From the NCBI RefSeq assembly GCF_007748035.1, contig NZ_CP036278.1:4278001-4342000 (forward strand): a stretch of DNA of 64,000 nucleotides. Direction: 5' to 3'. Both the position numbers and the translations under genes were made by a program. This DNA is from Aeoliella mucimassa. Its GTDB lineage: Bacteria; Planctomycetota; Planctomycetia; Pirellulales; Lacipirellulaceae. Below the pieces are notes generated by a model. That model ran no database searches, was not told the DNA's origin, and saw only the letters and a list, made by a program, of their open reading frames with translations. Each line of letters begins with the position of its first letter. Position 1 is the stretch's first letter. Positions 1 to 64,000 of the stretch are shown one piece after another.

Positions 1-898
1 CGAACCCGGTGCAGCAGTACACATGGTCGTCGTCGACCACTGGGCGGGGGACAATCGAGAACCCGCTGCCGTGGTCGTGCCGCCAGATTTCATGCCCATC
101 CTCCGGGGCGTAAGCAATAATCCACTGCGCGCCGGGAATCACAATCTGCTTGGTCCCGTCGTTCTCCACCACCAGCGGGGTGCAATAACTCTTGCAGGTG
201 TCGGGGTTCGTGCTCCGCAGCGGGGGACGATCTTGCTGCCACGCGGTTTTGCCAGTCTGCTTATCGACCGCCACAATAAATTGCTTGTCCGCACCATCGC
301 AGGTGAGCACCAGCAGGTCGTCGCACATCACCGGCGAGCTGCCAGGCCCAACATAATGCTCGATTTCAAACACTCGTCGCCAGACGATGTCCAACGTTTG
401 CGTGTCGAGACACACCGTTCCGTAGCGACCGAAATGACAATAGAGCTTACCCTGCTCAACAACCGGAGTCGGTGACGCGTAACTGTTGAGCGCGTGAATC
501 GGATTCGGATTCTCCACGTGCACGAGTTCGACGTCGTGCACCAACTCGCCCGACCGACGATCGACGCAGATCGCCCGCAACGACAGCGCGCTGGCCTGAT
601 CCAACTGCCCAGCGGGGGTTCCGCCGACACGTTCGATCTTGCTGCGATCGCCTTGCTTCTCGATGGCCGTGGTCATCCAGATCTGATTTCCCTCGACCAC
701 CGGCGACGACCACCCGCGGCCCGGCAACGGAGTCTTCCAGCGGACTCCTTGCTGCTCGCTCCACTCCAGCGGAGCGGTTCCGACCACGTTGCCTTGTCCG
801 TCGGGTCCACGGAACTGCGGCCACGTAGGCTCCTCGGCACCAAGCCGCGAAACACCAGCCAGAAGCAATCCCGTCACGAGAGCAGCGCGAAGCAACAT
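1..898 (-). CDS. PQQ-like beta-propeller secreted protein (3' part outside window)
   Basis: The frame opens with ATG at 898-896 and stays open to the left edge, giving 299 codons of a longer gene. Residues 3-20 are hydrophobic and end in GAEE, a likely Sec signal peptide. Then comes WPQFRGPDGQG (residues 26-36), the usual opening of planctomycete PQQ-like propeller proteins. Blade-like strands follow: GWSSPVV near 62, ASPTPVV near 141, GPGSSPV near 184 and TAW near 218. These proteins fold as WD40/PQQ-like propellers in the cell envelope and often act as scaffolds; the classical PQQ-enzyme catalytic residues cannot be judged from this part. The gene is transcribed leftward, away from repeat copy A. 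The family call is firm; substrate and role are unknown. Confidence 0.8.
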   Translation of the reverse strand, partial: MLLRAALVTGLLLAGVSRLGAEEPTWPQFRGPDGQGNVVGTAPLEWSEQQGVRWKTPLPGRGWSSPVVEGNQIWMTTAIEKQGDRSKIERVGGTPAGQLDQASALSLRAICVDRRSGELVHDVELVHVENPNPIHALNSYASPTPVVEQGKLYCHFGRYGTVCLDTQTLDIVWRRVFEIEHYVGPGSSPVMCDDLLVLTCDGADKQFIVAVDKQTGKTAWQQDRPPLRSTNPDTCKSYCTPLVVENDGTKQIVIPGAQWIIAYAPEDGHEIWRHDHGSGFSIVPRPVVDDDHVYCCTGF

Positions 899-1036
899 AC
901 GTATATCCTTTCGAGGAACCGAATTGGCGAACCGGAGGATTCTAGCACACTTGACGACTCGTCGGGTAACCGCGACCAAATTACAAAACACGATGCCCTG
1001 TCACCCTCGTCTGACAGCTAGCGAATCGCTCGGGCG

Positions 1037-1545
1037 GAATAGATTCAATGTTCCCATCGATGGGAACATTGAATCTCCGCCCACTCTACAAAACCAGTGG
1101 TTTTCGACCACGAATAGATTCCCATTTCCCAAAACGCATCCGATGGGAATCTATTTTTGCAGTGGGAAACTATCGCAAGTCGTTTGCCAGCAATGAGTTG
1201 CATCAACACCTCCGCGATAGTTACCCAGAATAGATTCCCACCCATGGGAAACTATTTTGAGAGGAGTCAGGATTCAGGGGTCCGGGCAGTTGGGAGTTGG
1301 GAGAGTCCGTAGCGTGGGACCAGGAGCTTCCAGCGACGCAGCCCCACGACCGCTTTACCATTCGCGCAGCAACGAACCCGGGCGCACACGAACGATCGCC
1401 TGCGCACTGCCAGCAGTTCGATCTATCAGACAAAGCATTACATCATTCAGCCTCCACTTACTTAAAAGCCAACAGCCGATCGCTGAAAGCCGACAGCGAA
1501 CGAATACCTATCCATTAGAACACCATAGGTGGCCAATTACCAATA
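1037..1545. repeat. Dispersed palindrome-rich repeat, copy A
   Basis: About 510 bases that recur at 21309-22420 (split by an IS) and 57420-57910. Shared blocks include AAAACCAGTGGTTTT, TGCATCAACACCTCC or close variants, GAGTCAGGATTC, CCAGCGACGCAGCCCCA and a 3' end near GGTGGCCAATT. Three inverted repeats lie in the first 220 bases: a perfect 36-base palindrome at 1041-1076, AATAGATTCCCA at 1113-1124 facing TGGGAATCTATT at 1144-1155, and AATAGATTCCCA at 1229-1240 facing TGGGAAACTATT at 1245-1256. I see no convincing protein in it. It lies between two divergently transcribed genes. Confidence 0.85.
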
Positions 1546-1778
1546 CAAAACGTCTCGATTGTGAGATGAGTCGGGGACGCTTCGTGGGCTGCTCGGCACG
1601 GAAACCTGCAGATTGGGTTGGCAAAAAATGCTAGCAGAGCCGGCAATCTGAAGTTGGCCGTTTTCGCGAAACTATGTAGATTGTTCAGTTGGCAAATGTC
1701 AGACGACCGCCGGCCCGACCAGTGATGCCGCGGCGCTGACCAACCAGAACGGACCAACTTTGACGCAGGGAGGCGTTG
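1546..1778. other. Intergenic region upstream of the YhaO-like gene
   Basis: This stretch joins the 3' edge of repeat copy A to the YhaO-like gene and presumably carries the promoter of the 1779-6512 pair. I see no confident -35/-10 pair, RNA gene or small coding frame. An AGGGAGG Shine-Dalgarno-like run at 1767-1773 belongs to the downstream gene. Confidence 0.4.
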
Positions 1779-3029
1779 ATGCAGCGGCCTGAAATACGTT
1801 TCGTGCACTCGAGCGACTGGCACTTGGAAGCCCCCCTGGCCGGGCTCCCCAGTGTGACAGACGACCTGCGCGAATTGGCTCGCGACGCGGCCTATCTTGC
1901 GGCCCAACAAGTGGTGGAAACCACGCTAGTCGAAGGGGCCGACGCCCTGCTGCTCTCTGGCGACATTGTCGACCTCGAGCGTAGTGGCCCGCGGGCGATC
2001 GTCTTCCTGCAGGAACAATTCGAGCGACTCAACGCTCGCAACGTGCAAGTCTACTGGGCTGGCGGCGTGACCGACGGCCCCGACGAATGGCCCCTGGTGG
2101 CCAAGCTGCCCGAGAACGTCCATCGCTTCGGCACCAGCCGCGTGGAACAACTCGAACTCAAACGCGACGGCAAGACAATCGCCCGCATCCAAGGCATCAG
2201 CAGTCAGGATGATGGCAAGGTAGACGCGAGTGGCTTTCACCGCGACGCGGGCGGCTTATTCACGGCCGGCGTGGCCTACAGCACCAACGACTCGCCCGGC
2301 AAAGAAGGCGACCGCGTGCACTACATGGCCTTAGGTGGTCGTCACCGTCGAGCCACGGTGGATAACGAACCGGGCATCGCCCACTATTCCGGTACGCCTC
2401 AAGGTCGCTCGCCGAGCGAGTCGGGCCCCTGCGGCTGCACACTGATTCACGTGGTGGATGGCAAAGCGAGCACCAAGTTCATTTCGACCGACATCATTCG
2501 TTGGGTCGACGAGTCGGTAGAGGTGACCGCCAGCACGACGCTCGAGCAACTCGAAGAACGCATGGACGAACGGCTCGACAAGCTGCGTCAAAAGTCGCAA
2601 GGCACCGACCTGCTGGTCTCGTTCCACGTCCGCGGCACCGGCCCGCTGATCACCACATTGCGTCCGGGAACCGAATGCGACGCGCTGGTCGAACGGCTTC
2701 GCAAGCGAACCGCAAAACGGTCGCCCCTTTGCTGGGTGGTTCGCATCGGCTGCCTGGCCCCCGCGACCGTGCCCGAAGAGTGGTACGACCAAGAGACGAT
2801 TCTCGGCGACTTCCTGCGTCAGCATGCGGAATACGAAAAGGATGGTCGCAAGTCGCTGGAACTCGAACGATTGCTGCCATTGCCGCTGGCCAACGACTCG
2901 CTAAAAGCGACCGCCAAGTTCGAAAAAAACGACCACCGCAGCCTGGTACTCGAAAACGCCAAGAAGCTGGGCATCGACCTACTGACCTCGCCCGCTGCGA
3001 CAAACACTTTGGAATCGGCCAACGCGTAA
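1779..3029 (+). CDS. YhaO/SbcD-like metallophosphoesterase, probably catalytically degenerate
   Basis: 416 residues with the calcineurin-like nuclease layout of SbcD/Mre11/YhaO. Motif I is intact (SSDWHLE, residues 11-17) and so is motif II (GDIVD, 61-65). The GNHD motif is replaced by GVTD (96-99), the usual GLLHG histidine region reads GVAYST (164-169), and the GHxH motif reads GGRH (186-189). Several metal ligands are therefore missing. The aligned context (YPGTPQGR-like stretch near 203-210, capping domain after it) still supports the family. The ATG at 1779 has AGGGAGG about six bases upstream; a TTG immediately before it is less likely. The YhaN-like ATPase follows after 54 bases, the standard YhaO-YhaN order. 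Inference: a structural partner or regulator rather than an active nuclease, unless the residues are compensated elsewhere. Confidence 0.82.
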   Translation: MQRPEIRFVHSSDWHLEAPLAGLPSVTDDLRELARDAAYLAAQQVVETTLVEGADALLLSGDIVDLERSGPRAIVFLQEQFERLNARNVQVYWAGGVTDGPDEWPLVAKLPENVHRFGTSRVEQLELKRDGKTIARIQGISSQDDGKVDASGFHRDAGGLFTAGVAYSTNDSPGKEGDRVHYMALGGRHRRATVDNEPGIAHYSGTPQGRSPSESGPCGCTLIHVVDGKASTKFISTDIIRWVDESVEVTASTTLEQLEERMDERLDKLRQKSQGTDLLVSFHVRGTGPLITTLRPGTECDALVERLRKRTAKRSPLCWVVRIGCLAPATVPEEWYDQETILGDFLRQHAEYEKDGRKSLELERLLPLPLANDSLKATAKFEKNDHRSLVLENAKKLGIDLLTSPAATNTLESANA

Positions 3030-3083
3030 CCCACAACCAAGCCGCCCTCCGACTACTCCCCCGCACTGCTGAGTTTTAATTTC

Positions 3084-6000
3084 ATGCGTATCACAGACAT
3101 CAACGTCGATGGCTTCGGTGTATGGCACGACCTTGACTTGCGTCGTCTGTCGCCCGAAGTCACCGTGCTGCACGGCTGGAACGAAGCGGGTAAAACCACG
3201 CTGATGCAATTCCTGCGGTCGGTCATTTACGGGGTGTCGCCCGAGCGCCGGTCGGTGTATCTGCCCCCGGTCAACGGCGGTCGTGCCGGCGGTGCGCTCG
3301 GCGTGGTGACCGACGATGGCCCGTTCCGCGTGAGCCGCTACGCCGATCGTAGCGAGAGCGACACGGGCCGGGTGATTATCGAAATGCCCGATGGCGACCA
3401 GCAAGGCGATCGCCTGCTGCGGGAAGCGATTGAACATGTCGACGAAGCGACGTTCAACAACGTCTTCGCACTCGGCCTCGACGAGATCCAACACCTCGGT
3501 ACCTTGGGTGGCAGCGCCGCCGCGCAGTGGATTTACCGCCTGACTTCGGGCCTCGACCGCATCATGCTGTACGACGTGATCGTCGGCTTGCGGGCGTCGC
3601 AGAAAAAGCTGCTCGACTCGGCCGATGGCAAATCGAAGTGCGCTACGCTACTCGAAGACAAAGAGCGGCTCGAAGGCGAAATCGCCGAACTGGCCGGACA
3701 AACGCGGGTGTGGTGCCAGCGCGGGCTGGAGATCGAGGAGATCGACCAGCAGGTAGCCACGGTGCGAAACGAAGTCCGCGAGCGCGAACACCGCGCCCGC
3801 CGGGTGGAAGTCGCGATGGGCATTCGCGAGCAGTGGGGCAAACGCGTCGAGACCGAAGCCCGCATTGCCTCGATGGCGGGGTTGTATCCGCTGGAGCGGA
3901 ACGCGATTGCCGAACTCGACGAGCTAAACGATCGCATCGAAGAGCACGAACGGCAACGCGACATCCTCAAGGGGCAGCGTCATCAACTTCGCGACGAAGC
4001 CGAAGAGCTTGGCATCAACGAAGTGCTGGCTGCGAACTGCTGCCGGGTCGAAGGCCTGGCCGAGCAGCAAGAGTGGCTCGAATCGCTGGCGGCTCAGAGT
4101 GCGGAATTCGAAGCCGAAGCCGACAAACTGGCCGCCCGGTTCGAAAGCGAAACCAGCCGCCTGGCGAAGCAGTGGTTCGGCGACAGCAATCGTCGCTTGG
4201 AACTAACCAGCGAGCAAATCAAGGAGCTGGCTCCCCAACACGCGGCCATGGAAGCGGCCGAAAAGCAGTTGGAAGAAGCCGAACTGGAGTACGAAGCCTA
4301 TCGCGGCGAGGAAGAGAAGTTTGCCTCGCAACTGGCCGTGGCCAACACGGCCGGCGAGCGGATGGGCCTGCCGACCAACTTGCAGGACGCTGGGGAACTG
4401 GTTGCCAGCCTGCGACGCCGACTGAACGTCGAGCAGAAGATCGAACAAACAAGAAGGAGTGCGATTGAGCTTGAGGGTCAAGCTCGCGAGTTGCTGGATG
4501 GACAAGTAATGCCCCTGCGCCTGTACGTGGCCTGGGGCGCGTGTGTGTTTGGAGCCGTGGCGGCCTTCGTCATCTGGCAGATGACCGAGGGCCGACCGCA
4601 ATTTGGTCAGGCGAGTCTGTTGCTCGCCATCGTCAGTGGTTTGATCCCCGCGCTACGTTGGGCGCGGGAGAATCAAACCTCCGACGACCTCGACGGAATC
4701 TATCGTCAACTGGAAGATCTACATCGTCAGCTTGAAACAGCTCGGGCCGAGCGAGAGTCGCTAGAGTCCGACCTGCCGGTGGCCGAAGGCTCGATCGTGC
4801 TGCGTCTGCAAACTGCCGAGAAGCACCTGGCCGAACTGGAAGACTTGCTGCCGGTGGAGTCGGAACGCCGCCGTGCGACCGAAGCGAGCCGGGCGGCCGA
4901 GTCGGCCTACCAGTCGGCCAAGGCTCGCGTAGAGACGAGCAAGAAGCAATGGCGCGGGGCACTCAAGGCCCTCGGCCTGCCCGAAGAGCTTTCGCCCAAG
5001 GAACTGAACCTGCTCGCAGGTCAGTACGAACAACTGGCCCAGCTCGAGCAAAAGGCTTTGAGCCGCGCCGACGACATGGCTCGCCGCCAGCGGGAGTTCG
5101 ACCGCGTGGTCGCCCGAATTCAGCGACTGGCCGAAGAGTCGGGCCTGATCGTGGAAGATGCCGAGCCGCTCGATCAACTGGAACACCTGCTGCAGGAAAG
5201 CCGCCTACAGAAAGCTCGCATTGAGCATCGCGAGAAGCTTCGCGAACGAGCCAAGGAGCTGAAGGCCGAAGAAGGCAAGCACGCCCGGACGGCCATTTCG
5301 CTTACTCGCAAGCGTTCGTCGATCTTCGAGAAGGCCGGCGTGGATCACGAAACCGCGTATCGCCAGATTGCGGCCGACCTGGAAGAAGTGGAACGCCTGG
5401 AGCAGCAGAAGAAGGCCCTGACTCGGGAGATCGTCGCGGCCATCGGCAAGCTCGGCAGCGAAGAAGACTTCGCCCCGCTGTTCGCTCCCGAAGTGGTCCA
5501 CACGCTCGACAAGCAGTGGGAACAACTGGCCAGCGAGCACGAAGCCTCAGAGAAGCAACTCGACGACCTACTAAAGCAGCGGGCGCAGTTGAAGGAGCAG
5601 CAACGGTTGCTGGCCGACGACACCACGCTTACCGAAAAGCAAATCGAGCTTGGCATCGTCGAAGCCAACCTGGCCCGCGCCCAAGAGTCGTGGCGCGAAC
5701 GGGCGGTGGTGAGCCAGATGCTCGAACGCGTGCGGCACGAGTACGAACTGCACCGCCAGCCAGAAACACTGCAAGAAGCCACGGAGTACTTCCGCGAACT
5801 CACCGGCGGCATGTACACTCGAGTTTGGACTCCGCTGGCGAACGACATCTTGTTCGTCGATCGCGAAGATGGCTCCTCGCTAGCGGTCGAGTCGCTGAGC
5901 CGAGGCACCCGCGAGCAGTTGTTCCTCAGCGTTCGCATGGCACTGGTCGCCATGTTCGCCCGCCGGGGCATTCAGTTGCCGATGATTCTCGACGACGTTC

Positions 6001-6512
6001 TAGTGAACTACGACGAACGCCGGGCCGCGGTGGCCGCGAAGGTGATTACCGAGTTCGCCGCTGCGGGTCATCAACTGCTGGTGTTCACCTGCCATGAGCA
6101 CATCCTGAACATCTTCAAGAAGCTGTCGGCCGATTGCCGCCGGTTGCCAAGCCGCTTTGGCGAGATCTTCGACGACGAGCCAGTGGAAGAAGAAGTGCTG
6201 GAGGAGGAAGTCGTGGAAGAAGCGATCGAAGAGGTCGCTGAGCCCGAGCCTGAACCGGTGGTCGAAGAGATAGCCGAAGAGCCGGAGCCCGAACCAGACC
6301 CCGAGCCTGAGCCCGACCTCTACTACTCGGCGACCATCGCCCCCCGCCCTGCCCCGAAGAAGAAGATCGTCGAGCAGGTGGAAGAAGTCGTGGAGTACGA
6401 CTACGAGATTCCCTCGGGCGAGGGTGCCATCGAGTACGATTGGGACCACGATCACCCTAGCGAAGACGCTCGGCTACTGAGCGGTAGCGGGATTCACACC
6501 GACTGGCAATAA
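3084..6512 (+). CDS. YhaN/SbcC-like AAA ATPase with long coiled coil
   Basis: 1142 residues. Walker A is GWNEAGKTT (31-39), the ABC-type signature is LSRGTREQL (about 936-944), Walker B is LPMILDDVLVNYDE (about 965-978), and FTCHEH provides the H-loop. Between the ATPase halves lies a long heptad-like coiled coil. Near residues 475-525 it is interrupted by two hydrophobic segments (VAWGACVFGAVAAFVIW and ASLLLAIVSGLIPAL), as in YhaN-type proteins rather than classical SbcC. A C-terminal tail from about 1028 is very acidic with repeated PEPEP units. It follows the YhaO-like gene in one transcript. Family role: ATP-driven DNA-end processing together with the nuclease partner. Here the ATPase motifs look intact while the partner does not. 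The tail is unusual and of unknown function. Confidence 0.88.
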   Translation: MRITDINVDGFGVWHDLDLRRLSPEVTVLHGWNEAGKTTLMQFLRSVIYGVSPERRSVYLPPVNGGRAGGALGVVTDDGPFRVSRYADRSESDTGRVIIEMPDGDQQGDRLLREAIEHVDEATFNNVFALGLDEIQHLGTLGGSAAAQWIYRLTSGLDRIMLYDVIVGLRASQKKLLDSADGKSKCATLLEDKERLEGEIAELAGQTRVWCQRGLEIEEIDQQVATVRNEVREREHRARRVEVAMGIREQWGKRVETEARIASMAGLYPLERNAIAELDELNDRIEEHERQRDILKGQRHQLRDEAEELGINEVLAANCCRVEGLAEQQEWLESLAAQSAEFEAEADKLAARFESETSRLAKQWFGDSNRRLELTSEQIKELAPQHAAMEAAEKQLEEAELEYEAYRGEEEKFASQLAVANTAGERMGLPTNLQDAGELVASLRRRLNVEQKIEQTRRSAIELEGQARELLDGQVMPLRLYVAWGACVFGAVAAFVIWQMTEGRPQFGQASLLLAIVSGLIPALRWARENQTSDDLDGIYRQLEDLHRQLETARAERESLESDLPVAEGSIVLRLQTAEKHLAELEDLLPVESERRRATEASRAAESAYQSAKARVETSKKQWRGALKALGLPEELSPKELNLLAGQYEQLAQLEQKALSRADDMARRQREFDRVVARIQRLAEESGLIVEDAEPLDQLEHLLQESRLQKARIEHREKLRERAKELKAEEGKHARTAISLTRKRSSIFEKAGVDHETAYRQIAADLEEVERLEQQKKALTREIVAAIGKLGSEEDFAPLFAPEVVHTLDKQWEQLASEHEASEKQLDDLLKQRAQLKEQQRLLADDTTLTEKQIELGIVEANLARAQESWRERAVVSQMLERVRHEYELHRQPETLQEATEYFRELTGGMYTRVWTPLANDILFVDREDGSSLAVESLSRGTREQLFLSVRMALVAMFARRGIQLPMILDDVLVNYDERRAAVAAKVITEFAAAGHQLLVFTCHEHILNIFKKLSADCRRLPSRFGEIFDDEPVEEEVLEEEVVEEAIEEVAEPEPEPVVEEIAEEPEPEPDPEPEPDLYYSATIAPRPAPKKKIVEQVEEVVEYDYEIPSGEGAIEYDWDHDHPSEDARLLSGSGIHTDWQ

Positions 6513-6523
6513 GCACGCTGCAC

Positions 6524-6541
6524 GCCAACGAACCCGTTGGC
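6524..6541. terminator. Short hairpin between convergent genes
   Basis: GCCAACG at 6524-6530 pairs with CGTTGGC at 6535-6541 around an AACC loop, between the stop of the YhaN-like gene and the stop of the pseudouridine synthase gene. No strong T-run follows on either strand, so it is a weak candidate for a bidirectional terminator. Confidence 0.4.
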
Positions 6542-6547
6542 TGTTGC

Positions 6548-7237
6548 TTACAGAATCGCTGGCCAATAGTCAGGTAGCGGGGCTTCGACGGTTACCTGCT
6601 CGTCGCGCATCGGATGGCGAAAGCCGAGCGTGCGGGCGTGCAGCCCGATGGCTTGATCGCGCTGGTCCTCGTACGCGGGGCCGAACGGAGTGGTCGCTCC
6701 GTACTGCGTGTCGCCGATCACCGCATGCCCGCGAGAAGAACTCTGTACGCGAATTTGATGGGTCCGCCCGGTTTCGAGTTCAATCTCCAGCCACGTCGCT
6801 CCGTCGATTTGACCACGGACGCGATAATGCAAAATGGCCTTCTTGCCGCGAGGATCGTCTTCCGGCACCACGATGGCCTGGGCCATGCCATGGCGTTTAT
6901 GCAGGTAGTCGACCCAAGTTCCTTCGTCGGGAGTGACGTCGCCTTCGACGAGCGCCCAATACGTTTTGCTGACCGTTCGCTCCTGAAACTGCGCCGCCAT
7001 GCGGCGCGTCGCCCGAACGTGTCGTCCAAAAGCAATGGCTCCGGTCACAGGGCGGTCGAGTCGATGGATGATGCCCAGGTAGATGTTCTCGCTGGGCGAC
7101 TTGCCTTCGCGCTCGCGATAGAACTCTTTGACCTCGAGCTCCAGGCTATCGATGCCAATCGGTGCTTGGGTGAGCAGCCCAGGCGGCTTGTTGACCACCA
7201 ACACGGGACCATCGTCGTAAAGAACAGCGAGAGCCAT
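6548..7237 (-). CDS. RluA-family pseudouridine synthase
   Basis: 229 residues containing the RluA/RsuA-superfamily catalytic motif as HRLDRPVTG (residues 58-66), whose aspartate attacks the target uridine, and the later ETGRTHQIR substrate-loop motif. There is no N-terminal S4 domain, so this is the short class of RluA-like enzymes modifying rRNA or tRNA; the target base cannot be read. The start ATG lies three bases after the stop of the SDR gene, so the two are translated from one message with hflX upstream. The protein begins almost directly with the catalytic fold (VLYDDGPVLVVNKPPGL), typical for the family. Confidence 0.9.
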   Translation of the reverse strand: MALAVLYDDGPVLVVNKPPGLLTQAPIGIDSLELEVKEFYREREGKSPSENIYLGIIHRLDRPVTGAIAFGRHVRATRRMAAQFQERTVSKTYWALVEGDVTPDEGTWVDYLHKRHGMAQAIVVPEDDPRGKKAILHYRVRGQIDGATWLEIELETGRTHQIRVQSSSRGHAVIGDTQYGATTPFGPAYEDQRDQAIGLHARTLGFRHPMRDEQVTVEAPLPDYWPAIL

Positions 7238-7240
7238 GAA

Positions 7241-8038
7241 TCACTTTGCCTTCCGTGCAATGGCAGCCATCACGTGGTCGAGCAGCGTCGGAGCCAGGCG
7301 GTGCGCTACCAGCATCCACCAGCCGCGCCAGTTGGGGACGATCTCGTGTTTGCCGCGAGCGATGGCCTGCACCGCTGCGCGAGCGACGTGCTCGGCCGAT
7401 ACGCCTTTCATGCCGGCCCATGGCAGCTTGCTGCGTCCCTTCACGACGTTCTGATGAAACTCGGTGTTCGTCGTTCCGGGCGAGACGAGTAGCACGTCGA
7501 TTCCTTGGCTGGCAAGCTCCGCCCGCAGCGACTGGGTCCACCCGGTGAGGGCAAACTTGCTCGCGCAGTACTCGCCGGTCAGGGGGATCGCACGGTGGCC
7601 GAGAATCGAACCGATATTCACAATCATCGGCGTGTTGCCTTCGCGCAGCAGAGGAATCGCTTCGCGCGTGAGTTCCGTGGCCGCAAAGTAGTTGACCTCG
7701 AAGATCGACCGCATGATCTCGGGCGAGCTGCCTGCGAAGTCGCCGCTGCTGGTGACGCCAGCGTTGTTGACCAACAGGTCGAGCCCGCCATAGTGTTCGG
7801 TCGCTGCAGCAAGCGCGGCCAACCGATCGCTGGACTGCGTGACATCGCCCGCGACGATATGGGCTTCGCCGCCGGCTGTCTGACATTCGGCCGCGACTTC
7901 GGCGAGTCGCTCGGCATTGCGAGCCATCAGGAGCAACCGCGCGCCGCGACGAGCGAGTTCGATGGCCAACGCCCGGCCGATTCCTCCCGAAGCTCCGGTC
8001 ACAAGGGCTCTCAAACTGCCAGGATCGCGTCGTGCCAT
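7241..8038 (-). CDS. SDR-family NAD(P)-dependent oxidoreductase
   Basis: 265 residues of a classical short-chain dehydrogenase/reductase. The dinucleotide-binding motif is TGASGGIG near residue 14, followed by NNAG, a catalytic serine in NIGSILG, and the YCASK tetrad motif. An Arg after the second strand (MARNAERL) hints at NADP(H) preference. The substrate cannot be predicted. Its start overlaps the hflX stop by one base (TAATG at 8036-8040) and its stop is three bases before the pseudouridine synthase, so translation is coupled on both sides. The C-terminal region (GWWMLVAHRLAPTLL) is hydrophobic, as in SDRs that sit at membranes. Confidence 0.9.
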   Translation of the reverse strand: MARRDPGSLRALVTGASGGIGRALAIELARRGARLLLMARNAERLAEVAAECQTAGGEAHIVAGDVTQSSDRLAALAAATEHYGGLDLLVNNAGVTSSGDFAGSSPEIMRSIFEVNYFAATELTREAIPLLREGNTPMIVNIGSILGHRAIPLTGEYCASKFALTGWTQSLRAELASQGIDVLLVSPGTTNTEFHQNVVKGRSKLPWAGMKGVSAEHVARAAVQAIARGKHEIVPNWRGWWMLVAHRLAPTLLDHVMAAIARKAK

Positions 8039-9393
8039 TAGGCTACTTCGTCCACAGATTCCGATTCGCGACCAAGGGTTGTATTACCGCGGTCGCCTAC
8101 GGAGATCGTCGGCTTGCGTTCTTGGATCGTCGCCTCGGCGGCATCAATGCGGCCGATGTACTTTCGCGGCATTCGGCAATGAATGGTGGTCTCCTCGTTC
8201 GTGTGGGTACGACTGAGGATCTCGCCGTTCTTGGCAATAAAGGCTGCCAGGCGGCCATTCTGCACCGGAAAAGTGATATCGGCATCCACAAAGCCTGCAC
8301 TCAACGCGTCGCTCACCCCTTTGGTAAGTTGCTCCACGCCCTCGCCGGTGACCGCGCTGACGGTAATGGCCGAAGGATAGCGATCGAGCAACTTGGTCAG
8401 CTCGGCCGGATCTTCCATACGGTCGACCTTGTTGAGCACCAGCAGCGTATCTTTTTGCTCGATACCTAGCTCGGCAAGCACTGCGTAGACTGCTGAAATC
8501 TGGTCGAGCACCGAAGGATTGCTGGCATCGGCCACGTGCAACAGCAGGTCGGCCTGGTGAGCTTCTTCGAGCGTTGCCTTGAAGCTAGCAATCAACCGGT
8601 GAGGCAACTCGCGGATGAACCCCACCGTATCGCTGAGCAGCACCGGTCCCCAGCCCGGCAACGTCCACCGGCGAGTGCGAGTGTCGAGCGTTGCGAACAG
8701 CTTGTCTTGAGCAAGCACTCCGGCGCCGGTGATGCGGTTCATCAACGTGCTCTTGCCAGCATTCGTGTAGCCGACCAGCGAGACAGTCATATGGTCGCTA
8801 CGGCCATCGACTTCGCGTTCTCGGCGACGATGAATCTTATCGAGATCGCGACGCAGGTCGACGATTCGCTTTTCGACCAACCGGCGGTCGGTCTCCAATT
8901 GCTTTTCACCCGGGCCACGCATGCCGACACCCATCTTCATACGCGACAAGTGGGTCCACATCCGCTTCAACCGTGGCAGCGCGTATTCTAGCTGAGCTAG
9001 CTCTACCGCCAGGCGGGCTTCGTGGGTTTGAGCGCGGGTGCTGAAGATGTCGAGGATCAGCTCGGTGCGATCCAGTACTTTCACTCCCAAAGCCTGCTCG
9101 AGATTGCGAACCTGGGCGGGCGACAGATCGTTGTCGAAGATCACAACGTCTGCATCGGTAGCTTTGACCAACTGCGTGAGTTGATCCAGCTTGCCCTTGC
9201 CGAGATAAGTAGTCTTATCAGGTGTCTCGCGGCGCTGCGTGAGTCGTGCGACGACTTCGGCGCCTGCGGTCTCGGCCAGGCCAGAAAGTTCTTCAAGAGG
9301 CTCTTCCGTGAGGTTGTTTCCAGGAAGCTCGACGCCAACGAGGACGGCAGTTTCGCTGTCAACTCCTTGTTTACGATCGATGTCAGTTGGCAA
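8038..9393 (-). CDS. hflX: GTPase HflX
   Basis: A ribosome-associated GTPase that splits or rescues stalled ribosomes. It has the N-terminal HflX domain, a glycine-rich linker (GMRGPGEKQLETDRR), and a G domain with P-loop GYTNAGKST, switch-region LLSDTVGFI, and NKVD for guanine specificity. No ATG is available near the N-terminus. I chose the TTG at 9393 because AGGAG lies about ten bases upstream; an upstream TTG at 9453 would add 20 poorly conserved-looking residues (AYYLPYAHPYRS) without a Shine-Dalgarno site. A perfect TATAAT lies upstream at 9494-9489. It is the first gene of the operon with the SDR and pseudouridine synthase. Confidence 0.95.
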   Translation of the reverse strand: MPTDIDRKQGVDSETAVLVGVELPGNNLTEEPLEELSGLAETAGAEVVARLTQRRETPDKTTYLGKGKLDQLTQLVKATDADVVIFDNDLSPAQVRNLEQALGVKVLDRTELILDIFSTRAQTHEARLAVELAQLEYALPRLKRMWTHLSRMKMGVGMRGPGEKQLETDRRLVEKRIVDLRRDLDKIHRRREREVDGRSDHMTVSLVGYTNAGKSTLMNRITGAGVLAQDKLFATLDTRTRRWTLPGWGPVLLSDTVGFIRELPHRLIASFKATLEEAHQADLLLHVADASNPSVLDQISAVYAVLAELGIEQKDTLLVLNKVDRMEDPAELTKLLDRYPSAITVSAVTGEGVEQLTKGVSDALSAGFVDADITFPVQNGRLAAFIAKNGEILSRTHTNEETTIHCRMPRKYIGRIDAAEATIQERKPTISVGDRGNTTLGRESESVDEVA

Positions 9394-9488
9394 AAGGTGG
9401 TAGCTCCTATACGGATGGGCGTAGGGAAGGTAGTAGGCTGGTTGCAAAAGCAAGGTGCGCCGCGAGGGCCTTGTACCCCTCTACCTCT

Positions 9489-9494
9489 ATTATA
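9489..9494 (-). promoter_or_regulatory. -10 element (TATAAT) for the hflX operon
   Basis: On the minus strand the sequence GAGGTATAATAGAGG places a perfect sigma-70 -10 hexamer at 9494-9489, about 95 bases before the chosen hflX start. The -35 region at the right spacing is weak. The rest of 9395-9757 shows no coding frame I would support. Confidence 0.5.
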
Positions 9495-9723
9495 CCTCGC
9501 AATCCGTAGCTGCCTACAGTCGATATTTCCGCTGCAGGAAAGGCACAAAAACTGCGAAGTGGCACCCAATATCAGTGGTCTTGGAACGAAACGCTGCCAC
9601 TGGTGCCCTGTAGAAATGGCGCGAGGCGGCGAATCCGGCTATAAGACCGAACTCGCCGCCATGGGTTCGCGCGTCCCTCCCCCCGATATCAATTTGCTGA
9701 CAATTTTGCCGCAGTCAGCAAAG

Positions 9724-9762
9724 GGTAACCGCTAGTGCCGGAGCACCGAAGCTGTGGTTACC
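9724..9762 (-). terminator. Hairpin at the 3' end of the BBP7 gene
   Basis: GGTAACC and GGTTACC (9724-9730 and 9756-9762) can pair, with an inner GTGC/GCAC hairpin. The structure overlaps the stop codon of the minus-strand barrel gene and is followed by only a short T-rich stretch, so it is a weak terminator candidate. Confidence 0.3.
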
Positions 9763-11125
9763 ATACGTATTCCAAACCAACGTTCGCACCGTGATAGAGC
9801 GAAGAGCTTTCTTCGATGAGCACTGGAGTGCGAGTGCCACCCAGCAGCGGTGCATTGTCGAAGTTGAAGTTGTTTGCAGCCAAGGCTACGGTGTTGAGGA
9901 ACAACACGTCGTAACCAGCCCGCAGCGACATGTTCGGCATCACATCGAAGACCACACTCACGTTACCTTCGGTGATAAAGGCGGCACGATCCCCTTTCAC
10001 TCGCTCGACCAGCGGTTGGGCCAACTGAGTGGAGGTGATGGTCGCAAAGCTTTCCATGCGGTTGTTGTAAATACCAGCCTTACCCTGGGCACCGACTCGG
10101 AAGCCCTGGCGAATGGTCATCCACATGTCGCCACCCGCTTGGAAACCACACAAATCGTTCGTGGTTCCAGTCGCGAAGAAGGCATTGCCGCTGGTGCCGC
10201 TGGTGCCGTAGTTCAGGTCTTCGGTCAAACGGGTGTAGCGGAAACCAGCCATCCAGGTACCAGTGACCCGCGGGCTGGCACCAACCCAGTAGCGACGAAT
10301 GCTGATTTCGGCGTTGTGCAGTTCGTTCAGCAGTTCCAGCTCAACCGCCGAGGCTTGCTCGGTGGACGACAGACCGACACCACCAACCGCCTGGTCGGGA
10401 TTGCCATCGCCGGTGGTATCGATACCGATACCGAAGTTGCTGAAAGCCGAGTAGATATCGTCGGAACCGGAGAGTCCAGCAATGGCTCCCCATTCATAAA
10501 GCCCCGAGTACTGCACTTCGAGCATCGACATGGCCCCCAGGTCGTAACGACCAGTCAGTCGCATACCTGGTTCCCAGTCGAAGTCGAGATCGTCGGTGTT
10601 GAGCAACAGGTCGTCAGCCACACCAGCGCTGATGTCATTAATACCAATCGTGGCAAAATTGACCGTAGGGTCCGAAGATCGTTCCTTCTTCCAATAGACC
10701 GCTTCGGCCGAGAAGTCGAAGTAGTGCGGTCCGCATTGGTCGATGCCGAGGTTCACTCCACCTGCGGCGTAGGGATCCATTCCCATACCCGCACAAAATG
10801 GGCCACCAGGTCCGTAAGGTCCACCGCCGGGATTACCACACGGCAACCCGCCAGCAAACATGCCAGGCCCGCCGCCCGGAGGGCATGCCATCGGGGCACA
10901 GCCTTGTCCGCAGTACGACGCAGGGACGATCACGGGATTCCCGTAAGCGTCGACCCAACTGTCGTTACTCTGCTGTAGTTGATTCGCCTGGCGAGCAGCC
11001 GGTTGGGCTTGATCGCCTCCGTTGTAAATGGCTTGCCGCACCTGTGCGTGAGCAGCAGCCTGCAGGATAAGAGCCACGGCAAGAGCCCAGGCGGCGCGAC
11101 GTCCGTAAAAAGGTGCCGAGTTCAT
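9758..11125 (-). CDS. BBP7-family outer-membrane beta-barrel protein
   Basis: 455 residues from the ATG at 11125, which has a G-rich Shine-Dalgarno run (GGGGGG) about six bases upstream. A clear signal peptide (AAWALAVALILQAAAHAQ) is followed by a Gly/Pro/Cys-rich stretch (CGQGCAPMACPPGG and similar). The barrel region starts at YFDFSAEAVYWKKE and contains amphipathic strands such as MRLTGRYDL, SMLEVQYSGLYEW, TWMAGFRYTRLTEDL and MSLRAGYDVLFL; the last strand ends GLEYVW with an aromatic C-terminus. This order is characteristic of the planctomycete BBP7 family. Inferred location is the outer membrane; channel function is plausible but unproven. An open frame on the opposite strand is a shadow. 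Confidence 0.88.
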   Translation of the reverse strand: MNSAPFYGRRAAWALAVALILQAAAHAQVRQAIYNGGDQAQPAARQANQLQQSNDSWVDAYGNPVIVPASYCGQGCAPMACPPGGGPGMFAGGLPCGNPGGGPYGPGGPFCAGMGMDPYAAGGVNLGIDQCGPHYFDFSAEAVYWKKERSSDPTVNFATIGINDISAGVADDLLLNTDDLDFDWEPGMRLTGRYDLGAMSMLEVQYSGLYEWGAIAGLSGSDDIYSAFSNFGIGIDTTGDGNPDQAVGGVGLSSTEQASAVELELLNELHNAEISIRRYWVGASPRVTGTWMAGFRYTRLTEDLNYGTSGTSGNAFFATGTTNDLCGFQAGGDMWMTIRQGFRVGAQGKAGIYNNRMESFATITSTQLAQPLVERVKGDRAAFITEGNVSVVFDVMPNMSLRAGYDVLFLNTVALAANNFNFDNAPLLGGTRTPVLIEESSSLYHGANVGLEYVW

Positions 11126-11430
11126 CAAGTTTCCCCCCTCGAAGCTGGCCAACGGCCAGTACCTCTGGCCAGTTACCATGCAATGAATCGTGCTGGACTT
11201 CCACTTGTTTGGAGTCCTCTAAATGGGCCTCCTCCTCGGTCCCCTGTGGCGAGAAGGATAGCTGCAAGATCTATCGGACCGATTGAACCCGAAAAAGCAT
11301 ATTTCTCCTCAAAACCGTCAATGTTTTTTTAATTGGCACAGTTTCGCGCCATTCCGCGGTCTGCTATCAGCTTGGTGGAGTTCAACGAAGAGAAAATGGG
11401 ACGATTGCGAAGCGAAAAATCGTTCTAACC
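11126..11430. other. Intergenic region between BBP7 gene and ISKra4 element
   Basis: This interval should hold the promoter of the minus-strand barrel gene. An AT-rich patch around 11295-11335 is the best candidate area, but I could not place a well-spaced -35/-10 pair. The last nine bases (11422-11430, GTTCTAACC) are the left copy of the IS target duplication. No gene is seen. Confidence 0.4.
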
Positions 11431-12940
11431 GTGTAAGCGTCACAATTGTGGGCAGTTTGCTTAAGCTGCGTACTTTTGCCAGTAGTCTTCCCAGCAGCCG
11501 CGTTGGCTGAGGTAGAGGGCGCGGAGGTGGCACACGGCGTTTGAGCCGTGCTGGCTCCAGCGCATGCCGCTTTGCTTCAAGCGCCCCGCCACGACGGTTT
11601 TGCACGCGCTCTCGACCGGGCCGCTGCCGATCTGCCAGCCGTGGGCCACGTAGCGGGGGTAGTTCATCTTGTGCTGGTGGTTTTGGAAGTATCGCAGGCA
11701 GGTCGTATAAGCTTCGCGTTGAGCGGAAGACCAGTTGGTCTTCTCCAGCGACTGCAACATCCACACGATGCTCAAGCCTCCTTGGTGCTTCAGCCGGTGA
11801 CACCACGATGCCAACTGAGCAGTGCGATGCTCCTCGTCGTCCGGATAGAGCGACTGGCTTAATTCCACCAGGTACTCACTCGCGTGCCAGAAGTCGAGGA
11901 TCCGCTCCGCACGCGGGAAGTGCACTCGCAAGAACTCTTCTAAACCAGCACCGCCATCCGAGATCGCGATCTGCTGCTCTGCCTCGTCCCACCCAACCGC
12001 GGCGGCTTGGCGACGCAGTTGCCGCCCAAGTTCCGGGAGTTCATAAAACCCCGATAAATACCGCACCGAATGCGGGTCGGGCGAGCGAGCATCCTGCTCG
12101 CTGTTTATGTTGTAAATCATGCCGACGTACGCCATGCGGCCCTCGGCCTGCGCGCCACGAGGGCCTTGCTGTCGCACGCCTGTGGCGTCGAGACTCACGT
12201 ACGCGCACGTCTTGCCATGCGCGTCGCGTTGCCAGGCGAACGGCTCTGTGTTGCCAAACGTCTCGCCTGCGGCGAGTAACGTTTGGAGACGCTCGCCAGC
12301 GTCTTCGGTGACTCGCTCGACGGTCGACTCGCTGACCTTCAGTCCACACAGTTTACGAAGTGTCACTTCGCTCGACTGAGCGAAGCTCGTTTGCACGCCG
12401 GTGATGCTCACCACTTGGGCCGCGGCCGGACTAAACTTTCGCTTGCCGAGTCCCAACGTTTTGTCCCGCGGAAACAATCCGTGACGGCACCGGCGGCAGT
12501 GGTAGTAGTGACGCCTCACTTGCAGTGGGCCGAGCAGGCTATCGACCCACCGCGAGCGAACGTTCACGCAGCGGGCGTCGCCATTGCAGGTCGGGCAGAC
12601 GCAGCTAGCTTTCTCGTACCCGTCCCTTTTTTTGTCGCTCGTTGGCGACTGTTTCCAAGGCCTTGGCTCCGAGTGCATGCACTCGGTCGCGGAGGTCGAA
12701 CTCCGTTTGCCCAAACAGATTCGAGTCGTCCTTGTCGTGCAACAACTTGGCCATGCGACGAATGTCATCGTCGCAAGCCTCCTTTAGAAGCTCGTAAGTC
12801 CGCTGCTCCTCTTCGTTTAGCTCGATTGGCTCACGCGGCGAATAGGCCATGATCATCTCCTGGCGTGTGGCAAAATAGGAAGAGTCACCCGGCACAATAT
12901 ATTAGAACCGATTTCATGCCTACTTTCGAGACGCTTACAC
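11431..12940 (-). mobile_element. ISKra4-family insertion sequence, complete
   Basis: The element is bounded by an 11-base inverted repeat, GTGTAAGCGTC at 11431-11441 and its complement at 12930-12940. The 9-base direct repeat GTTCTAACC flanks it at 11422-11430 and 12941-12949, which fixes the ends and shows a real transposition event. The 1510-base element holds one transposase gene on the minus strand. Family assignment rests on the transposase. It sits about 240 bases upstream of the S8 protease gene, so it may have displaced that gene's original upstream region. Confidence 0.9.
11461..12850 (-). CDS. ISKra4-family transposase, two frames joined at an A7 run
   Basis: The N-terminal part reads from ATG at 12850 (MAYSPREPIELNEEEQ), preceded by GGAG at good spacing, and contains the helical ISKra4 N-domain. 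The rest, with the CxxC-type zinc motifs (VCPTCNG, CRRCRHGLF) and the DDE residues (SLDATGV, ISDGGAG, SGPVESACK), is in another frame down to the stop at 11461. The frames meet at a seven-A run (minus strand, 12633-12627) within CGACAAAAAAAGGGACGGG. Skipping one base (+1), or a transcript with six A residues, joins them into a normal-length protein. Either a programmed frameshift/slippage site or an inactivating mutation fits. Intact catalytic residues and clean IS ends favour a young, possibly active element. Confidence 0.85.
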
Positions 12941-13057
12941 GTTCTAACCCGTTTACCCACTTTAGTTTGACACGTTTTTTCACTGTTGTTACTATCAATA
13001 GGAATGGAATAACCGCACGGAACCCATCCTTCCCTTCTTTTGGCTCTCGCTCTGCAG

Positions 13058-13114
13058 CGATCGGTACACAAAAGCTCTCGTGAAGGCGCAAAGACCAAGG
13101 ACGGTCTCCGATCG
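13058..13114 (+). promoter_or_regulatory. Structured leader, c-di-GMP-I (GEMM)-like candidate
   Basis: About 70-125 bases ahead of the S8 protease start, CGATCGG (13058-13064) can pair with CCGATCG (13108-13114). They enclose the conserved-looking GGCGCAAAG (13085-13093) and a small GACC/GGTC hairpin (13093-13096 with 13103-13106). GCAAAG followed by a short GC hairpin and CCGA resembles the 3' half of GEMM-I riboswitches. The first tetraloop-receptor helix is not clear, so this is a candidate only. Confidence 0.3.
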
Positions 13115-13182
13115 GAAGTACAGGAACAGACAAACGTTACAGAGGCTATCTAGCTTCCAGGCATCAAGAAGGCTGCTACCAA

Positions 13183-16100
13183 ATGGGTAAGAAATCCAAG
13201 CGATCGTGGTGGAAGAAGAGTCGGATTAACCGAGACAAGAAACTGCGTTCGCTCGAACGATTGGAAGATCGTATCGTGATGTCGGCGGATCCGATCTACG
13301 CGGAAGTCGTCAGCAACGCACAAGAATACATAACCGAGCGGATGCTTACCGTTGCGTTTACGAACGCTTCGAACTTAGCGAACTACAGCAGTACGCAGTT
13401 GGAGAGTGCCACACAGTGGGTAGTGAAGACTGACGGCACGGTGAATGCCTCCAACTTTCTGTCGCAAACCGGTATGCCGATGCTGAAGGCATCGACTGCG
13501 CTCGACAATACCTATTACGCTGCGGCTGGCAATCTCTCGAGTAGTTCGATTATCAGCCTGCTGGAGTCGAATTCGAACATCGAGTACTTCTACCCTAGTG
13601 TGGAAGCCAACATTTCGACCAGAAATGTCACCAACGACCCATACTACGATTCCCAGTGGTACATCTTGAATACGGGTCAAGAAGTAAGTGATCCCAACGA
13701 GTTCAATGAGTATACCGTTTGGGGCTACGACCTCAACATCGAAGACGCTTGGGAAATTGCCACCGGCGAAGGGGTAACGGTCGCCGTGGTAGACTCCGGT
13801 TTCTACCAGTTGCATCCCGACCTAGTTAACAACGTCAATACTGCGCTAAGCTTCAACTTTAACCAAGGGACCAATAGCCCGATTCTCGATCTCGAGGGCG
13901 ACTTCCATGGCACTGCGGTAGCTGGCATTATTGCTGCCGATGGCAACAATGGCATCGGCACCGTCGGCGTCGCCTACGACGCGAACTTGGCCGACTTCCG
14001 GTTCCTCGGCACCGATCTGCTTGGTGTCACCATTGACGATGACGACATCTACCAGCTCTTCACACTCAACAATGAAGACATTGAGATCTACAACCACAGT
14101 TGGGGCGAGGGGGATCCAAGCCGACTACTCGCACCAATGTCGCCTGGACAAGCCCAAGGTATCATCGACTCGGTATTTGACAGTCGCGGCAACCTGGGTG
14201 TGATTCACGTGATTGCTTCCGGCAACGATGCTGAAACCGGAGATACCGCCGCCAACGAGGCATTTACTGGCTCTCCTTACGTCGTCAATGTCTCGGGATT
14301 GAACTACAGCGGCACCACGGCCAGCTACACCGAAGGTGGGCCTTCGATCCTAGTGACCGCTCCCACTGATGAGATTCTGACCACCGACCTACCGGGCGAG
14401 AATGGTTACAACAATTCGAACTCGGGCCTGAACTCTGATGGAGATCCGTTCCCAGATCTTGACTACACTTCGGAATTTAATGGCACCTCTGCGGCTGCCC
14501 CCATGGTAGCAGGTGTCGTGGCCTTGATGGTAGAAGCCGCCAAAGACAATGGTGTAGATCTCACGCTCCGCGACGTGCAGGAAATTTTGGTGAGATCCGC
14601 CTACCAAGTCGACGCTACAGATACCGGTGGTGATGATGCAGGTGGTTGGCAGGTGAACTCTCGCCCCATCTTTACCGATCCCCGCGACGTGATGGGGTTA
14701 CCACAGGGAGCTATAGATCCCACCTACGCCAGCGATCCAAATAAACCGGCACTAAGTGGTGTGCCTGAGTCGACCGATTTCCAGTTTGCATTGCCAGCGA
14801 ATGGTGCTGGATACACGGTGCACGATGGCTTCAGCTATGGTTATGGACACGGAGCGGTGGACGCCAAACTGGCAGTAGAGCTTGCCAGCAATTGGAGAAC
14901 TCTGGGAGGGCAAACGAACTCGAGCATCATCAGCTCAAGTTTTACTAACATTACTGTACCCGCGGCTGAGACTTACACCGGTGCTGGTAACACGTTTACT
15001 GTGCCAGGCGGTGTCGGCGGACAACCTGGCTTTGGTGAGTATTATCAACTGTGGGCCGACCTGATGTTCGATCCACCAGATGAACTTCCCGATCCATTGC
15101 CGGTTAACTCCCGGGGTGGACAAGCAATTCCGATTGTCGTCCCTGCGAACTATACCGTGGAGTACGTGGAAGTCACCATGGATTTCGCGATGGATTCCGA
15201 AGCTACAGAAATGCTTCGGATGACCTTGGTCTCTCCCGACGGCACCTACTCAGAACTTACCAACTGGGAGAAAGTAGCCACGAATGGTGGCCTCACCGAC
15301 ACAGGTCAGGTGACCTATACCTTTACGACGAATCGCCACTGGGGTGAGCGTACCGAAGGCAACGGAACCATCGATCCCATCACAGGTGAGGTAATTGCCG
15401 CCAACGCCAATCTCGACGGCAATGGGGTCGCAACTAGCGGTAATTGGCAATTAGTGATCGAAAACTGGTCGGAGAGTGGCACGACACTCAATGGCAGTGT
15501 TGATTTCCACGTTGCCAATACGGTTGGTCCAAATACCCTGGGCGGCCGAATTAAGGGCACTATTGGTTTAGATTCCAACGCCGATGGCGATTATGACTTC
15601 ATAGGTGTTCATGCCGAAGAAGCGATTGTGACCGGCCTCGATGGAGTCGATGAAATCGCCATTGCCAACAGCGCCGCGATGCCAACTGGCGACTCGTTCT
15701 TATTGACCGACAACGAACGGCCAGTTTCAGGCATCAAGGTCTATATCGATCGCAATGAAAACGGCGAGTGGGACGCAGACGAAGACTACACCTACACCAC
15801 AGCCGATGGCAATTATTACTTTGATGTCGGTTGGAATTACACCACCGATACCAACTCTCCCCTCTATGACTACCAGATTCGATTCGAACTGCCCGAAGGG
15901 TACGACGTAGTCGGTGACGACATGCATGAATACCGTGTTGGTATTCAAGATGACATGAGCGTGCAGAACTACTACATCGAGAGCAACTTCATCCTGCAAC
16001 CGCACGATGTCACTCTCGAAGGTAACGTGTATGCCGATTTCAACTGGAGCAACATCCAAGATGCTCAAGAGTCGACCATCGAGCAACTCCGGGTGTTCAT

Positions 16101-18207
16101 CGATGTCAACCAGAACGGCGTACTCGACTACCTCGACTACAACGGTAACCGTATTTTTGACAACGGCATCGATGAGGCACTCGAGCCGATGACCATCACC
16201 CAGCCCGATGGTTCGTACAGTGTTGTGCTTTCGACCGACATTAACTCCGACACCGATATTTTCGGCAATCCACAGGAGTTTGCTTACTACACCGGTGCTG
16301 GTCGTTACACAGTAATGCTCGACCACGTCGATGGCTGGATTCCCACGAAGGATCCTCTGACTGCAGAAGGATTTGCTGGCTCTCTAAACGGCACCTTCTC
16401 GCCGAGCTTAGCGTTCTACAGCATTAACGTAGAACCGGGCGAAACCATCTCGACCGGCCTCGACTTCGGAGTGACGCCCGAAGACAACGCCACGATATCG
16501 GGCTTTGTTTATAACGACCTCAACCAGAATGGCACACGCAACGCTGGCGAAGGTGGTTTGGCTGGTGCAACGGTCTACCTCGATATGGATGCCTCTGGCG
16601 ACCTCTCGGCCGGCGACTTGTCGGTAGTTACTGGTGACAACGGTAGCTATCTATTCGAGGGACTAGCGGCTGGCACCTACGCCATTCACGTGGTTCCACC
16701 TTCCGGCTATGCCGAGGAAGATGGCACCGGGCCAATCGCTGGTCAGTACCCGCATGTAGTGGTCCAAAGTGGCAACTCCGCTGGCAACAACGGCCTGTAC
16801 GACTTTGGTTTCTACGATCCAGCAGCGGCCACGAGCATTGCTCGCGACTATGGCGATCTGGACGACACTTACCAAACGCTTGCTACGTCTGGCGGTGCTA
16901 GTCACGCGATCGTCGATGGATTCTTCCTCGGCAGTGGTGTGTCTTCCGAGGTCGATGGACAGCCAAGTGCGGGCGCTGATCTCGACTCGCTTGACGACGG
17001 TGTTCAAGTACTTGAGACCATTGTGGCTGGTGAGACCATCAGTATCAATGTGATCGCGAGCTCCGACGCCCTATTCCTGCAAGGTTGGATCGACTTCAAC
17101 AACGATGGCGATTTCGACGACCTGGGCGAGCATCTGTCGTTTGGCAATGCGGCCGGAATCACACTGCCGAATTCGCGGCAACTGCAACTCTCTGAAGGAC
17201 TCAACGAGCTTACCTTCGTAGTACCCAATGAAGTAGCTGCTGAGAACCTAGCCGCCCGCTTCCGCTATGGCGAAGGTGGTTACTCGCAGTTCAACCAACC
17301 CACTGGCGAAGCTCTAATCGGTGAAGTCGAAGACTACATCTTGGGATCGACCGTCTCCACCTCGTTCTTCGAGCAACTCGCAGGCGACTACTCCGGCGAC
17401 AACCGGGTGACGATGGACGACTACACCGTTTGGAAACAATCGGTAGGTTCCACCGTGGATCTGCGAGCCGATGGCAACGGCGATGGCACCGTGAACCTCG
17501 CCGATTACACCATCTGGCGTGACAACCTCGGATCGGTATCACTGCCAGTGCAGACGATCTACGCCTCGCCGGCAGCTTTGGCAAGCAGCAAAGCAGATGC
17601 TGAAGACCAAGGCTTGGAACCTGAAGTGGTCGCTTCGTTATCGAGCACCACTTCCAGTGACAGCGATACCCCTGCGTCGGAAGACGCTGGCAACGCTGCC
17701 GTGGCTGCAGCCAGTACCAGCGAAACAGAGCAGCCTGAAGTCAGTGCGGGCGACGCTTCGACCGCTGTGGCTGACACCAGCGAATCGGCCACGCTCGACG
17801 ATATTGCCATCGTCCACCATACCGATACGCAGGACGACGTGGTTGCTTCCAGTGAAGTCACCGTGGTAACCGATGTGTACGGTCCTGTCTTCCAGCAGAT
17901 TGATTCCATGGCGACTCCGCTGACGAGCCGCTCGCAGGAAACGAAGCTGCCGGGCATGATCTCCACGGTCGATGGCAACTTGGTTGATCGCACCGCTGGC
18001 AAGCTCGCTAAGAGCGGCAAGCCAGTTGCCCAACTTCCCCAGAACGACGTGGAAGTGAATGGCAGCACGCCCAACGTGGTTGATTTGGCCTTTGCTCAGC
18101 CGGAAGCTGACAACGACCTGCTGGTCGACGGCTTCCTCGACTCTCGTGAAGCTTCCACCGACGAAGCCTTGGTTCTCGCCCTTGAAGAACTTGAAACTGT
18201 CTTCTAA
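13183..18207 (+). CDS. Large secreted S8 (subtilisin-like) serine peptidase with P-domain, SdrD-like, GEVED and dockerin modules
   Basis: 1674 residues. The N-terminus is basic with LERLEDRIVMSA (about 24-35), a planctomycete export-associated motif. The S8 catalytic triad is Asp in VVDSGF (about 203), His in DFHGTAVAG (about 244) and Ser in NGTSAAAP (about 436). Then follow a P/Homo B-like domain (about 640-775, LRMTLVSPDGT ... WQLVIENW), two SdrD B-like repeats (around 850 and 1110, VYIDRNENGEWD and GFVYNDLNQNG), a GEVED domain (about 1225-1390, ending GEVEDYIL) and dockerin-like EF-hand repeats (about 1400-1450, GDYSGDNRVTMDDYTVW and GNGDGTVNLADYTIW). A Ser/Thr/Ala/Glu-rich tail of about 210 residues ends the protein; no PEP-CTERM is seen. 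Likely a cell-surface or released calcium-binding protease. A strong terminator follows. Confidence 0.9.
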   Translation: MGKKSKRSWWKKSRINRDKKLRSLERLEDRIVMSADPIYAEVVSNAQEYITERMLTVAFTNASNLANYSSTQLESATQWVVKTDGTVNASNFLSQTGMPMLKASTALDNTYYAAAGNLSSSSIISLLESNSNIEYFYPSVEANISTRNVTNDPYYDSQWYILNTGQEVSDPNEFNEYTVWGYDLNIEDAWEIATGEGVTVAVVDSGFYQLHPDLVNNVNTALSFNFNQGTNSPILDLEGDFHGTAVAGIIAADGNNGIGTVGVAYDANLADFRFLGTDLLGVTIDDDDIYQLFTLNNEDIEIYNHSWGEGDPSRLLAPMSPGQAQGIIDSVFDSRGNLGVIHVIASGNDAETGDTAANEAFTGSPYVVNVSGLNYSGTTASYTEGGPSILVTAPTDEILTTDLPGENGYNNSNSGLNSDGDPFPDLDYTSEFNGTSAAAPMVAGVVALMVEAAKDNGVDLTLRDVQEILVRSAYQVDATDTGGDDAGGWQVNSRPIFTDPRDVMGLPQGAIDPTYASDPNKPALSGVPESTDFQFALPANGAGYTVHDGFSYGYGHGAVDAKLAVELASNWRTLGGQTNSSIISSSFTNITVPAAETYTGAGNTFTVPGGVGGQPGFGEYYQLWADLMFDPPDELPDPLPVNSRGGQAIPIVVPANYTVEYVEVTMDFAMDSEATEMLRMTLVSPDGTYSELTNWEKVATNGGLTDTGQVTYTFTTNRHWGERTEGNGTIDPITGEVIAANANLDGNGVATSGNWQLVIENWSESGTTLNGSVDFHVANTVGPNTLGGRIKGTIGLDSNADGDYDFIGVHAEEAIVTGLDGVDEIAIANSAAMPTGDSFLLTDNERPVSGIKVYIDRNENGEWDADEDYTYTTADGNYYFDVGWNYTTDTNSPLYDYQIRFELPEGYDVVGDDMHEYRVGIQDDMSVQNYYIESNFILQPHDVTLEGNVYADFNWSNIQDAQESTIEQLRVFIDVNQNGVLDYLDYNGNRIFDNGIDEALEPMTITQPDGSYSVVLSTDINSDTDIFGNPQEFAYYTGAGRYTVMLDHVDGWIPTKDPLTAEGFAGSLNGTFSPSLAFYSINVEPGETISTGLDFGVTPEDNATISGFVYNDLNQNGTRNAGEGGLAGATVYLDMDASGDLSAGDLSVVTGDNGSYLFEGLAAGTYAIHVVPPSGYAEEDGTGPIAGQYPHVVVQSGNSAGNNGLYDFGFYDPAAATSIARDYGDLDDTYQTLATSGGASHAIVDGFFLGSGVSSEVDGQPSAGADLDSLDDGVQVLETIVAGETISINVIASSDALFLQGWIDFNNDGDFDDLGEHLSFGNAAGITLPNSRQLQLSEGLNELTFVVPNEVAAENLAARFRYGEGGYSQFNQPTGEALIGEVEDYILGSTVSTSFFEQLAGDYSGDNRVTMDDYTVWKQSVGSTVDLRADGNGDGTVNLADYTIWRDNLGSVSLPVQTIYASPAALASSKADAEDQGLEPEVVASLSSTTSSDSDTPASEDAGNAAVAAASTSETEQPEVSAGDASTAVADTSESATLDDIAIVHHTDTQDDVVASSEVTVVTDVYGPVFQQIDSMATPLTSRSQETKLPGMISTVDGNLVDRTAGKLAKSGKPVAQLPQNDVEVNGSTPNVVDLAFAQPEADNDLLVDGFLDSREASTDEALVLALEELETVF

Positions 18208-18262
18208 CCAGCGAAACCTAGGGTGGCAGTTTGTGCCACATCGATCGGTGACCTAATATAAA

Positions 18263-18300
18263 GGGGCTCGAATCCAACTTTGGAATCGAGCCCCTTTTTT
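18263..18300 (+). terminator. Rho-independent terminator of the S8 protease gene
   Basis: GGGGCTCGA pairs with TCGAGCCCC, with one A-A mismatch and a further TCC/GGA helix closing an AACTTT loop. A run of six T follows at 18295-18300. It lies 55 bases after the protease stop and 30 bases before the next start. Confidence 0.9.
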
Positions 18301-18329
18301 GTCACCTGCCATCCATTTCGGTTTTCGCC

Positions 18330-19691
18330 GTGAAGATATCCGCCAATCGTACTTTACGCTTTGCGCTGGTGTGGGGCTTCGTGCTGCTGGTCATCACCTC
18401 GGCCGTGGTCGGGCTGATGCGTCGCGACCGGCTCCCCAGTACCATACGCGTAGCCACCGGCGAGGAGCATGGCCTGTACCACCAGGTGTGGCTGGCCATC
18501 AAGCCACTGCTCGAGGAAGAACTCGGGCGCGAGGTGGAACTGCGAACCACCACCGGCTCGGTCGTGAATCGTCAGCTGCTTGCCGCTGGCGAAGTCGACA
18601 TCGCCATGATGCAAGGCGATCAGCTCCTCGGTGGCCAACTGGAACACGACGCCACGCTGGAGATCGTCGCTCCGCTCTACCCTGAACCGTTGCTGGTGGT
18701 TGCTCCCCGCGGCACTCCGATCGAGTCGATCCGGCAGCTGGAAGGTTCGCCGGTTTATCTCGGGCCTGCTAACTCGGGCTCGCGACTCTCGGCCCAAGAA
18801 CTCTTCTCTCACTTTCATGTGCATGTCGTGGAACCGATCGACGACACTCCGCACGATAGTTTCCTCAGCCCGCTCGAATCGGGAGTCGTCGACGCAGCGA
18901 TTGTCGTCACCGGATTACAGAATCGTGATGTGAACAGTCTGCTCGACTCGGGCAAGTTCGATTTGGTATCGATCCCCGAATCACAAGGTTACGCCGACCG
19001 TAGTATTCAATGGCAATCGTATACGATTCCCACCGGGTACTTCTCCGGTGCACCTACTACACCTGCGCAGCCGGTGGAAACACTAGCCACCGCCGGCTTG
19101 GTAGTGGTCACCGACAAAGCGTCGAACACGCTCGTCAATGCGATGCTCGAAGTGTTCTACGAACATGGTTTGCGAACGAAGTTTGCCAACCTGATTCCCC
19201 GCTCGCAGGCGCTCGATTGGTGCCCCATCGAACCGCATGAAGTATCGCGGGGCTATTTCAACCCTGTCGATCGGCTTAGCTCCATCGCGGCGATGATGGA
19301 GTCGATGGCTGCTACCAAGGAACTACTATTCGCACTGGGTGCAGGACTCTTTCTGCTCTGGCGGCGGACCGAGCGCATTCGCAAACGTGATCACAACAAA
19401 AAACTCCAGGCTGAGAAGGATCGGCTCGACCTGCTGCTGCAAAAAACCCTCGACATCGAGCGGGCGCAGATGCGGACCACCGATCCGAAGCAGTTGCGCA
19501 AAATGCTCGATGAAGTCACCAACATCAAGCTTCGCGCCCTGCAGGAACTCACCGACGAAGAACTCTATGCCGACCAGGCGTTTTCGATTTTCCTGATGCA
19601 ATGCTCGAATTTAATCAGCAAAATCCAACTGAAAATCATCTCTCTCACCGGGAGCAACGGAGATTTGGCCTCGATCGACCCGATTGGCTAG
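18330..19691 (+). CDS. TAXI-family solute-binding protein with C-terminal membrane and cytoplasmic tail
   Basis: 453 residues. A hydrophobic anchor (11-29) precedes a TAXI-type TRAP binding domain: IRVATGEEHGLYHQVW, then ELRTTTGSVVNRQLLAAGEVDIAMMQGD and a second lobe with DAAIVVTG. A second hydrophobic segment near 330-346 (LLFALGAGLFLLW) is followed by RR and a charged, coiled-coil-like tail of about 105 residues. No DctM/DctQ-like permease gene is near. Ordinary TAXI proteins are free periplasmic carriers; this architecture suggests a sensor or a tethered binding protein whose tail is in the cytoplasm. The start is GTG with no good Shine-Dalgarno site, so the N-terminus is uncertain. A Ser/Thr kinase follows after 69 bases. 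Confidence 0.82.
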   Translation: MKISANRTLRFALVWGFVLLVITSAVVGLMRRDRLPSTIRVATGEEHGLYHQVWLAIKPLLEEELGREVELRTTTGSVVNRQLLAAGEVDIAMMQGDQLLGGQLEHDATLEIVAPLYPEPLLVVAPRGTPIESIRQLEGSPVYLGPANSGSRLSAQELFSHFHVHVVEPIDDTPHDSFLSPLESGVVDAAIVVTGLQNRDVNSLLDSGKFDLVSIPESQGYADRSIQWQSYTIPTGYFSGAPTTPAQPVETLATAGLVVVTDKASNTLVNAMLEVFYEHGLRTKFANLIPRSQALDWCPIEPHEVSRGYFNPVDRLSSIAAMMESMAATKELLFALGAGLFLLWRRTERIRKRDHNKKLQAEKDRLDLLLQKTLDIERAQMRTTDPKQLRKMLDEVTNIKLRALQELTDEELYADQAFSIFLMQCSNLISKIQLKIISLTGSNGDLASIDPIG

Positions 19692-19760
19692 TATGATGGA
19701 AGGGGAGCGAACACCTGCCCCCCAAAGTACCGCCAAGCAGGGTCTCCTGCCGACCGTAAA

Positions 19761-21041
19761 ATGACCGACAAAACACCCACTCCTGAATCGCATCCACCGG
19801 CCGACGACGCCACAGTCGCCGGTCAGGGTGCGCGGTCGGACAACGATCCCACGGCGAGCTTTTCCGAAGACTTTGGCCACGACGACGATCTGACGACCAT
19901 TTCGATGTCGCCGCCGATCGACTACCAGACCCCATTCTCCGGCCTGAAGCCTTACGACTTGGGTCGAGCACTGGTCGGCCATCAGCTCGACGATGTGGTG
20001 CTCGAAGAGTTCGTCGGCGGTGGCGGAATGGGCGCGGTGCTTCGCGGGCGCGACACCGTGCTCCATCGCACGGTGGCGGTCAAGGTGCTTTCGACCCATC
20101 AGGCGGGCGACGAAGAGACCGCCAAGCGGTTCCAAATGGAAGCCCGCTCTGCTGCACGTCTCGATCACCCTTGCATCGCTCGCGTGTACTACGTAGGCGA
20201 GAACCGTGGCCTCCGCTACATCATCTTCGAGTACATCGAGGGCATCAACGTTCGCGATCTGGTTGCCCAGAGCGGCCCGCTTTCGATTTCCGACACGGTA
20301 AGCTACTCGCTCCAAATTGCCGACGCACTGACCCACGCCTGGCAGCGGAGCGTCGTGCATCGCGACATTAAACCGTCGAACATTTTGATCACCGCCGATG
20401 GTCAAGCGAAGCTCGTTGACATGGGGCTCGCACGCATGCACGAGGTCGGCGCAACCGCTCCGGCCAACGCGGACGAAGACCTCACCGCAACCGGCATGAC
20501 GATCGGCACGTTCGACTACATTGCCCCCGAACAAGCGCGAAGCCCTCGCGATGCCGACACGCGGAGCGATATCTACTCGCTCGGCTGCACCATGTATTAC
20601 ATGCTTACCGGGCGGCCGCCATTCCCTGGGGGGACTCCGCTTCAGAAGTTGCTCAGCCACCAAGGCGATCCTCCACCGATGCTGGCCGAACTGCGTCCCG
20701 ATGTGCCCGCCCCGCTCGCAGCGGTGGTCGGGCGGATGCTTGCCAAGCGCCCGGAGCAGCGATACCAAACGCCGGCCGACCTTACCACCGCGCTGCTCAA
20801 TCTGTCCGATCAACTCGGCGTGATTCGCCCTGGCTTGGCTACCACGCTGATTCCTTCGATCCCCAAGCAACCAACTCGGGTCGAACGCAACTTGCCCTGG
20901 CTCGCGCCGATCGCTCTGCTGCTGATCGGCATCGGATTGCTCTCCCTCTTCTGGCATCCCAGCGAACCGACTACCGACCTTGATGCGGCCCCGCTCGTCA
21001 CCCAGCAGGCGGCCGAAAAGGCGCGAGAACTCTCGCCTTAG
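19761..21041 (+). CDS. Membrane-anchored serine/threonine protein kinase
   Basis: 426 residues. An acidic N-terminal lead of about 75 residues precedes a Hanks-type kinase domain: glycine-rich loop GGGGMGAV (about 85-92), catalytic lysine in VAVKVL, HRDIKPSN (about 200-207), GTFDYIAPEQ in the activation segment and DIYSLGC. The usual DFG reads DMG (VDMGLAR), a variant common in planctomycete kinases that keeps the Mg-binding Asp. A single membrane helix (about 378-398) is followed by only about 28 residues, so unlike many relatives there is no large extracellular sensor. It could be co-transcribed with the TAXI-type gene upstream. Substrates are unknown. A 625-codon open frame on the opposite strand is an artefact. 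Confidence 0.92.
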   Translation: MTDKTPTPESHPPADDATVAGQGARSDNDPTASFSEDFGHDDDLTTISMSPPIDYQTPFSGLKPYDLGRALVGHQLDDVVLEEFVGGGGMGAVLRGRDTVLHRTVAVKVLSTHQAGDEETAKRFQMEARSAARLDHPCIARVYYVGENRGLRYIIFEYIEGINVRDLVAQSGPLSISDTVSYSLQIADALTHAWQRSVVHRDIKPSNILITADGQAKLVDMGLARMHEVGATAPANADEDLTATGMTIGTFDYIAPEQARSPRDADTRSDIYSLGCTMYYMLTGRPPFPGGTPLQKLLSHQGDPPPMLAELRPDVPAPLAAVVGRMLAKRPEQRYQTPADLTTALLNLSDQLGVIRPGLATTLIPSIPKQPTRVERNLPWLAPIALLLIGIGLLSLFWHPSEPTTDLDAAPLVTQQAAEKARELSP

Positions 21042-21308
21042 CCAAAGCGGTGTAACCTTCCGAGCTTCTCGGTTGGACCATGAGTTCCGACTGCATTTCG
21101 CCGGCGACGAGTCCGAGGGTAATCCGTAGGTAATCGTTCCTCTGGGTCCGGTTCGTGCCGTCGACACGAAGTCAACTCGAGAACCAGTCGGGGTTCGGCA
21201 TCCGGTCATGAGCTTCCCTCCCCAGCTGTTCTCTAGTCGGTCCCAGTCTGCAGCTCCCCGCAGAGGGCGATCTTCCCGACCGGACGAAATAGATTCCCAC
21301 CGCCCACG

Positions 21309-21500
21309 AATAGATTCCCAATTTACCCACCGATGGGAAAATTGAATCTGCACGCACGCTGTAAAACCAGTGGTTTTAGCGACCGAATAGATTCCCATTT
21401 CCCAAAACGCATCGAGTGGGAATCTATTTCTGCGGTGGTTGGCGGTCGCAAGTCGTTGAGAGGTAATAGGTTGCATCAACACCTCCACGGAATGTGCCCA
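21309..21500. repeat. Dispersed repeat, copy B, left part
   Basis: Matches copy C closely from AATAGATTCCCAATTTACCC through AAAACCAGTGGTTTT and TGCATCAACACCTCC to GTGCCCA at 21494-21500, where the match breaks. An extra AATAGATTCCCAC lies just before it at 21288. The match resumes at 22081 after the IS200-like element. The region 21042-21287 upstream of it has no gene I can support. Confidence 0.85.
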
Positions 21501-22080
21501 AACTGAACTACTACCGGCTGGAAGCCGGTAGGTTTGGGAAGAGTTCGTGAGCTACGGACTGAAGTCCTTCACTCACGAAGGCGTTACGCGGAAGTTATCT
21601 TCCCCGTCGCTGGGCTCCGTTCCCCGCTGCCCCTGGATATACGCGGTGATCGCTTCCTCAGTCACACTTCCGCTAGACGCCACAAAATACCCGCGGGCCC
21701 ACAAATGACGCCCCCAGTACTGCTTTTGCAGATGCTGGAACTCCATCAGAAGCTTTCGCGAACTCTTGCCCTTGAGATACTGCATGATCTTGCTGGGCGA
21801 GAGATTCGGAGGGCATGACAACAAAACATGCACATGATCGGCCGAGACCGCCCCCTGCAGTATCTCAATATCGTTCGTCCGACACACCTCACGCACGATT
21901 TCACGCACCCGTACCCCGACGTCACCTCTCAGGATCGCCTTGCGGTACTTCGTGACCCACACGAAATGGTATTTCAAATCAAAGCGGCTATGTGCTCCAG
22001 TCCGGTAACTATCCATCCCAGTAGTATATGAACCTGAAGGTTTCGCCTGAAGGCGAGGGTTCTAACCCCATCGGTTGGAT
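21501..22080 (-). mobile_element. IS200-type element (IS200/IS605 family, tnpA only) inserted in repeat copy B
   Basis: Ends are inferred by comparing copy B with uninterrupted copy C: about 580 extra bases lie between GTGCCCA and AATAGATTCC. As expected for the family there is no terminal inverted repeat or target duplication. Instead there are imperfect subterminal hairpins at both ends: CTACCGGCT/AGCCGGTAG at 21511-21531 and TCGCC/GGCGA at 22043-22056. Only tnpA is present, with no tnpB. The exact end bases may be off by a few positions. Confidence 0.85.
21573..22016 (-). CDS. tnpA: IS200/IS605-family transposase TnpA
   Basis: 147 residues of the Y1 HUH transposase. The metal-binding HUH motif is HVHVLLS (near residue 62). 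The catalytic tyrosine helix lies near the C-terminus (ARGYFVASSGSVTEEAITAYI region), and the opening YHFVWVTKYRK is typical. These enzymes cut and join single-stranded DNA at subterminal hairpins. Length and motifs are normal, so the gene looks functional. It is the only gene of the element. Confidence 0.95.
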   Translation of the reverse strand: MDSYRTGAHSRFDLKYHFVWVTKYRKAILRGDVGVRVREIVREVCRTNDIEILQGAVSADHVHVLLSCPPNLSPSKIMQYLKGKSSRKLLMEFQHLQKQYWGRHLWARGYFVASSGSVTEEAITAYIQGQRGTEPSDGEDNFRVTPS

Positions 22081-22420
22081 AATAGATTCCCACCCATGGG
22101 AAACTATTTTGGGAGGAGTCAGGATTCGGGGGTCAGGGGGCAGGGGATGTCATCTTGAGGGAGCTTCCAGCGACTGAAAGATCTCAGCCGGTCACTTCGA
22201 ACGCGCTATCAACGAGTGCCCCACGACCGCTTTACCAACCGCGCAGCAGTGACCCCGGGCGCCAGCAACCGTTCGCCTGCGCATCGCTAAAGGTTCGAGT
22301 TGATCGGAAACATCACATGTTGCAAACCTCCTCTCATCACAATGCCAACAGCCGAAGGCGGAAAGCCGACAGCCACAACCACCTATTCATTAGAACACCA
22401 CTGGTGGCCAATTTCCAGTG
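22081..22420. repeat. Dispersed repeat, copy B, right part
   Basis: Resumes with AATAGATTCCCACCCATGGG and continues in register with copies A and C: GAGTCAGGATTC, CGACCGCTTTACCA, CGCCTGCGCATCGCTAAA, then TAGAACACCACTGGTGGCCAATT near its end. Confidence 0.85.
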
Positions 22421-22764
22421 AAAATTGGGCTATTTGCGAGTCACCTCACCCCCTGGAGTGCAGGCGGGGGCCAACTCCTTCCCCGCTGTCCTGAACTTGC
22501 CAGCCAACCAACCAGGCAGCCAGTTCCTCACCTCGACGTAGCGAGGGACGATCGTCCTGGACAAAGGGAGGGGGAAATACCGCCGAATGATCGCACGGTG
22601 TCCCTCATGCGGCGACGCTTCTGCGCGGCGTTTCACGGGTGGCTCAACCACACCTTGCACGGGGAGTACGAAGATCGGCGCCCTGGGAATTTGGGTCGCG
22701 TTTAGGTTACACTGGGGCCTTGCCGCCGCCCCCCGTCCGCCCCTTCCACCGTAGGCCTTTTTGG
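22421..22764. other. Intergenic region before the POT transporter
   Basis: GC-rich spacer between repeat copy B and the transporter start. I see no RNA gene or supported coding frame and no well-formed promoter. The open frame that extends the transporter upstream to 22639 has a composition unlike a protein N-terminus. Confidence 0.35.
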
Positions 22765-24213
22765 ATGTCTGACTCTCCATACACGAGCCCCGAAACCGCA
22801 CCTGAACTCAAAGGTGGACACCAACAGACGACGCCATTTGATATCGAGACGATGCCCCCTGGCATCCCCTTTATCATTGGCAACGAAGCGGCCGAGCGAT
22901 TCAGCTTTTATGGCATGAAAGCCATCCTCACGGTCTTTATGACCAAGTACCTCCTCGATACGACCGGGGTACTCGATCCCATGAGCCCAGAGGCGGCCAA
23001 AGCGAGCGTTTCGTTTTTTACCGCGGCTGTCTACTTTACGCCATTCCTTGGAGCCATCATCTCCGACTGGCTCTGGGGCAAATACAACACCATTCTGTAC
23101 CTATCGCTCCTGTACTGTGCTGGGCACGGCGTTCTGGCGACGATGGATATTCCTCAGTCCGCGATTCCAATGCGCTGGATCTTGTTCGTAGGACTTGGAC
23201 TCATCGCCCTCGGCGCAGGGGGCATCAAACCTTGTGTCTCCGCCCACGTGGGCGATCAGTTCGGCACGCGCAACCAGCATCTGCTCGCCCGCGTGTATAG
23301 CTGGTTCTACTTCTCCATCAACTTGGGTTCTACGGTATCGACTCTGCTGACTCCCATCTTGCTGGTCAAATACGGACCGGGGTGGGCGTTTGGTGTACCG
23401 GGCATTCTGATGGCTTTGGCGACGTTTGTGTTCTGGCTTGGTCGCAACCGATTCGTCCACGTCCCTGCTGGTGGCAATACCTTCTTCACCGAGACCTTCG
23501 GCAGCGATGGCATCAAAGCCATGTTGAATCTCGCCCCGCTGCTGCTACTGGTGGCTATGTTCTGGTCGCTCTTTGATCAAACGGCCTCGGCCTGGGTGCT
23601 ACAAGCCGAAAACATGAATCGCAGCTTCGGCACCATCAATTGGGGAGGCAACGCCGTTAGCCTCGAATTGCTTCCTTCGCAACTGCAAGCGGTGAACCCC
23701 TTATTCGTGATGATGCTCATCCCAGTTTTTTCCTACGTGATCTATCCGGTCATGGGTAAGAGCTTCGAAGTGACCCCATTGCGTAAGATCGGTATCGGGT
23801 TGTTCGTGACCGTGCTCGCTTTCTCCATCTCGGGATGGATTGAATCGCGAATTGTCGCGGGAGAATCGCCTCATATCATCTGGCAGATTCTGGCCTACGT
23901 TGTGCTAACCTCTGCTGAGATCATGGTATCGATCACGATGCTGGAGTTCTTCTACACGCAAGCTCCCAAACGCATGAAGTCGCTCATCATGGCGTTCTGC
24001 ATGCTGTCGGTGTCGATCGGAAACATCTTTACCGGAGTGGTAAATCTGGTGATCCAGAACGGCGATGGCACCAACAAGCTTCCGGGAGCTACCTACTACT
24101 GGTTCTTCACGGTGATGATGTTAGTAACCGCGGTGGTCTACGTGTTCTGGTCACAGACCTACAAAGGCACTACCTACATCCAGGGCGACGATACTGGCGA
24201 AGCGGCTGCCTAA
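22765..24213 (+). CDS. POT-family proton-dependent oligopeptide transporter
   Basis: 482 residues, about 12-14 hydrophobic segments. The POT signature is present as [12 protein letters not shown] (near residue 43), a proton-coupling region, and the second PTR2-type motif [15 protein letters not shown] appears near 152. Later [12 protein letters not shown] matches the conserved C-terminal half motif. The protein imports di- or tripeptides (or related solutes) with protons across the inner membrane. I placed the start at the ATG at 22765 ([10 protein letters not shown]), because upstream codons in frame are Arg/Pro-rich and unlikely to be protein. The gene is isolated, running convergently to the oxidoreductase downstream. 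Confidence 0.93.
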
Positions 24214-24237
24214 GAACGCACTGGCCAACTCGCGAGC

Positions 24238-25344
24238 CTACTCCGGCAGGCGCCGGATCGTGCCAGGCACGACTGGCTCGTGGGTGTTAGCGCTATGGAT
24301 GGCTGCGTAGCAAAGTGCGAGGCCGCGCAGGTTTTGTCGTGCGTGATTCTCGGGCGTGCGCTGCTGCTCGATGGCTAGCAGTAGTTCGCCCATGGTGCCG
24401 TGGAATCCATCGTTGAACCACTGCCCTTCGGTAACGGGACGCCACTCCCCGAGGGAGTTCGCAACGATCACCTGTTGGTGGTTGTCGTCGATGCCCTCGG
24501 AACGGACGTTGCCGGTGGCCCCGAGCACGTAGGTAGTATCGAGGCTCTTGCCGGGGTTGCAGCCGTCGAACACAAGCGTCGCCTGGGCGTGCTCGTACTC
24601 TACCAGCACCTGCCCTAGCAGTGGAGTTTGCACCTGCTGCTCGGTGCTGCAGGCCACCGACGCAAACACTCGCACCGGACCTTCGTCCCCCATCAGCGTG
24701 GCCAGCATGTCGAACCAGTGGATCGCGTAGTCGTAGAGCACCAAGTGAGGAATCTGCTCGAACGGGCTTCCTTTCACCCAACCATGATTCCAATGAATCG
24801 CAAAGTGCACCGCGACGACGGGACCGATCCACCCCGTGCGGACCACTTGCCGGATGTAGCTGAAGTGCGGAGCCCAGCGGGCGTTCTGGTTCACCGCGAG
24901 TTGCAAGCCATGCTCGTCGGCAATCTGGGCGAGTCGTTCCCCCGCGTCGAGATCGGTGACAAACGGCTTCTGGCTGAGCACGTGCTTGCCGGCCCGCAAG
25001 GCGGATTCCATCAACGGCACCCGCTCACTTGGGTGGGTCGCAATATCGACCACCTCGATATCCGGATTCGCGAGCAGGTCTTCCAGGCAGTCGTAAACGA
25101 TCGCCTGAGGAAAAAATTGGTCACGGCGATCCGTCGCCCGGGAGCGGTCGATGTCGAAGAATCCGCGAACTGGATAACCAGCGTCACAATACGCCTGCAA
25201 GTGGTGCCGGGTGATGCCGCCGCAGCCGACGAGTGCGATTCCAGGCCGATAACACTGCGGATCCTGGGGTCGATAGGGCAACTGCAGTGCTTCGAGCGGA
25301 CTGGCGGCTGCCGATTGAGGAGGTGTTTTGGAGGAATCGCACAT
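24238..25344 (-). CDS. Gfo/Idh/MocA-family oxidoreductase
   Basis: 368 residues from the ATG at 25344 (MCDSSKTPPQ). The Rossmann motif is VGCGGITRHH near 43, followed by a cofactor-loop acidic residue in FFDIDRSRA, and the family EKP motif appears as SQKPFV near 131. DYAIHWFDML supplies the usual catalytic-site histidine. The C-terminal alpha/beta domain is complete. These enzymes oxidise or reduce sugars or related polyols with NAD(P); planctomycetes carry many, often for polysaccharide-derived sugars. The substrate is not predictable. It ends 24 bases from the convergent transporter gene. Confidence 0.9.
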   Translation of the reverse strand: MCDSSKTPPQSAAASPLEALQLPYRPQDPQCYRPGIALVGCGGITRHHLQAYCDAGYPVRGFFDIDRSRATDRRDQFFPQAIVYDCLEDLLANPDIEVVDIATHPSERVPLMESALRAGKHVLSQKPFVTDLDAGERLAQIADEHGLQLAVNQNARWAPHFSYIRQVVRTGWIGPVVAVHFAIHWNHGWVKGSPFEQIPHLVLYDYAIHWFDMLATLMGDEGPVRVFASVACSTEQQVQTPLLGQVLVEYEHAQATLVFDGCNPGKSLDTTYVLGATGNVRSEGIDDNHQQVIVANSLGEWRPVTEGQWFNDGFHGTMGELLLAIEQQRTPENHARQNLRGLALCYAAIHSANTHEPVVPGTIRRLPE

Positions 25345-25538
25345 GGTTTTACGTGTGAAATTGCGCAAAAGCTGCAAATCGCAGAGGCTGGCTAATGATT
25401 CGGCGGTTTTCCACGGAGACCGGTAGGGCGTTTCCAAATGGGCCCATAACGGATATACATGGTTGTTTGATCCTCGCCGGACGGATTGGTCGCACGACAC
25501 CAGCCGGCACTCCCGCAATCGTAACCGTTGAAATCGAA

Positions 25539-25934
25539 ATGGCGAAAGACACCAAGGCGGAATCCGACAAGAAGAAGCGCATCCTTTTGGTGGATGACGA
25601 CGCCGAAATCATAGAATCGCTGCGTCTGGCCCTGCAGGCCAAGGGGCACGAGATCTTGGTCGCCCGCGATGGCAACCAAGGCTTGGCCATCACCGAGCGC
25701 GAAGATCCCGACCTGGTGATCCTCGACATGATGATGCCGAAGCGGAGTGGTTTCCTGGTGCTCGAGAAGCTTCGCCGCACCCGCGAAAACCCGCCTCGCA
25801 TCATTATGATCACGGCCAACGAAGGCAGTCGCCATAAGGCTTATGCCGAGATGCTGGGTGTCGACGACTACATCCGCAAACCGTTCCCCATGGATCGGCT
25901 GATGGCCAGCGTCGATCGTCTGCTCGGGCTGTAG
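25539..25934 (+). CDS. Receiver-only response regulator
   Basis: 131 residues forming a single REC domain. Acidic pocket VDDD (18-21), phosphoacceptor Asp63 in LVILDMMMP, Thr92 in MITAN and Lys114 in YIRKPF are all present, so phosphorylation should be possible. A basic, charged N-terminal lead (MAKDTKAESDKKKR) precedes the domain. There is no output domain, so the protein probably acts by binding a partner, as CheY-like proteins do. No histidine kinase lies next to it. I chose ATG 25539; an upstream in-frame start at 25395 would add 48 residues unlike a receiver domain and would face the divergent oxidoreductase promoter. Confidence 0.9.
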   Translation: MAKDTKAESDKKKRILLVDDDAEIIESLRLALQAKGHEILVARDGNQGLAITEREDPDLVILDMMMPKRSGFLVLEKLRRTRENPPRIIMITANEGSRHKAYAEMLGVDDYIRKPFPMDRLMASVDRLLGL

Positions 25935-26012
25935 CCCTGGCTGCTGAGGCCGACGCACTCGTACTTGTAGCTTTCCCGCTCGTCGGGACGAACCAGTAAG
26001 TGGAGACGAACC

Positions 26013-26564
26013 GTGCCTCAGACCAAAGCCCCTGTATCCACTTCTCAGTCGCTTTGCGAAGCGGTTGCCTTCGAGACCGAACTGGGCTGGATGGCCGTCG
26101 GCGTGACGAACGACCGCTTATCACGCGTGATCTTCGGGCAACCGACGTTCGATGCGTTGATGGAGGTGGTATCTGCCGAGCGCATGCAACTGGTCGACCA
26201 GGACGAGCTCAGCGACTGGGTGGGCGATCTCTGTTGCCGGCTACGCTCGTTTGCCGCTGGTGAGTCTTGCGACTTTGCCGACATTCCGGTCGACACCGAC
26301 CACCTCACGAGCTTCGGCCAAGCGGTGGTCGATGCCTGCCGTGCGTTGAGCTGGGGCGAGACCCTCTCGTACGCCGAACTGGCCGCCAAGGCTGGCAGCC
26401 CCGGTGCAGCACGGGCGGTTGGCAACGTGATGGCCAATAACCGGCTTCCACTGGTGGTACCTTGCCACCGCGTGCTCGGATCGGGCGGGCACCTGGGAGG
26501 CTACTCCGCTCCCGGCGGACTCGTGACCAAGCGCCGCCTGCTCGATGCGGAAGCAGTCGCATAG
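26013..26564 (+). CDS. Methylated-DNA-[protein]-cysteine S-methyltransferase (Ogt/MGMT type)
   Basis: 183 residues. The active-site motif is VVPCHRVLG with the alkyl-accepting Cys151, preceded by the conserved GAARAVGNVMANN DNA-binding segment. The protein removes O6-alkyl groups from guanine by suicide transfer. There is an N-terminal domain without the Ada regulatory cysteines, so this is the stand-alone Ogt-like form. Start GTG at 26013 follows GGAG at good spacing. It lies 78 bases after the response regulator. Confidence 0.93.
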   Translation: MPQTKAPVSTSQSLCEAVAFETELGWMAVGVTNDRLSRVIFGQPTFDALMEVVSAERMQLVDQDELSDWVGDLCCRLRSFAAGESCDFADIPVDTDHLTSFGQAVVDACRALSWGETLSYAELAAKAGSPGAARAVGNVMANNRLPLVVPCHRVLGSGGHLGGYSAPGGLVTKRRLLDAEAVA

Positions 26565-26653
26565 TTCGATTGCGGAAAGTAAACAGCGGCTCGTTGCGCG
26601 TGAGTCTCAGGGAAATCGATCGTCCCGTGAGCACACCGACCGATAACTCCCCG

Positions 26654-29644
26654 CTAAGCGGCTTCTAACTCTCGACGATTCTCCGCCCAGTAGATCCACT
26701 TCTTCACGCGTGCGAGGTCGGGTGCTTCGCCATTGCGAAGAGCACGGGCTCCTTCGGGCGTGGCGAGGTACGACTTGGCGAACTCCAGCAGGTCGCTGGC
26801 TTTCGCCGAGGCAATTCCCTCGGGCGTCGTGAATCCACAGCCGACGATCACCTGCACGTCGCGAGCCAGAAGCTCGGGCACTCGGCACATCAGTTGAGCC
26901 TGGTGTTGCCAGGTCACCAATGTTTCGGCGTTGATATGGCGAACGTCGAGCGATTCGGCCAAGGCATCGCAGTCGGCCGACAACAGGTCGGCAACCGTCT
27001 GCACGCCCACCTTCTGCAAGCGTTTCGCGGTCTTGGGACCGATGCTAGGAGCATCGACCACCGGGCTCTTGCGCGACAATCGGAATCGCAGCGGCCGCTC
27101 TTTGCGACTCGGAACCGCGCGGCGCGTGCCGTTGGTCGAACTGCGTCGCCGCCCGTTCGGTGCGGGTGCTTGGCTGACCTTTCGCGTGGTGCCATTGGCC
27201 GTGCGACTCGCATAGGGAGTGCTGGCCCAACGTGCGCGGGTGCTACCCGCGTTCGCAATCCAACGAGACACTTGGCGAAGGCCCATGCCTTGCCGCGACC
27301 GATAGCGCACGCCCCGCGGGCTGGCCAGGTACTCTTCCATCGCTTCGTGTAGCTCTTCCGCATCGGCGTCGGCCAGTTGCTGCAGATTGCGAACCCCAGC
27401 GCTGGTGAGCAACTGGGCGTCGTGCAACGTGAGATCGGGTACGTACACCAGCATCGCCACGTGTGTTTGCCACAGCTCGACGATCGAACCAGAGATCCCC
27501 GTGCGATCCAAGGCGTGCGACACGTCGTCGGCATCGGCGTCGAGCAGGTCGCGAATCTCGTGAATTCCGATCGCACTGAAGAGCTGCTTGGTGTCTTCGC
27601 CAAACACGGCAAACCGGTCGATGGAGTCGTCCAGCGACAGCGCACAACCGTTGTCCTCTTGATCCTCTTCTACTTCGATCGGCGTGGTAATGGTCTTCGC
27701 CTGAAACGCCCGCAGGCCGGTGGTCACCGGTTCACTGGTAGAGGGAGTTTGCGGACCACCAACGGTCAGGATGGCTTGCCCCGTCGAGCGGAGTCGATCG
27801 ACCACCGCGGTCGACGAGGTGGAGACCAGCACCTGATGCCCTGCACGACCGAGGTCCTGCAGCACCAATGCCAGGATCGCCGATTCCGCTGCGGGGAGTT
27901 CGGCAAAGGGATCGGCCACCACCAGCGGCAGGCGGAGCCCCCACTGGGCAACACCGGCCACGGCGGCCAGCTGCAGGCTGATCGATAGCAACCGGCGGTC
28001 GACTTCGTTCAGATCCGACTGCCGAATGGTGCTGCCGTGACGATTCAGCACGGTGGCCTGCCGGCCACCTTCGGCGAGACGAACTTCACGCAACCGTCCA
28101 TCGCTGAGCTTGGCCAGAATGTCCGAGGCCCGCCAAGGTGCGACCGAGTAACCGATGGTCGACGCCGAACGCGGGGCGTGAGTTTCGATTCGCCGAGTAA
28201 CTTCGTCCAAATCCTGACGCAGTTGCACCAGGTTGGCATCGTTCATCAGTTCCGCACGCTCATGATGCAAGCGATCACGGCGCGACAACAGGGAGTGGAT
28301 GTGGCGGTCGGCTTCCTCCAACTCCCCGGTCAGATCGCCCCGCTGATTCTCCAGATCTTCGCGCAACCGCTGCCAGTCCTTAGGCAACGCTTGCACGTCG
28401 AGACCCTCGACCTTGTTGCGTGCCCGCGAAGTCCGCATCCGCGATTGCCGACGATCGAGCAGGTGATCGATCGTCGCCCGCAGTTCCTGTTGCGAACGCT
28501 CGAGATGCGCGGCTTCGAGCTTCAGTTGGTCCATGGCTACCGCAGCTTCGTACTGCTCGACCAGCCCGGCCAGTTTCTCGATCTGCTGGCCCAGCGTATC
28601 GACCAACGGATGCAGCCGGGCGTGCGTATGGCGGCACAGGCAGGCGTGTGAATCGCTCGGCCGAGCGTAGCGGGCGACCTCGCTATCGAGATCTGCCACC
28701 AGGCGGTGGGCCACCATGATCGCCGCCCGCTGGTCGGCCAACGGCAACAGCGGCGACGAATCATCGGGATGCCGCTGCGAGAGCTGCTGACGAATCTGGG
28801 CTTCGCGAGCTTCAAGCTCGGCCAGGGCGCGACGCCACTTGGCAATCTCCTCGTCGAGATCGGCCAGTAGCGACTGTTGATCTTGATGGTACGCCTCGTC
28901 GGCGGTGCGCCCTACGAACTCCGAGAGTTCGTGGTATCTCAGTTGGGTTTCCAGTTCGGCCAGGCGGGCGAGTACTTCGTCGAGTTCGTGCTGGCATTCC
29001 GCATGGCGATGCTGGGCAGCATCGTACTCCAGGCTTAACTCGCTGATGGCCGCCTCGAGGGCCTCGCTGCTGCGCCGTTTTTCGGCAAGCAAGAGTTCAA
29101 TCTGATGCGACAACCGATCGCGCGTGGTGAACAAGTCGCTCGCATCGTGGGGGATGTCACGACTCTCCACGTGCTCGGGATGCACCCGCTCGATCCGATG
29201 CAGCTCGGTGGCTAGTGATTCGGAAAGCAACCACTGCAGTTGATCGTCGTCGCTTCGTCGCAGCACCAACAAGCGAGCAGCCACTTCAGGCGACAAGCCC
29301 TTGAGCAACTGCCTAGCGGTCCCGGGCTGGGCATGATGACCTTCGAGCGGGGCCACGGTGAGCCGAGGCTCGGTGTAAGTGCCGCGATTCGCACGGTCGG
29401 CGTGACGCTCCATACGGAAACGTCCCAGACTACTATCCACGTCGACATAGCCTGGGTGATCGTGCACGATGGCATCGCGATCGCAAACACGTGCACCGTA
29501 CAGCACATGGCCGACGAGATCGGCGAGCTGACGGGCCAGGAGCGGTTGGCGCGCGTCGACCACGTTCAGTCCGTTGGTCAGGTCGAGCGCAATACGGGGG
29601 TCTTGGCCTTCGTAACGATCGAAGGCGAGGTGTTGGATCTTCAT
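26654..29644 (-). CDS. Degenerate YhaN/SMC-like coiled-coil protein with two DUF4332 (HhH-like) domains
   Basis: 996 residues from ATG 29644 (MKIQHLAFDRYEGQ). The start aligns by eye with YhaN-type ATPases: the N-terminal strands and the LVGHVLYG helix match. Where Walker A should be the sequence reads DARQPLLARQ, with no GKT/S. A long coiled coil fills about 180-480. The C-terminal head keeps the shape (LPLVVADPFAELP for Walker B, with the first Asp changed to Ala; LNEVDRRLLSISLQ in place of the signature). Two related C-terminal modules follow, about 688-800 and 867-992, each ending in a YLAxPxG...W motif; these match the helix-hairpin-helix-like DUF4332. ATP hydrolysis is unlikely. Inference: a structural DNA-binding factor. 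It is a distant paralogue of the intact ATPase at 3084-6512. Confidence 0.82.
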   Translation of the reverse strand: MKIQHLAFDRYEGQDPRIALDLTNGLNVVDARQPLLARQLADLVGHVLYGARVCDRDAIVHDHPGYVDVDSSLGRFRMERHADRANRGTYTEPRLTVAPLEGHHAQPGTARQLLKGLSPEVAARLLVLRRSDDDQLQWLLSESLATELHRIERVHPEHVESRDIPHDASDLFTTRDRLSHQIELLLAEKRRSSEALEAAISELSLEYDAAQHRHAECQHELDEVLARLAELETQLRYHELSEFVGRTADEAYHQDQQSLLADLDEEIAKWRRALAELEAREAQIRQQLSQRHPDDSSPLLPLADQRAAIMVAHRLVADLDSEVARYARPSDSHACLCRHTHARLHPLVDTLGQQIEKLAGLVEQYEAAVAMDQLKLEAAHLERSQQELRATIDHLLDRRQSRMRTSRARNKVEGLDVQALPKDWQRLREDLENQRGDLTGELEEADRHIHSLLSRRDRLHHERAELMNDANLVQLRQDLDEVTRRIETHAPRSASTIGYSVAPWRASDILAKLSDGRLREVRLAEGGRQATVLNRHGSTIRQSDLNEVDRRLLSISLQLAAVAGVAQWGLRLPLVVADPFAELPAAESAILALVLQDLGRAGHQVLVSTSSTAVVDRLRSTGQAILTVGGPQTPSTSEPVTTGLRAFQAKTITTPIEVEEDQEDNGCALSLDDSIDRFAVFGEDTKQLFSAIGIHEIRDLLDADADDVSHALDRTGISGSIVELWQTHVAMLVYVPDLTLHDAQLLTSAGVRNLQQLADADAEELHEAMEEYLASPRGVRYRSRQGMGLRQVSRWIANAGSTRARWASTPYASRTANGTTRKVSQAPAPNGRRRSSTNGTRRAVPSRKERPLRFRLSRKSPVVDAPSIGPKTAKRLQKVGVQTVADLLSADCDALAESLDVRHINAETLVTWQHQAQLMCRVPELLARDVQVIVGCGFTTPEGIASAKASDLLEFAKSYLATPEGARALRNGEAPDLARVKKWIYWAENRRELEAA

Positions 29645-30088
29645 CGCCGGGCTTTTCCTTAAATCCCAATCGGGCCCTTGCATCCATGCGGGGGTAGTGG
29701 CCAACTCGGTTCGCAAGACGAACATCGAGTCGCGCCAGCGGGGCGGCGGCACCAAGGGGGAGAGTGCCTTTTTGGTTAGGGTATCCGAAGCTACCCAAAA
29801 TCGATGATTTCAACAACGTCGATTGGTCGATCCGTCACCAGGAATAGTGATTGCCAACACCCGCAAACACCTCCCACATTTACGCTTGCACCGCCGAGCG
29901 GTACGCATATTGCACTGCTTAATCCGTGTTTGCTAGCTGTATAAAAAATTGCAAAATTACCGTGTTTATGGTTTGTCCAGCGACAAGCTGCCCGGATAAT
30001 ACCCCCGTCGTGCGCAGTTTCTGTGCAGTCGGGAGAGATTGATCGCTTTCGCCACTCGTCTTCCTTCGCAAAACAGACGCCCTATTCG
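29645..30088. other. Divergent intergenic region
   Basis: Separates the minus-strand DUF4332 gene from the plus-strand ATP-grasp cluster, so it should hold two outward promoters. An AT-rich tract around 29938-29965 (GTATAAAAAATTGCAAAATTA) is the likeliest core for the cluster promoter, but no hexamer pair with proper spacing can be assigned. No RNA gene or coding frame is seen. Confidence 0.4.
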
Positions 30089-31567
30089 ATGAATTACGCC
30101 CCTGCTGGCTACGACGAAATGTTCTGTTCCGAGGGCACTCCCCGCGATTCCTGTCGGGAGTTCGTCGCTCGATTGCAAGAAATCCCCGAACAAGAGCTCA
30201 CCGATCGCCAACAGGCGGCGGAGCTAAACCTCGTAAACATGGGCATCACGTTCAACGTGTATGGTCATGAGGATGGCACCGAGAAGGTGTGGCCGTTCGA
30301 TCTACTACCGCGGATCATCGATGCCGACGAGTGGAAGCGGGTGGAACAAGGGCTGAAACAGCGAATCCATGCCCTAAATCTTTTTGTATCCGACATTTAC
30401 AACGATCAGAAGATCCTCAAAGACGGGGTGGTTCCCAAAGAACTGTTGGAGTCGGCGAAGACCATCCGCCCGCAAATGCAGGGCTTCACCCCTACCGAGG
30501 GCGTGTGGTGCCACATTTCGGGTGTCGATCTGATTCGCCACGACGATGGCACGATCTACGTGCTCGAAGATAACCTTCGCTGCCCTTCTGGCGTTTCGTA
30601 CGTGCTCGAAAACCGCGAAGTGATGAAGCGGGCTTTCTCGCAGGTGTTCGAAGGCATGTCGGTAGTGCCGGTGGAAGAGTATCCCGAACAACTGCTGCAA
30701 ACCCTGCTCGAATGCGCTCCGGCCCATGCGGTGGAGCCCACCGCCGTGGTGCTGACGCCTGGCGTGTACAATTCGGCCTACTTCGAACACACGTTCCTCG
30801 CCCAACAAATGGGTGTCGAGCTGGTTCAAGGCTCCGACCTGGTGGTCGACAACGGCTTTGTGTACATGCGGACCACCCACGGGGTGCAGCGTGTCGACGT
30901 GATTTACCGCCGGATCGACGACGATTTCCTCGATCCCACCTGTTTCCGCAAAGACTCCTGCTTGGGAGTTCCCGGACTGATCGACGCCTACCGTCGCGGC
31001 AACGTGACCCTGGCAAATGCCCCTGGAACCGGGGTGGCCGACGACAAAGCGGTGTACGCCTACGTGCCGCAGATCATTAAGTACTACCTTGGTGAGGATG
31101 CCATCCTGTCGAACGTGCCGACCTACTTGTGTTCCGACGACATGCAACGCGAACACGTGATTGCCAATCTCGACAAGCTGGTGGTCAAGCCAACCAACGA
31201 GTCGGGCGGATACGGCATTTTGATGGGCCCTCAGGCTTCGGCCTCGGAACGGGCCAAGTACGTCGACCTTATTCGCTCCAACCCGCGAAACTACGTCGCA
31301 CAACCAATGCTACAGCTCTCGACGGTTCCCACGCTGGTGGACAACCAACTGGAGCCCAGGCACGTCGACCTTCGGCCGTTCGTGCTGTGTGGCAAAGACA
31401 TTTACGTGATGCCGGGCGGGTTGACCCGTGTCGCGCTAGTTCGAGGCTCCATGGTCGTCAACTCGTCGCAGGGCGGTGGCAGTAAGGACACATGGGTTCT
31501 GCGGACTGATGAAGCGCATCAATTGTCCATGAATCATGCAGCCGCCTATGGGGGCGAGCATGCTTAG
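30089..31567 (+). CDS. Circularly permuted type 2 ATP-grasp protein
   Basis: 492 residues. Conserved features of the CP-ATP-grasp family (former DUF404/DUF407) are visible: [22 protein letters not shown], the acidic/Asn motif [29 protein letters not shown], then the glycine-rich loop [10 protein letters not shown] and [11 protein letters not shown] with RPFVL. The catalytic lysine and acidic residues appear intact. These proteins are proposed to make amide or peptide bonds with ATP. It is the first gene of a five-gene cluster and overlaps the next gene by eight bases. I chose ATG 30089 ([12 protein letters not shown]) because homologues begin close to YDEMF; GTG 30023 is an alternative. No clear Shine-Dalgarno site precedes either. 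Confidence 0.9.
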
Positions 31568-32549
31568 TCGGGTCGCAGAGGCAGTTTATTGGATGGCACG
31601 TTACATCGAGCGTGCCGAAAACGTAGCGCGGTTTATCGATGTCAACTACAACCTCACGCTGGGCGAAGGCTCTGCCCTGGGGCATCAATGGGCACCGCTC
31701 ATTTATACCACCGGCGACGAAGCCTTGTTCGAGGAACTGTATGGTCAGCCAACTCGGCAGAGCGTGCTGCAGTTTCTTACCTACGACCAGCGTAACCCCA
31801 ACTCGATTATCTCGTGCGTGAACAACGCCCGTGAGAACGCCCGCAGCGTGCGCGACACGATCACGGTGCCGATGTGGCAACAGATTAATACGTTTTACCT
31901 GCTAGTCCGCTCGGCCGCCCGACAAGGGCAACCGCTATCGGATCCCAATGATTTCTGCGACGCGGTGAAGATCGCCAGCCACACCTTGCTGGGGCTGACC
32001 GACGCAACGATGTCGCAAAACGAGGCTTGGCACTTTGGCCGCATGGGCATGCTCATGGAGCGTGCCGATAAAACGTCGCGCATTGTCGACGTTCAGTATT
32101 ACCTGTTGTTACCCACCGCCGAGGAGATAGGCGGTTCGCTTGATGTCGTCCGGTGGTCCGCATTGTTACGGTCGGCCAGCGCGCTAACCATGTATCGTAA
32201 ACTCTACGGCCGCATAACCCCTACAAACGTCGCCCGCTTCCTGATTCTGGATGCCGAGTTCCCCCGGGCCATGCACTTCTGCCTGGTACGTGCTCAGCAC
32301 TCCCTTTGTCAGATAACGGGTAGTCCGATGGGAACTTTCAGATTTCAGTCGGAACAGCGTATGGGCCGACTAAGAATGGAACTAGACTACACCAGCATCG
32401 ATGACATCATTCGCGAAGGAATGCACGAATATATCGACCGTTTTCAATCACAACTGAACGGCTTGGGCTCTGCGATTCACGACGATTTCTTTCGCTTGCA
32501 CACCGAATCAGCGGAACCAACGCAAACGCAAAGTCAATCGACCTCGTGA
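31560..32549 (+). CDS. Alpha-E domain protein (former DUF403)
   Basis: 329 residues, largely helical. It opens with the family signature [20 protein letters not shown], and the ERAE/ERAD repeats ([10 protein letters not shown] near 166) are typical. The domain is almost always encoded beside CP-ATP-grasp and transglutaminase genes and is thought to be a partner of the ligase; its own activity is not established. The ATG at 31560 overlaps the end of the ATP-grasp gene by eight bases and has a GGGGGCGAGC Shine-Dalgarno-like stretch, indicating coupled translation. Confidence 0.92.
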
Positions 32550-32693
32550 GTCTTGGAAACCTGGAAAGATCAGCGCTCTCATAACGATCTCGCGCGCGGT
32601 GCTTCGCACCCTGCGTTGGATCAAAGCATACTGAGAAACGATCTTTTCTAGGTTTCTCGATTGCGCTCAAGTTCCACCCCCGATAGAGCATTC

Positions 32694-35600
32694 ATGAGCA
32701 TCCGCGTCGCGTTAAATCATAAGACCGTCTACCACTACGACCGTCGCATCAATCTAGGCCCGCAAGTCATCCGACTCCGCCCGGCGGTGCATAGTCGTAC
32801 CCCGATCGAGAGCTATTCGCTGAAGGTCACCCCCGAAGACCACTTTCTGAACTGGCAACAAGACCCGTTCGGAAACTACCTGGCGCGGTGCGTCTTCCCC
32901 AATTCGGTGGAAGAGCTGAGCATTGAGATCGATTTGGTCGCCAACCTGGCTTCCATCAATCCCTTCGATTTCTTCCTCGAACCCGATGCCGAGAAGTATC
33001 CCTTCGAGTACCCCACCGAGGTGCTCGGCGACCTGAAGCCCTACTTCAACCAGGGTCCGGCGGGGGCAAAGTTCCACGAACTGCTGGCCTCGATCGATCG
33101 CACCCCGCGTAAGACGATCGACTTCCTGGTGGAACTCAATCAACGCCTCCAAAACGACATCGACTATTTGGTTCGTATGGAACCAGGTGTGCAAACGCCC
33201 GAAGAAACCCTGACGCTCGGTAGCGGGTCGTGCCGCGACTCGGCTTGGTTGCTCGCTCAAACCTTGCGTCACCTTGGTTTTGCCACGAGATTCGTCTCGG
33301 GCTACTTGATTCAACTGGTCGCCGACCTGAAACCGCTGGAAGGCCCCGAAGGTCCCGAGGCCGACTTCACCGACTTGCACGCCTGGACCGAAGTCTATCT
33401 GCCTGGCGCAGGCTGGGTGGGTCTCGACCCGACTTCGGGCTTGCTGACCGGCGAGGGACACATTCCGCTGGCCTGCACCCCGCACCCCACTTCCGCGGCT
33501 CCGATCACCGGTGCCCTCGGTAAGTGCGAGGTGACGTTTGATTTCGACATGTCGATCAAACGGATTCACGAGGATCCTCGTGTCACCAAGCCTTACACCG
33601 AAGAGCAATGGCAGAAGATCGAAGCGTTAGGTCACGAAGTCGATCGCCATCTTCACGACGCCGACGTACGACTCACCATGGGTGGCGAGCCTACGTTCGT
33701 ATCGATTGACGATATGGATGGCGACGAGTGGCAAACCGCGGCGGTTGGTCCTACGAAAGAGAAGCTCGCCGGCGAAATGCTGCTGCGACTCCGTAACCGC
33801 TTCGGAAGCCAAGGCCTGCTGCACCATGGTCAGGGCAAATGGTACCCTGGCGAATCGCTCCCCCGCTGGGCGATGCACTGCTATTGGCGAGTGGATGGCG
33901 AACCGATCTGGAAGAACCAGGAGTTGTTTGCCCGCACCGATACCGACTACGGTCACACGTTCGACGACGCGCAGCTGTTCGCCCGCACGCTAGCCGAGCG
34001 ACTTTCGGTGAACGTGGAACACGCGGTGCCCGGCTACGAAGACGCCATGTACTACGCCTGGCGCGAGCGACGACTGCCAGCCAACGTTGACCTGCGAGAT
34101 TCGAAGCTCGAAGAAATCGAAGAGCGCGAGCGTTTCGCCCGCGTCTACGAGCAAGGCCTCACCACTCCGGTCGGCATGGTGCTACCGCTGCAGTACTGCT
34201 GGTGGGATCCCACACCTGCCTGGCGAAGCGGCGAATGGGTTGTTCGTTCGGCGGATATGTTCCTGATTCCCGGCGACTCGCCGATGGGCTTCCGGTTGCC
34301 CCTGCAGTCGCTGATGTACGAAGACGAAAAAGAGTACCCCACCAAGTACTTCGAGGCCGACCCCATGGTCGCCCGCCCTGCCCTGCCCAAGCACACCGAG
34401 TTTGCCGAGTCGACCTGGCGCGGCAATTCCACGGTGCTCAGCCGCTTCCCACAACAAGCCGCACGCCGGCAAACGCCGGTGCAGCAATACGCGGGCGTCG
34501 GCGCCCGAGGTGGTGCTGCTGGCGGTGGTGCTGGTCGCCATGGCGAGGGCAACGGTTCCGGCCAACCACACGATTGGCAAAACAATCCGTCGAGCAGCAC
34601 TCCTGACGAGTCGTTGGTGTATCGGGCCGATATCCGCTACGACGATCCGGACAACGTGGTACGCACCGCTCTGTGTGTAGAACCTCGTAAGGGCCGACTG
34701 CATGTGTTCATGCCGCCGATTGATCGCATCGAAGTGTTTCTCGAATTGATCACGGCCATCGAAGACACCAGCGAGAAACTTGAGATGCCGGTGGTGCTCG
34801 AGGGTTACTTGCCGCCGCATGACGCGCGGATCCAGCACATCAAGGTCACCCCTGATCCAGGTGTGATCGAAGTGAATGTTCATCCGGCGAACGACTGGAC
34901 CGAACTGGTCGACATCACCACCGGCGTGTACGAAGACGCCCGTCAAACCCGCTTGGGCACCGAGAAGTTCGACCTCGATGGCTCCCACACCGGCACCGGT
35001 GGCGGCAACCACGTGGTGCTCGGTGGCCCCACGCCGGCCGACAGTCCCTGGCTGCGTCGTCCCGACTTGCTCAAGAGCTTCGTCGCGTTCTGGCACAACC
35101 ACCCGTCGCTGTCTTACCTGTTCTCAGGTAAGTTCATCGGCCCCACGAGCCAGGCCCCCCGCGTGGACGAAACCCGCTCGGATGCGATTTACGAACTCAA
35201 CATTGCGTTCGAACAAGTGAAATCGGGCGAGACGATGCCGCCGTGGATGGTGGACCGTGTGTTCCGTCACCTGTTGGTCGACGGCACCGGCAACACCCAC
35301 CGCTCCGAGTTCTGCATCGACAAGCTGTTCTCTCCCGACTCGACCTCGGGACGCTTGGGACTCGTTGAGTTCCGCGCGTTCGAGATGCCGCCCCACGCCC
35401 GCATGAGCCTTACTCAGCAACTGCTCATTCGCGCGCTGGTTGCTCGCTTCTGGGAGAAGCCTTACACGCACGAAATGGTGAGCTGGAATACCACGATTCA
35501 CGACCGCTGGATGTTGCCGCACTTCATTTGGCAAGACTTCTGCGACGTGATCGACGAGATGAACCAAGCAGGCTTCCCGATCGAATCTGATTGGTTCGAC

Positions 35601-36164
35601 TCGCACTTGGAGTTCCGCTATCCCTACATCGGTTCGTTCACCCAACGCGGCGTCGACATCGAGATTCGTCGCGCGATGGAACCTTGGTACGTGCTCGGCG
35701 AAGAACCTGGCGGCGGTTACACCGCTCGTTACGTCGACTCGTCGGTTGAGCGTATCCAGGTGAAGGTGCAAGGGCTTACCGATCCGCGATACATCCTGAC
35801 CTGCAACGGCCGCACGGTTCCGCTTCACCCAACCGGCACCGAAGGCGAGGCGATTGCGGGAGTCCGTTTCCGCGCTTGGCAGCCCCCGAGCTGCCTGCAC
35901 CCGACGCTCGGCGTCGACGGCCCCCTGGTGTTCGACCTGTACGACGAGTGGCTCGGCCGCTCGATCGGCGGTTGCCAGTACCATGTGGGACACCCTGGTG
36001 GCTTGAATCCAGCGACATTCCCGGTAAATGCGTTAGAAGCTGAGAGCCGCCGGGCGACTCGATTCTTCGCCTTTGGGCATACCCCCGGCCCTGCTACAAT
36101 AAAGCCTTCGTCGCCGAGCAGGGAATTTCCGTTGACCCTCGACTTGCGACGTGGACGAAACTAA
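32694..36164 (+). CDS. Transglutaminase-like protein with DUF2126 domain
   Basis: 1156 residues. The N-terminal transglutaminase-like domain (COG1305 type) has its catalytic triad as Cys in GSGSCRDSAW (about 179), His in DLHAWTEVY (about 228) and Asp in GLDPTSG (about 245). From about 323 (RLTMGGEPTFVSIDDMDGDEW) the DUF2126 region runs to the C-terminus, with conserved stretches such as KWYPGESLPRW and WHNHPSLSYLFSG. A Gly/Ala-rich low-complexity insert lies near 600-625 (ARGGAAGGGAGRHGEGNG). Transglutaminase-fold proteins in this context are thought to be peptidases or amide-bond enzymes working on the product of the ATP-grasp ligase. The next gene overlaps its 3' end by 14 bases. Confidence 0.9.
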   Translation: MSIRVALNHKTVYHYDRRINLGPQVIRLRPAVHSRTPIESYSLKVTPEDHFLNWQQDPFGNYLARCVFPNSVEELSIEIDLVANLASINPFDFFLEPDAEKYPFEYPTEVLGDLKPYFNQGPAGAKFHELLASIDRTPRKTIDFLVELNQRLQNDIDYLVRMEPGVQTPEETLTLGSGSCRDSAWLLAQTLRHLGFATRFVSGYLIQLVADLKPLEGPEGPEADFTDLHAWTEVYLPGAGWVGLDPTSGLLTGEGHIPLACTPHPTSAAPITGALGKCEVTFDFDMSIKRIHEDPRVTKPYTEEQWQKIEALGHEVDRHLHDADVRLTMGGEPTFVSIDDMDGDEWQTAAVGPTKEKLAGEMLLRLRNRFGSQGLLHHGQGKWYPGESLPRWAMHCYWRVDGEPIWKNQELFARTDTDYGHTFDDAQLFARTLAERLSVNVEHAVPGYEDAMYYAWRERRLPANVDLRDSKLEEIEERERFARVYEQGLTTPVGMVLPLQYCWWDPTPAWRSGEWVVRSADMFLIPGDSPMGFRLPLQSLMYEDEKEYPTKYFEADPMVARPALPKHTEFAESTWRGNSTVLSRFPQQAARRQTPVQQYAGVGARGGAAGGGAGRHGEGNGSGQPHDWQNNPSSSTPDESLVYRADIRYDDPDNVVRTALCVEPRKGRLHVFMPPIDRIEVFLELITAIEDTSEKLEMPVVLEGYLPPHDARIQHIKVTPDPGVIEVNVHPANDWTELVDITTGVYEDARQTRLGTEKFDLDGSHTGTGGGNHVVLGGPTPADSPWLRRPDLLKSFVAFWHNHPSLSYLFSGKFIGPTSQAPRVDETRSDAIYELNIAFEQVKSGETMPPWMVDRVFRHLLVDGTGNTHRSEFCIDKLFSPDSTSGRLGLVEFRAFEMPPHARMSLTQQLLIRALVARFWEKPYTHEMVSWNTTIHDRWMLPHFIWQDFCDVIDEMNQAGFPIESDWFDSHLEFRYPYIGSFTQRGVDIEIRRAMEPWYVLGEEPGGGYTARYVDSSVERIQVKVQGLTDPRYILTCNGRTVPLHPTGTEGEAIAGVRFRAWQPPSCLHPTLGVDGPLVFDLYDEWLGRSIGGCQYHVGHPGGLNPATFPVNALEAESRRATRFFAFGHTPGPATIKPSSPSREFPLTLDLRRGRN

Positions 36165-38790
36165 TCCGCACCAGCCGGCGCGGCCCAAAACAATGCAGAG
36201 TCAACAACAGTCCATGGCGGGACCTCAACCAGCCGCAGTACCCACTGCGAGTGGCCGGGGCGGTCTGTTTGCAGGCTACCAGCCTCACGCGGGCCGGCAC
36301 GATGAGCTGTTATTAGCGTCCGGCGAGGTCCGCCCCACCTGGGCGAAGTTCTGCTCGCTCATCAATCCACTGGCCAGCGGCGAATTCACCAAGCGTTGGA
36401 ATCACTCGCAACGCCTGATTTACGAGAACGGCATCTCATACAGTGCGTATGGCGATCTCGACACCAGCGCTCGCCCTTGGGACCTGGATGCCCTGCCGCT
36501 ACTGCTCGACGAACCAGAGTGGCAACAAGTCTCGGCCGGCATCGCCCAACGTGCGTTGGTGCTGCAGCTAACGTTGGCCGATCTGCTTGGTCCACAGCGG
36601 CTGCTATCCGAAGGGGTGCTCCCCCCTGGCATGTTGTTTGGCCACACCGGCTTCCGTTTGCCATTCCACGGCCAGGCGCCTCCCAACGGTTCGTTCCTCC
36701 CCTTCTACGCGGTCGATCTAGGGCGTGCCCCTGATGGCCGATGGTGGGTGATGGCCGACCGCACCGAAGCCCCCTCGGGCATGGGCTTTGCTTTGGAGAA
36801 TCGGGTGGTGATTTCTCGAATGCTGCCCGAGGCATTCCGCGGCTGCAATGTCGAACGCCTGGCTCCGTTTTTCATCAAGTTCAAAGAGAAACTGCAATCG
36901 CTAGCTCCGCACGAGCGCGAGAATCCACGCATCGCTGTCTACACTCGCGGTCCGCAGCACGAGAATTACTTCGAAGATGCTTACCTCGCCCGCTACCTCG
37001 GTTACAACCTGGTAGAAGGGGACGATCTGGCGGTACGGGACAACACAGTATGGCTTAAGACACTCGACGGGCTGCGTCGCATCGATGTGTTGCTTCGCCG
37101 GCCAAACAGCCAATCGTGCGATCCACTGGAGTTCAGCGACGAATCGCAACTCGGCGTCGCCGGGCTGTTGCATTCCGCCCGTAGCGGCGAAGTGGCTGTC
37201 GTCAATCCACTCGGCAGCGGGCTGGTGGAGTCGCCGGTGTTCATGGCCTTTTTGCCCCGGCTTTGCAGTTTCTTACTCAAGCAAGACCTGCAACTTCCTG
37301 GCGTCGCAAGCTGGTGGTGTGGTGAACCTTCGTCGCTCGACCGCGTGCTGGCCAACCTCGATCAATACGTGGTGATTTCAGCATTTCGCACTCGTGGCAA
37401 TGGTCACGGGCAGGAACGAGAGTTCAACCAACTCCCCATCGAGAAGCGCCGAGAGCTGATCAAGGCGAATCCCACAAAGTACGTCGCTCAGGAGAAGTTG
37501 CAGCTTTCGACTACCCCCACATGGGAAGCAGGAACCGCAAAGCCAGCTCACTTGGTACTACGGACGTTCGCCATCGAGAGCGACAACAACTACCAGGTGC
37601 TGCCTGGTGGACTGGCACGCACATCGGCACCAACCGGCGACGGTTTGCTGCCCGTTCCCACTTCGCACGGCAGCAAAGATGCCTGGGTACAGTGCAGCCA
37701 ACCGGTCGAACAAGTATCGCTGCTGGCAACCCGCGAAGAGCCGGTAGTGATTCGCCGCACCACGGCCGACCTGCCGAGTCGTGTGGCCGACAACATTTAC
37801 TGGCTGGGTCGGTACATCGAGCGAATCGATGCTGCTGCTCGCCAGCTGCGAACGTTCATTTTGCGGCTCACCAGCGAATCGTCGGTCGGCTCCGACACCA
37901 CCGCCCGGCTTCTGCTTCGCTCGCTTGCCGCCCAGGGACAAATCGAGCCAGGCTTCGCTCTCGACGACATTCGTCGGCGATTGCCCGATATCGAAACCGC
38001 CCTTCCCCGTCAGGTATTCGATCGCCAGCAACCAGGTTCGTTGAGGACTCAGGTCGATAGCATGGTGCACACCGCGTCGCTGGTTCGCGACCGCATGTCG
38101 ACCGATTCCTGGCGCATCATGGTGCACATCGACCAAACGTTCTGCGAGTCCGACCCCTCGGGCTCAATGGATCTCACCGACATGCTCCACTTACTCAACA
38201 GCCTGGTGGCCGACTTGGCCGCCATTCAAGGTTTGAGCGTCGAGAGCATGACCCGCTCGCACGTCTATCGGTTCCTCGATCTGGGCCGACGCCTGGAACG
38301 CGGCCTGCAAACGACCGAGCTACTCGATAGTTGCCTGGTAGAGGTAGCGAATCCCACGCAAGACCTCATGGAAGCGGTGGTCGAGATTGCTGACAGCTTG
38401 ATGACGTACCGCGCTCGCTACCGAGCCAACGTCCAACTGCCGGCCGTGATCGATCTGCTTGTGACCGACGAATCGAACCCGCGAAGTATCGCTTACCAGT
38501 TGGTTACCCTTCAGCAGCAGGTGGAAGAACTGCCGGGCAATGTTCGCAAGCCCAGCTACCTGCCGCACGAACGACTCATATTGAAGATGTTGCACTCCGT
38601 ACGCATGCTCGACGTGGTGCAGGTTTGCGAAGCATTTGCGATGGGTGAACGTCAAGCACTTACTGAGTTGATCCATTCCCTCGATCGCGATCTACAGGGC
38701 TTGTCGCGAGAACTATCGCTGCGATACTTGGTGCACGCGGGGCCCTCGCGAAGAATGTCGACCACGGCTCCCGCGGATGAATCAGAGTAA
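36151..38790 (+). CDS. CP-ATP-grasp/alpha-E fusion protein, ATP-grasp half apparently degenerate
   Basis: 879 residues. The first ~545 residues are a CP-ATP-grasp domain (IYENGISYSAYGD, RPWDLDALPLLL, APSGMGFALENR). From about 542 comes an alpha-E domain (SRVADNIYWLGRYIERIDAAAR). Compared with the stand-alone ATP-grasp upstream, [11 protein letters not shown] reads VMADRTEAPSG, RRIDDDF reads RRPNSQS, and [10 protein letters not shown] reads ISAFRTRGNGHG, so the nucleotide-binding lysine and metal-binding acids are replaced. Inference: non-catalytic partner or altered specificity; such fusions are widespread, so the change is probably conserved in the family. Start GTG 36151 overlaps the previous gene; an internal ATG at 36193 is possible. 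Confidence 0.87.
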   Translation: MDETNPHQPARPKTMQSQQQSMAGPQPAAVPTASGRGGLFAGYQPHAGRHDELLLASGEVRPTWAKFCSLINPLASGEFTKRWNHSQRLIYENGISYSAYGDLDTSARPWDLDALPLLLDEPEWQQVSAGIAQRALVLQLTLADLLGPQRLLSEGVLPPGMLFGHTGFRLPFHGQAPPNGSFLPFYAVDLGRAPDGRWWVMADRTEAPSGMGFALENRVVISRMLPEAFRGCNVERLAPFFIKFKEKLQSLAPHERENPRIAVYTRGPQHENYFEDAYLARYLGYNLVEGDDLAVRDNTVWLKTLDGLRRIDVLLRRPNSQSCDPLEFSDESQLGVAGLLHSARSGEVAVVNPLGSGLVESPVFMAFLPRLCSFLLKQDLQLPGVASWWCGEPSSLDRVLANLDQYVVISAFRTRGNGHGQEREFNQLPIEKRRELIKANPTKYVAQEKLQLSTTPTWEAGTAKPAHLVLRTFAIESDNNYQVLPGGLARTSAPTGDGLLPVPTSHGSKDAWVQCSQPVEQVSLLATREEPVVIRRTTADLPSRVADNIYWLGRYIERIDAAARQLRTFILRLTSESSVGSDTTARLLLRSLAAQGQIEPGFALDDIRRRLPDIETALPRQVFDRQQPGSLRTQVDSMVHTASLVRDRMSTDSWRIMVHIDQTFCESDPSGSMDLTDMLHLLNSLVADLAAIQGLSVESMTRSHVYRFLDLGRRLERGLQTTELLDSCLVEVANPTQDLMEAVVEIADSLMTYRARYRANVQLPAVIDLLVTDESNPRSIAYQLVTLQQQVEELPGNVRKPSYLPHERLILKMLHSVRMLDVVQVCEAFAMGERQALTELIHSLDRDLQGLSRELSLRYLVHAGPSRRMSTTAPADESE

Positions 38791-38810
38791 GGTGCTGCTC
38801 AACACGTCCT

Positions 38811-39692
38811 ATGAAGTATCGGATTACCCACACCACGAAGTATAGCTACTCCGAACCGGTACCGGTTTGCCAGAACAAACTGCACCTGCTACCACGCACG
38901 ACCGCCTGGCAGACCTGTGAGAACTATCGCTTGATGGTACTGCCGGAACCAGCGATGGTCGACATCATGGTCGATTACTTTGGTAATGCGGTCGATTACT
39001 TCTCGTTGATCGATTCGCACCAGCACCTATCAGTCACCGCGGCGAGTGATGTCGAAGTAACCGCTCCCGACAAAGTGGCCGACCCCGCGAAATCGAAACC
39101 GTGGGAAGAAGTCGCCAGCATGCTTCGTAATCCGGCAAGCGTCATGCCAGCGGTGAACCGACTGTTTGCATACGACTCGGACTACTGTCGGGCCGAGAAG
39201 GTGTTGGCCGACTATGCTCGCCAGTCGTTTACACCACAGCGACCGATCGTGGAAGCGTGCATCGACTTGACCAAACGCATCTACGACGATTTCGAGTATC
39301 GTCCACAGTCGACCACGGTCAACACCGAGGTGGCCGAGGTCTTCGAAAAACGTCAGGGCGTGTGCCAGGACTTCGCCCATCTGCAAATCGCCTGCCTGCG
39401 TTCCTTAGGGCTGGCGGCGCGTTACGTGAGCGGCTACCTGCGTACCATCCCCCCGCCGGGCAAGCCTCGCCTGGTAGGCGCCGATGCTTCGCATGCCTGG
39501 CTAGCCGTTTATTGCAGTGGCGACGAGCCCTGGATCGACTTCGATCCCACGAACAATGTGATCCCCGAAACCGATCATATTACCGTGGCGTACGGACGCG
39601 ACTACGGCGACGTCTGCCCGGTGCAAGGCGTGTTTGTCGGCGGCGGCAATCACACGCTCAACGTCTCGGTCGACGTAGCTCCCGTCGGGTAG
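38811..39692 (+). CDS. Transglutaminase-like cysteine peptidase-family protein
   Basis: 293 residues. An N-terminal beta domain (YRITHTTKYSYSEPV) precedes a transglutaminase core with Cys in GVCQDFAHL (about 185), His in ASHAWLAVY and Asp in WIDFDPTN. All three catalytic residues are present. It resembles the shorter COG1305 proteins that close ATP-grasp/alpha-E clusters. It begins 20 bases after the fusion gene and is the last gene of the cluster, facing the convergent symporter gene. Confidence 0.92.
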   Translation: MKYRITHTTKYSYSEPVPVCQNKLHLLPRTTAWQTCENYRLMVLPEPAMVDIMVDYFGNAVDYFSLIDSHQHLSVTAASDVEVTAPDKVADPAKSKPWEEVASMLRNPASVMPAVNRLFAYDSDYCRAEKVLADYARQSFTPQRPIVEACIDLTKRIYDDFEYRPQSTTVNTEVAEVFEKRQGVCQDFAHLQIACLRSLGLAARYVSGYLRTIPPPGKPRLVGADASHAWLAVYCSGDEPWIDFDPTNNVIPETDHITVAYGRDYGDVCPVQGVFVGGGNHTLNVSVDVAPVG

Positions 39693-39724
39693 CTAAGTTC
39701 AGAGAGCACTTGGACTAATCCTCG

Positions 39725-41092
39725 CTAGGCATCTAAGCGGGCGAAGTAGTCCTTCACGGCCGCCATCACCCGCGGCGATAGCAGCAGCACGGCGATCATG
39801 TTGGGAATCGCCATCATGGCGAAGGCCGTATCGAGGATGTTCACGACCATGTCGGCCGACCAAATGGCCGCCAGCCCGAGAGCGACGATGTAGAAATAGT
39901 TGTACCATTTGCTGCGTTGCGGCCCGACTAGATAAGCACAACACTTACGCCCATAGTAGGCGTAGCCGAACATCGTCGATACCGCAAACAGCACGGTGGT
40001 CGTTGCGATGATCCATCGCCCCGATGGACCGAGAACTGTGCCAAACGCGTGGGCAGTGAGAATGACGCCTTCTTTCGAACCACCATCCACGTTCTGCAGA
40101 TTTACTCCACTCGAAAGAATCACCAGCGCGGTCATCGTGCAAACAATGAGCGTATCGATCATCGGGCCAAGCATGGCAACCAGGCCTTCGCGGACTGGCT
40201 CGTCGGTCTTGGCGGCACCATGAGCCATCGGCGCGGTACCGATGCCGGCTTCGTTGCTAAACGCCGCCCGCTGCACGCCGATGATAATCACCGAACCTAT
40301 CGCTCCTCCTTCCACAGCACTCCAGCCGAATGCTTTGGTGACGATACTCAAGAGCAGATGGGGAATCTCCGGTGCGTTCATCAACAAGATCACCAGCGAA
40401 GCAAGCACGTAAAGTACACACATCGCAGGCACCAACTTCTCGCTCCAGAGTGCGATTCGCTTGAGTCCACCGAGGATAACAATCGACACACAAACAACGA
40501 TTCCGATGGCCGACACCCAATTCGGAACCTGGCTGCTTTCCAGAAGAATCGCGGAGAGTTGATTGGCCTGAAACAGCCCCAAGCACCCGACCAACCCGCA
40601 CACGGCGAAGAACACCGCGAGCGGTTTAGCCGCCCGCCCGAGCCCGAGTTCGATGTAGTACATCGGTCCCCCCTGGGCGATGCCGTCGGCGTCGATCTTG
40701 CGGTACATGCAGGCCAAGGTGCAAGAGAAGAACTTGGTGGACATACCAACCACTGCGGCCACCCACATCCAGAAGATAGCTCCTGGGCCCCCTTTCGAAA
40801 TCGCGATGGCAACGCCGCCAATGTTGCCCATGCCGATCGTCGCCGCCAGGGCGGTCGATAAAGCGGCCAAATGGCTGATTTCGCCGGGATCGTCGGGATC
40901 GTCGTATTTGCCTCGCAGGATCGCGATGGCGTGCCAGAACCGCATTAGCGGGATGCCGCGTGACATGACTGTCAACACGAGCCCACCGCCGATGAGCAAC
41001 GCGACTAATGGGATGCCCCAGGCATAATCGACCGCAATGGTGGTCGCGTTCTCAAACTGTTGCATCAAACTGGGCGGAGGGGCATCTTTCAT
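39725..41092 (-). CDS. Alanine/sodium symporter (AGCS family)
   Basis: 455 residues with about ten or eleven hydrophobic segments. The AGCS signature GMGNIGGVAIAISKGGPGAIFW is visible across about 87-108, along with QAN, the FSNEAGIGTAPMAHGAA helix and a C-terminal SKWYNYFYI region typical of the family. It imports alanine or glycine with sodium (or protons) across the inner membrane. A cluster of KFFSCTLACMYRK is also family-like. It is a single-gene unit converging on the transglutaminase cluster. Start ATG 41092; no strong Shine-Dalgarno site seen. Confidence 0.93.
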   Translation of the reverse strand: MKDAPPPSLMQQFENATTIAVDYAWGIPLVALLIGGGLVLTVMSRGIPLMRFWHAIAILRGKYDDPDDPGEISHLAALSTALAATIGMGNIGGVAIAISKGGPGAIFWMWVAAVVGMSTKFFSCTLACMYRKIDADGIAQGGPMYYIELGLGRAAKPLAVFFAVCGLVGCLGLFQANQLSAILLESSQVPNWVSAIGIVVCVSIVILGGLKRIALWSEKLVPAMCVLYVLASLVILLMNAPEIPHLLLSIVTKAFGWSAVEGGAIGSVIIIGVQRAAFSNEAGIGTAPMAHGAAKTDEPVREGLVAMLGPMIDTLIVCTMTALVILSSGVNLQNVDGGSKEGVILTAHAFGTVLGPSGRWIIATTTVLFAVSTMFGYAYYGRKCCAYLVGPQRSKWYNYFYIVALGLAAIWSADMVVNILDTAFAMMAIPNMIAVLLLSPRVMAAVKDYFARLDA

Positions 41093-41476
41093 GTGCCCAA
41101 GCGTAGCCAGTAGCGTGTGCTCATGTCAACAAATACTCGATGGATAGAGTTTGAACAACTTTCTTTCACATTTTCTGAAGATTGCAAGTGAATCTGTTAG
41201 TGCCGCCCATATGCATCGCACTCTCCACAGCAAGATGAGATTGGTTATCAAGAAAACGAATCTCGATTGAGGGTATCCGCATAACTTTTGTTGTTAATGT
41301 ATCTGGTAGAGATCATCTACAAACGTTAGTGTGATTTCTCCAGGTTTATCGCTCGTCGTTATCCTAGATTGTACCTATGATTTGATACTTCATCGTGTCG
41401 GAAACGATTCAGGCGACCGTCTCTGGCAACTGTTATCTAGCTCTTGTTCTTCTCTAACGGTCGCGCTGCAGGTCGG
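41093..41476. other. AT-rich divergent intergenic region
   Basis: Noticeably richer in A and T than its neighbours. It must hold the promoters of the minus-strand symporter and the plus-strand XRE regulator, and is a natural site for autoregulation by the regulator, but I see no clear operator palindrome or well-spaced promoter hexamers. Confidence 0.4.
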
Positions 41477-42154
41477 ATGGACTCGAAACCGAACAATCAA
41501 CCACGATTCAGACCCTGCAACGGCGAAGCAATACGTTCGCTCCGACAGTCTCGCGGGTGGACTCAGCGAGAATTGGCAAATCGGTCTGGCTACAGTCTGC
41601 GCCTCATTCAAAAGGCCGAGTCGGGTGGAACGCTCCTTCCCGAAACCATCCATGTGCTGGCCAAGTCGCTGAGCACCGACCGCGCGCTGGTGAGCGTCCA
41701 AGAACTCACCGCAACTCCTCTCTCAATCGTTCAGCAGTTCATCGAGGCGATTAACAAGTACTTTCAGGCAACCGTTTCCGAAGTTCCACATCTGATCAGC
41801 GAAGAACTTGTGCTATGGTGCGCGGGTGAGCCCGAGCAAGTCCCCTTCGCTGGCACCTGGCATGGCCACGAAGGGCTCGATGCATTTTTGACGACCTTCT
41901 TTTCGATTCTCACTCCGCAGCACGACCCTTTCCTAAACAGCATTCGTTATGCCACCTCCGGCGACGAGGTTGTCGCCTGGGGCGAAGCGATTGCTGCAGT
42001 CGATGGTATGCCAGCCCCGTCAGTATGGGTCTGGCATCGCTACGTGGTTCGCGATGGCAAGATCACCCATTTCGACAACCACTTCGATACGCAAGTCGGC
42101 ACCATGCATCTTGCCGAGGCCCGCGCTCGCGGCCTCCTGGAGCACGACGAGTAA
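41477..42154 (+). CDS. XRE-family regulator fused to an NTF2/SnoaL-like domain
   Basis: 225 residues. Residues about 14-65 are a helix-turn-helix of the XRE/Cro type (AIRSLRQSRGWTQRELANRSGYSLRLIQKAE). From about 85 to 205 the sequence reads like a SnoaL/NTF2-like cone fold (IVQQFIEAINKYF ... WHGHEGLDAFLTTFF ... VWVWHRYVVRDGKITHFDNHFDT). Such cone domains bind small hydrophobic ligands, so a ligand-responsive repressor is plausible. ATG 41477 follows AGGTCGG. Target genes are unknown; the divergent symporter is the first candidate. Confidence 0.85.
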   Translation: MDSKPNNQPRFRPCNGEAIRSLRQSRGWTQRELANRSGYSLRLIQKAESGGTLLPETIHVLAKSLSTDRALVSVQELTATPLSIVQQFIEAINKYFQATVSEVPHLISEELVLWCAGEPEQVPFAGTWHGHEGLDAFLTTFFSILTPQHDPFLNSIRYATSGDEVVAWGEAIAAVDGMPAPSVWVWHRYVVRDGKITHFDNHFDTQVGTMHLAEARARGLLEHDE

Positions 42155-42173
42155 CCGTGACTCTTGCAACTCG

Positions 42174-43322
42174 TTAGGCCACGCCCGGAGTGGGAACCAC
42201 AGTCACTGTGCGGGGAGCCACTTTGTTGCGCAGCGCGAGTACCGGCATCTCGATCCAGCGATTCAAACACCATCCAATCACCAGCGATCCGACCAAGTAC
42301 AAGCTGGCATATACTTGCCAGTAGTGCACCTGATGAAGATCAGGAACCACGTACATTGCCCACAGATTGATCGGCATGTGCCACAGGTAAATCGAATAGC
42401 TGGCTGCCCCCAAAGTTGCGATGCCCGACAGCAGCTTCGAGTCGGTGGTCTCCAATCGAAGCGAGGCCAACAATAACAGACCGCTGCCGAGGTAAAACGG
42501 AATCACTCCGAACACGATTACCCACCGATAACTATCTTGAGGACTGATAAACGCAGGCAGCAACAGCATCGATCCAGCAATCACCAACCACTCTGTATGC
42601 AGACTCTTCAAGCGGACATCGAGTTGCTTCCACGTAATCAGATAGGCGACTAACACCCCAAAAAACAACGAATCGATCCGGCAATGCGTCCCCATAAGTG
42701 GAATGCTCAGCACGTCGAGATCTGAAGCGTAGACCGTGTAGTACCGCGCAGCTAAGCACAGCACCGCCAAGGCTCCGCACACGTAAGGCACGAAACCGAA
42801 TCGCTGCTTCGGTTGCAAGTAGCACGCCAAGGCAAAGAGCAGCGAGAGGAATAGGTAAAAGTGAATCTCCACCGCCAGCGACCAGGTGTGATTCCATACT
42901 CTACCGACATGATTTTGCATCATGAGCAACTCACCCAGAATCGGCCATAGCGACAGTGGTCGATGGATGTACCACACCTGAACGCAAAGCATCACGAGCA
43001 GAAAACACCAGAACGCGGGAAAGATCTTCAAGCCGCGCTGGATCAAGAATTTGCGAACATCGATCGTGCCGGTTCGCTCGTACGCTTTAAAAAGTAGCGT
43101 CGCGATCAAATAACCGCTGAGCACAAAGAACAGGTCAACTCCGACCCAGCCACCGCGATACCACGTGGCCAGTACCACGTTTGGCTGATCGGGCAGGTGC
43201 AGGTGCCGCCCGAGCACGAGCGCGACCGCCACAAACCGCATGATATCCAGTCCAGTGTTTCGCATCATCCAGCTTCGGGCTAGTCGCGCAACGAACTTAG
43301 GCACTGCAGAAAACCTTAACAT
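42174..43322 (-). CDS. Acyltransferase 3 (OafA/YrhL-type) membrane protein
   Basis: 382 residues with about ten hydrophobic segments. The acyltransferase-3 hallmarks are present: LDIMRFVAVALVLGRHLH with the catalytic His, WVGVDLFFVLSGYLIATLL, and WSLAVEIHFYLFL. The C-terminal SYSIYLWHMPI motif is also typical. Enzymes of this family O-acetylate exopolysaccharides, lipids or antibiotics in the inner membrane. I chose ATG 43322 (MLRFSAVPKF); further upstream residues look like non-coding extension. The substrate cannot be named. Confidence 0.9.
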   Translation of the reverse strand: MLRFSAVPKFVARLARSWMMRNTGLDIMRFVAVALVLGRHLHLPDQPNVVLATWYRGGWVGVDLFFVLSGYLIATLLFKAYERTGTIDVRKFLIQRGLKIFPAFWCFLLVMLCVQVWYIHRPLSLWPILGELLMMQNHVGRVWNHTWSLAVEIHFYLFLSLLFALACYLQPKQRFGFVPYVCGALAVLCLAARYYTVYASDLDVLSIPLMGTHCRIDSLFFGVLVAYLITWKQLDVRLKSLHTEWLVIAGSMLLLPAFISPQDSYRWVIVFGVIPFYLGSGLLLLASLRLETTDSKLLSGIATLGAASYSIYLWHMPINLWAMYVVPDLHQVHYWQVYASLYLVGSLVIGWCLNRWIEMPVLALRNKVAPRTVTVVPTPGVA

Positions 43323-43669
43323 GCGTAATCTCTCGAAGCGGCTGAAAACTAAAACTTGGCGCGAACTACAGCTGAAGATGTCGAATGGAGACCTGTCGTG
43401 TTGAATCTGAGAAACGCAAGCCTTCAGCACGTTGCGTACGCTCGTCATGTTCATGAGTGACAGCGGCACTTAAACGCAACAAGATGCGCAAACGTGCAAG
43501 CGATTCGATAGCGGATCTTTATCAATCAGCTACATGATCTAAGATTTCAGCCGTCCACATCATCCACTGATTTACATCCGGGCCACAACTGATACACTGT
43601 TACCCGCTAGTAAAACATAAGCAGCTCACATCTGTGATATCGGTTCCATTGCTTCTGGGGAGAAAGCTG
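43323..43669. other. Divergent intergenic region
   Basis: Lies between the acyltransferase and the lectin-like PEP-CTERM gene. Moderately AT-rich; presumably holds both promoters, but no confident hexamer pair or operator was found. No RNA gene or small frame is supported. Confidence 0.35.
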
Positions 43670-44566
43670 ATGACAAAAACCATTGCGGCGTGCTTCATGA
43701 TCTTAGGGCTGCTGCTCACATGCCTTCAGGCCCAGGCCGATGTGATCTACAACGGCTTCAGCGACACTTCTTCGCTGCAACTCAATGCTGCCGCGAGTAC
43801 CGCAGCCACTTCTGACGGCACGGTACTGCGACTCACTCCGGCCATCGGCAATCGGGCTGGGAGTGCATTCTCGCTCGACAAGGTTTCGACCGCTGAGTTC
43901 TCAAGCATCTTCAGTTTTCGCATCACGGAACCAGGCGGCCCGGTGTTCGACTTCAACAACGAGTCGGGCGCGGATGGTTTTGTGTTCGTGGTCCAGAACA
44001 TCGCCAACACCGTTGGCACCGCGGGACAAGGAATTGGCTATGCAAATATCGGAACCTCCATCGGGGTGGAATACGATACGTGGGGCAATGCTGGCAATAA
44101 CGATCCAAGCCAGAGCCATATAGGCATCGATTTAAATGGCAACGTGAATCACGCCGCCGCGGGACAGGGTCCCACCGCGATCATCGGCGACTCGAACGCA
44201 GCGACTACCGACTTGCCAGGTCCCGAACTCGACGATGGCGACCGTTGGTGGTCGTGGGTGATTTACGATGGCAACACGATCGATGTCTACATCGCCCAGG
44301 ACAATAGCACGACCGAGCCGGCACTGCCGGCCGTGCCGATGCTGAGTTTTGACATGGACTTAAACTCCATTCTGGGGGGAAGCGATCAGGCGTACGTTGG
44401 CTTTACGAGCGGGACCGGCTCCGACTGGGCCAATCACGACATTCTGTACTGGCGATACACCGAGGCCGTGGTACCCGAACCTGCCAGCTGGCTAACGCTC
44501 GCGTTCGGCGCGCTCGTGTTTGGTGGGATAGCTCACCGCCATAAATTTCGATCGAGCATGCGATAG
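43670..44566 (+). CDS. PEP-CTERM protein with lectin-like (L-type) beta-sandwich
   Basis: 298 residues. A signal peptide (TIAACFMILGLLLTCLQAQA) precedes a jelly-roll-like region with features of legume-lectin/L-type folds (ADGFVFVVQN, GTSIGVEYDTWGN, SQSHIGIDLNGN, HDILYWRYTE). The C-terminus is a PEP-CTERM sorting signal: VPEP, a hydrophobic helix and RHKFR. The family is processed by an exosortase and delivered to the surface or exopolysaccharide. ATG 43670 follows GGGGAG at good spacing. No exosortase gene is in the window. The gene end overlaps the convergent ATPase gene by 34 bases. Confidence 0.9.
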   Translation: MTKTIAACFMILGLLLTCLQAQADVIYNGFSDTSSLQLNAAASTAATSDGTVLRLTPAIGNRAGSAFSLDKVSTAEFSSIFSFRITEPGGPVFDFNNESGADGFVFVVQNIANTVGTAGQGIGYANIGTSIGVEYDTWGNAGNNDPSQSHIGIDLNGNVNHAAAGQGPTAIIGDSNAATTDLPGPELDDGDRWWSWVIYDGNTIDVYIAQDNSTTEPALPAVPMLSFDMDLNSILGGSDQAYVGFTSGTGSDWANHDILYWRYTEAVVPEPASWLTLAFGALVFGGIAHRHKFRSSMR

Positions 44567-46071
44567 TTCACCGCTTCGCTCAAATGCTCCGGGCGAATCG
44601 CGGGGCTTCGCTCCAAATCGGCAATCGTACGTGCGACACGCAACACCTTGTCGTGCGCGCGGGCGGAGAGCCCCAATTCGTTGATGCTCTGCTTCAGCAG
44701 ATTCGTGCAGACTTCGTCGAGTGGACAGCATTGACGGATCTGTCGCGAGGTCATTTGAGCGTTCGTGCGCGTCGCCGACTTGGTAAAACGATCGGTCTGT
44801 AACTCGCGGGCGGCCGACACTTCGTCGCGCATATGCGCACTGGTTGTCCCATCGTGCTTGGAAGTCAATTCCTTGAACGGCACCGCCGGCACTTCGATGT
44901 GCAAGTCGATTCGATCCAATAGCGGGCCACTGATCTTGCCCATGTATCGCTCGATCTGCATCACGGTGCACTGGCACTCCCGGCGGGGATCGTTGCGAAA
45001 ACCGCAGGGGCATGGATTGAGCGAAGCGATCAAGATGAAATCGGCAGGAAACGTCGTCGAGGTCAACGCTCGGCTGATCGTTACCGAGCCATCTTCCAAC
45101 GGCTGGCGTAGCACTTCGAGTGTTTGACGATTGAACTCCGGCAGCTCGTCGAGAAACAGCACCCCGTTGTGCGCCAGGCTGATTTCCCCCGGGGCGGGAG
45201 TTGAACCTCCCCCTACCAGGCCTGCGTTGCTGATCGTGTGATGCGGCGACCGGAACGGTCGTCGGGCTAGCAACGGCTCGCCCGCTTTGAGCCGGCCCAC
45301 TGCGCTATAAATGCGGGTGGTCTCCACAGACTCCTCCGGCGTGAGCTGGGGCAGAATCGTCGGCACCCGCTTGGCAAGCATTGTCTTGCCGGATCCTGGC
45401 GGTCCAAGCATCAGTAAATTATGCCCTCCAGCAGCAGCAATGGTGATTGCCCGCTTGGCCATTTCCTGGCCGCGCACGTCGCCGAAGTCGATGTCGTAGC
45501 TGCCGTGCTCGTCGAACAACTCGTAGATGCGACAAGGTTGCGGTTCGATATCGATGTTGCCGCTGAAGAAACCGACCGCTTGGGTAAGGCTATCGACGGC
45601 AATCACCTCCAAACCCTCCACCACCGCGGCTTCCGGAGCGTTGGCCGACGGCACCACGATTCCGCAAACCCCTTTGAGTTTCGCCGCAGCCATGGCCATC
45701 GAGAGCACCCCTTTGACCGGTCGCATGGTACCGTCGAGGGCCAACTCGCCGACCACCGCGTATTCGCTCAATCGCTCCGAACCAATCTGCCCGCTGCCGG
45801 CCAGCACGCCCAAGGCGATCGGCAAATCGAACGAGGCCGCTTGTTTTGGCAATTCGGCAGGTGCAAGGTTGATCACGACCCGATCTTGCGGGCGCACAAA
45901 GCCGCTGTTCACCATCGCCCGCTCTATGCGGTGCGTGCTTTCGCGAACCGCCGCTTCAGGCAGGCCGACCAGAATGGTCTTCGGCATCGCCGCGCCCGAC
46001 ACATCGACCTCGGCCACGACCGGAAGTGCTTCGATCCCCACCAGACTAAAGGTATGCAGACGTGCAAGCAT
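44533..46071 (-). CDS. YifB/ComM-family Mg-chelatase-like AAA ATPase
   Basis: 512 residues in the usual three parts. An N-terminal Lon-like domain (VEVDVSGAAMPKTILVGLPEAAVRES) is followed by an AAA module with Walker A GPPGSGKTM, Walker B LFLDELPEF and the zinc-like/Cys motif NPCPCG...CQCT. A C-terminal Mg-chelatase-like domain (RARTIADLERSP, HLSEAVNYR) ends the protein. ComM is a branch-migration helicase that helps integrate transformed DNA in naturally competent bacteria. The stop lies inside the 3' end of the PEP-CTERM gene on the other strand. Confidence 0.95.
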   Translation of the reverse strand: MLARLHTFSLVGIEALPVVAEVDVSGAAMPKTILVGLPEAAVRESTHRIERAMVNSGFVRPQDRVVINLAPAELPKQAASFDLPIALGVLAGSGQIGSERLSEYAVVGELALDGTMRPVKGVLSMAMAAAKLKGVCGIVVPSANAPEAAVVEGLEVIAVDSLTQAVGFFSGNIDIEPQPCRIYELFDEHGSYDIDFGDVRGQEMAKRAITIAAAGGHNLLMLGPPGSGKTMLAKRVPTILPQLTPEESVETTRIYSAVGRLKAGEPLLARRPFRSPHHTISNAGLVGGGSTPAPGEISLAHNGVLFLDELPEFNRQTLEVLRQPLEDGSVTISRALTSTTFPADFILIASLNPCPCGFRNDPRRECQCTVMQIERYMGKISGPLLDRIDLHIEVPAVPFKELTSKHDGTTSAHMRDEVSAARELQTDRFTKSATRTNAQMTSRQIRQCCPLDEVCTNLLKQSINELGLSARAHDKVLRVARTIADLERSPAIRPEHLSEAVNYRMLDRNLWR

Positions 46072-46339
46072 GGGTGCCCCTCGAGATGCTAATTATGAAC
46101 ACACGTACACTCTACCCGCCGAGCTGGCCACTTGCAAGCATTTTTCCCTGAAACTTCACCGAGTCGCTGCTGCCCGAAAACTAGCACTTTTCTCTCACTT
46201 TTTCGGTTCTAATTAACGAGACCCTCAACTCCCCAATTGGGGTAAATACCTGTTTGTACTTGTGTAATTCCGCACGATTCGTTAATGAATGTCCGTATCA
46301 TTTACAGTTGCCATGGTCTGCAAGAGGTCGAAACTTTCC

Positions 46340-46951
46340 ATGATTATTTTCGGGACGAGAGGGCTGAATTCAAAGGTCGAATCGGGGCACTTCCATTGCC
46401 CTCGCTGCGGACGAGATAAGCCATTTGATATTATTCGAGTACGTCGTTTCTTTACGCTCTACTTTATTCCCCTGATTCCGATGGGCGAAGCGGGACGGTA
46501 CCTTGAGTGCAAAAACTGCTCGGGCACATTCGACGAGGGAGCTCGCTATCTTGATCCTGAAGTAGAGAACGAGAAGTTCCACGCTGCGTTCATGCAGGCG
46601 ATGTTCCGCTCGATGATCGTGATCGCCCTGGCCGATGGTCCGGCGAACATGCAGGAACTCGACACGATTGCCGATATCATGACCAACATGTCGGGCAAGG
46701 CGTTCGAAACCGACGACATTCGCGACATGGTTCAAAAGTGCGTTGGCGACTCGCTCGACAACACTCTTCATCCAGTGGCCGACGGGCTGAGCGACGATGG
46801 TCGTGGCATGGTAATTCATGGGCTTCACCAGGTTGCCGCGGCCGATGGCCGGTTGCTGGACGAAGAAATCAAGATGCTCTACTCCGCTGGAAACATCCTG
46901 GGCTTCCGCAAGAAAGCGATTAAGAAGTTCCTCAGTTCGGTTGAGAGTTAA
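46340..46951 (+). CDS. Zinc-ribbon plus TerB-like domain protein
   Basis: 203 residues. An N-terminal zinc ribbon is formed by CPRCG (20-24) and CKNC (about 56-59), separated by a hydrophobic stretch (FFTLYFIPLIPMG). The rest is helical and resembles a TerB/tellurite-resistance-like domain (FMQAMFRSMIVIALADGP, HQVAAADGRLLDEEIKML), with the acidic ADG repeats typical of TerB. The role of such proteins is unclear, often membrane-associated stress responses. ATG 46340. The following gene starts one base after its stop. Confidence 0.8.
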   Translation: MIIFGTRGLNSKVESGHFHCPRCGRDKPFDIIRVRRFFTLYFIPLIPMGEAGRYLECKNCSGTFDEGARYLDPEVENEKFHAAFMQAMFRSMIVIALADGPANMQELDTIADIMTNMSGKAFETDDIRDMVQKCVGDSLDNTLHPVADGLSDDGRGMVIHGLHQVAAADGRLLDEEIKMLYSAGNILGFRKKAIKKFLSSVES

Positions 46952-46952
46952 C

Positions 46953-47591
46953 ATGCAGCACCGCTGGTACTTGCGATCCGCCGTGGCGGTTGCTTGCAAC
47001 GCGATACTAGTGGGAGCCCCAGCCGTCTTGGTGACGCGGGGCGAAGTGTTGCGTGGAATGGAGTTTTGGGGAGCCCTTGCTGGTTTGTCGCTGGTCGTGG
47101 TGATGGAACTTGCTGCCCAAAGTTCAGCGAGAGTGCTATCGACCGGCTCTACGGAGAACGACCGTCTGGCCACGCGTTTCAATGCCATGCAGGGCTTGGT
47201 GCTCTTGGTGTCGCTCGCAGGACTGATCGCAGCCGCTGGCCTCGACCACCAACGCCCACACTGGTTTATGGTGGCAACCGGCTTTCTGGTGCTCGTCATG
47301 ACTGGAGTCCTGCGACGGTCGGCGATCGCACAACTCGGCTCCGGCTTTAGCGACGGATTCCAACCACAAGTCGAAGTCGTTCGCACCGGTCTGTACAACT
47401 GGCTGCGTCACCCAGCAGAACTAGGACTCGTGCTGCTCCCAGTCGGCGTAGCCATGATGCTCGGCACCAGTGAATGGCTAACGATTGCCTGGCCAGCGGT
47501 GCTAGTAACTTCGGCCGCGAGAATCGGACAAGAAGAATTCTGGCTTCGGCAAGCTAAACATAGGACAACTCCTACGGTGATTGAGTGTTAG
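46953..47591 (+). CDS. ICMT/PEMT-like membrane methyltransferase-family protein
   Basis: 212 residues with about five or six hydrophobic segments. Near residue 152 the stretch VRTGLYNWLRHPAELGLVLLPVG matches the RHPxYxG-type SAM-binding motif of isoprenylcysteine carboxyl methyltransferase and phospholipid methyltransferase families, though Tyr is replaced by Ala. A conserved Glu-rich C-terminal piece (QEEFWLRQ) also fits. The substrate is unknown; in bacteria such proteins may methylate lipids. It begins one base after the zinc-ribbon/TerB gene, so the two form one unit. Confidence 0.78.
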   Translation: MQHRWYLRSAVAVACNAILVGAPAVLVTRGEVLRGMEFWGALAGLSLVVVMELAAQSSARVLSTGSTENDRLATRFNAMQGLVLLVSLAGLIAAAGLDHQRPHWFMVATGFLVLVMTGVLRRSAIAQLGSGFSDGFQPQVEVVRTGLYNWLRHPAELGLVLLPVGVAMMLGTSEWLTIAWPAVLVTSAARIGQEEFWLRQAKHRTTPTVIEC

Positions 47592-47635
47592 AATCGATGG
47601 AAACTCACCACACTGAACATACACATACCCCACCC

Positions 47636-47700
47636 GCCCGCGCGGCCAATTGCAATCAAGAAACCGCAATCGCCCGCGGATTTACTCGGTCGCTTTCTGT
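47636..47700. repeat. Direct repeat 1: duplicated marC 3' end and hairpin
   Basis: About 65 bases nearly identical to 48799-48862. The first 51 bases differ at only three sites. Both copies carry the stop-codon region of a minus-strand gene and a hairpin in which ATTGC/GCAAT here is ATTAC/GTAAT in the other copy, a compensatory pair change. Here it forms the last codons and terminator region of the unknown gene at 47682. Confidence 0.85.
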
Positions 47701-48539
47701 GGAAAGACAACGCTGCGAGCAGGTGGTGCTGTTCCTTCAGGAGAGATACCCATTGAATTGTAAAACGTTAGATCAATTTCTTCCATAAAGTAGCTTACCG
47801 TACTCAGACGCTGTGCTATTTCTGACGCTGGAAGTGTACTACTCTTGGCAGCGTCCTTCACTAGCTGCATTTGACGATCTCGATCTTCCTTATCGAGAAC
47901 ACCTACGCTTTGCCCATCCAAGCCGTGATCTCGTATTTCCAAGATGCAGTAAACTAACAGCTCTATCTGCTCATCGCTTAGAGAGCTAGTCGTAGCAAGA
48001 AAGTCTCTCAGTGTTGAAATAGCCGGCTCCCCCATTTTGCAGATGGATTTCACACAAGGATATTTCATTTGGGTTCTACCAATCATTATTCTCGCAAGAT
48101 CTTGAAGACCTCCTGCGTAGCTAAAACCGCCCTGATGCTGAAGATCAACTCTCAAGGCAAGTGCGCGGATGTTAGGCACTGTTGGAGCTTCTGCCATCCA
48201 AGCACAAGCATTTAAGACCATTTGCACGTCATCAGGATCGTCGATACCGTCGATGAGCTTATTACGGTACAACTTCATTATCTGCGAGTATAGTTCCGAC
48301 TTATCTCCAAGCTTGGCTAGATTTACATAGTACTCTTCTCCCTTTCGAATTCGAATTTTATCAAGCTCTTCGGAAGCCCCTTCTTCGTTTTCATCCGTGC
48401 TCGTTGGTTCTTCCTGCTTTTCGGCAGGAGGAGCATCCTCCTGCTCAGCATTGCATTCGTCGATTATGTGGAAACAAACAACAACGAAAAACAATGGTCC
48501 CAACAACAAGCTTCGAAGACAGTCACTTAAAGACATCAT
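47682..48539 (-). CDS. Secreted protein of unknown family
   Basis: 285 residues from ATG 48539, preceded by AAAGGG. A hydrophobic N-terminal stretch (SLLLGPLFFVVVCFHII) with a likely cleavage site at ECNA followed by an acidic, Pro/Glu-rich linker (DAPPAEKQEEPTSTDENEEGA) precedes a helical region without recognisable motif. The base composition is visibly more AT-rich than in neighbouring genes. It lies between two copies of the marC 3' end, and its own last codons (KATE before the stop) come from that duplicated segment, so it looks like an acquired or rearranged gene. No function assigned. Confidence 0.7.
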   Translation of the reverse strand: MMSLSDCLRSLLLGPLFFVVVCFHIIDECNAEQEDAPPAEKQEEPTSTDENEEGASEELDKIRIRKGEEYYVNLAKLGDKSELYSQIMKLYRNKLIDGIDDPDDVQMVLNACAWMAEAPTVPNIRALALRVDLQHQGGFSYAGGLQDLARIMIGRTQMKYPCVKSICKMGEPAISTLRDFLATTSSLSDEQIELLVYCILEIRDHGLDGQSVGVLDKEDRDRQMQLVKDAAKSSTLPASEIAQRLSTVSYFMEEIDLTFYNSMGISPEGTAPPARSVVFPQKATE

Positions 48540-48798
48540 GTTACCCTTTAAGAGAGGCTCGTTTTTAGAGGTGCGATTTCCACGCAATTCTACCCTAGCT
48601 GAACCCAACTAGCTACATCCACCCAATCAACTAGCGTTCTACCTCAGGTTGCGAAAGCATTTTCAACGCTAATCTCTTGAAGGTGTTTCCTCACTTTCAG
48701 AATGAGCGAGTTCAGCAATTCTTTTTAGCGATAGCTACTGCGATCAACACCGAGAATCCTCCAAAATTCACGACGATAAACACATATACACTATACCT

Positions 48799-48862
48799 GC
48801 CCGCGCGGCCAATTACAATCAAGAAACCGTAATCGCCCGCGAATTTACTCGGCGGTTTCGTG
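48799..48862. repeat. Direct repeat 2: marC 3' end and hairpin
   Basis: Partner of 47636-47700. Contains the last codons and stop of marC (minus strand) and its downstream hairpin (CGCG...ATTAC with GTAAT...CGCG around AATCAAGAAACC). No T-run follows, so if it is a terminator it is not a classical one. Confidence 0.85.
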
Positions 48863-49507
48863 AGCAGCGGGAACCATGCCGGCCAGCCCGGGCATTAGCC
48901 CGGTGGCTCCTGTTGCGAACATGCTCACCGCGATGGCTAGCAGCACCATACCCATGAACTTGGTGACGATGTCCATGCCTTTGGTTCCGAGCACTCGGGT
49001 GATCGGCCCGGCGGACAGGAATCCCGCACAAATTAGGGCGGCCATCAGTCCGCAGACGGCCGACATCTCGAGGTTGGGAATCACCCCGCGATGAGTATGC
49101 GTGTTGACGATCACCGTGACCATCGAGCCAGGCCCCGCGACCATCGGCATCGCCAGCGGGACGACCGAGATGTCCTGATCGGGCGGCGGCGGGTCGCCGT
49201 TCTTCTTGGTGCTATGGATTGGGCTTTGGATGCTTCGCAGCATCGACAAGGCGATCGAGGCAATCATGATGCCGCCGGCTACCTGTAGGCTAGGGATCTG
49301 CACGCCGAAGATGCGAAGGATCGTCTCGCCGAGCCAGACGGTGGTAATCAGAATTACCCCGACTGCAATCGAGCTTTTAATCGCCACGCTGCGGCGGTCG
49401 GCCGGCGCGCGATTCGCTACCATGCCGGCGTAGATAGCCACGCTGCCGATGGGATTGAGAATGGTAAACATCTCGGTAATGAACGTAATCAGCGAGGCTT
49501 GGTCCAT
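48845..49507 (-). CDS. MarC-family integral membrane protein
   Basis: 220 residues with six hydrophobic segments. The family opening TILNPIGSVAIYAGM is followed by VAGGIMIASIALSML and VAGPGSMVTVIV, both typical of MarC/YchE proteins. The central loop carries an unusual charged, Pro-rich run (STKKNGDPPPPDQD). The molecular role of MarC proteins is unclear despite the historical name; transport of small solutes is suspected. The 3' end is duplicated 1.1 kb downstream. ATG 49507. Confidence 0.92.
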   Translation of the reverse strand: MDQASLITFITEMFTILNPIGSVAIYAGMVANRAPADRRSVAIKSSIAVGVILITTVWLGETILRIFGVQIPSLQVAGGIMIASIALSMLRSIQSPIHSTKKNGDPPPPDQDISVVPLAMPMVAGPGSMVTVIVNTHTHRGVIPNLEMSAVCGLMAALICAGFLSAGPITRVLGTKGMDIVTKFMGMVLLAIAVSMFATGATGLMPGLAGMVPAAHETAE

Positions 49508-49679
49508 GGCGGGTCTCTAGCTCACAAAGCACCTCCTAAAAAACGAGTCTCCCCTTTCCGATCGGGGAGCGGAATAGCCTAACACGCGCGAGGCTTACAA
49601 GGGAAGGACGGGCCCCACCTGGCGGTCTTCCCCACTCCCATTCGCTCGAAAACCGGCATCGCTGCTAGGCATTCTCCAG

Positions 49680-50693
49680 CTAGAATTGCACCCGCATGCC
49701 GAGCTCGAAGCCCCACTGGCGATCGTTCTGGTCGGGACTCAACCCAGCACCAGGCTTGCAGTAGAGCGTCGTGCCCTTGCTGCTGTATCCAAACTCGGGA
49801 GCGATGTAAGTATCGTTGTTCCCGGTCTTATAGTTTGTGACGATCTGAAACTCTGGCAAGATGTAAGCGCCGGACTGCCAGGCATACATGGCAAAGATGC
49901 GCCACTTCCCGCGACGGATCATCGGACGGTCGCCATCGCCAGCGATGGAGGTCTCGTAGAAATACAACGGGGCGATAATAAAGTTGGGCTGCGCCATGTA
50001 AACAAAACCCATCCCAGGGCCAAGCACGTACTTTCCTGTACCAACATTGAAAGCGGTAAGCTCGTTGCCCCCCGGCGGAACGCCGACCGCTACGGTGTCG
50101 GCGCTAGGAACGTAGAACTCCAGGAAGTTGATCATCGTCAGCTTCTTATCGCACGAAGTCCAGGTGTTGTAACTCACTTGAAACTTCACGTCGCCGATGC
50201 CACCGACCTCCGGCGACTCCGGAAACTGGGCGGTAAAGTCGTAGTAGGTAAAGGGAACCTCCACCAGCAACGAACCTCGCTTGTCGTAAATCGGAAACTT
50301 CAAGCGGGCGTAGCTGGTGTTAATCTGGTTTCCACCATCCAACTCGTAGTACTCATTGCTGACGATACAAGTCGTGATATTTTGAGCGGGATTGGTTCCG
50401 TTGTCTTGCTTGGCACTGTCGCTAGCTCCACCAGAAGCGGGCGCCGAGCTGGGTGTCATGCCCATAGCTTCGCTACTGAGCGAGTAGGTCACATCGGGTT
50501 GTTCGACGAGTTGGTAAGCGGTGCCATCCGGCATGATGAGTTGCCCCGGCATGCCTTGCTGCGGAAGCTCCAAGTAAGCCGCAGGCGACGATTGCCATTC
50601 GTTTAACTCTTGCCCGAGTGCGTTCGTCGACGACGCTAGGAAGCAGGAAAGCATCGTCGCCCAAGTCGCGAGTTTGGAAAGCTGCTGGACCAT
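49680..50693 (-). CDS. Outer-membrane channel-like protein (phenol MetA-type transporter fold)
   Basis: 337 residues. A signal peptide (WATMLSCFLASSTNALGQ) precedes a linker region and a beta-rich barrel: YARLKFPIYDKRGSLLVEVPF, GIGDVKFQVSY, KLTMINFLEFYVPSAD, GKYVLGPGMGFVYM, and a final Phe in ELGMRVQF, as outer-membrane barrels require. The fold resembles the MetA-pathway phenol degradation/alginate-export-like family of putative transporters. The substrate is unknown. Transcribed leftward; no obvious partner genes. Confidence 0.78.
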   Translation of the reverse strand: MVQQLSKLATWATMLSCFLASSTNALGQELNEWQSSPAAYLELPQQGMPGQLIMPDGTAYQLVEQPDVTYSLSSEAMGMTPSSAPASGGASDSAKQDNGTNPAQNITTCIVSNEYYELDGGNQINTSYARLKFPIYDKRGSLLVEVPFTYYDFTAQFPESPEVGGIGDVKFQVSYNTWTSCDKKLTMINFLEFYVPSADTVAVGVPPGGNELTAFNVGTGKYVLGPGMGFVYMAQPNFIIAPLYFYETSIAGDGDRPMIRRGKWRIFAMYAWQSGAYILPEFQIVTNYKTGNNDTYIAPEFGYSSKGTTLYCKPGAGLSPDQNDRQWGFELGMRVQF

Positions 50694-51145
50694 GGACTTA
50701 CCTGCTAAGTGAGTGGGGATAGGTTTCCGCGTTATCCGAAATGATCGGCGAAAACGGCTATCCGCATTGGTCCTGCGGGAGCAATCATCAGTGCTTTGCT
50801 AACCGCGCAACTCTGTCTGCTTGGCATCACATACTCTCCTTCCTCTCGAACGACAGATCTAGCGAATCGTGGTTTCTATGGAGCCACTCTTGCTATACCC
50901 CCTGACATTCAGGCATTTAAAGCGGAAGAGAATATTCACATAGCCACTTGCAAATAAAACATCAGCTGTTAGAATCCCGCCTACTGAGACTCGTTCTCAA
51001 CTACACCCCCCTCCCCACCAGCCTTACTTTTGTCCGCCACCACGCCCTCTAGCGGCAAAGCGGTCAGCAATGAAGGTTACCCGAGCAACTCGGACTCCCG
51101 CAGCAGAATATGGTTCCTCCAATCGTTGTTACGAACCAGGTATTA
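50694..51145. other. Divergent intergenic region
   Basis: About 450 bases between the barrel gene and the pseudopilin gene. It should hold both promoters. The stretch at 50935-50975 is AT-rich. I could not find a confident promoter pair, RNA gene, or coding frame. Confidence 0.35.
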
Positions 51146-51778
51146 ATGCCAAAGATGCCATGCCTAGCTAAGCGGGCCGGTTTTTCCTTGGTTGAGTTGC
51201 TGGTGGTCATCATGGTGATTGGTGTGCTTGTAGCCATGCTGTTGCCAGCTATCCAGGCCGCCCGCGAGTCCGCCCGCTTCACCGCCTGCACGAACAACCT
51301 CAGGCAGGTTGGCTTGCTGACACAGGTGTATCGCGATGTCAATGACGGGCACTTTCCGGATGGCGACATCACTGGCAACTTCTCCTTCCGCATGGCACCA
51401 GGCATGAAATCCCTGAGCGATCGTGCGGCACTACCAGAGACCTATGGCCTGCAAGCGGTATTCGAAGAAGAAGGATTCATCGAACCCCGAGCTGGCATCT
51501 GGACTTGCGCCTCGCAAACGGAAGACATGCTTCTTTACGGCAATACCTATGCGTTTAGTGTTGCAGCCAGCCTCAAGAAACGGATTCCTCCAAATCCTAA
51601 AACTTCGATCTGGGTATGGGATAACTTCAGCCTTAAGCCAGGTCTCAGTGGGTTTCGTGGACCTTTCTCTGGGTACACCATCCGCTCGTCGGAGAGGGTC
51701 TACCCTCATGGCTCGTTACGCAGTCGTGGGTACAACGTGCTCTATCAGGATGGCCACGTAGAGTACAAGTCGATTTAA
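51146..51778 (+). CDS. Pseudopilin-like protein (DUF1559 type)
   Basis: 210 residues. The N-terminus has the prepilin motif [17 protein letters not shown] after a short basic leader (KRA), giving a type II secretion/pilin-like cleavage-methylation signal and helix. The remainder resembles DUF1559: [21 protein letters not shown]-like early segment and the C-terminal N...DGHVEYK motif ([11 protein letters not shown]). Planctomycetes carry hundreds of these. Probably exported through a pilus-like machinery encoded elsewhere. ATG 51146 follows AGG; a second ATG nine bases further is possible. The dockerin/PEP-CTERM gene follows closely. Confidence 0.9.
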
Positions 51779-51839
51779 CAGCATTCATTTCTGATATCCA
51801 CAAATACTTTACTTGAGTTTTCACCACGGAGTTTCAATC

Positions 51840-53813
51840 GTGTTTGCATATTCACTCTACTGGCGATCGATCGCTTTTGGATTGCTTTGCGTAATCGCAA
51901 GCAGTGCGGTAGCCGAAATCGACAACCTGGTGGTCCTGGTCGATTCCGAAACCGCGACAGGCGGCAATGCAATTGCTGCGTTCGGCTACAATCCAACAGA
52001 CAATTCGATGTTTGTCAGTGGCTTTGGCGCTGGTGGTCAGATGCGTAAGATCTCTGGCATCGATGCGACTCCCAGTGCTGAGGTATATGTAACCGAAACC
52101 GAACTGCAACTCTATTATCGCGATGGCGATCCGGATCGGGGCGTGCTCACTCCCCTGCAGAGCGCCATCCAGCTCAATCCTCAAGCTATTACCAGTGGTT
52201 CGACCACGATTCCAGCCTATAGCTTTGCTGTAATCAACGACAATGGCCGCACTCGGGTAGCAGGTGGATCGGCTACCGACTCAGCAGCAACAAAACGATT
52301 CTACCAATACAATCTCGAAGCCGTTGACTTCCTCCAAGGCGAAGACGGGCGGGATGTCTATACGACGCTTGCCACGCTGGAAGACATGCAAATCGCGGCG
52401 AACACCACCAGTCAAAGTAGCAACCAAGGACGGCAAGGAGCCTGGTCGGGCGACGGTCAAAGCTTGTATTTTGCCGACTCGAGCACCAACTTCGGTGGCA
52501 TCTGGAAACTGGATCCCATCTCAGGCGATGTCACCCAACTGCTGATTGGAGATCGGGATACGAATATCGAACCAGCAGTTCGTAGTATTGATGGAGTAGA
52601 CACGATATACATTAGCGGGGCCTCCGAAGTGAATGATGGGGGGATCGACACTTTTACCTACGATGGCACCACCGTTGGTGCCAGGACCACAACCGTTTCG
52701 GCCGCAACGTTGCAAGACTTTCTTGAACTCACCGGCGACGATGTTGCCGACATTCGTTCGATGACCAGCGATACGTCCGGAAACATCTATTTTAACAGCA
52801 CCGACTCTAGCCCCGATCGTCGTGGTATTTTTCGATTGGACACCGAAGGGCGGCTTTCAAAGGTGGTTAGCTACGCGGAACGAGATCTCGCATTCACAAG
52901 CGATGGGCTTGGCGGAGAGGATCCAAATTCGAACACCCTTCGCATGCAGACTCGCACGATCGAACACCCAACTGCCGGCACGATTACTCAAATCATGTAT
53001 GCCGAGAGTTCTCCTCTCAACCTGGTGGCAGGGGTAAACGCATTCGAACCAGGCGACTTTGATCGCAATGGCACGCTCGACAGCACGGACCTTTCCGCAT
53101 TCAGCGATGCCCTGACCATTCGTGGCCAACAAATCGTCGACGAAGACGACTATCGCTACGACCTGAATGGCAATTTGGCTGTCGACTGGAAAGATGTAAA
53201 GGTATTGCAACAGTTTGCTGATATCCCAACTGGCGACACAAACTTCGATGGCAGCCTTGATTTTGACGACCTGGATACACTCGACCAATACTATCACACG
53301 AACGGCGGAGTTGGCGCGGAAACCTGGTTGGCAGGCGACATCGCCAGCTTCGTCGCAGGGTATCCGGCCGACGCCTTCGACGCCAACATCGTGAACTTTG
53401 CGGATCTAACCTCCTTTGCTGATTCTTGGATTCATCTCCTCGGCCAGACCATCGACGAAAGTGATCTTACGAGCCGGTACACGGGCCAATTCCTATCGGA
53501 CGCTTTGATTGCCTTCGGTTTTGAGAGCTCCACGCTGCTAGGCGACTACAACGGCGACGGCGAAGTGGACCTGGCCGACTACACCGTGTGGCGTGACTCT
53601 CTTGGAACTACAGGCTCACAACTTGCTGCGGATGGATACGCCGACGGAGTGGTCGACCTTAAGGACTACCAACTCTGGAAAACCATGTTCGGCAGCACGT
53701 CGCTTTCTCCCGAGTCGGTAACGGCCGTTCCCGAGCCAGCAAGCATGGTCTGGCTGGTCGCTCTGTTCGCAGGACTCGGTGTGCGTCGCATTGCAAGTTC
53801 CATTCAATCCTAG
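51840..53813 (+). CDS. Secreted dockerin-repeat protein with PEP-CTERM
   Basis: 657 residues from GTG 51840 (preceded by GGAG at good spacing). A signal peptide ([16 protein letters not shown]) is followed by a propeller-like region of about 390 residues ([38 protein letters not shown]). Then come several EF-hand-like dockerin repeats ([51 protein letters not shown]) and a PEP-CTERM sorting tail ([21 protein letters not shown]). Calcium-binding cell-surface scaffold in this lineage is likely; its ligand is unknown. It lies between the pseudopilin and the cytochrome c peroxidase. Confidence 0.88.
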
Positions 53814-53835
53814 TACTTTCCTCCCTTTGATCGAA

Positions 53836-55224
53836 ATGTTCCAAGGACGCCACCTGATTCGTGTCTGCCTACTTCTATTCACCCTACTCGCAATGAGTGT
53901 GGTTGCATCCGAAGTGCGTCGCCACGATTCTGACGAAGTGAACGAAAGCAAAGTCGCTGATGCGACTGAACCTCGAGGAATGCCCGACCAACGGCAGCAG
54001 GTCGGGCTTCCTCGAGTCAATTCGACAACGCTCGAAAACGGCAATCGAATTACTCGCGGACGAAGTGGTTTCTTCGAGCGCAAGCCCCCTCGCGAAGAGC
54101 GTACGCCCGAAGCGCGAACTGAGTACATTGAGCAACTGCGAGACATCTATTCGAAACCTCCCCAGCAGTGGCCAGCCCCGCACGTGGATCATGCAGTAGC
54201 GTGGAAGGAAATCGGTTTGCTACCGGAATTACCCCCGGTGGATCCTGAGTCCGAAGCGGCCGCGCGCATCGAACTTGGCAAGCACTTATTCTTCGATCCT
54301 CGCCTTTCAGCTAGTCGACAAATCGCTTGTGCGTCGTGCCACGATCCGGACCTCGCCTGGGGCGATGGTCGGACCGTGTCGTTCGGCAATGAGCGTAAAA
54401 TGCTCACTCGCAATGCTCCTTCAATCATGAATGTGCGTTACTCCCAGGTATTTTTTTGGGATGGTCGTGCGGAGTCGCTTGAGGACCAAGCCCACGCAGT
54501 GATGCTCAACCCGAACGAGATGGGTAGTTCCAAGTCATTGGTAGAGGGACGCCTGCAATCAGTACCTTTGTATTTGGAGTTGTTCCAAAAAGCCTATCCT
54601 CAGGAAGAGATCACCATCGAAGTTGCTAGTCGCGCGATTGCCGACTTCGAGCGGACCATCGTCGGCGGGCGAAGCCGTTTCGATCGCTTCATGAAAGGCG
54701 ACCCCAACGCGCTTAGCGACGAAGCCATGGCTGGTCTCGATCTCTTTCGCCGCGAAGCTCGCTGCATCAATTGTCATCATGGTCCAACGTTTTCCGACAA
54801 CCAACTGCACGTGGTCGGACTAAGTTACTACGGACGCAAGTACGAAGATCTCGGGCAGTTCGAGCAAACGCGCCGGATTGAAGATGTTGGACGGTTCAAG
54901 ACTCCATCGCTTCGCAACGTGAGTCAAACAGGACCTTACATGCACAATGGGCTCTTTCCTTCCATTCGGGGTGTTTTGAATATGTACAATGCCGGCATGC
55001 CGACTTTGGTGCCGAAGAACGATCAACAAATGGACGATCCGTTCTTCCCTCACAAGTCGCCATTGCTCATGCCATTAGGGTTGAATACTCAAGATTTGTC
55101 TGACTTAGAATCTTTCTTGCAATCGCTAGAAGAACCACCTTTGCGAGTTCGCCCTCCAGAACGAGCAGAGGAAGCTCCCAGCGAGGGGACTACCACCTCC
55201 GTGGCTGCTGATTACCAGGACTAA
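53836..55224 (+). CDS. Di-haem cytochrome c peroxidase (MauG/CcpA-type)
   Basis: 462 residues. Two c-type haem sites, CASCH (about 165) and CINCH (about 309), with an N-terminal signal-anchor segment (VCLLLFTLLAMSVVAS). GKHLFFDPRLS and ARNAPSIMNV-like stretches before and after haem 1, and FKTPSLRNVSQTGPYMHNG with the distal region, are characteristic. The family reduces peroxide or oxidises protein side chains in the periplasm. Start ATG 53836. The stop overlaps a convergent zinc-ribbon gene by three bases. Confidence 0.92.
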   Translation: MFQGRHLIRVCLLLFTLLAMSVVASEVRRHDSDEVNESKVADATEPRGMPDQRQQVGLPRVNSTTLENGNRITRGRSGFFERKPPREERTPEARTEYIEQLRDIYSKPPQQWPAPHVDHAVAWKEIGLLPELPPVDPESEAAARIELGKHLFFDPRLSASRQIACASCHDPDLAWGDGRTVSFGNERKMLTRNAPSIMNVRYSQVFFWDGRAESLEDQAHAVMLNPNEMGSSKSLVEGRLQSVPLYLELFQKAYPQEEITIEVASRAIADFERTIVGGRSRFDRFMKGDPNALSDEAMAGLDLFRREARCINCHHGPTFSDNQLHVVGLSYYGRKYEDLGQFEQTRRIEDVGRFKTPSLRNVSQTGPYMHNGLFPSIRGVLNMYNAGMPTLVPKNDQQMDDPFFPHKSPLLMPLGLNTQDLSDLESFLQSLEEPPLRVRPPERAEEAPSEGTTTSVAADYQD

Positions 55225-55550
55225 TGGCTTCCTCCTCGTGTCTTAAGCTCCAGCCGCCCGGCTTCAATCGCTTCGCCCAACCAGCGCACTGCGGCTAGTT
55301 CCGCGTCGGTTGCCCAGTGGGCGGGGGGCTCGTACAGGTCGCTTCCGCAGTGAGGGCATGGCAGCGTGGTGGTGCCGGTCGTGGCCGGCGGGGCCGCTAA
55401 CTCGGCGTCGGGCCACACCGCGTCGCACTCGTCGCACACGATGGTAAGCGCCCCGCAGTCGCCGCAGGTGCGAAGCCCCAGCGGGCCAGTACCGCAGAGC
55501 CGGCAGAAACCAACGTAGTGGGTCGGGGTCGTAGGAAAGTCTTCGGACAT
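55221..55550 (-). CDS. Small zinc-ribbon protein
   Basis: 109 residues with four CxxC-type pairs: CRLCG, CGDCG, CDECD and CPHCG. Two zinc ribbons can be formed. The C-terminal third is helical (DAELAAVRWLGEAIEAGRLELK). No catalytic motif. It is transcribed convergently with the peroxidase gene, overlapping its stop by three bases. Function unknown; the Cys pattern resembles small nucleic-acid- or protein-binding ribbons. Confidence 0.78.
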   Translation of the reverse strand: MSEDFPTTPTHYVGFCRLCGTGPLGLRTCGDCGALTIVCDECDAVWPDAELAAPPATTGTTTLPCPHCGSDLYEPPAHWATDAELAAVRWLGEAIEAGRLELKTRGGSH

Positions 55551-55564
55551 GAATCCAACTTCGC

Positions 55565-56275
55565 TTAAGGGGTGACCGGATAGGCGGTGATGAATCGTTC
55601 GCCGTCGACGACGAGTCGCACATGGCGGGCTGGGGGATGATTGCGACGAGCGCCCGACTCGCCGCCGATGGAACCGATGCGGCGCTGCATGTCGACCGTA
55701 TACACGTCGCGCGAGCCCTGGTGCTCATGCTGCACCTGGCGACCTCCCTCGAGTGCCTTTAGGTAGACCTCGTCGATCAGCTGCACGAGCTTCGCCGGAT
55801 CGTTCTCGTCGAACACCCCATGCTGCCCTGGGCGATCGGGATCGTCCTTCGCGTGCGACTTCAGATGCTCGATGCGGGTGCCATGCACGCTGCCGCGTCC
55901 GTAGATCAACCCTGCTTCGGTGCGATAGGTATCGCGCCCGATTTCCTCCAGTACGTCGTCGAGCGCGAGCGGAGCAGGAGCTTCGGCCGATTTCGCTTCG
56001 GCCGGTTTCGCGTCTGCGGGAGTCGACTTCGCAGGCTGCTCCGCTTTGCCGGCGGGTTGCGGAATTTCCGACGGATTGGCCTCGGCAACCTCGTCGCTCG
56101 GCGTGTGGATGCCCGGCAGGTCGACGCCAAATTGTGATTCGAGCGCGGGTTCGGCGAACAGGTAGCCGCCGACCAGCACGAGCATCACCAGCATCGTGCT
56201 GGTACGCATGCGCCCCTGCCCGCTGCGGAGCATCGACTGTAAAGTGCGGGCGATTTGTTGATTATTTCGAGCCAT
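55565..56275 (-). CDS. Membrane-anchored protein of unknown function
   Basis: 236 residues from ATG 56275. Hydrophobic segment (STMLVMLVLVGGYLFA) near residue 27 is preceded by basic residues, so it is a signal anchor with the rest periplasmic. A Pro/Ala/Lys/Glu-rich linker (AEANPSEIPQPAGKAEQPAK) follows, then a globular part with VLEEIGRDTYRTEAGLIYGRGS and HVRLVVDGERFITAYPV. A perfect TATAAT sits only nine bases before the ATG, so the mRNA may be nearly leaderless; an internal ATG at 56209 with GGGG upstream is an alternative start. It lies 14 bases after the zinc-ribbon gene's start, in the same direction. Confidence 0.72.
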   Translation of the reverse strand: MARNNQQIARTLQSMLRSGQGRMRTSTMLVMLVLVGGYLFAEPALESQFGVDLPGIHTPSDEVAEANPSEIPQPAGKAEQPAKSTPADAKPAEAKSAEAPAPLALDDVLEEIGRDTYRTEAGLIYGRGSVHGTRIEHLKSHAKDDPDRPGQHGVFDENDPAKLVQLIDEVYLKALEGGRQVQHEHQGSRDVYTVDMQRRIGSIGGESGARRNHPPARHVRLVVDGERFITAYPVTP

Positions 56276-56283
56276 AGTCGTCG

Positions 56284-56289
56284 TATTAT
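56284..56289 (-). promoter_or_regulatory. -10 element directly at the start of the anchored protein gene
   Basis: Minus-strand TATAAT at 56289-56284, separated from ATG 56275 by nine bases (ACGACGACT). Transcription would begin at or next to the start codon. The -35 region is weak. Confidence 0.4.
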
Positions 56290-56407
56290 AACCGGTTTTG
56301 ATGATTTCCGAATCGGCACTGCAGTGGAGTTGCGGCACTTTCGGCGATGCTCAGGGTATAACTAGGGAGTGAACTGACAATTCCGCAACTTCTCGGGACA
56401 CGTTACC

Positions 56408-57406
56408 ATGGCACGTAAACACCTGCTGATTTTGTTATTCACCGGAGCAATACTCACCATGAGTTGGCCCGCCGACGCGCAGCGGCCAGGCCGAGTTCGC
56501 CCGCAACCGCGTTGGCTTCCCGACTCGCTGGAGCTTACCGCCGATATTCCTTACGCCGATACCGACAACCCACGGCAACGGCTCGACCTTCTGCTGCCGA
56601 CCGAGCGGAAGAGCGATAAACCGCTGCCGGTGATCGCGTTCATCCATGGCGGAGCCTGGCGGGCCGGCGACAAAAGTGGCGGAATCCGCCGCGTCGCCCC
56701 GTTCGCCAAAACAGGGGAGTACGCAGTCGTGAGCATCGGCTATCGACTCACCGACGAAGCCCAGTGGCCCGAGCAAAGCTACGACTGCAAGGCAGCGATT
56801 CGTTGGATTCGCGCACATGCTGAAAAGTACCAGCTCGATGCCGACAAGATCGGTATCTGGGGCACCTCGGCCGGTGGTCATCTCGTCGCTATGCTCGGCA
56901 CCAGCGGCGACGTCGAGAAACTCGAAGGCACCCTCGGCTCGCATACTGATCAATCGTCGCGGGTTGCTTGTGTGGTCGATTTCTTTGGTCCTACTGACTT
57001 TGTAAAGATGAATGCCAAGGCCGACAAAAGCGCGAGCATGGATCACGACTCGGCTCGCTCGCCGGAGTCGCTGCTGATCGGCGGGCCGATTCAGGAGCAC
57101 CTCGACAAAGTCGCCACGGCCAGCCCGCTGACTTACGTGACCAACGACGATCCTCCCTTCCTGATTGTGCATGGTACTCGCGACCCCCTGGTTGCATTCA
57201 ATCAATCGGAACTGCTGCACGAAGCGTTGCAAAAGGTGGAAGTCCCCTCGACGCTGATCACCATCGAGGGAGCCGGCCACGGGCAGGGCTTCCCGCCCGA
57301 AACGATGCAGCTGGTCAGGAAGTTTTTCGACCATCAGCTTCGCGGCATCGAAACGCAGTGGAACGACCAAACACTGCAGGCGCAATCCGCCCCCGCCCGG
57401 CAGTAG
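56408..57406 (+). CDS. Secreted alpha/beta-hydrolase (BD-FAE/esterase-lipase type)
   Basis: 332 residues. A signal peptide (LLILLFTGAILTMSWPADAQ) precedes an alpha/beta-hydrolase fold: HGGAW (oxyanion loop), nucleophile elbow GTSAGGH, an acid in HGTRDPLV and His in GAGHGQGF. Motifs fit the BD-FAE/carboxylesterase family that acts on ester-linked sugars or acetylated polymers. The product is probably periplasmic. The start ATG 56408 follows GGGACACG. Its stop is about 13 bases before repeat copy C. Confidence 0.9.
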   Translation: MARKHLLILLFTGAILTMSWPADAQRPGRVRPQPRWLPDSLELTADIPYADTDNPRQRLDLLLPTERKSDKPLPVIAFIHGGAWRAGDKSGGIRRVAPFAKTGEYAVVSIGYRLTDEAQWPEQSYDCKAAIRWIRAHAEKYQLDADKIGIWGTSAGGHLVAMLGTSGDVEKLEGTLGSHTDQSSRVACVVDFFGPTDFVKMNAKADKSASMDHDSARSPESLLIGGPIQEHLDKVATASPLTYVTNDDPPFLIVHGTRDPLVAFNQSELLHEALQKVEVPSTLITIEGAGHGQGFPPETMQLVRKFFDHQLRGIETQWNDQTLQAQSAPARQ

Positions 57407-57419
57407 CCAGGCGTGAAAC

Positions 57420-57910
57420 ATAGATTCCCAATTTACCCACCGATGGGAAAATTGAATCTGCACGCACGCTATAAAACCAGTGGTTTTCGGCTGCGAATAG
57501 ATTCCCATTTCCCAAAGTGCATCCATTGGGAATCTATTTTCGCGGTGGGAATCAATCGCAAGTCGTTTCACTGCATGCATTTACATCAACACCTCCGCGG
57601 AAAGTGCCCAGAATAGATTCCCACCCATGGGAAACTATTCTGGAAGGAGTCAGGATTCAGGGGTCCGGGATAAGGGCAGCTGAGAGTTGGGAGAGTCCGT
57701 AGCGTGGGTCCAGGAGGTTCCAGCGACGCAGCCCCATCACCGGATTACCAACACGCGCAGCAGCGAACGCCCACGCCGGCAAACCATCGCCTGCGCGTCG
57801 CTAAACGTTCGAGTTCATCGCAAGCATCACATCTCGATTACCTCCAACCAGTAATAAGCCAACACAGCACCTGTTCATCAGAACACACTCGGTGGCCAAT
57901 TGCGAGCGAA
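57420..57910. repeat. Dispersed repeat, copy C (uninterrupted)
   Basis: About 490 bases matching copies A and B in order: TAGATTCCCAATTTACCC, AAAACCAGTGGTTTT, GAATAGATTCCCATTTCCC, CATCAACACCTCC, GTGCCCAGAATAGATTCCC (the site that IS200 occupies in copy B), GAGTCAGGATTC, CCAGCGACGCAGCCCCA, and the end GGTGGCCAATT. It begins 13 bases after an esterase stop. No protein is encoded. Confidence 0.85.
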
Positions 57911-57962
57911 AACTGCCACGAATTGCAAACCAACTGCTGTCGTCTAGCGAACTGGGATCTCG

Positions 57963-58340
57963 ATGACAGAAAACACTTATCAATCGCCCGAACAAGACTC
58001 TGGAACCCCGCCAGCACCGGCCCCACCAGCGAAAGAAGACCACGTGGGATTCTTTCGCTTGAGATGTTCTTTGATGGTCGTCCTGGTGTCCGTGAACCTG
58101 CTGATCTGGTTGGCGGGTGTGTTCCTCGATCGGTTCGGGAGTGGGCTCGACTCGCTTGGAGCCGTGCTGTGCACTTTTTCCTGGGGGATGGCCAACCTTC
58201 TCGTCCCTATATCCCTGCTCTATTCGTTCTGGCGAAGGTACGATTCCGAACTGCGCCGCTGGGACTTTTACGGCCCCGCGCTGGCCGCCATGACGCTGGC
58301 CTACATGCTCTATCAATCGATACTCCACACTCGATACTAA
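57963..58340 (+). CDS. Small membrane protein of unknown function
   Basis: 125 residues. An N-terminal Pro/Ser/Glu-rich lead (MTENTYQSPEQDSGTPP) is followed by three hydrophobic segments (MVVLVSVNLLIWLAGVFL, ...MANLLVPISLLYSF, ALAAMTLAYMLYQS). The NxYxSP-type N-terminus is common in planctomycete proteins of several families. No catalytic motif. It lies 53 bases after repeat copy C. Confidence 0.65.
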   Translation: MTENTYQSPEQDSGTPPAPAPPAKEDHVGFFRLRCSLMVVLVSVNLLIWLAGVFLDRFGSGLDSLGAVLCTFSWGMANLLVPISLLYSFWRRYDSELRRWDFYGPALAAMTLAYMLYQSILHTRY

Positions 58341-58541
58341 GCGATCGTTCCTCTTCGGTGCCGCCCAGCGCACGCGATTTAACGGTTTGCTCATCGGTGT
58401 AATCACACTGTTAGGTCCTTCGGTATCCGTAACGCGATCCCCACTTTTTACACAAGCAACTACTCTCGCCATCCAGGTGCTCGATACGATACAATAGTCG
58501 CAGCCAGCTTGCCTTTTCTTGTCCGACTGTGATTCGTATCC

Positions 58542-59804
58542 ATGAGTGATTCTCGTCGTTTACTCGAACTCATCGAGGAAGGTATCGCCCAACATCAAGG
58601 CGATCTTGATGGTTGGACTATGCTGGACGAGGACCAACTAGAACTCTTCGATGGCCGTGCGACGCTTACCGCCCACCTGCTCGACGAACCCCACCAAGAC
58701 CGCCGCCAGGTGCACGCCCATGTGGTGACGAAGCTTGCCGACTACGACAACGAAGAACTAGACGCCTGCTTGTATGGTCTGGGCGACTCGCGGGAAGAGG
58801 CCCTGGAACAGGCCGCCATGATTTGGATCACGTTGGTTGCCGGGCCGATTATTTCGTTCCTCGACAACAAGCCGGTCGGCTTGACTTGTCAGGCGGGAGT
58901 GATGGATGGCGACATCGAACAGGGATACTCCCCCGACGACTTCGGGATGAAGAACGTGCGGGCGTACGTGGGAGCCACGTTTGCGCGAGGGTTCGATGAC
59001 GACTCGTTTGAAGAGGAAATCACCGGATCGAAACCGTGGTTCCTGTACGCGACCGAGTCGGCCGCACCGCGACGGGTGCATCTCGCAAAGTCCACCGTGT
59101 TCTCCGAAGGCAAACAAGGCTGGCGTCGCGAGCTAGAGATCGATGGCCACGAAGTCTCGCACTCCGATCCGACCTGGCCGGCCGACAAACCTGGCCCGCA
59201 GTTTGGTTACTTCACACGCTTTGCCGTTTTTGAGTTCCCGCAGAACTCCACCGCGGTCGACGAACGTGCTCGGCTCGACCGCACGATTCTCCACTTTGCT
59301 CTCAACTATGGCGACTACCCCGACGTCGATCAACTGATCGACGCGATGCAAGAAGATGGGTTCGACGCCGAGGTCGTGCAAGAAGTCGAGTCGGTCTCGA
59401 CCTTGGCGTTTGGTCGCGTCTTCTTCGAAGGCTACGGGGCGAGTTACTCGCCCTACATCATTCGCGCCCATGCGGATGGTAGTGTCGAGACCAAAGTGCC
59501 ACTCATGTCGATACCAGCCTACTCCCGCGCCCGGGCGCTGGCTCCGAAGATCGCCGACATGCTCTCGCAGGAAGAGTTCCAGGAACTCTGCTTCTATAGC
59601 GCCGAGTCCGACGGAATTCTACAGATGCTTGCGGACAATGAATCGGATGAGATCGATTTGAGCGGGGCCTGTTTCTATCCCTGCATCGTGCCCGATCGCG
59701 ACGTCGACGATTCGACCATGCAACTAGCCTGGGCGAAGCTCAAGCAGTTCCAGGCGAAAGAGCGGATTCACACGCTGCAAAAGCCGTGGTGGAAGTTCTG
59801 GTAG
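58542..59804 (+). CDS. Cytoplasmic protein of unknown function (possibly DUF6348-related)
   Basis: 420 residues, soluble and acidic. The N-terminal half (WTMLDEDQLELFDGRATLTAHLLDEPH, LYGLGDSREEALEQA) recalls proteins annotated as DUF6348, but this is memory-based and not certain. No signal peptide, membrane segment, or catalytic motif. It ends in the aromatic-basic PWWKFW. The gene lies between the small membrane protein and the NUDIX gene. It could be an intracellular binding or immunity-type protein, but nothing points to a toxin next to it. Confidence 0.7.
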   Translation: MSDSRRLLELIEEGIAQHQGDLDGWTMLDEDQLELFDGRATLTAHLLDEPHQDRRQVHAHVVTKLADYDNEELDACLYGLGDSREEALEQAAMIWITLVAGPIISFLDNKPVGLTCQAGVMDGDIEQGYSPDDFGMKNVRAYVGATFARGFDDDSFEEEITGSKPWFLYATESAAPRRVHLAKSTVFSEGKQGWRRELEIDGHEVSHSDPTWPADKPGPQFGYFTRFAVFEFPQNSTAVDERARLDRTILHFALNYGDYPDVDQLIDAMQEDGFDAEVVQEVESVSTLAFGRVFFEGYGASYSPYIIRAHADGSVETKVPLMSIPAYSRARALAPKIADMLSQEEFQELCFYSAESDGILQMLADNESDEIDLSGACFYPCIVPDRDVDDSTMQLAWAKLKQFQAKERIHTLQKPWWKFW

Positions 59805-59867
59805 CCGAGCGGGAAGTTCACTCTCTTCCCCCTTAAAGTCCCAAGTCTTGCGGACTTCCCCCAACGG

Positions 59868-59897
59868 TTGGCATTTGCCCATCGAAGGCCTTACAAT
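59868..59897 (+). promoter_or_regulatory. Sigma-70-like promoter for the NUDIX gene
   Basis: TTGGCA at 59868-59873 and TACAAT at 59892-59897, with an 18-base spacer, upstream of the gene at 59939. This is the best-spaced hexamer pair I found in the window. Confidence 0.6.
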
Positions 59898-59938
59898 GCT
59901 GGCTCCTCTGATTTCACTCGCGTTAGAAAGGACTCGCC

Positions 59939-60565
59939 GTGTCGACAGTCATGCTCGAAAAAGTGTTGGTCGTGCCCACGAAGTTGTTCCATGAATTGGG
60001 GCATTTCCAAGGTTTTTCGCCCGACGTCGAGCGATACTTCGAGCCGCTCATCGGCAGCGACCAGGTGAGTTACCGCCCACGGGGAGAAATGGAAGAAGAT
60101 CCCAGCTTCAAGCAGTTCATTCCCTACGTGCTGTTCCGCTATACCACGCCGGATGGCGAGGTGCAGATTTTCGATTACCAGCGCGGCGGCGGGGGCGGCG
60201 AAGCCCGTCTGCGGGCCAAGCGAAGCGTCGGCGTAGGTGGTCATATCTCGCTGGAAGATGCCGAAGCGGTGAACCACACCGGCGATGTCTATCGCGAGGG
60301 ACTCTCGCGGGAGCTGGAAGAAGAGGTATCGATCGATACCCCCTACACCGAGCAAGCCGCTGGCATGATTAACGACGACGAGTCGGAAGTCGGCAAAGTG
60401 CACCTCGGCGTGGTACACCTGTTCGACGTCGAGTCGCCGGCCGTGACGCCCCGCGAGGACGACCTGGTGGACGCCGGATTCCGCCCTGTGGCCGACATCC
60501 TAGCCGAACTCGAGCACTACGAAACGTGGTCGCAAATCGTGATGCGGGCGTTGTTCGAGAAGTAA
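59939..60565 (+). CDS. NUDIX-domain protein
   Basis: 208 residues. The NUDIX box is present as GGHISLEDAEAV...REGLSRELEEEVSI, with the REUxEE core (RELEEEV) and a somewhat longer spacing between G and E than the usual G5xE7xREUxEE. The protein is soluble. NUDIX hydrolases act on nucleoside-diphosphate-linked substrates; the family member here cannot be specified. GTG 59939 follows AAAGGA with good spacing. The next gene starts 12 bases after its stop. Confidence 0.85.
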   Translation: MSTVMLEKVLVVPTKLFHELGHFQGFSPDVERYFEPLIGSDQVSYRPRGEMEEDPSFKQFIPYVLFRYTTPDGEVQIFDYQRGGGGGEARLRAKRSVGVGGHISLEDAEAVNHTGDVYREGLSRELEEEVSIDTPYTEQAAGMINDDESEVGKVHLGVVHLFDVESPAVTPREDDLVDAGFRPVADILAELEHYETWSQIVMRALFEK

Positions 60566-60577
60566 GGACTTGGTGGG

Positions 60578-62362
60578 ATGCCACTCTGGATCAGGCGGCT
60601 GCTGATCGGCCTTGCAGCGTTGGGTTTGCTACTGGCGGTATTCGTTAGTTGGTTTGCCTGGAAGACGCTCGGCCCTCACACCGCGCCGATCGTGTCGCCG
60701 ACCACCACGGTGGTTACGTCGCCGCTAGCCGAGGATGGGCTGCCCGACTATTCGCAGTATCTCCTGCTACAAAGTGCGGAGGGAGTCACACCAGAGAACA
60801 ACGCTGCGATTCCGCTGTTGCAGGCGACCTGGTGGGCCGATTTCGATTCCGCTCAGCAAACTCTGGTTTGTCAGCAACTCGGCATCGAACCGCCGTCGCA
60901 TCGGGGGCTTGAACAGCCGATGCTCCGAGCTCGGCTGATCGAGCAAATCGCCAGCTGGCGGCTTAAACATCTGTCTGAAAAGCCAGAATACGAGGGCTCG
61001 GACGCCCTCCACTTTGAGACCGACTTAGAGCACTGGTGCCGCGACCATTTAGTGCCCGCGATGTTCTCAACTCCCTGGACCAAAGAAGACGCCGAGCCAC
61101 TCGCTCGCTGGCTCGAAGACTATCAGTCGTGCTTTACGTTGCTCGAACAAGCGGCCGCCCGCGATCAGTACTTCATGCCGTGCCCTGACCTGTTGGGGAA
61201 TCAGCCAGTACGCTTGCTGGAAGTCACCACTCCTGATTTGAAGATATACCGCGTCGCTCGACAATGTTTGTCGCTCCGGGCGCAGCTTCGCATTGGCTCC
61301 GGCGATCTCGAAGGAGCCTGGCGCGACAGCCAAACCCTCTATCGACTGGCGGCCTTGGACCTGACGCCGTCGATCATGCACTGGCTGGTTGCGATCAGCA
61401 GCGAATCGATGGCGAACGACATCGTGCGGCGAATCCTCGATGCTCCCGCCCTGTCGCCAGCTTTGGCAGCCGAAATCGCCGAGTTTTATGCTTCGCGATC
61501 AACCAACTCGAAACTACGGGCAGCAACCGACGGATTCTCGCGTCTGGAACTGGTGACCGAGGTTATGAGCCATGCTCGCTCGCGAGATTCTGAGCAGGTT
61601 GATCCTCAGGGATCCGATGACGATTTCAAGGCATTGGTGGAAAACGCGAACATGAGCCATCTGGCAATCGATTGGAACATCGTGCTGCAGACCGCGAATG
61701 CCGAAATCGACGAACTGGTAGCGTTGTTCGATCAGAAAGAGCCAGGAGAGTTGCCTGCTGCGGTAGACGCGTGGCTCGGCAACATCGCCTCAGAAACGCG
61801 AGACATGGTGCTTCCACCGAAGTCGATCTCGATCCAATTCGACAAGCAAAGCCGCAGCGAGCATCTGGGCTACTTGCTGTGCGAGATGTATTTCTCTGGT
61901 TATTCGTCGCTGGTCTCTTCCGACCTACGCAACACGTGCGAGCGAACCCTGGTCGAGACTGCCGTGGCGGTCAAACGCTACGAATTGAGCAAGGGAACCT
62001 TGCCGCCCGACCTCGATGCCTTGGTGCCGGGTTACTTGCCGAGTGCTCCGGTCGATCCGTTCGGCCAAGCGATGGTTTATCGGGTAACGGACGATGGCTT
62101 CCTGCTGTATTCCAAAGGAGAAGATCGAGTCGATCAGCAGGGATCGAACTCGGTGTACAAGCTATATCAAGGCAGGCCAATGCCTGAGACCGATTGGGAC
62201 CCTCAAGCGGACCTCGCGCAACTTGGGCCGCCAGCGGTCGATATGGCCGAGAAGTTTGGCGTCCTCAAAACGCCCGGCCAGTTACAGAGCCACTGCGATG
62301 ACCTTCCGCTGCGGTTTCCCATTTATCCACGTGAGTTGCCGGAGTTCACTCCGCCCGACTAA
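60578..62362 (+). CDS. Membrane-anchored protein with a pseudopilin-G-like C-terminal module
   Basis: 594 residues. An N-terminal hydrophobic helix (IGLAALGLLLAVFVSWFAW) anchors a long helical periplasmic region of unknown family. Near 470-530 the sequence KGTLPPDLDALVPGYLPSAPVDPFG ... FLLYSKGED resembles the C-terminal part of GspG-like pseudopilins. It lies 12 bases after the NUDIX gene. No enzymatic motif. The protein may be lineage-specific; function unknown. Confidence 0.68.
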   Translation: MPLWIRRLLIGLAALGLLLAVFVSWFAWKTLGPHTAPIVSPTTTVVTSPLAEDGLPDYSQYLLLQSAEGVTPENNAAIPLLQATWWADFDSAQQTLVCQQLGIEPPSHRGLEQPMLRARLIEQIASWRLKHLSEKPEYEGSDALHFETDLEHWCRDHLVPAMFSTPWTKEDAEPLARWLEDYQSCFTLLEQAAARDQYFMPCPDLLGNQPVRLLEVTTPDLKIYRVARQCLSLRAQLRIGSGDLEGAWRDSQTLYRLAALDLTPSIMHWLVAISSESMANDIVRRILDAPALSPALAAEIAEFYASRSTNSKLRAATDGFSRLELVTEVMSHARSRDSEQVDPQGSDDDFKALVENANMSHLAIDWNIVLQTANAEIDELVALFDQKEPGELPAAVDAWLGNIASETRDMVLPPKSISIQFDKQSRSEHLGYLLCEMYFSGYSSLVSSDLRNTCERTLVETAVAVKRYELSKGTLPPDLDALVPGYLPSAPVDPFGQAMVYRVTDDGFLLYSKGEDRVDQQGSNSVYKLYQGRPMPETDWDPQADLAQLGPPAVDMAEKFGVLKTPGQLQSHCDDLPLRFPIYPRELPEFTPPD

Positions 62363-62375
62363 CAACGCAGTAGAG

Positions 62376-62855
62376 CTATTCGCTGGAGTCCGCAGCCGGT
62401 GAGTCCTCGCCGCGCAAGGTTTTGAGTAGCGACTGCACTTCGTAGTTCTCTTTCCACGGATAATACGAGCCGATCGGTTTGACCGCGTCGAACTCTTCGG
62501 GTTTCTGGTGGGCGATCGCTTGCGGGTCGGCGGCGAAATCCACATACACTCGCTCGGCAATCTGGTCGCGATCCTCCGGCCAGCGATAGCCGCTACCAAT
62601 GACCTTAGGCGGCGGCACCGCGGCCAGGTCGTCCCAACTTTGCGGCCACTGCCCGTCGTGCTGCTTGACGTAACTGTGAATCAGGTCGACCGTGAGCATG
62701 GTCGCGTTCAACGTTTTCGTGGCGTCGCGGGCGGTGGTTACGCCTTGGTAGATGGCCACCCCGCCGATCAGCAGCACGGCCACGATCACTCCGTAGCCAG
62801 CGCGGATAAACCACTTTAGTTGCGAGCTAGGAGAAACTTCGGAATCGCGAGTCAT
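62376..62855 (-). CDS. Small membrane-anchored protein of unknown function
   Basis: 159 residues with one N-terminal hydrophobic helix (AGYGVIVAVLLIGGVAIYQG), then a soluble part that has GQWPQSWDDLAAVPP, recalling pseudopilin-like G.xP.s..dL motifs. Acidic C-terminus. It is convergent with the preceding gene, 13 bases between stops. Function unknown. Confidence 0.65.
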   Translation of the reverse strand: MTRDSEVSPSSQLKWFIRAGYGVIVAVLLIGGVAIYQGVTTARDATKTLNATMLTVDLIHSYVKQHDGQWPQSWDDLAAVPPPKVIGSGYRWPEDRDQIAERVYVDFAADPQAIAHQKPEEFDAVKPIGSYYPWKENYEVQSLLKTLRGEDSPAADSSE

Positions 62856-63182
62856 CGTGGTTCACCGGGGGTCGAAGGAAGTTCCTGCATTTTAGTCGGA
62901 CACAATAGCCAGCTATAGGGTTGCTGACGGAGGTCGGTGAGAAGTCGCATACAGGCCAAAACGCCTAAGAGCCGGGTTTCAGCGATATTTCGCCGCTAGC
63001 ACTGCAAAAGATAGGTAAGCTGCAAAGGATAATATCGTCCTGCCAGAAGTTCCGCAGGTCGCCCAGGTGCAAGGTCGATACTCACCTCAGGCGACACTAG
63101 CCAGCAGCCTTGCGCGCTGGCGATCGTCGCTGCCTATACCCCGCACACTTCATGCTCCAACCCCTTGGGGGACGAGGAAATC
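62856..63182. other. Intergenic region
   Basis: Divergent gap between the small membrane protein and the secreted protein at 63183. An AAGGATAATATC stretch near 63025-63036 is a possible -10 area without a convincing -35. I see no RNA gene or other frame. Confidence 0.35.
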
Positions 63183-63785
63183 ATGCACGGCACGACCCTT
63201 CGCCTATCTGCAAATCTACTGGCCACCTGCCTGATGGTCAGCACTGCCCAAGCGTTCTGGGGTACTCAAAGCACCGAGTGCTGTGGTCCCTGTCAGCCGC
63301 AGTCGCCTGCGTCCGATGTGTGTGCCTACCTGAAAGCGGGTTACGATACCAACTCGATGTGGCCCTACCCGTATGTCTGCCCCGACCGCGTTCGGGCGCA
63401 CGCCCCGTTCGAGGTGATGGTTCAAAACGGCTGGCGTCGTCAGAACCTGTTGGGTGCTCATTACTTCGATCGTGAAACCGGCAAACTGACCCGCGCTGGC
63501 GAGTTGAAGATCGAATGGATCTTGACCCAAACACCCCCGAGCCGCCGCCAGGTGTTCGTGGAGCGCTCGATGGATACCAGCGTCACCCAAGAACGTATGA
63601 CTCAGGTCGAAACGTTTGCGAACAACATTCAAACCAACGGCGAGCAAATCGCGGTGATAGATACCCACATCCGCAGTGCCAGCCGGCCGGCCAGCATGGT
63701 CGATGCCGAACGTAATTCGTTTATCGAAAGCCGCCCACCAGCGGTACTGCCGGCCGGCACCACCAGCACCACGACTGCAAACTAA
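63183..63785 (+). CDS. Secreted protein of unknown family
   Basis: 200 residues from ATG 63183, preceded by GAGG. A signal peptide (LRLSANLLATCLMVSTAQA) is followed by a Cys-rich start (STECCGPCQP). A central WP-rich and charged region is followed by a helical segment (SMDTSVTQERMTQVETFANNIQ) and a Ser/Thr/Ala tail. The pattern is reminiscent of planctomycete envelope proteins but no family could be named. It is followed by another short-spaced secreted gene. Confidence 0.72.
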   Translation: MHGTTLRLSANLLATCLMVSTAQAFWGTQSTECCGPCQPQSPASDVCAYLKAGYDTNSMWPYPYVCPDRVRAHAPFEVMVQNGWRRQNLLGAHYFDRETGKLTRAGELKIEWILTQTPPSRRQVFVERSMDTSVTQERMTQVETFANNIQTNGEQIAVIDTHIRSASRPASMVDAERNSFIESRPPAVLPAGTTSTTTAN

Positions 63786-63869
63786 GACACACACGCGATC
63801 GGCCAGGATGGCCATCGCGCTTGCTACCATACGCGACTGCGAACGCACAGATTCCAGGGAGGCAATGCC

Positions 63870-64000
63870 GTGCGGAAGGTAATACTGACATCCAGCTTGT
63901 TGGCGGCGATCACTTGCCCTGCTTGGGGTGGCATGCCCGTGCTGCATAGCTCCAGCACCGAGCAACCTGCAACAGCGGTGCAGCCGAAAGAGAAGACCCA
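63870..64000 (+). CDS. Secreted protein, start only (runs off the right edge)
   Basis: GTG at 63870 follows GGGAGG with eight bases between. The frame remains open to the window end (43 codons). The N-terminus (VILTSSLLAAITCPAWG) is a signal peptide followed by a Ser/Thr-rich stretch. It lies 84 bases after the upstream secreted gene, likely the same transcript. No family can be assigned from so short a piece. Confidence 0.65.
   Translation, partial: MRKVILTSSLLAAITCPAWGGMPVLHSSSTEQPATAVQPKEKT

What the first reader, a model, noticed from the sequence alone, without database searches (positions are those of the whole stretch)
1037..1545. A ~0.5 kb dispersed, palindrome-rich repeat present three times in 57 kb
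Copies at 1037-1545, 21309-22420 (interrupted) and 57420-57910 share the same ordered blocks, including several inverted AATAGATTCCCA/TGGGAATCTATT pairs and a conserved end near GGTGGCCAATT. The copies diverge in sequence but keep the inverted pairs, which suggests selection on structure rather than on a protein. No transposase belongs to it, so it could be a MITE-like or REP/BIME-like element, or a structured RNA family specific to this lineage.
Basis: seen in the sequence. Interest (0 to 1): 0.7.

Follow-up and report, generated by a model that had tools for sequence, protein, structure and literature searches.

The report
Self-spacing palindromic repeats across a chromosome
The three repeats are part of a family of well over a hundred half-kilobase non-coding elements in this bacterium; they are built from one 12-letter word written forwards and backwards, they almost never sit within 12 kilobases of each other, and a sister species has a similar family built from a different word, which hints at chromosome sites recognised by a fast-changing partner.

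Summary
The window copies (1038-1550; 21309-22426, split by an IS200; 57420-57915) belong to a family of about 146 copies in this 6.61 Mb genome (110 by one exact pattern, 130 located). BLAST found none in 58 relatives. Of 103 copies studied, none lies wholly inside a predicted gene. The left 225 bp is nearly constant in length, and its 12-bp word AATAGATTCCCA is kept at 96-99% even in copies without a detected right part. No two of 82 full copies exceed 91% identity. I found no terminal inverted repeats, target duplication, own transposase or within-species covariation, so neither a classical MITE nor an RNA family is supported. Two findings go further. Sister species G001 and G003 carry similarly built families with other words (GAGTTTTGGGCC; CAATTGTCC), though homology to this family is unproven. 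Copies also avoid each other: 0 of 99 gaps under 12 kb (17.6 expected), in either orientation; G001 shows 0 of 45 (7.4 expected). The 12-kb limit was chosen after seeing the gaps. Best reading: protein-bound chromosomal sites, once mobile, now maintained in place. Rivals: a dormant transposon with target immunity; a RAYT-moved repeat whose arms correct each other.

The parts
1038..1550 (+). Element copy 1, full length (model positions 1-507)
   Evidence: nhmmer 480.7 bits
1041..1076 (+). Copy 1, left hairpin: perfect 18-nt inverted repeat (two bases shorter on its left arm than in the other aligned copies)
1113..1155 (+). Copy 1, word pair AATAGATTCCCA / TGGGAATCTATT
1163..1227 (+). Copy 1, variable stem (TGGGAAACTATCGC / GCGATAGTTACCCA); broken in many other copies
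1229..1256 (+). Copy 1, third word pair AATAGATTCCCA ccca TGGGAAACTATT
21288..21299 (+). Copy 2, extra word unit 21 bp left of the element start
   Evidence: unit spacing 20-22 bp
21309..21525 (+). Element copy 2, left piece (its end overlaps the IS200 edge)
21502..22086 (-). IS200 (585-bp match to other copies) that interrupts copy 2; Y1 transposase ORF 21573-22016
22079..22426 (+). Element copy 2, right piece
57420..57915 (+). Element copy 3, full length
   Evidence: nhmmer 485.8 bits; left 224 nt folds with z about -7.5
57863..57915 (+). Copy 3, conserved right end (CATCAGAACACACTCGGTGGCCAATTGCGAGCGAAAACTG)

Best explanation
Each copy is a chromosomal DNA site: a platform of several copies of one 12-bp word, in direct order 20-22 bp (two helical turns) apart and in inverted pairs, on which a sequence-specific DNA-binding protein of this genome assembles, possibly with the strands extruded as hairpins. 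The sites spread by copying in the past, separately in each species. They are now kept in place because the protein uses them, for example to organise or insulate the chromosome, and two sites within about 12 kb are either blocked from arising or lost. Shown here: the family, its intergenic placement, its word structure, the unequal conservation of words and loops, the species-specific words and the exclusion zone. Inferred: the protein, its role, that the words are held by selection, and that the exclusion is a selected feature rather than an insertion rule.
For: Left block is 223-226 bp in 78 of 82 full copies, while whole elements run from 409 to 699 bp. Arms are 98% identical to consensus, other left-block columns 84%, in 82 full copies. 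In the two most diverged of five copies without a right part above my cut, arms are 97 and 96% while variable columns are 43 and 54% (full-copy mean 72%); the other three have arms at 99% and variable columns at 62-75%. Four further divergent copies keep the words round a middle that does not follow the consensus (read by eye). Closest pair of 82 is 91% identical, so the conservation is not recent copying in this sample. Of 415 exact 12-mers in the 934 kb read, 412 lie in or beside elements. 0 of 99 gaps under 12 kb: 9.4 same-orientation and 8.2 opposite-orientation gaps expected, p below 1e-4 and 1e-4; in G001 0 of 45 against 7.4, p 1e-4. 0 of 103 copies lie wholly inside a predicted gene. 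Sister species use other words in similar elements.
Against: No protein was identified. At least 11 of 103 copies are split by insertion sequences and some lack a right part, so many copies are dispensable. In the two most diverged copies the conserved non-palindromic columns fell to 76 and 84% while the arms stayed at 97 and 96%, which fits correction of arms by one another better than selection on the whole site. The column classes were defined on the full copies themselves. Plus is favoured in both replication arms (22:14 and 42:22), so there is no fixed orientation to replication. Copies sit between convergent, divergent and co-directional genes alike. In G003 one of only six exact-word gaps is 8.9 kb. 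Three of 129 gaps in the 130-element list are under 10 kb. The 12-kb limit was picked after seeing the gaps.
Confidence: 0.4

Rival explanations
1. A non-autonomous transposon family, now dormant, whose transposition machinery showed target immunity: a resident copy, recognised through the 12-bp word, blocked insertion of another copy within about 12 kb. The word repeats are transposase-binding sites, as at the ends of Tn7-like and Mu-like elements (recalled).
For: Exclusion is independent of orientation in G000 and also seen in G001. Multiple word units are 20-22 bp apart at the left end. The left edge is sharp. At six loci where a G000 gene lies within 500 bp of a copy, five G001 counterparts have no G001-type word beside them.
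Against: No TSD at a fixed offset in 42 copies without extra units, no target motif. The word is not at the right end. Mu-transpos_C was not found, but that search's controls were silent too. No copy pair of 82 is over 91% identical. Arms stay intact in copies without a detected right part.
Confidence: 0.3
2. A passive REP-like repeat moved by a Y1/RAYT-type transposase on single-stranded DNA. The words are kept alike by template switching between arms (quasi-palindrome correction), and the spacing is a by-product.
For: Hairpin-rich, intergenic, no TSD. In the two most diverged copies only the arms, not the other conserved columns, are intact. A 224-aa REP-associated tyrosine transposase (NF047646, 80.6 bits against a cut-off of 80) lies 1.65 kb from a copy in G000, and its 83%-identical G001 counterpart lies about 400 bp from a G001 element in the same relative orientation. 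Y1 genes flanked by short palindromes exist in this genome.
Against: That RAYT is not flanked on both sides by element sequence. Its best match in G003, which has such elements, is only 37% identical. The conserved non-palindromic blocks of the full copies are not explained. I know of no exclusion zone for Y1 elements (recalled).
Confidence: 0.2
3. A structured non-coding RNA family transcribed from over a hundred loci.
For: The left block of copy 3 folds far better than shuffles (RNA z -7.6). Conserved non-paired stretches such as CATCAACACCTCC exist. The covariation score of the tested structure is slightly above its shuffles (0.034 against 0.031; 14 of 500 shuffles reach it).
Against: Further pair types 26 against 26.0 in shuffles, pairs with a change on both sides 6 against 6.6. 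The variable stem is broken in many copies. No Rfam match in the window. DNA folding z is the same (-7.5).
Confidence: 0.06

Closest known systems
REP/BIME/REPIN sequences with RAYT transposases
   Same: High-copy, intergenic, palindromic, lineage-specific, without own coding capacity
   Different: About 0.5 kb rather than 20-40 bp units; a 12-bp word repeated several times; none of four single-copy Y1 genes is flanked by it on both sides; a 12-kb exclusion zone
MITEs, including palindrome-ended PATE elements (recalled)
   Same: Short, non-coding, dispersed, hairpin-bearing; five of six sister loci looked at lack them
   Different: No terminal inverted repeats in the two copies tested, no TSD, no parent transposon found, no near-identical copies among 82
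BOX / ERIC-type modular intergenic repeats (recalled; PMC3049150 seen in a search listing only)
   Same: Modular mosaic, with variable numbers of a short unit at one end and varying partners at the other
   Different: Much longer, spaced apart; sequence likeness was not tested directly
DNA uptake sequences (12-mers, often in inverted pairs; recalled)
   Same: One species-specific 12-mer in hundreds of copies, often inverted
   Different: 412 of 415 exact 12-mers seen lie inside or beside the elements, not scattered singly

Membership tests
MITE | Terminal inverted repeats | tested here: not met
   Inverted repeats in copies 1 and 3 never join the left and right ends; other copies not run
MITE | Target-site duplication | tested here: not met
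   Scan of k 3-9 over many end offsets in 42 copies: best is 3 matches against 0.24 expected, no consistent offset
MITE | Related autonomous transposon sharing the ends | tested here: inconclusive
   None seen in the 934 kb read; the genes inside 11 interrupted copies are IS110, IS5-like and IS200 (family names IS110 and IS5 are by eye); 86% of the genome was not read
REP/BIME with RAYT | 20-40-bp palindromic unit | tested here: not met
   409-699 bp, 82 copies
REP/BIME with RAYT | A RAYT gene flanked by the same palindrome | tested here: not met
   Within about 1.5 kb, three single-copy Y1 genes are flanked by other palindromes; the 224-aa RAYT has element-extension sequence on one side only
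REP/BIME with RAYT | GTAG or CGTC tag beside the palindrome | not tested
   -
Structured RNA family | Compensatory base changes | tested here: not met
   78 copies: further pair types 26 observed, 26.0 shuffled; cells paired 89.2 against 89.0%; covariation score 0.034 against 0.031, reached by 14 of 500 shuffles
Structured RNA family | Match to a described family | tested here: not met
   No Rfam 15 match at gathering score in the whole window
Structured RNA family | Transcription | not testable with these tools
   No expression data
Transposon with target immunity (Tn7/Mu kind) | Copies exclude each other in cis | tested here: met
   0 of 99 gaps under 12 kb in G000, 0 of 45 in G001; but 3 of 129 under 10 kb in the wider G000 list and 1 of 6 at 8.9 kb in G003
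Transposon with target immunity (Tn7/Mu kind) | Mu/TnsB-type transposase in the genome | tested here: inconclusive
   PF09299: 0 of 3 genomes, but 0 of 14 controls too
Transposon with target immunity (Tn7/Mu kind) | Short TSD and binding repeats at both ends | tested here: not met
   No TSD; the word is absent from the right-end alignment
DNA uptake sequence | Singly scattered 12-mers, many in genes | tested here: not met
   412 of 415 exact 12-mers in or beside elements

The most novel reading that the evidence does not exclude
A chromosome-wide set of self-spacing elements: the genome carries well over a hundred half-kilobase palindromic platforms, written in a species-specific 12-bp word that is held constant across copies and replaced as a whole between species, and a resident copy keeps nearly every other copy at least about 12 kb away in either orientation. 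Word and trans-acting reader would co-evolve, as restriction or uptake words do.
Probability: 0.33. Interest if true: 0.87.

Novelty: new variant of a known kind. Interest (0 to 1): 0.66.

Why it matters
Dispersed palindromic repeats are common in bacteria, but I know of none (recalled) whose copies keep a minimum distance in two species while the recognised word differs. If confirmed it is either target immunity in a tiny element with no transposase of its own, or a chromosome-organising site system in a group with unusual nucleoids (recalled). Both give a short, defined word with which to fish out the partner protein.

Tried and rejected
Structured RNA: rejected as leading idea because stems do not covary within the species beyond a marginal score. 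DNA uptake word: rejected. Orientation to replication: GC skew of the stretches puts the switch points near 6.5/0 and 2.3 Mb, but plus copies outnumber minus in both arms. Deletion between nearby direct repeats as cause of the spacing: rejected because opposite-orientation neighbours are equally missing and copies are only 77% identical on average. Regular spacing beyond a 12-kb dead zone: not shown (p 0.08). Carriage on viruses or plasmids: one pattern in viral contigs and one BLAST in plasmids, nothing. An autonomous version of the element: genes in 11 interrupted copies are unrelated insertion sequences. Homology of the G000 element with the G001 and G003 elements by profile: not significant (best E 0.033). 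A profile of 19 G001 right ends has its best hit at the right end in at least 55 of 82 G000 copies, but only 18% of copies score above the 95th percentile of random genomic stretches, and without the CATTAGA anchor the signal vanishes. A pattern from the G001 core (two mismatches allowed) gives 22 matches in G001 and 0-2 in each of 58 other genomes. Neighbouring genes of 36 G001 elements against the G000 stretches gave scattered matches only, apart from the RAYT. Literature: seven searches listed no paper on such a family; PMC3733652 was seen in passages, the others as listings only.

Full report
Observation. The three copies are real. A profile of 18 copies, searched over 934 kb of this genome (99 stretches, chosen around hits, so enriched for copies), finds 103 elements, 92 with both ends. 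The window copies are 1038-1550, 21309-22426 (split by an IS200) and 57420-57915. The genome (G000) is 6,608,792 bases in one contig. From the 12-mer counts I estimate about 94 plus and 52 minus copies. One exact 24-base pattern occurs 70 times on plus and 40 times on minus, p 0.005 for the bias. A union of all lists gives 130 places.

Distribution. BLAST with copy 3 over 59 genomes of this order (G000 and 58 relatives, three of them of the same genus) matched G000 alone at E 1e-5, with at most 10 candidates per genome scored. The 12-mer occurs 586 times in G000 and 0-4 times in each of 23 others. The inverted pair as a pattern hits two single stretches, in Peptoniphilus and Dyadobacter, in the contigs of 84,980 species (I did not examine them; near relatives of the window may be left out there) and none in viral contigs; the element has no match in plasmids. 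I did not establish the organism's name.

Anatomy. Left to right: 0-4 extra word units 20-22 bp apart (49 of 91 copies have at least one); a left block of 223-226 bp in 78 of 82 full copies, with three word pairs and the small palindrome AAAACCAGTGGTTTT (the other four copies have internal deletions); a length-variable AG-rich stretch of 7-8-base repeats; a GC-rich block; and a right end CATTAGAACACC..GGTGGCCAATTCCCAGCGAAAACTG. Up to 47% of copies run on into further repeated modules. Folding is strong: z -7.5 as DNA and -7.6 as RNA for the left block of copy 3. The predicted fold pairs the first arm with the last arm of the second pair round the small palindrome.

Words, not covarying stems. 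In 78 aligned left blocks the arms hardly vary. The one variable stem is broken in many copies, its two sides vary largely independently, and the count of pair types equals shuffles; the covariation score is marginally above them (0.034 against 0.031, reached by 14 of 500 shuffles). So conservation is mainly of sequence. In the third pair one position is A-A in 75 of 78 copies and another G-G in 20.

In-place conservation. Over 82 full copies the mean pairwise identity is 77% and the maximum 91%, so no recent copying is visible in this sample (82 of about 146). Arms are 98% identical to consensus, against 84% for the rest of the left block; in five copies classed as truncated the figures are 98% and 75%. 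One of these five (3989138) is in fact split by an IS5-like element, its right piece scoring below my cut. In the two most diverged (1100533, 1165727) arms are 97 and 96%, other conserved columns 76 and 84%, variable columns 43 and 54%; in the other three arms are 99%, variable columns 62-75%, close to the full-copy mean of 72%. The column classes were drawn from the full copies, so this contrast is partly built in; the strength lies in the two diverged copies and in four more (693760, 891380, 1233100, 1765400) that, read by eye, keep the words round a middle unlike the consensus. Seven IS-split copies with a whole left block look like full copies; three IS200-split ones (4148571, 4299309, 3885209) have insertion sequence inside the aligned block and were left out of the column classes, and the four copies with internal deletions have lower arm values. 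A dead repeat would not keep its arms so, and a recently active one would show near-identical pairs. Remaining options are selection in place, or correction of arms by one another; the loss of the other conserved columns in the two diverged copies leans to the latter for those copies.

Sister species. In 395 kb of G001 (same genus) a blind repeat search found short dispersed repeats built on GAGTTTTGGGCC. That word occurs 100 times in G001 and 0-2 times in each of 16 other genomes, none in G000. Forty-one oriented loci, after removal of duplicates, show word pairs, a central AAACCCCTTGTTTTCTCGG-like loop and related words such as GAGTTGTTCCAC; in 19 of the 41 a right end CATTAGATCACAC..GATTTCTACGGCGACTTTTTTACA follows about 280-440 bases from the start of the core. 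In 392 kb of G003 four elements use CAATTGTCC; a right end like GGTGGCCCACTTTCTACAAAAATCGC follows two of them (L238, and a variant in L244) and stands at two other places, one of which (L241) has GTTTTGCCCC words instead. The 13-mer AAGGGACAATTGA occurs exactly 29 times in G003 and at most once in each of 8 other genomes (48 against 0-10 with one mismatch). The G001 profile also hits G003 (E 1.9e-6 and 4.7e-6, places not examined), whereas G000 against either is not significant. So likeness of the G000 family to the others rests on plan, right-end motif and spacing, not on proven homology. Of six loci where a G000 gene within 500 bp of a copy has a G001 counterpart (60% identity or more) in my stretches, five counterparts have no G001-type word beside them; at one (G000 5480321) two neighbouring genes keep their order with 231 bp between them in G001. 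The sixth has an element 1.3 kb away in another relative orientation. Copies thus seem to have arisen or moved separately in each lineage.

Exclusion zone. In the 100 listed of 110 exact matches (the last ten, beyond 6.12 Mb, were not listed) no gap is under 12 kb; random placement gives 9.4 same-orientation and 8.2 opposite-orientation gaps (p below 1e-4 and 1e-4). I chose 12 kb after seeing the gaps; the smallest in that list is 12.0 kb. The union of 130 has three gaps under 10 kb (3.3, 5.6 and 9.8 kb) against 23 expected. In a list complete for the first 2.13 Mb the gap CV is 0.71 against 0.97 expected, p 0.009. In G001, 72 word clusters give 45 within-contig gaps, the smallest 14.9 kb, with 7.4 under 12 kb expected, p 1e-4 (lengths of some contigs were assumed as last position plus 20 kb). 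In G003 only six exact-word gaps exist and one is 8.9 kb. Beyond the dead zone the spacing is compatible with chance (p 0.08). The null is uniform placement; I had no other repeat family of this genome as control, though two IS5-like copies do lie 6 kb apart.

Surroundings. 0 of 103 copies lie wholly inside a predicted gene, by a simple hexamer caller of mine that% of the DNA coding; partial overlaps were not excluded. Copies lie nearer to gene ends than starts, and 26 of 89 with both neighbours called sit between convergent genes, against 56 of 324 intergenic gaps in the same stretches (no test run). No TSD or target motif was found. Three single-copy Y1 transposase genes are flanked by other short palindromes; one of these palindromes is a module often found just right of the elements. 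A fourth, a REP-associated tyrosine transposase, lies near a copy in both G000 and G001, which may be chance.

Judgement. The constant words, their survival round changed middles, species-specific replacement and the orientation-free exclusion fit best a set of protein-bound sites that were once mobile. A dormant transposon with target immunity is the main rival, and a RAYT-moved repeat with self-correcting arms the next. I call it a new variant of a known kind: dispersed intergenic palindromic repeats, with a spacing rule and word switching that the searches listed did not turn up.

Noticed in passing
window 21502-22086: IS200 with Y1 transposase inside copy 2; six intact and three shortened copies of this transposase in the genome, three of them inside elements.
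   Followed up: partly
G000 16885-18067 and 6275095-6276277 (L060, L138): Two IS110-type elements of 1183 bp, identical by eye, in the same orientation relative to the host element and at the same model position (about 270), as if the IS targets the repeat.
   Followed up: no
G000 1660443-1661663; L261 1328-1349 and 1924-1952: Another IS110-type element sits at a palindrome AGGAGGGCTCTCCGAGCCCGAT that also flanks a single-copy Y1 gene in inverted order.
   Followed up: partly
L262 1102-1145 and 1987-2016: The hairpin module TTTAGCCCGCAGCCGAAGGCGATGGCTA, common just right of the elements, flanks a Y1 gene on both sides in inverted order: it looks like a RAYT-REP pair.
   Followed up: partly
G000 1852171-1852833; L177 4575-5237: A REP-associated tyrosine transposase lies downstream of an element's right end, pointing at it, in both G000 and G001 (83% identity).
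   Followed up: partly
Alignment A1 columns 207-210 (window 1241-1244, 57624-57627): The loop of the third word pair is mostly CCCA or TGGG, reverse complements of each other, as if the hairpin tip flips.
   Followed up: no
G000 whole genome: Copies favour the plus strand (70:40) in both replication arms, for which I have no explanation.
   Followed up: partly
G003 contigs C19, C38, C45, C73, C81: Several contigs begin within about 250 bases of the G003 word, suggesting near-identical copies there that broke the assembly.
   Followed up: no
L219 and L225 (G001 contigs C46 and C70): Two G001 elements on different contigs share an identical 67-base right end, so some G001 copies may be recent.
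   Followed up: no
L140-L159 (G014, same family): Another genus has unrelated 70-95-bp paired palindromes (GCCGACGGGCTCCGCCCCGTCGG type) as a dispersed repeat.
   Followed up: no
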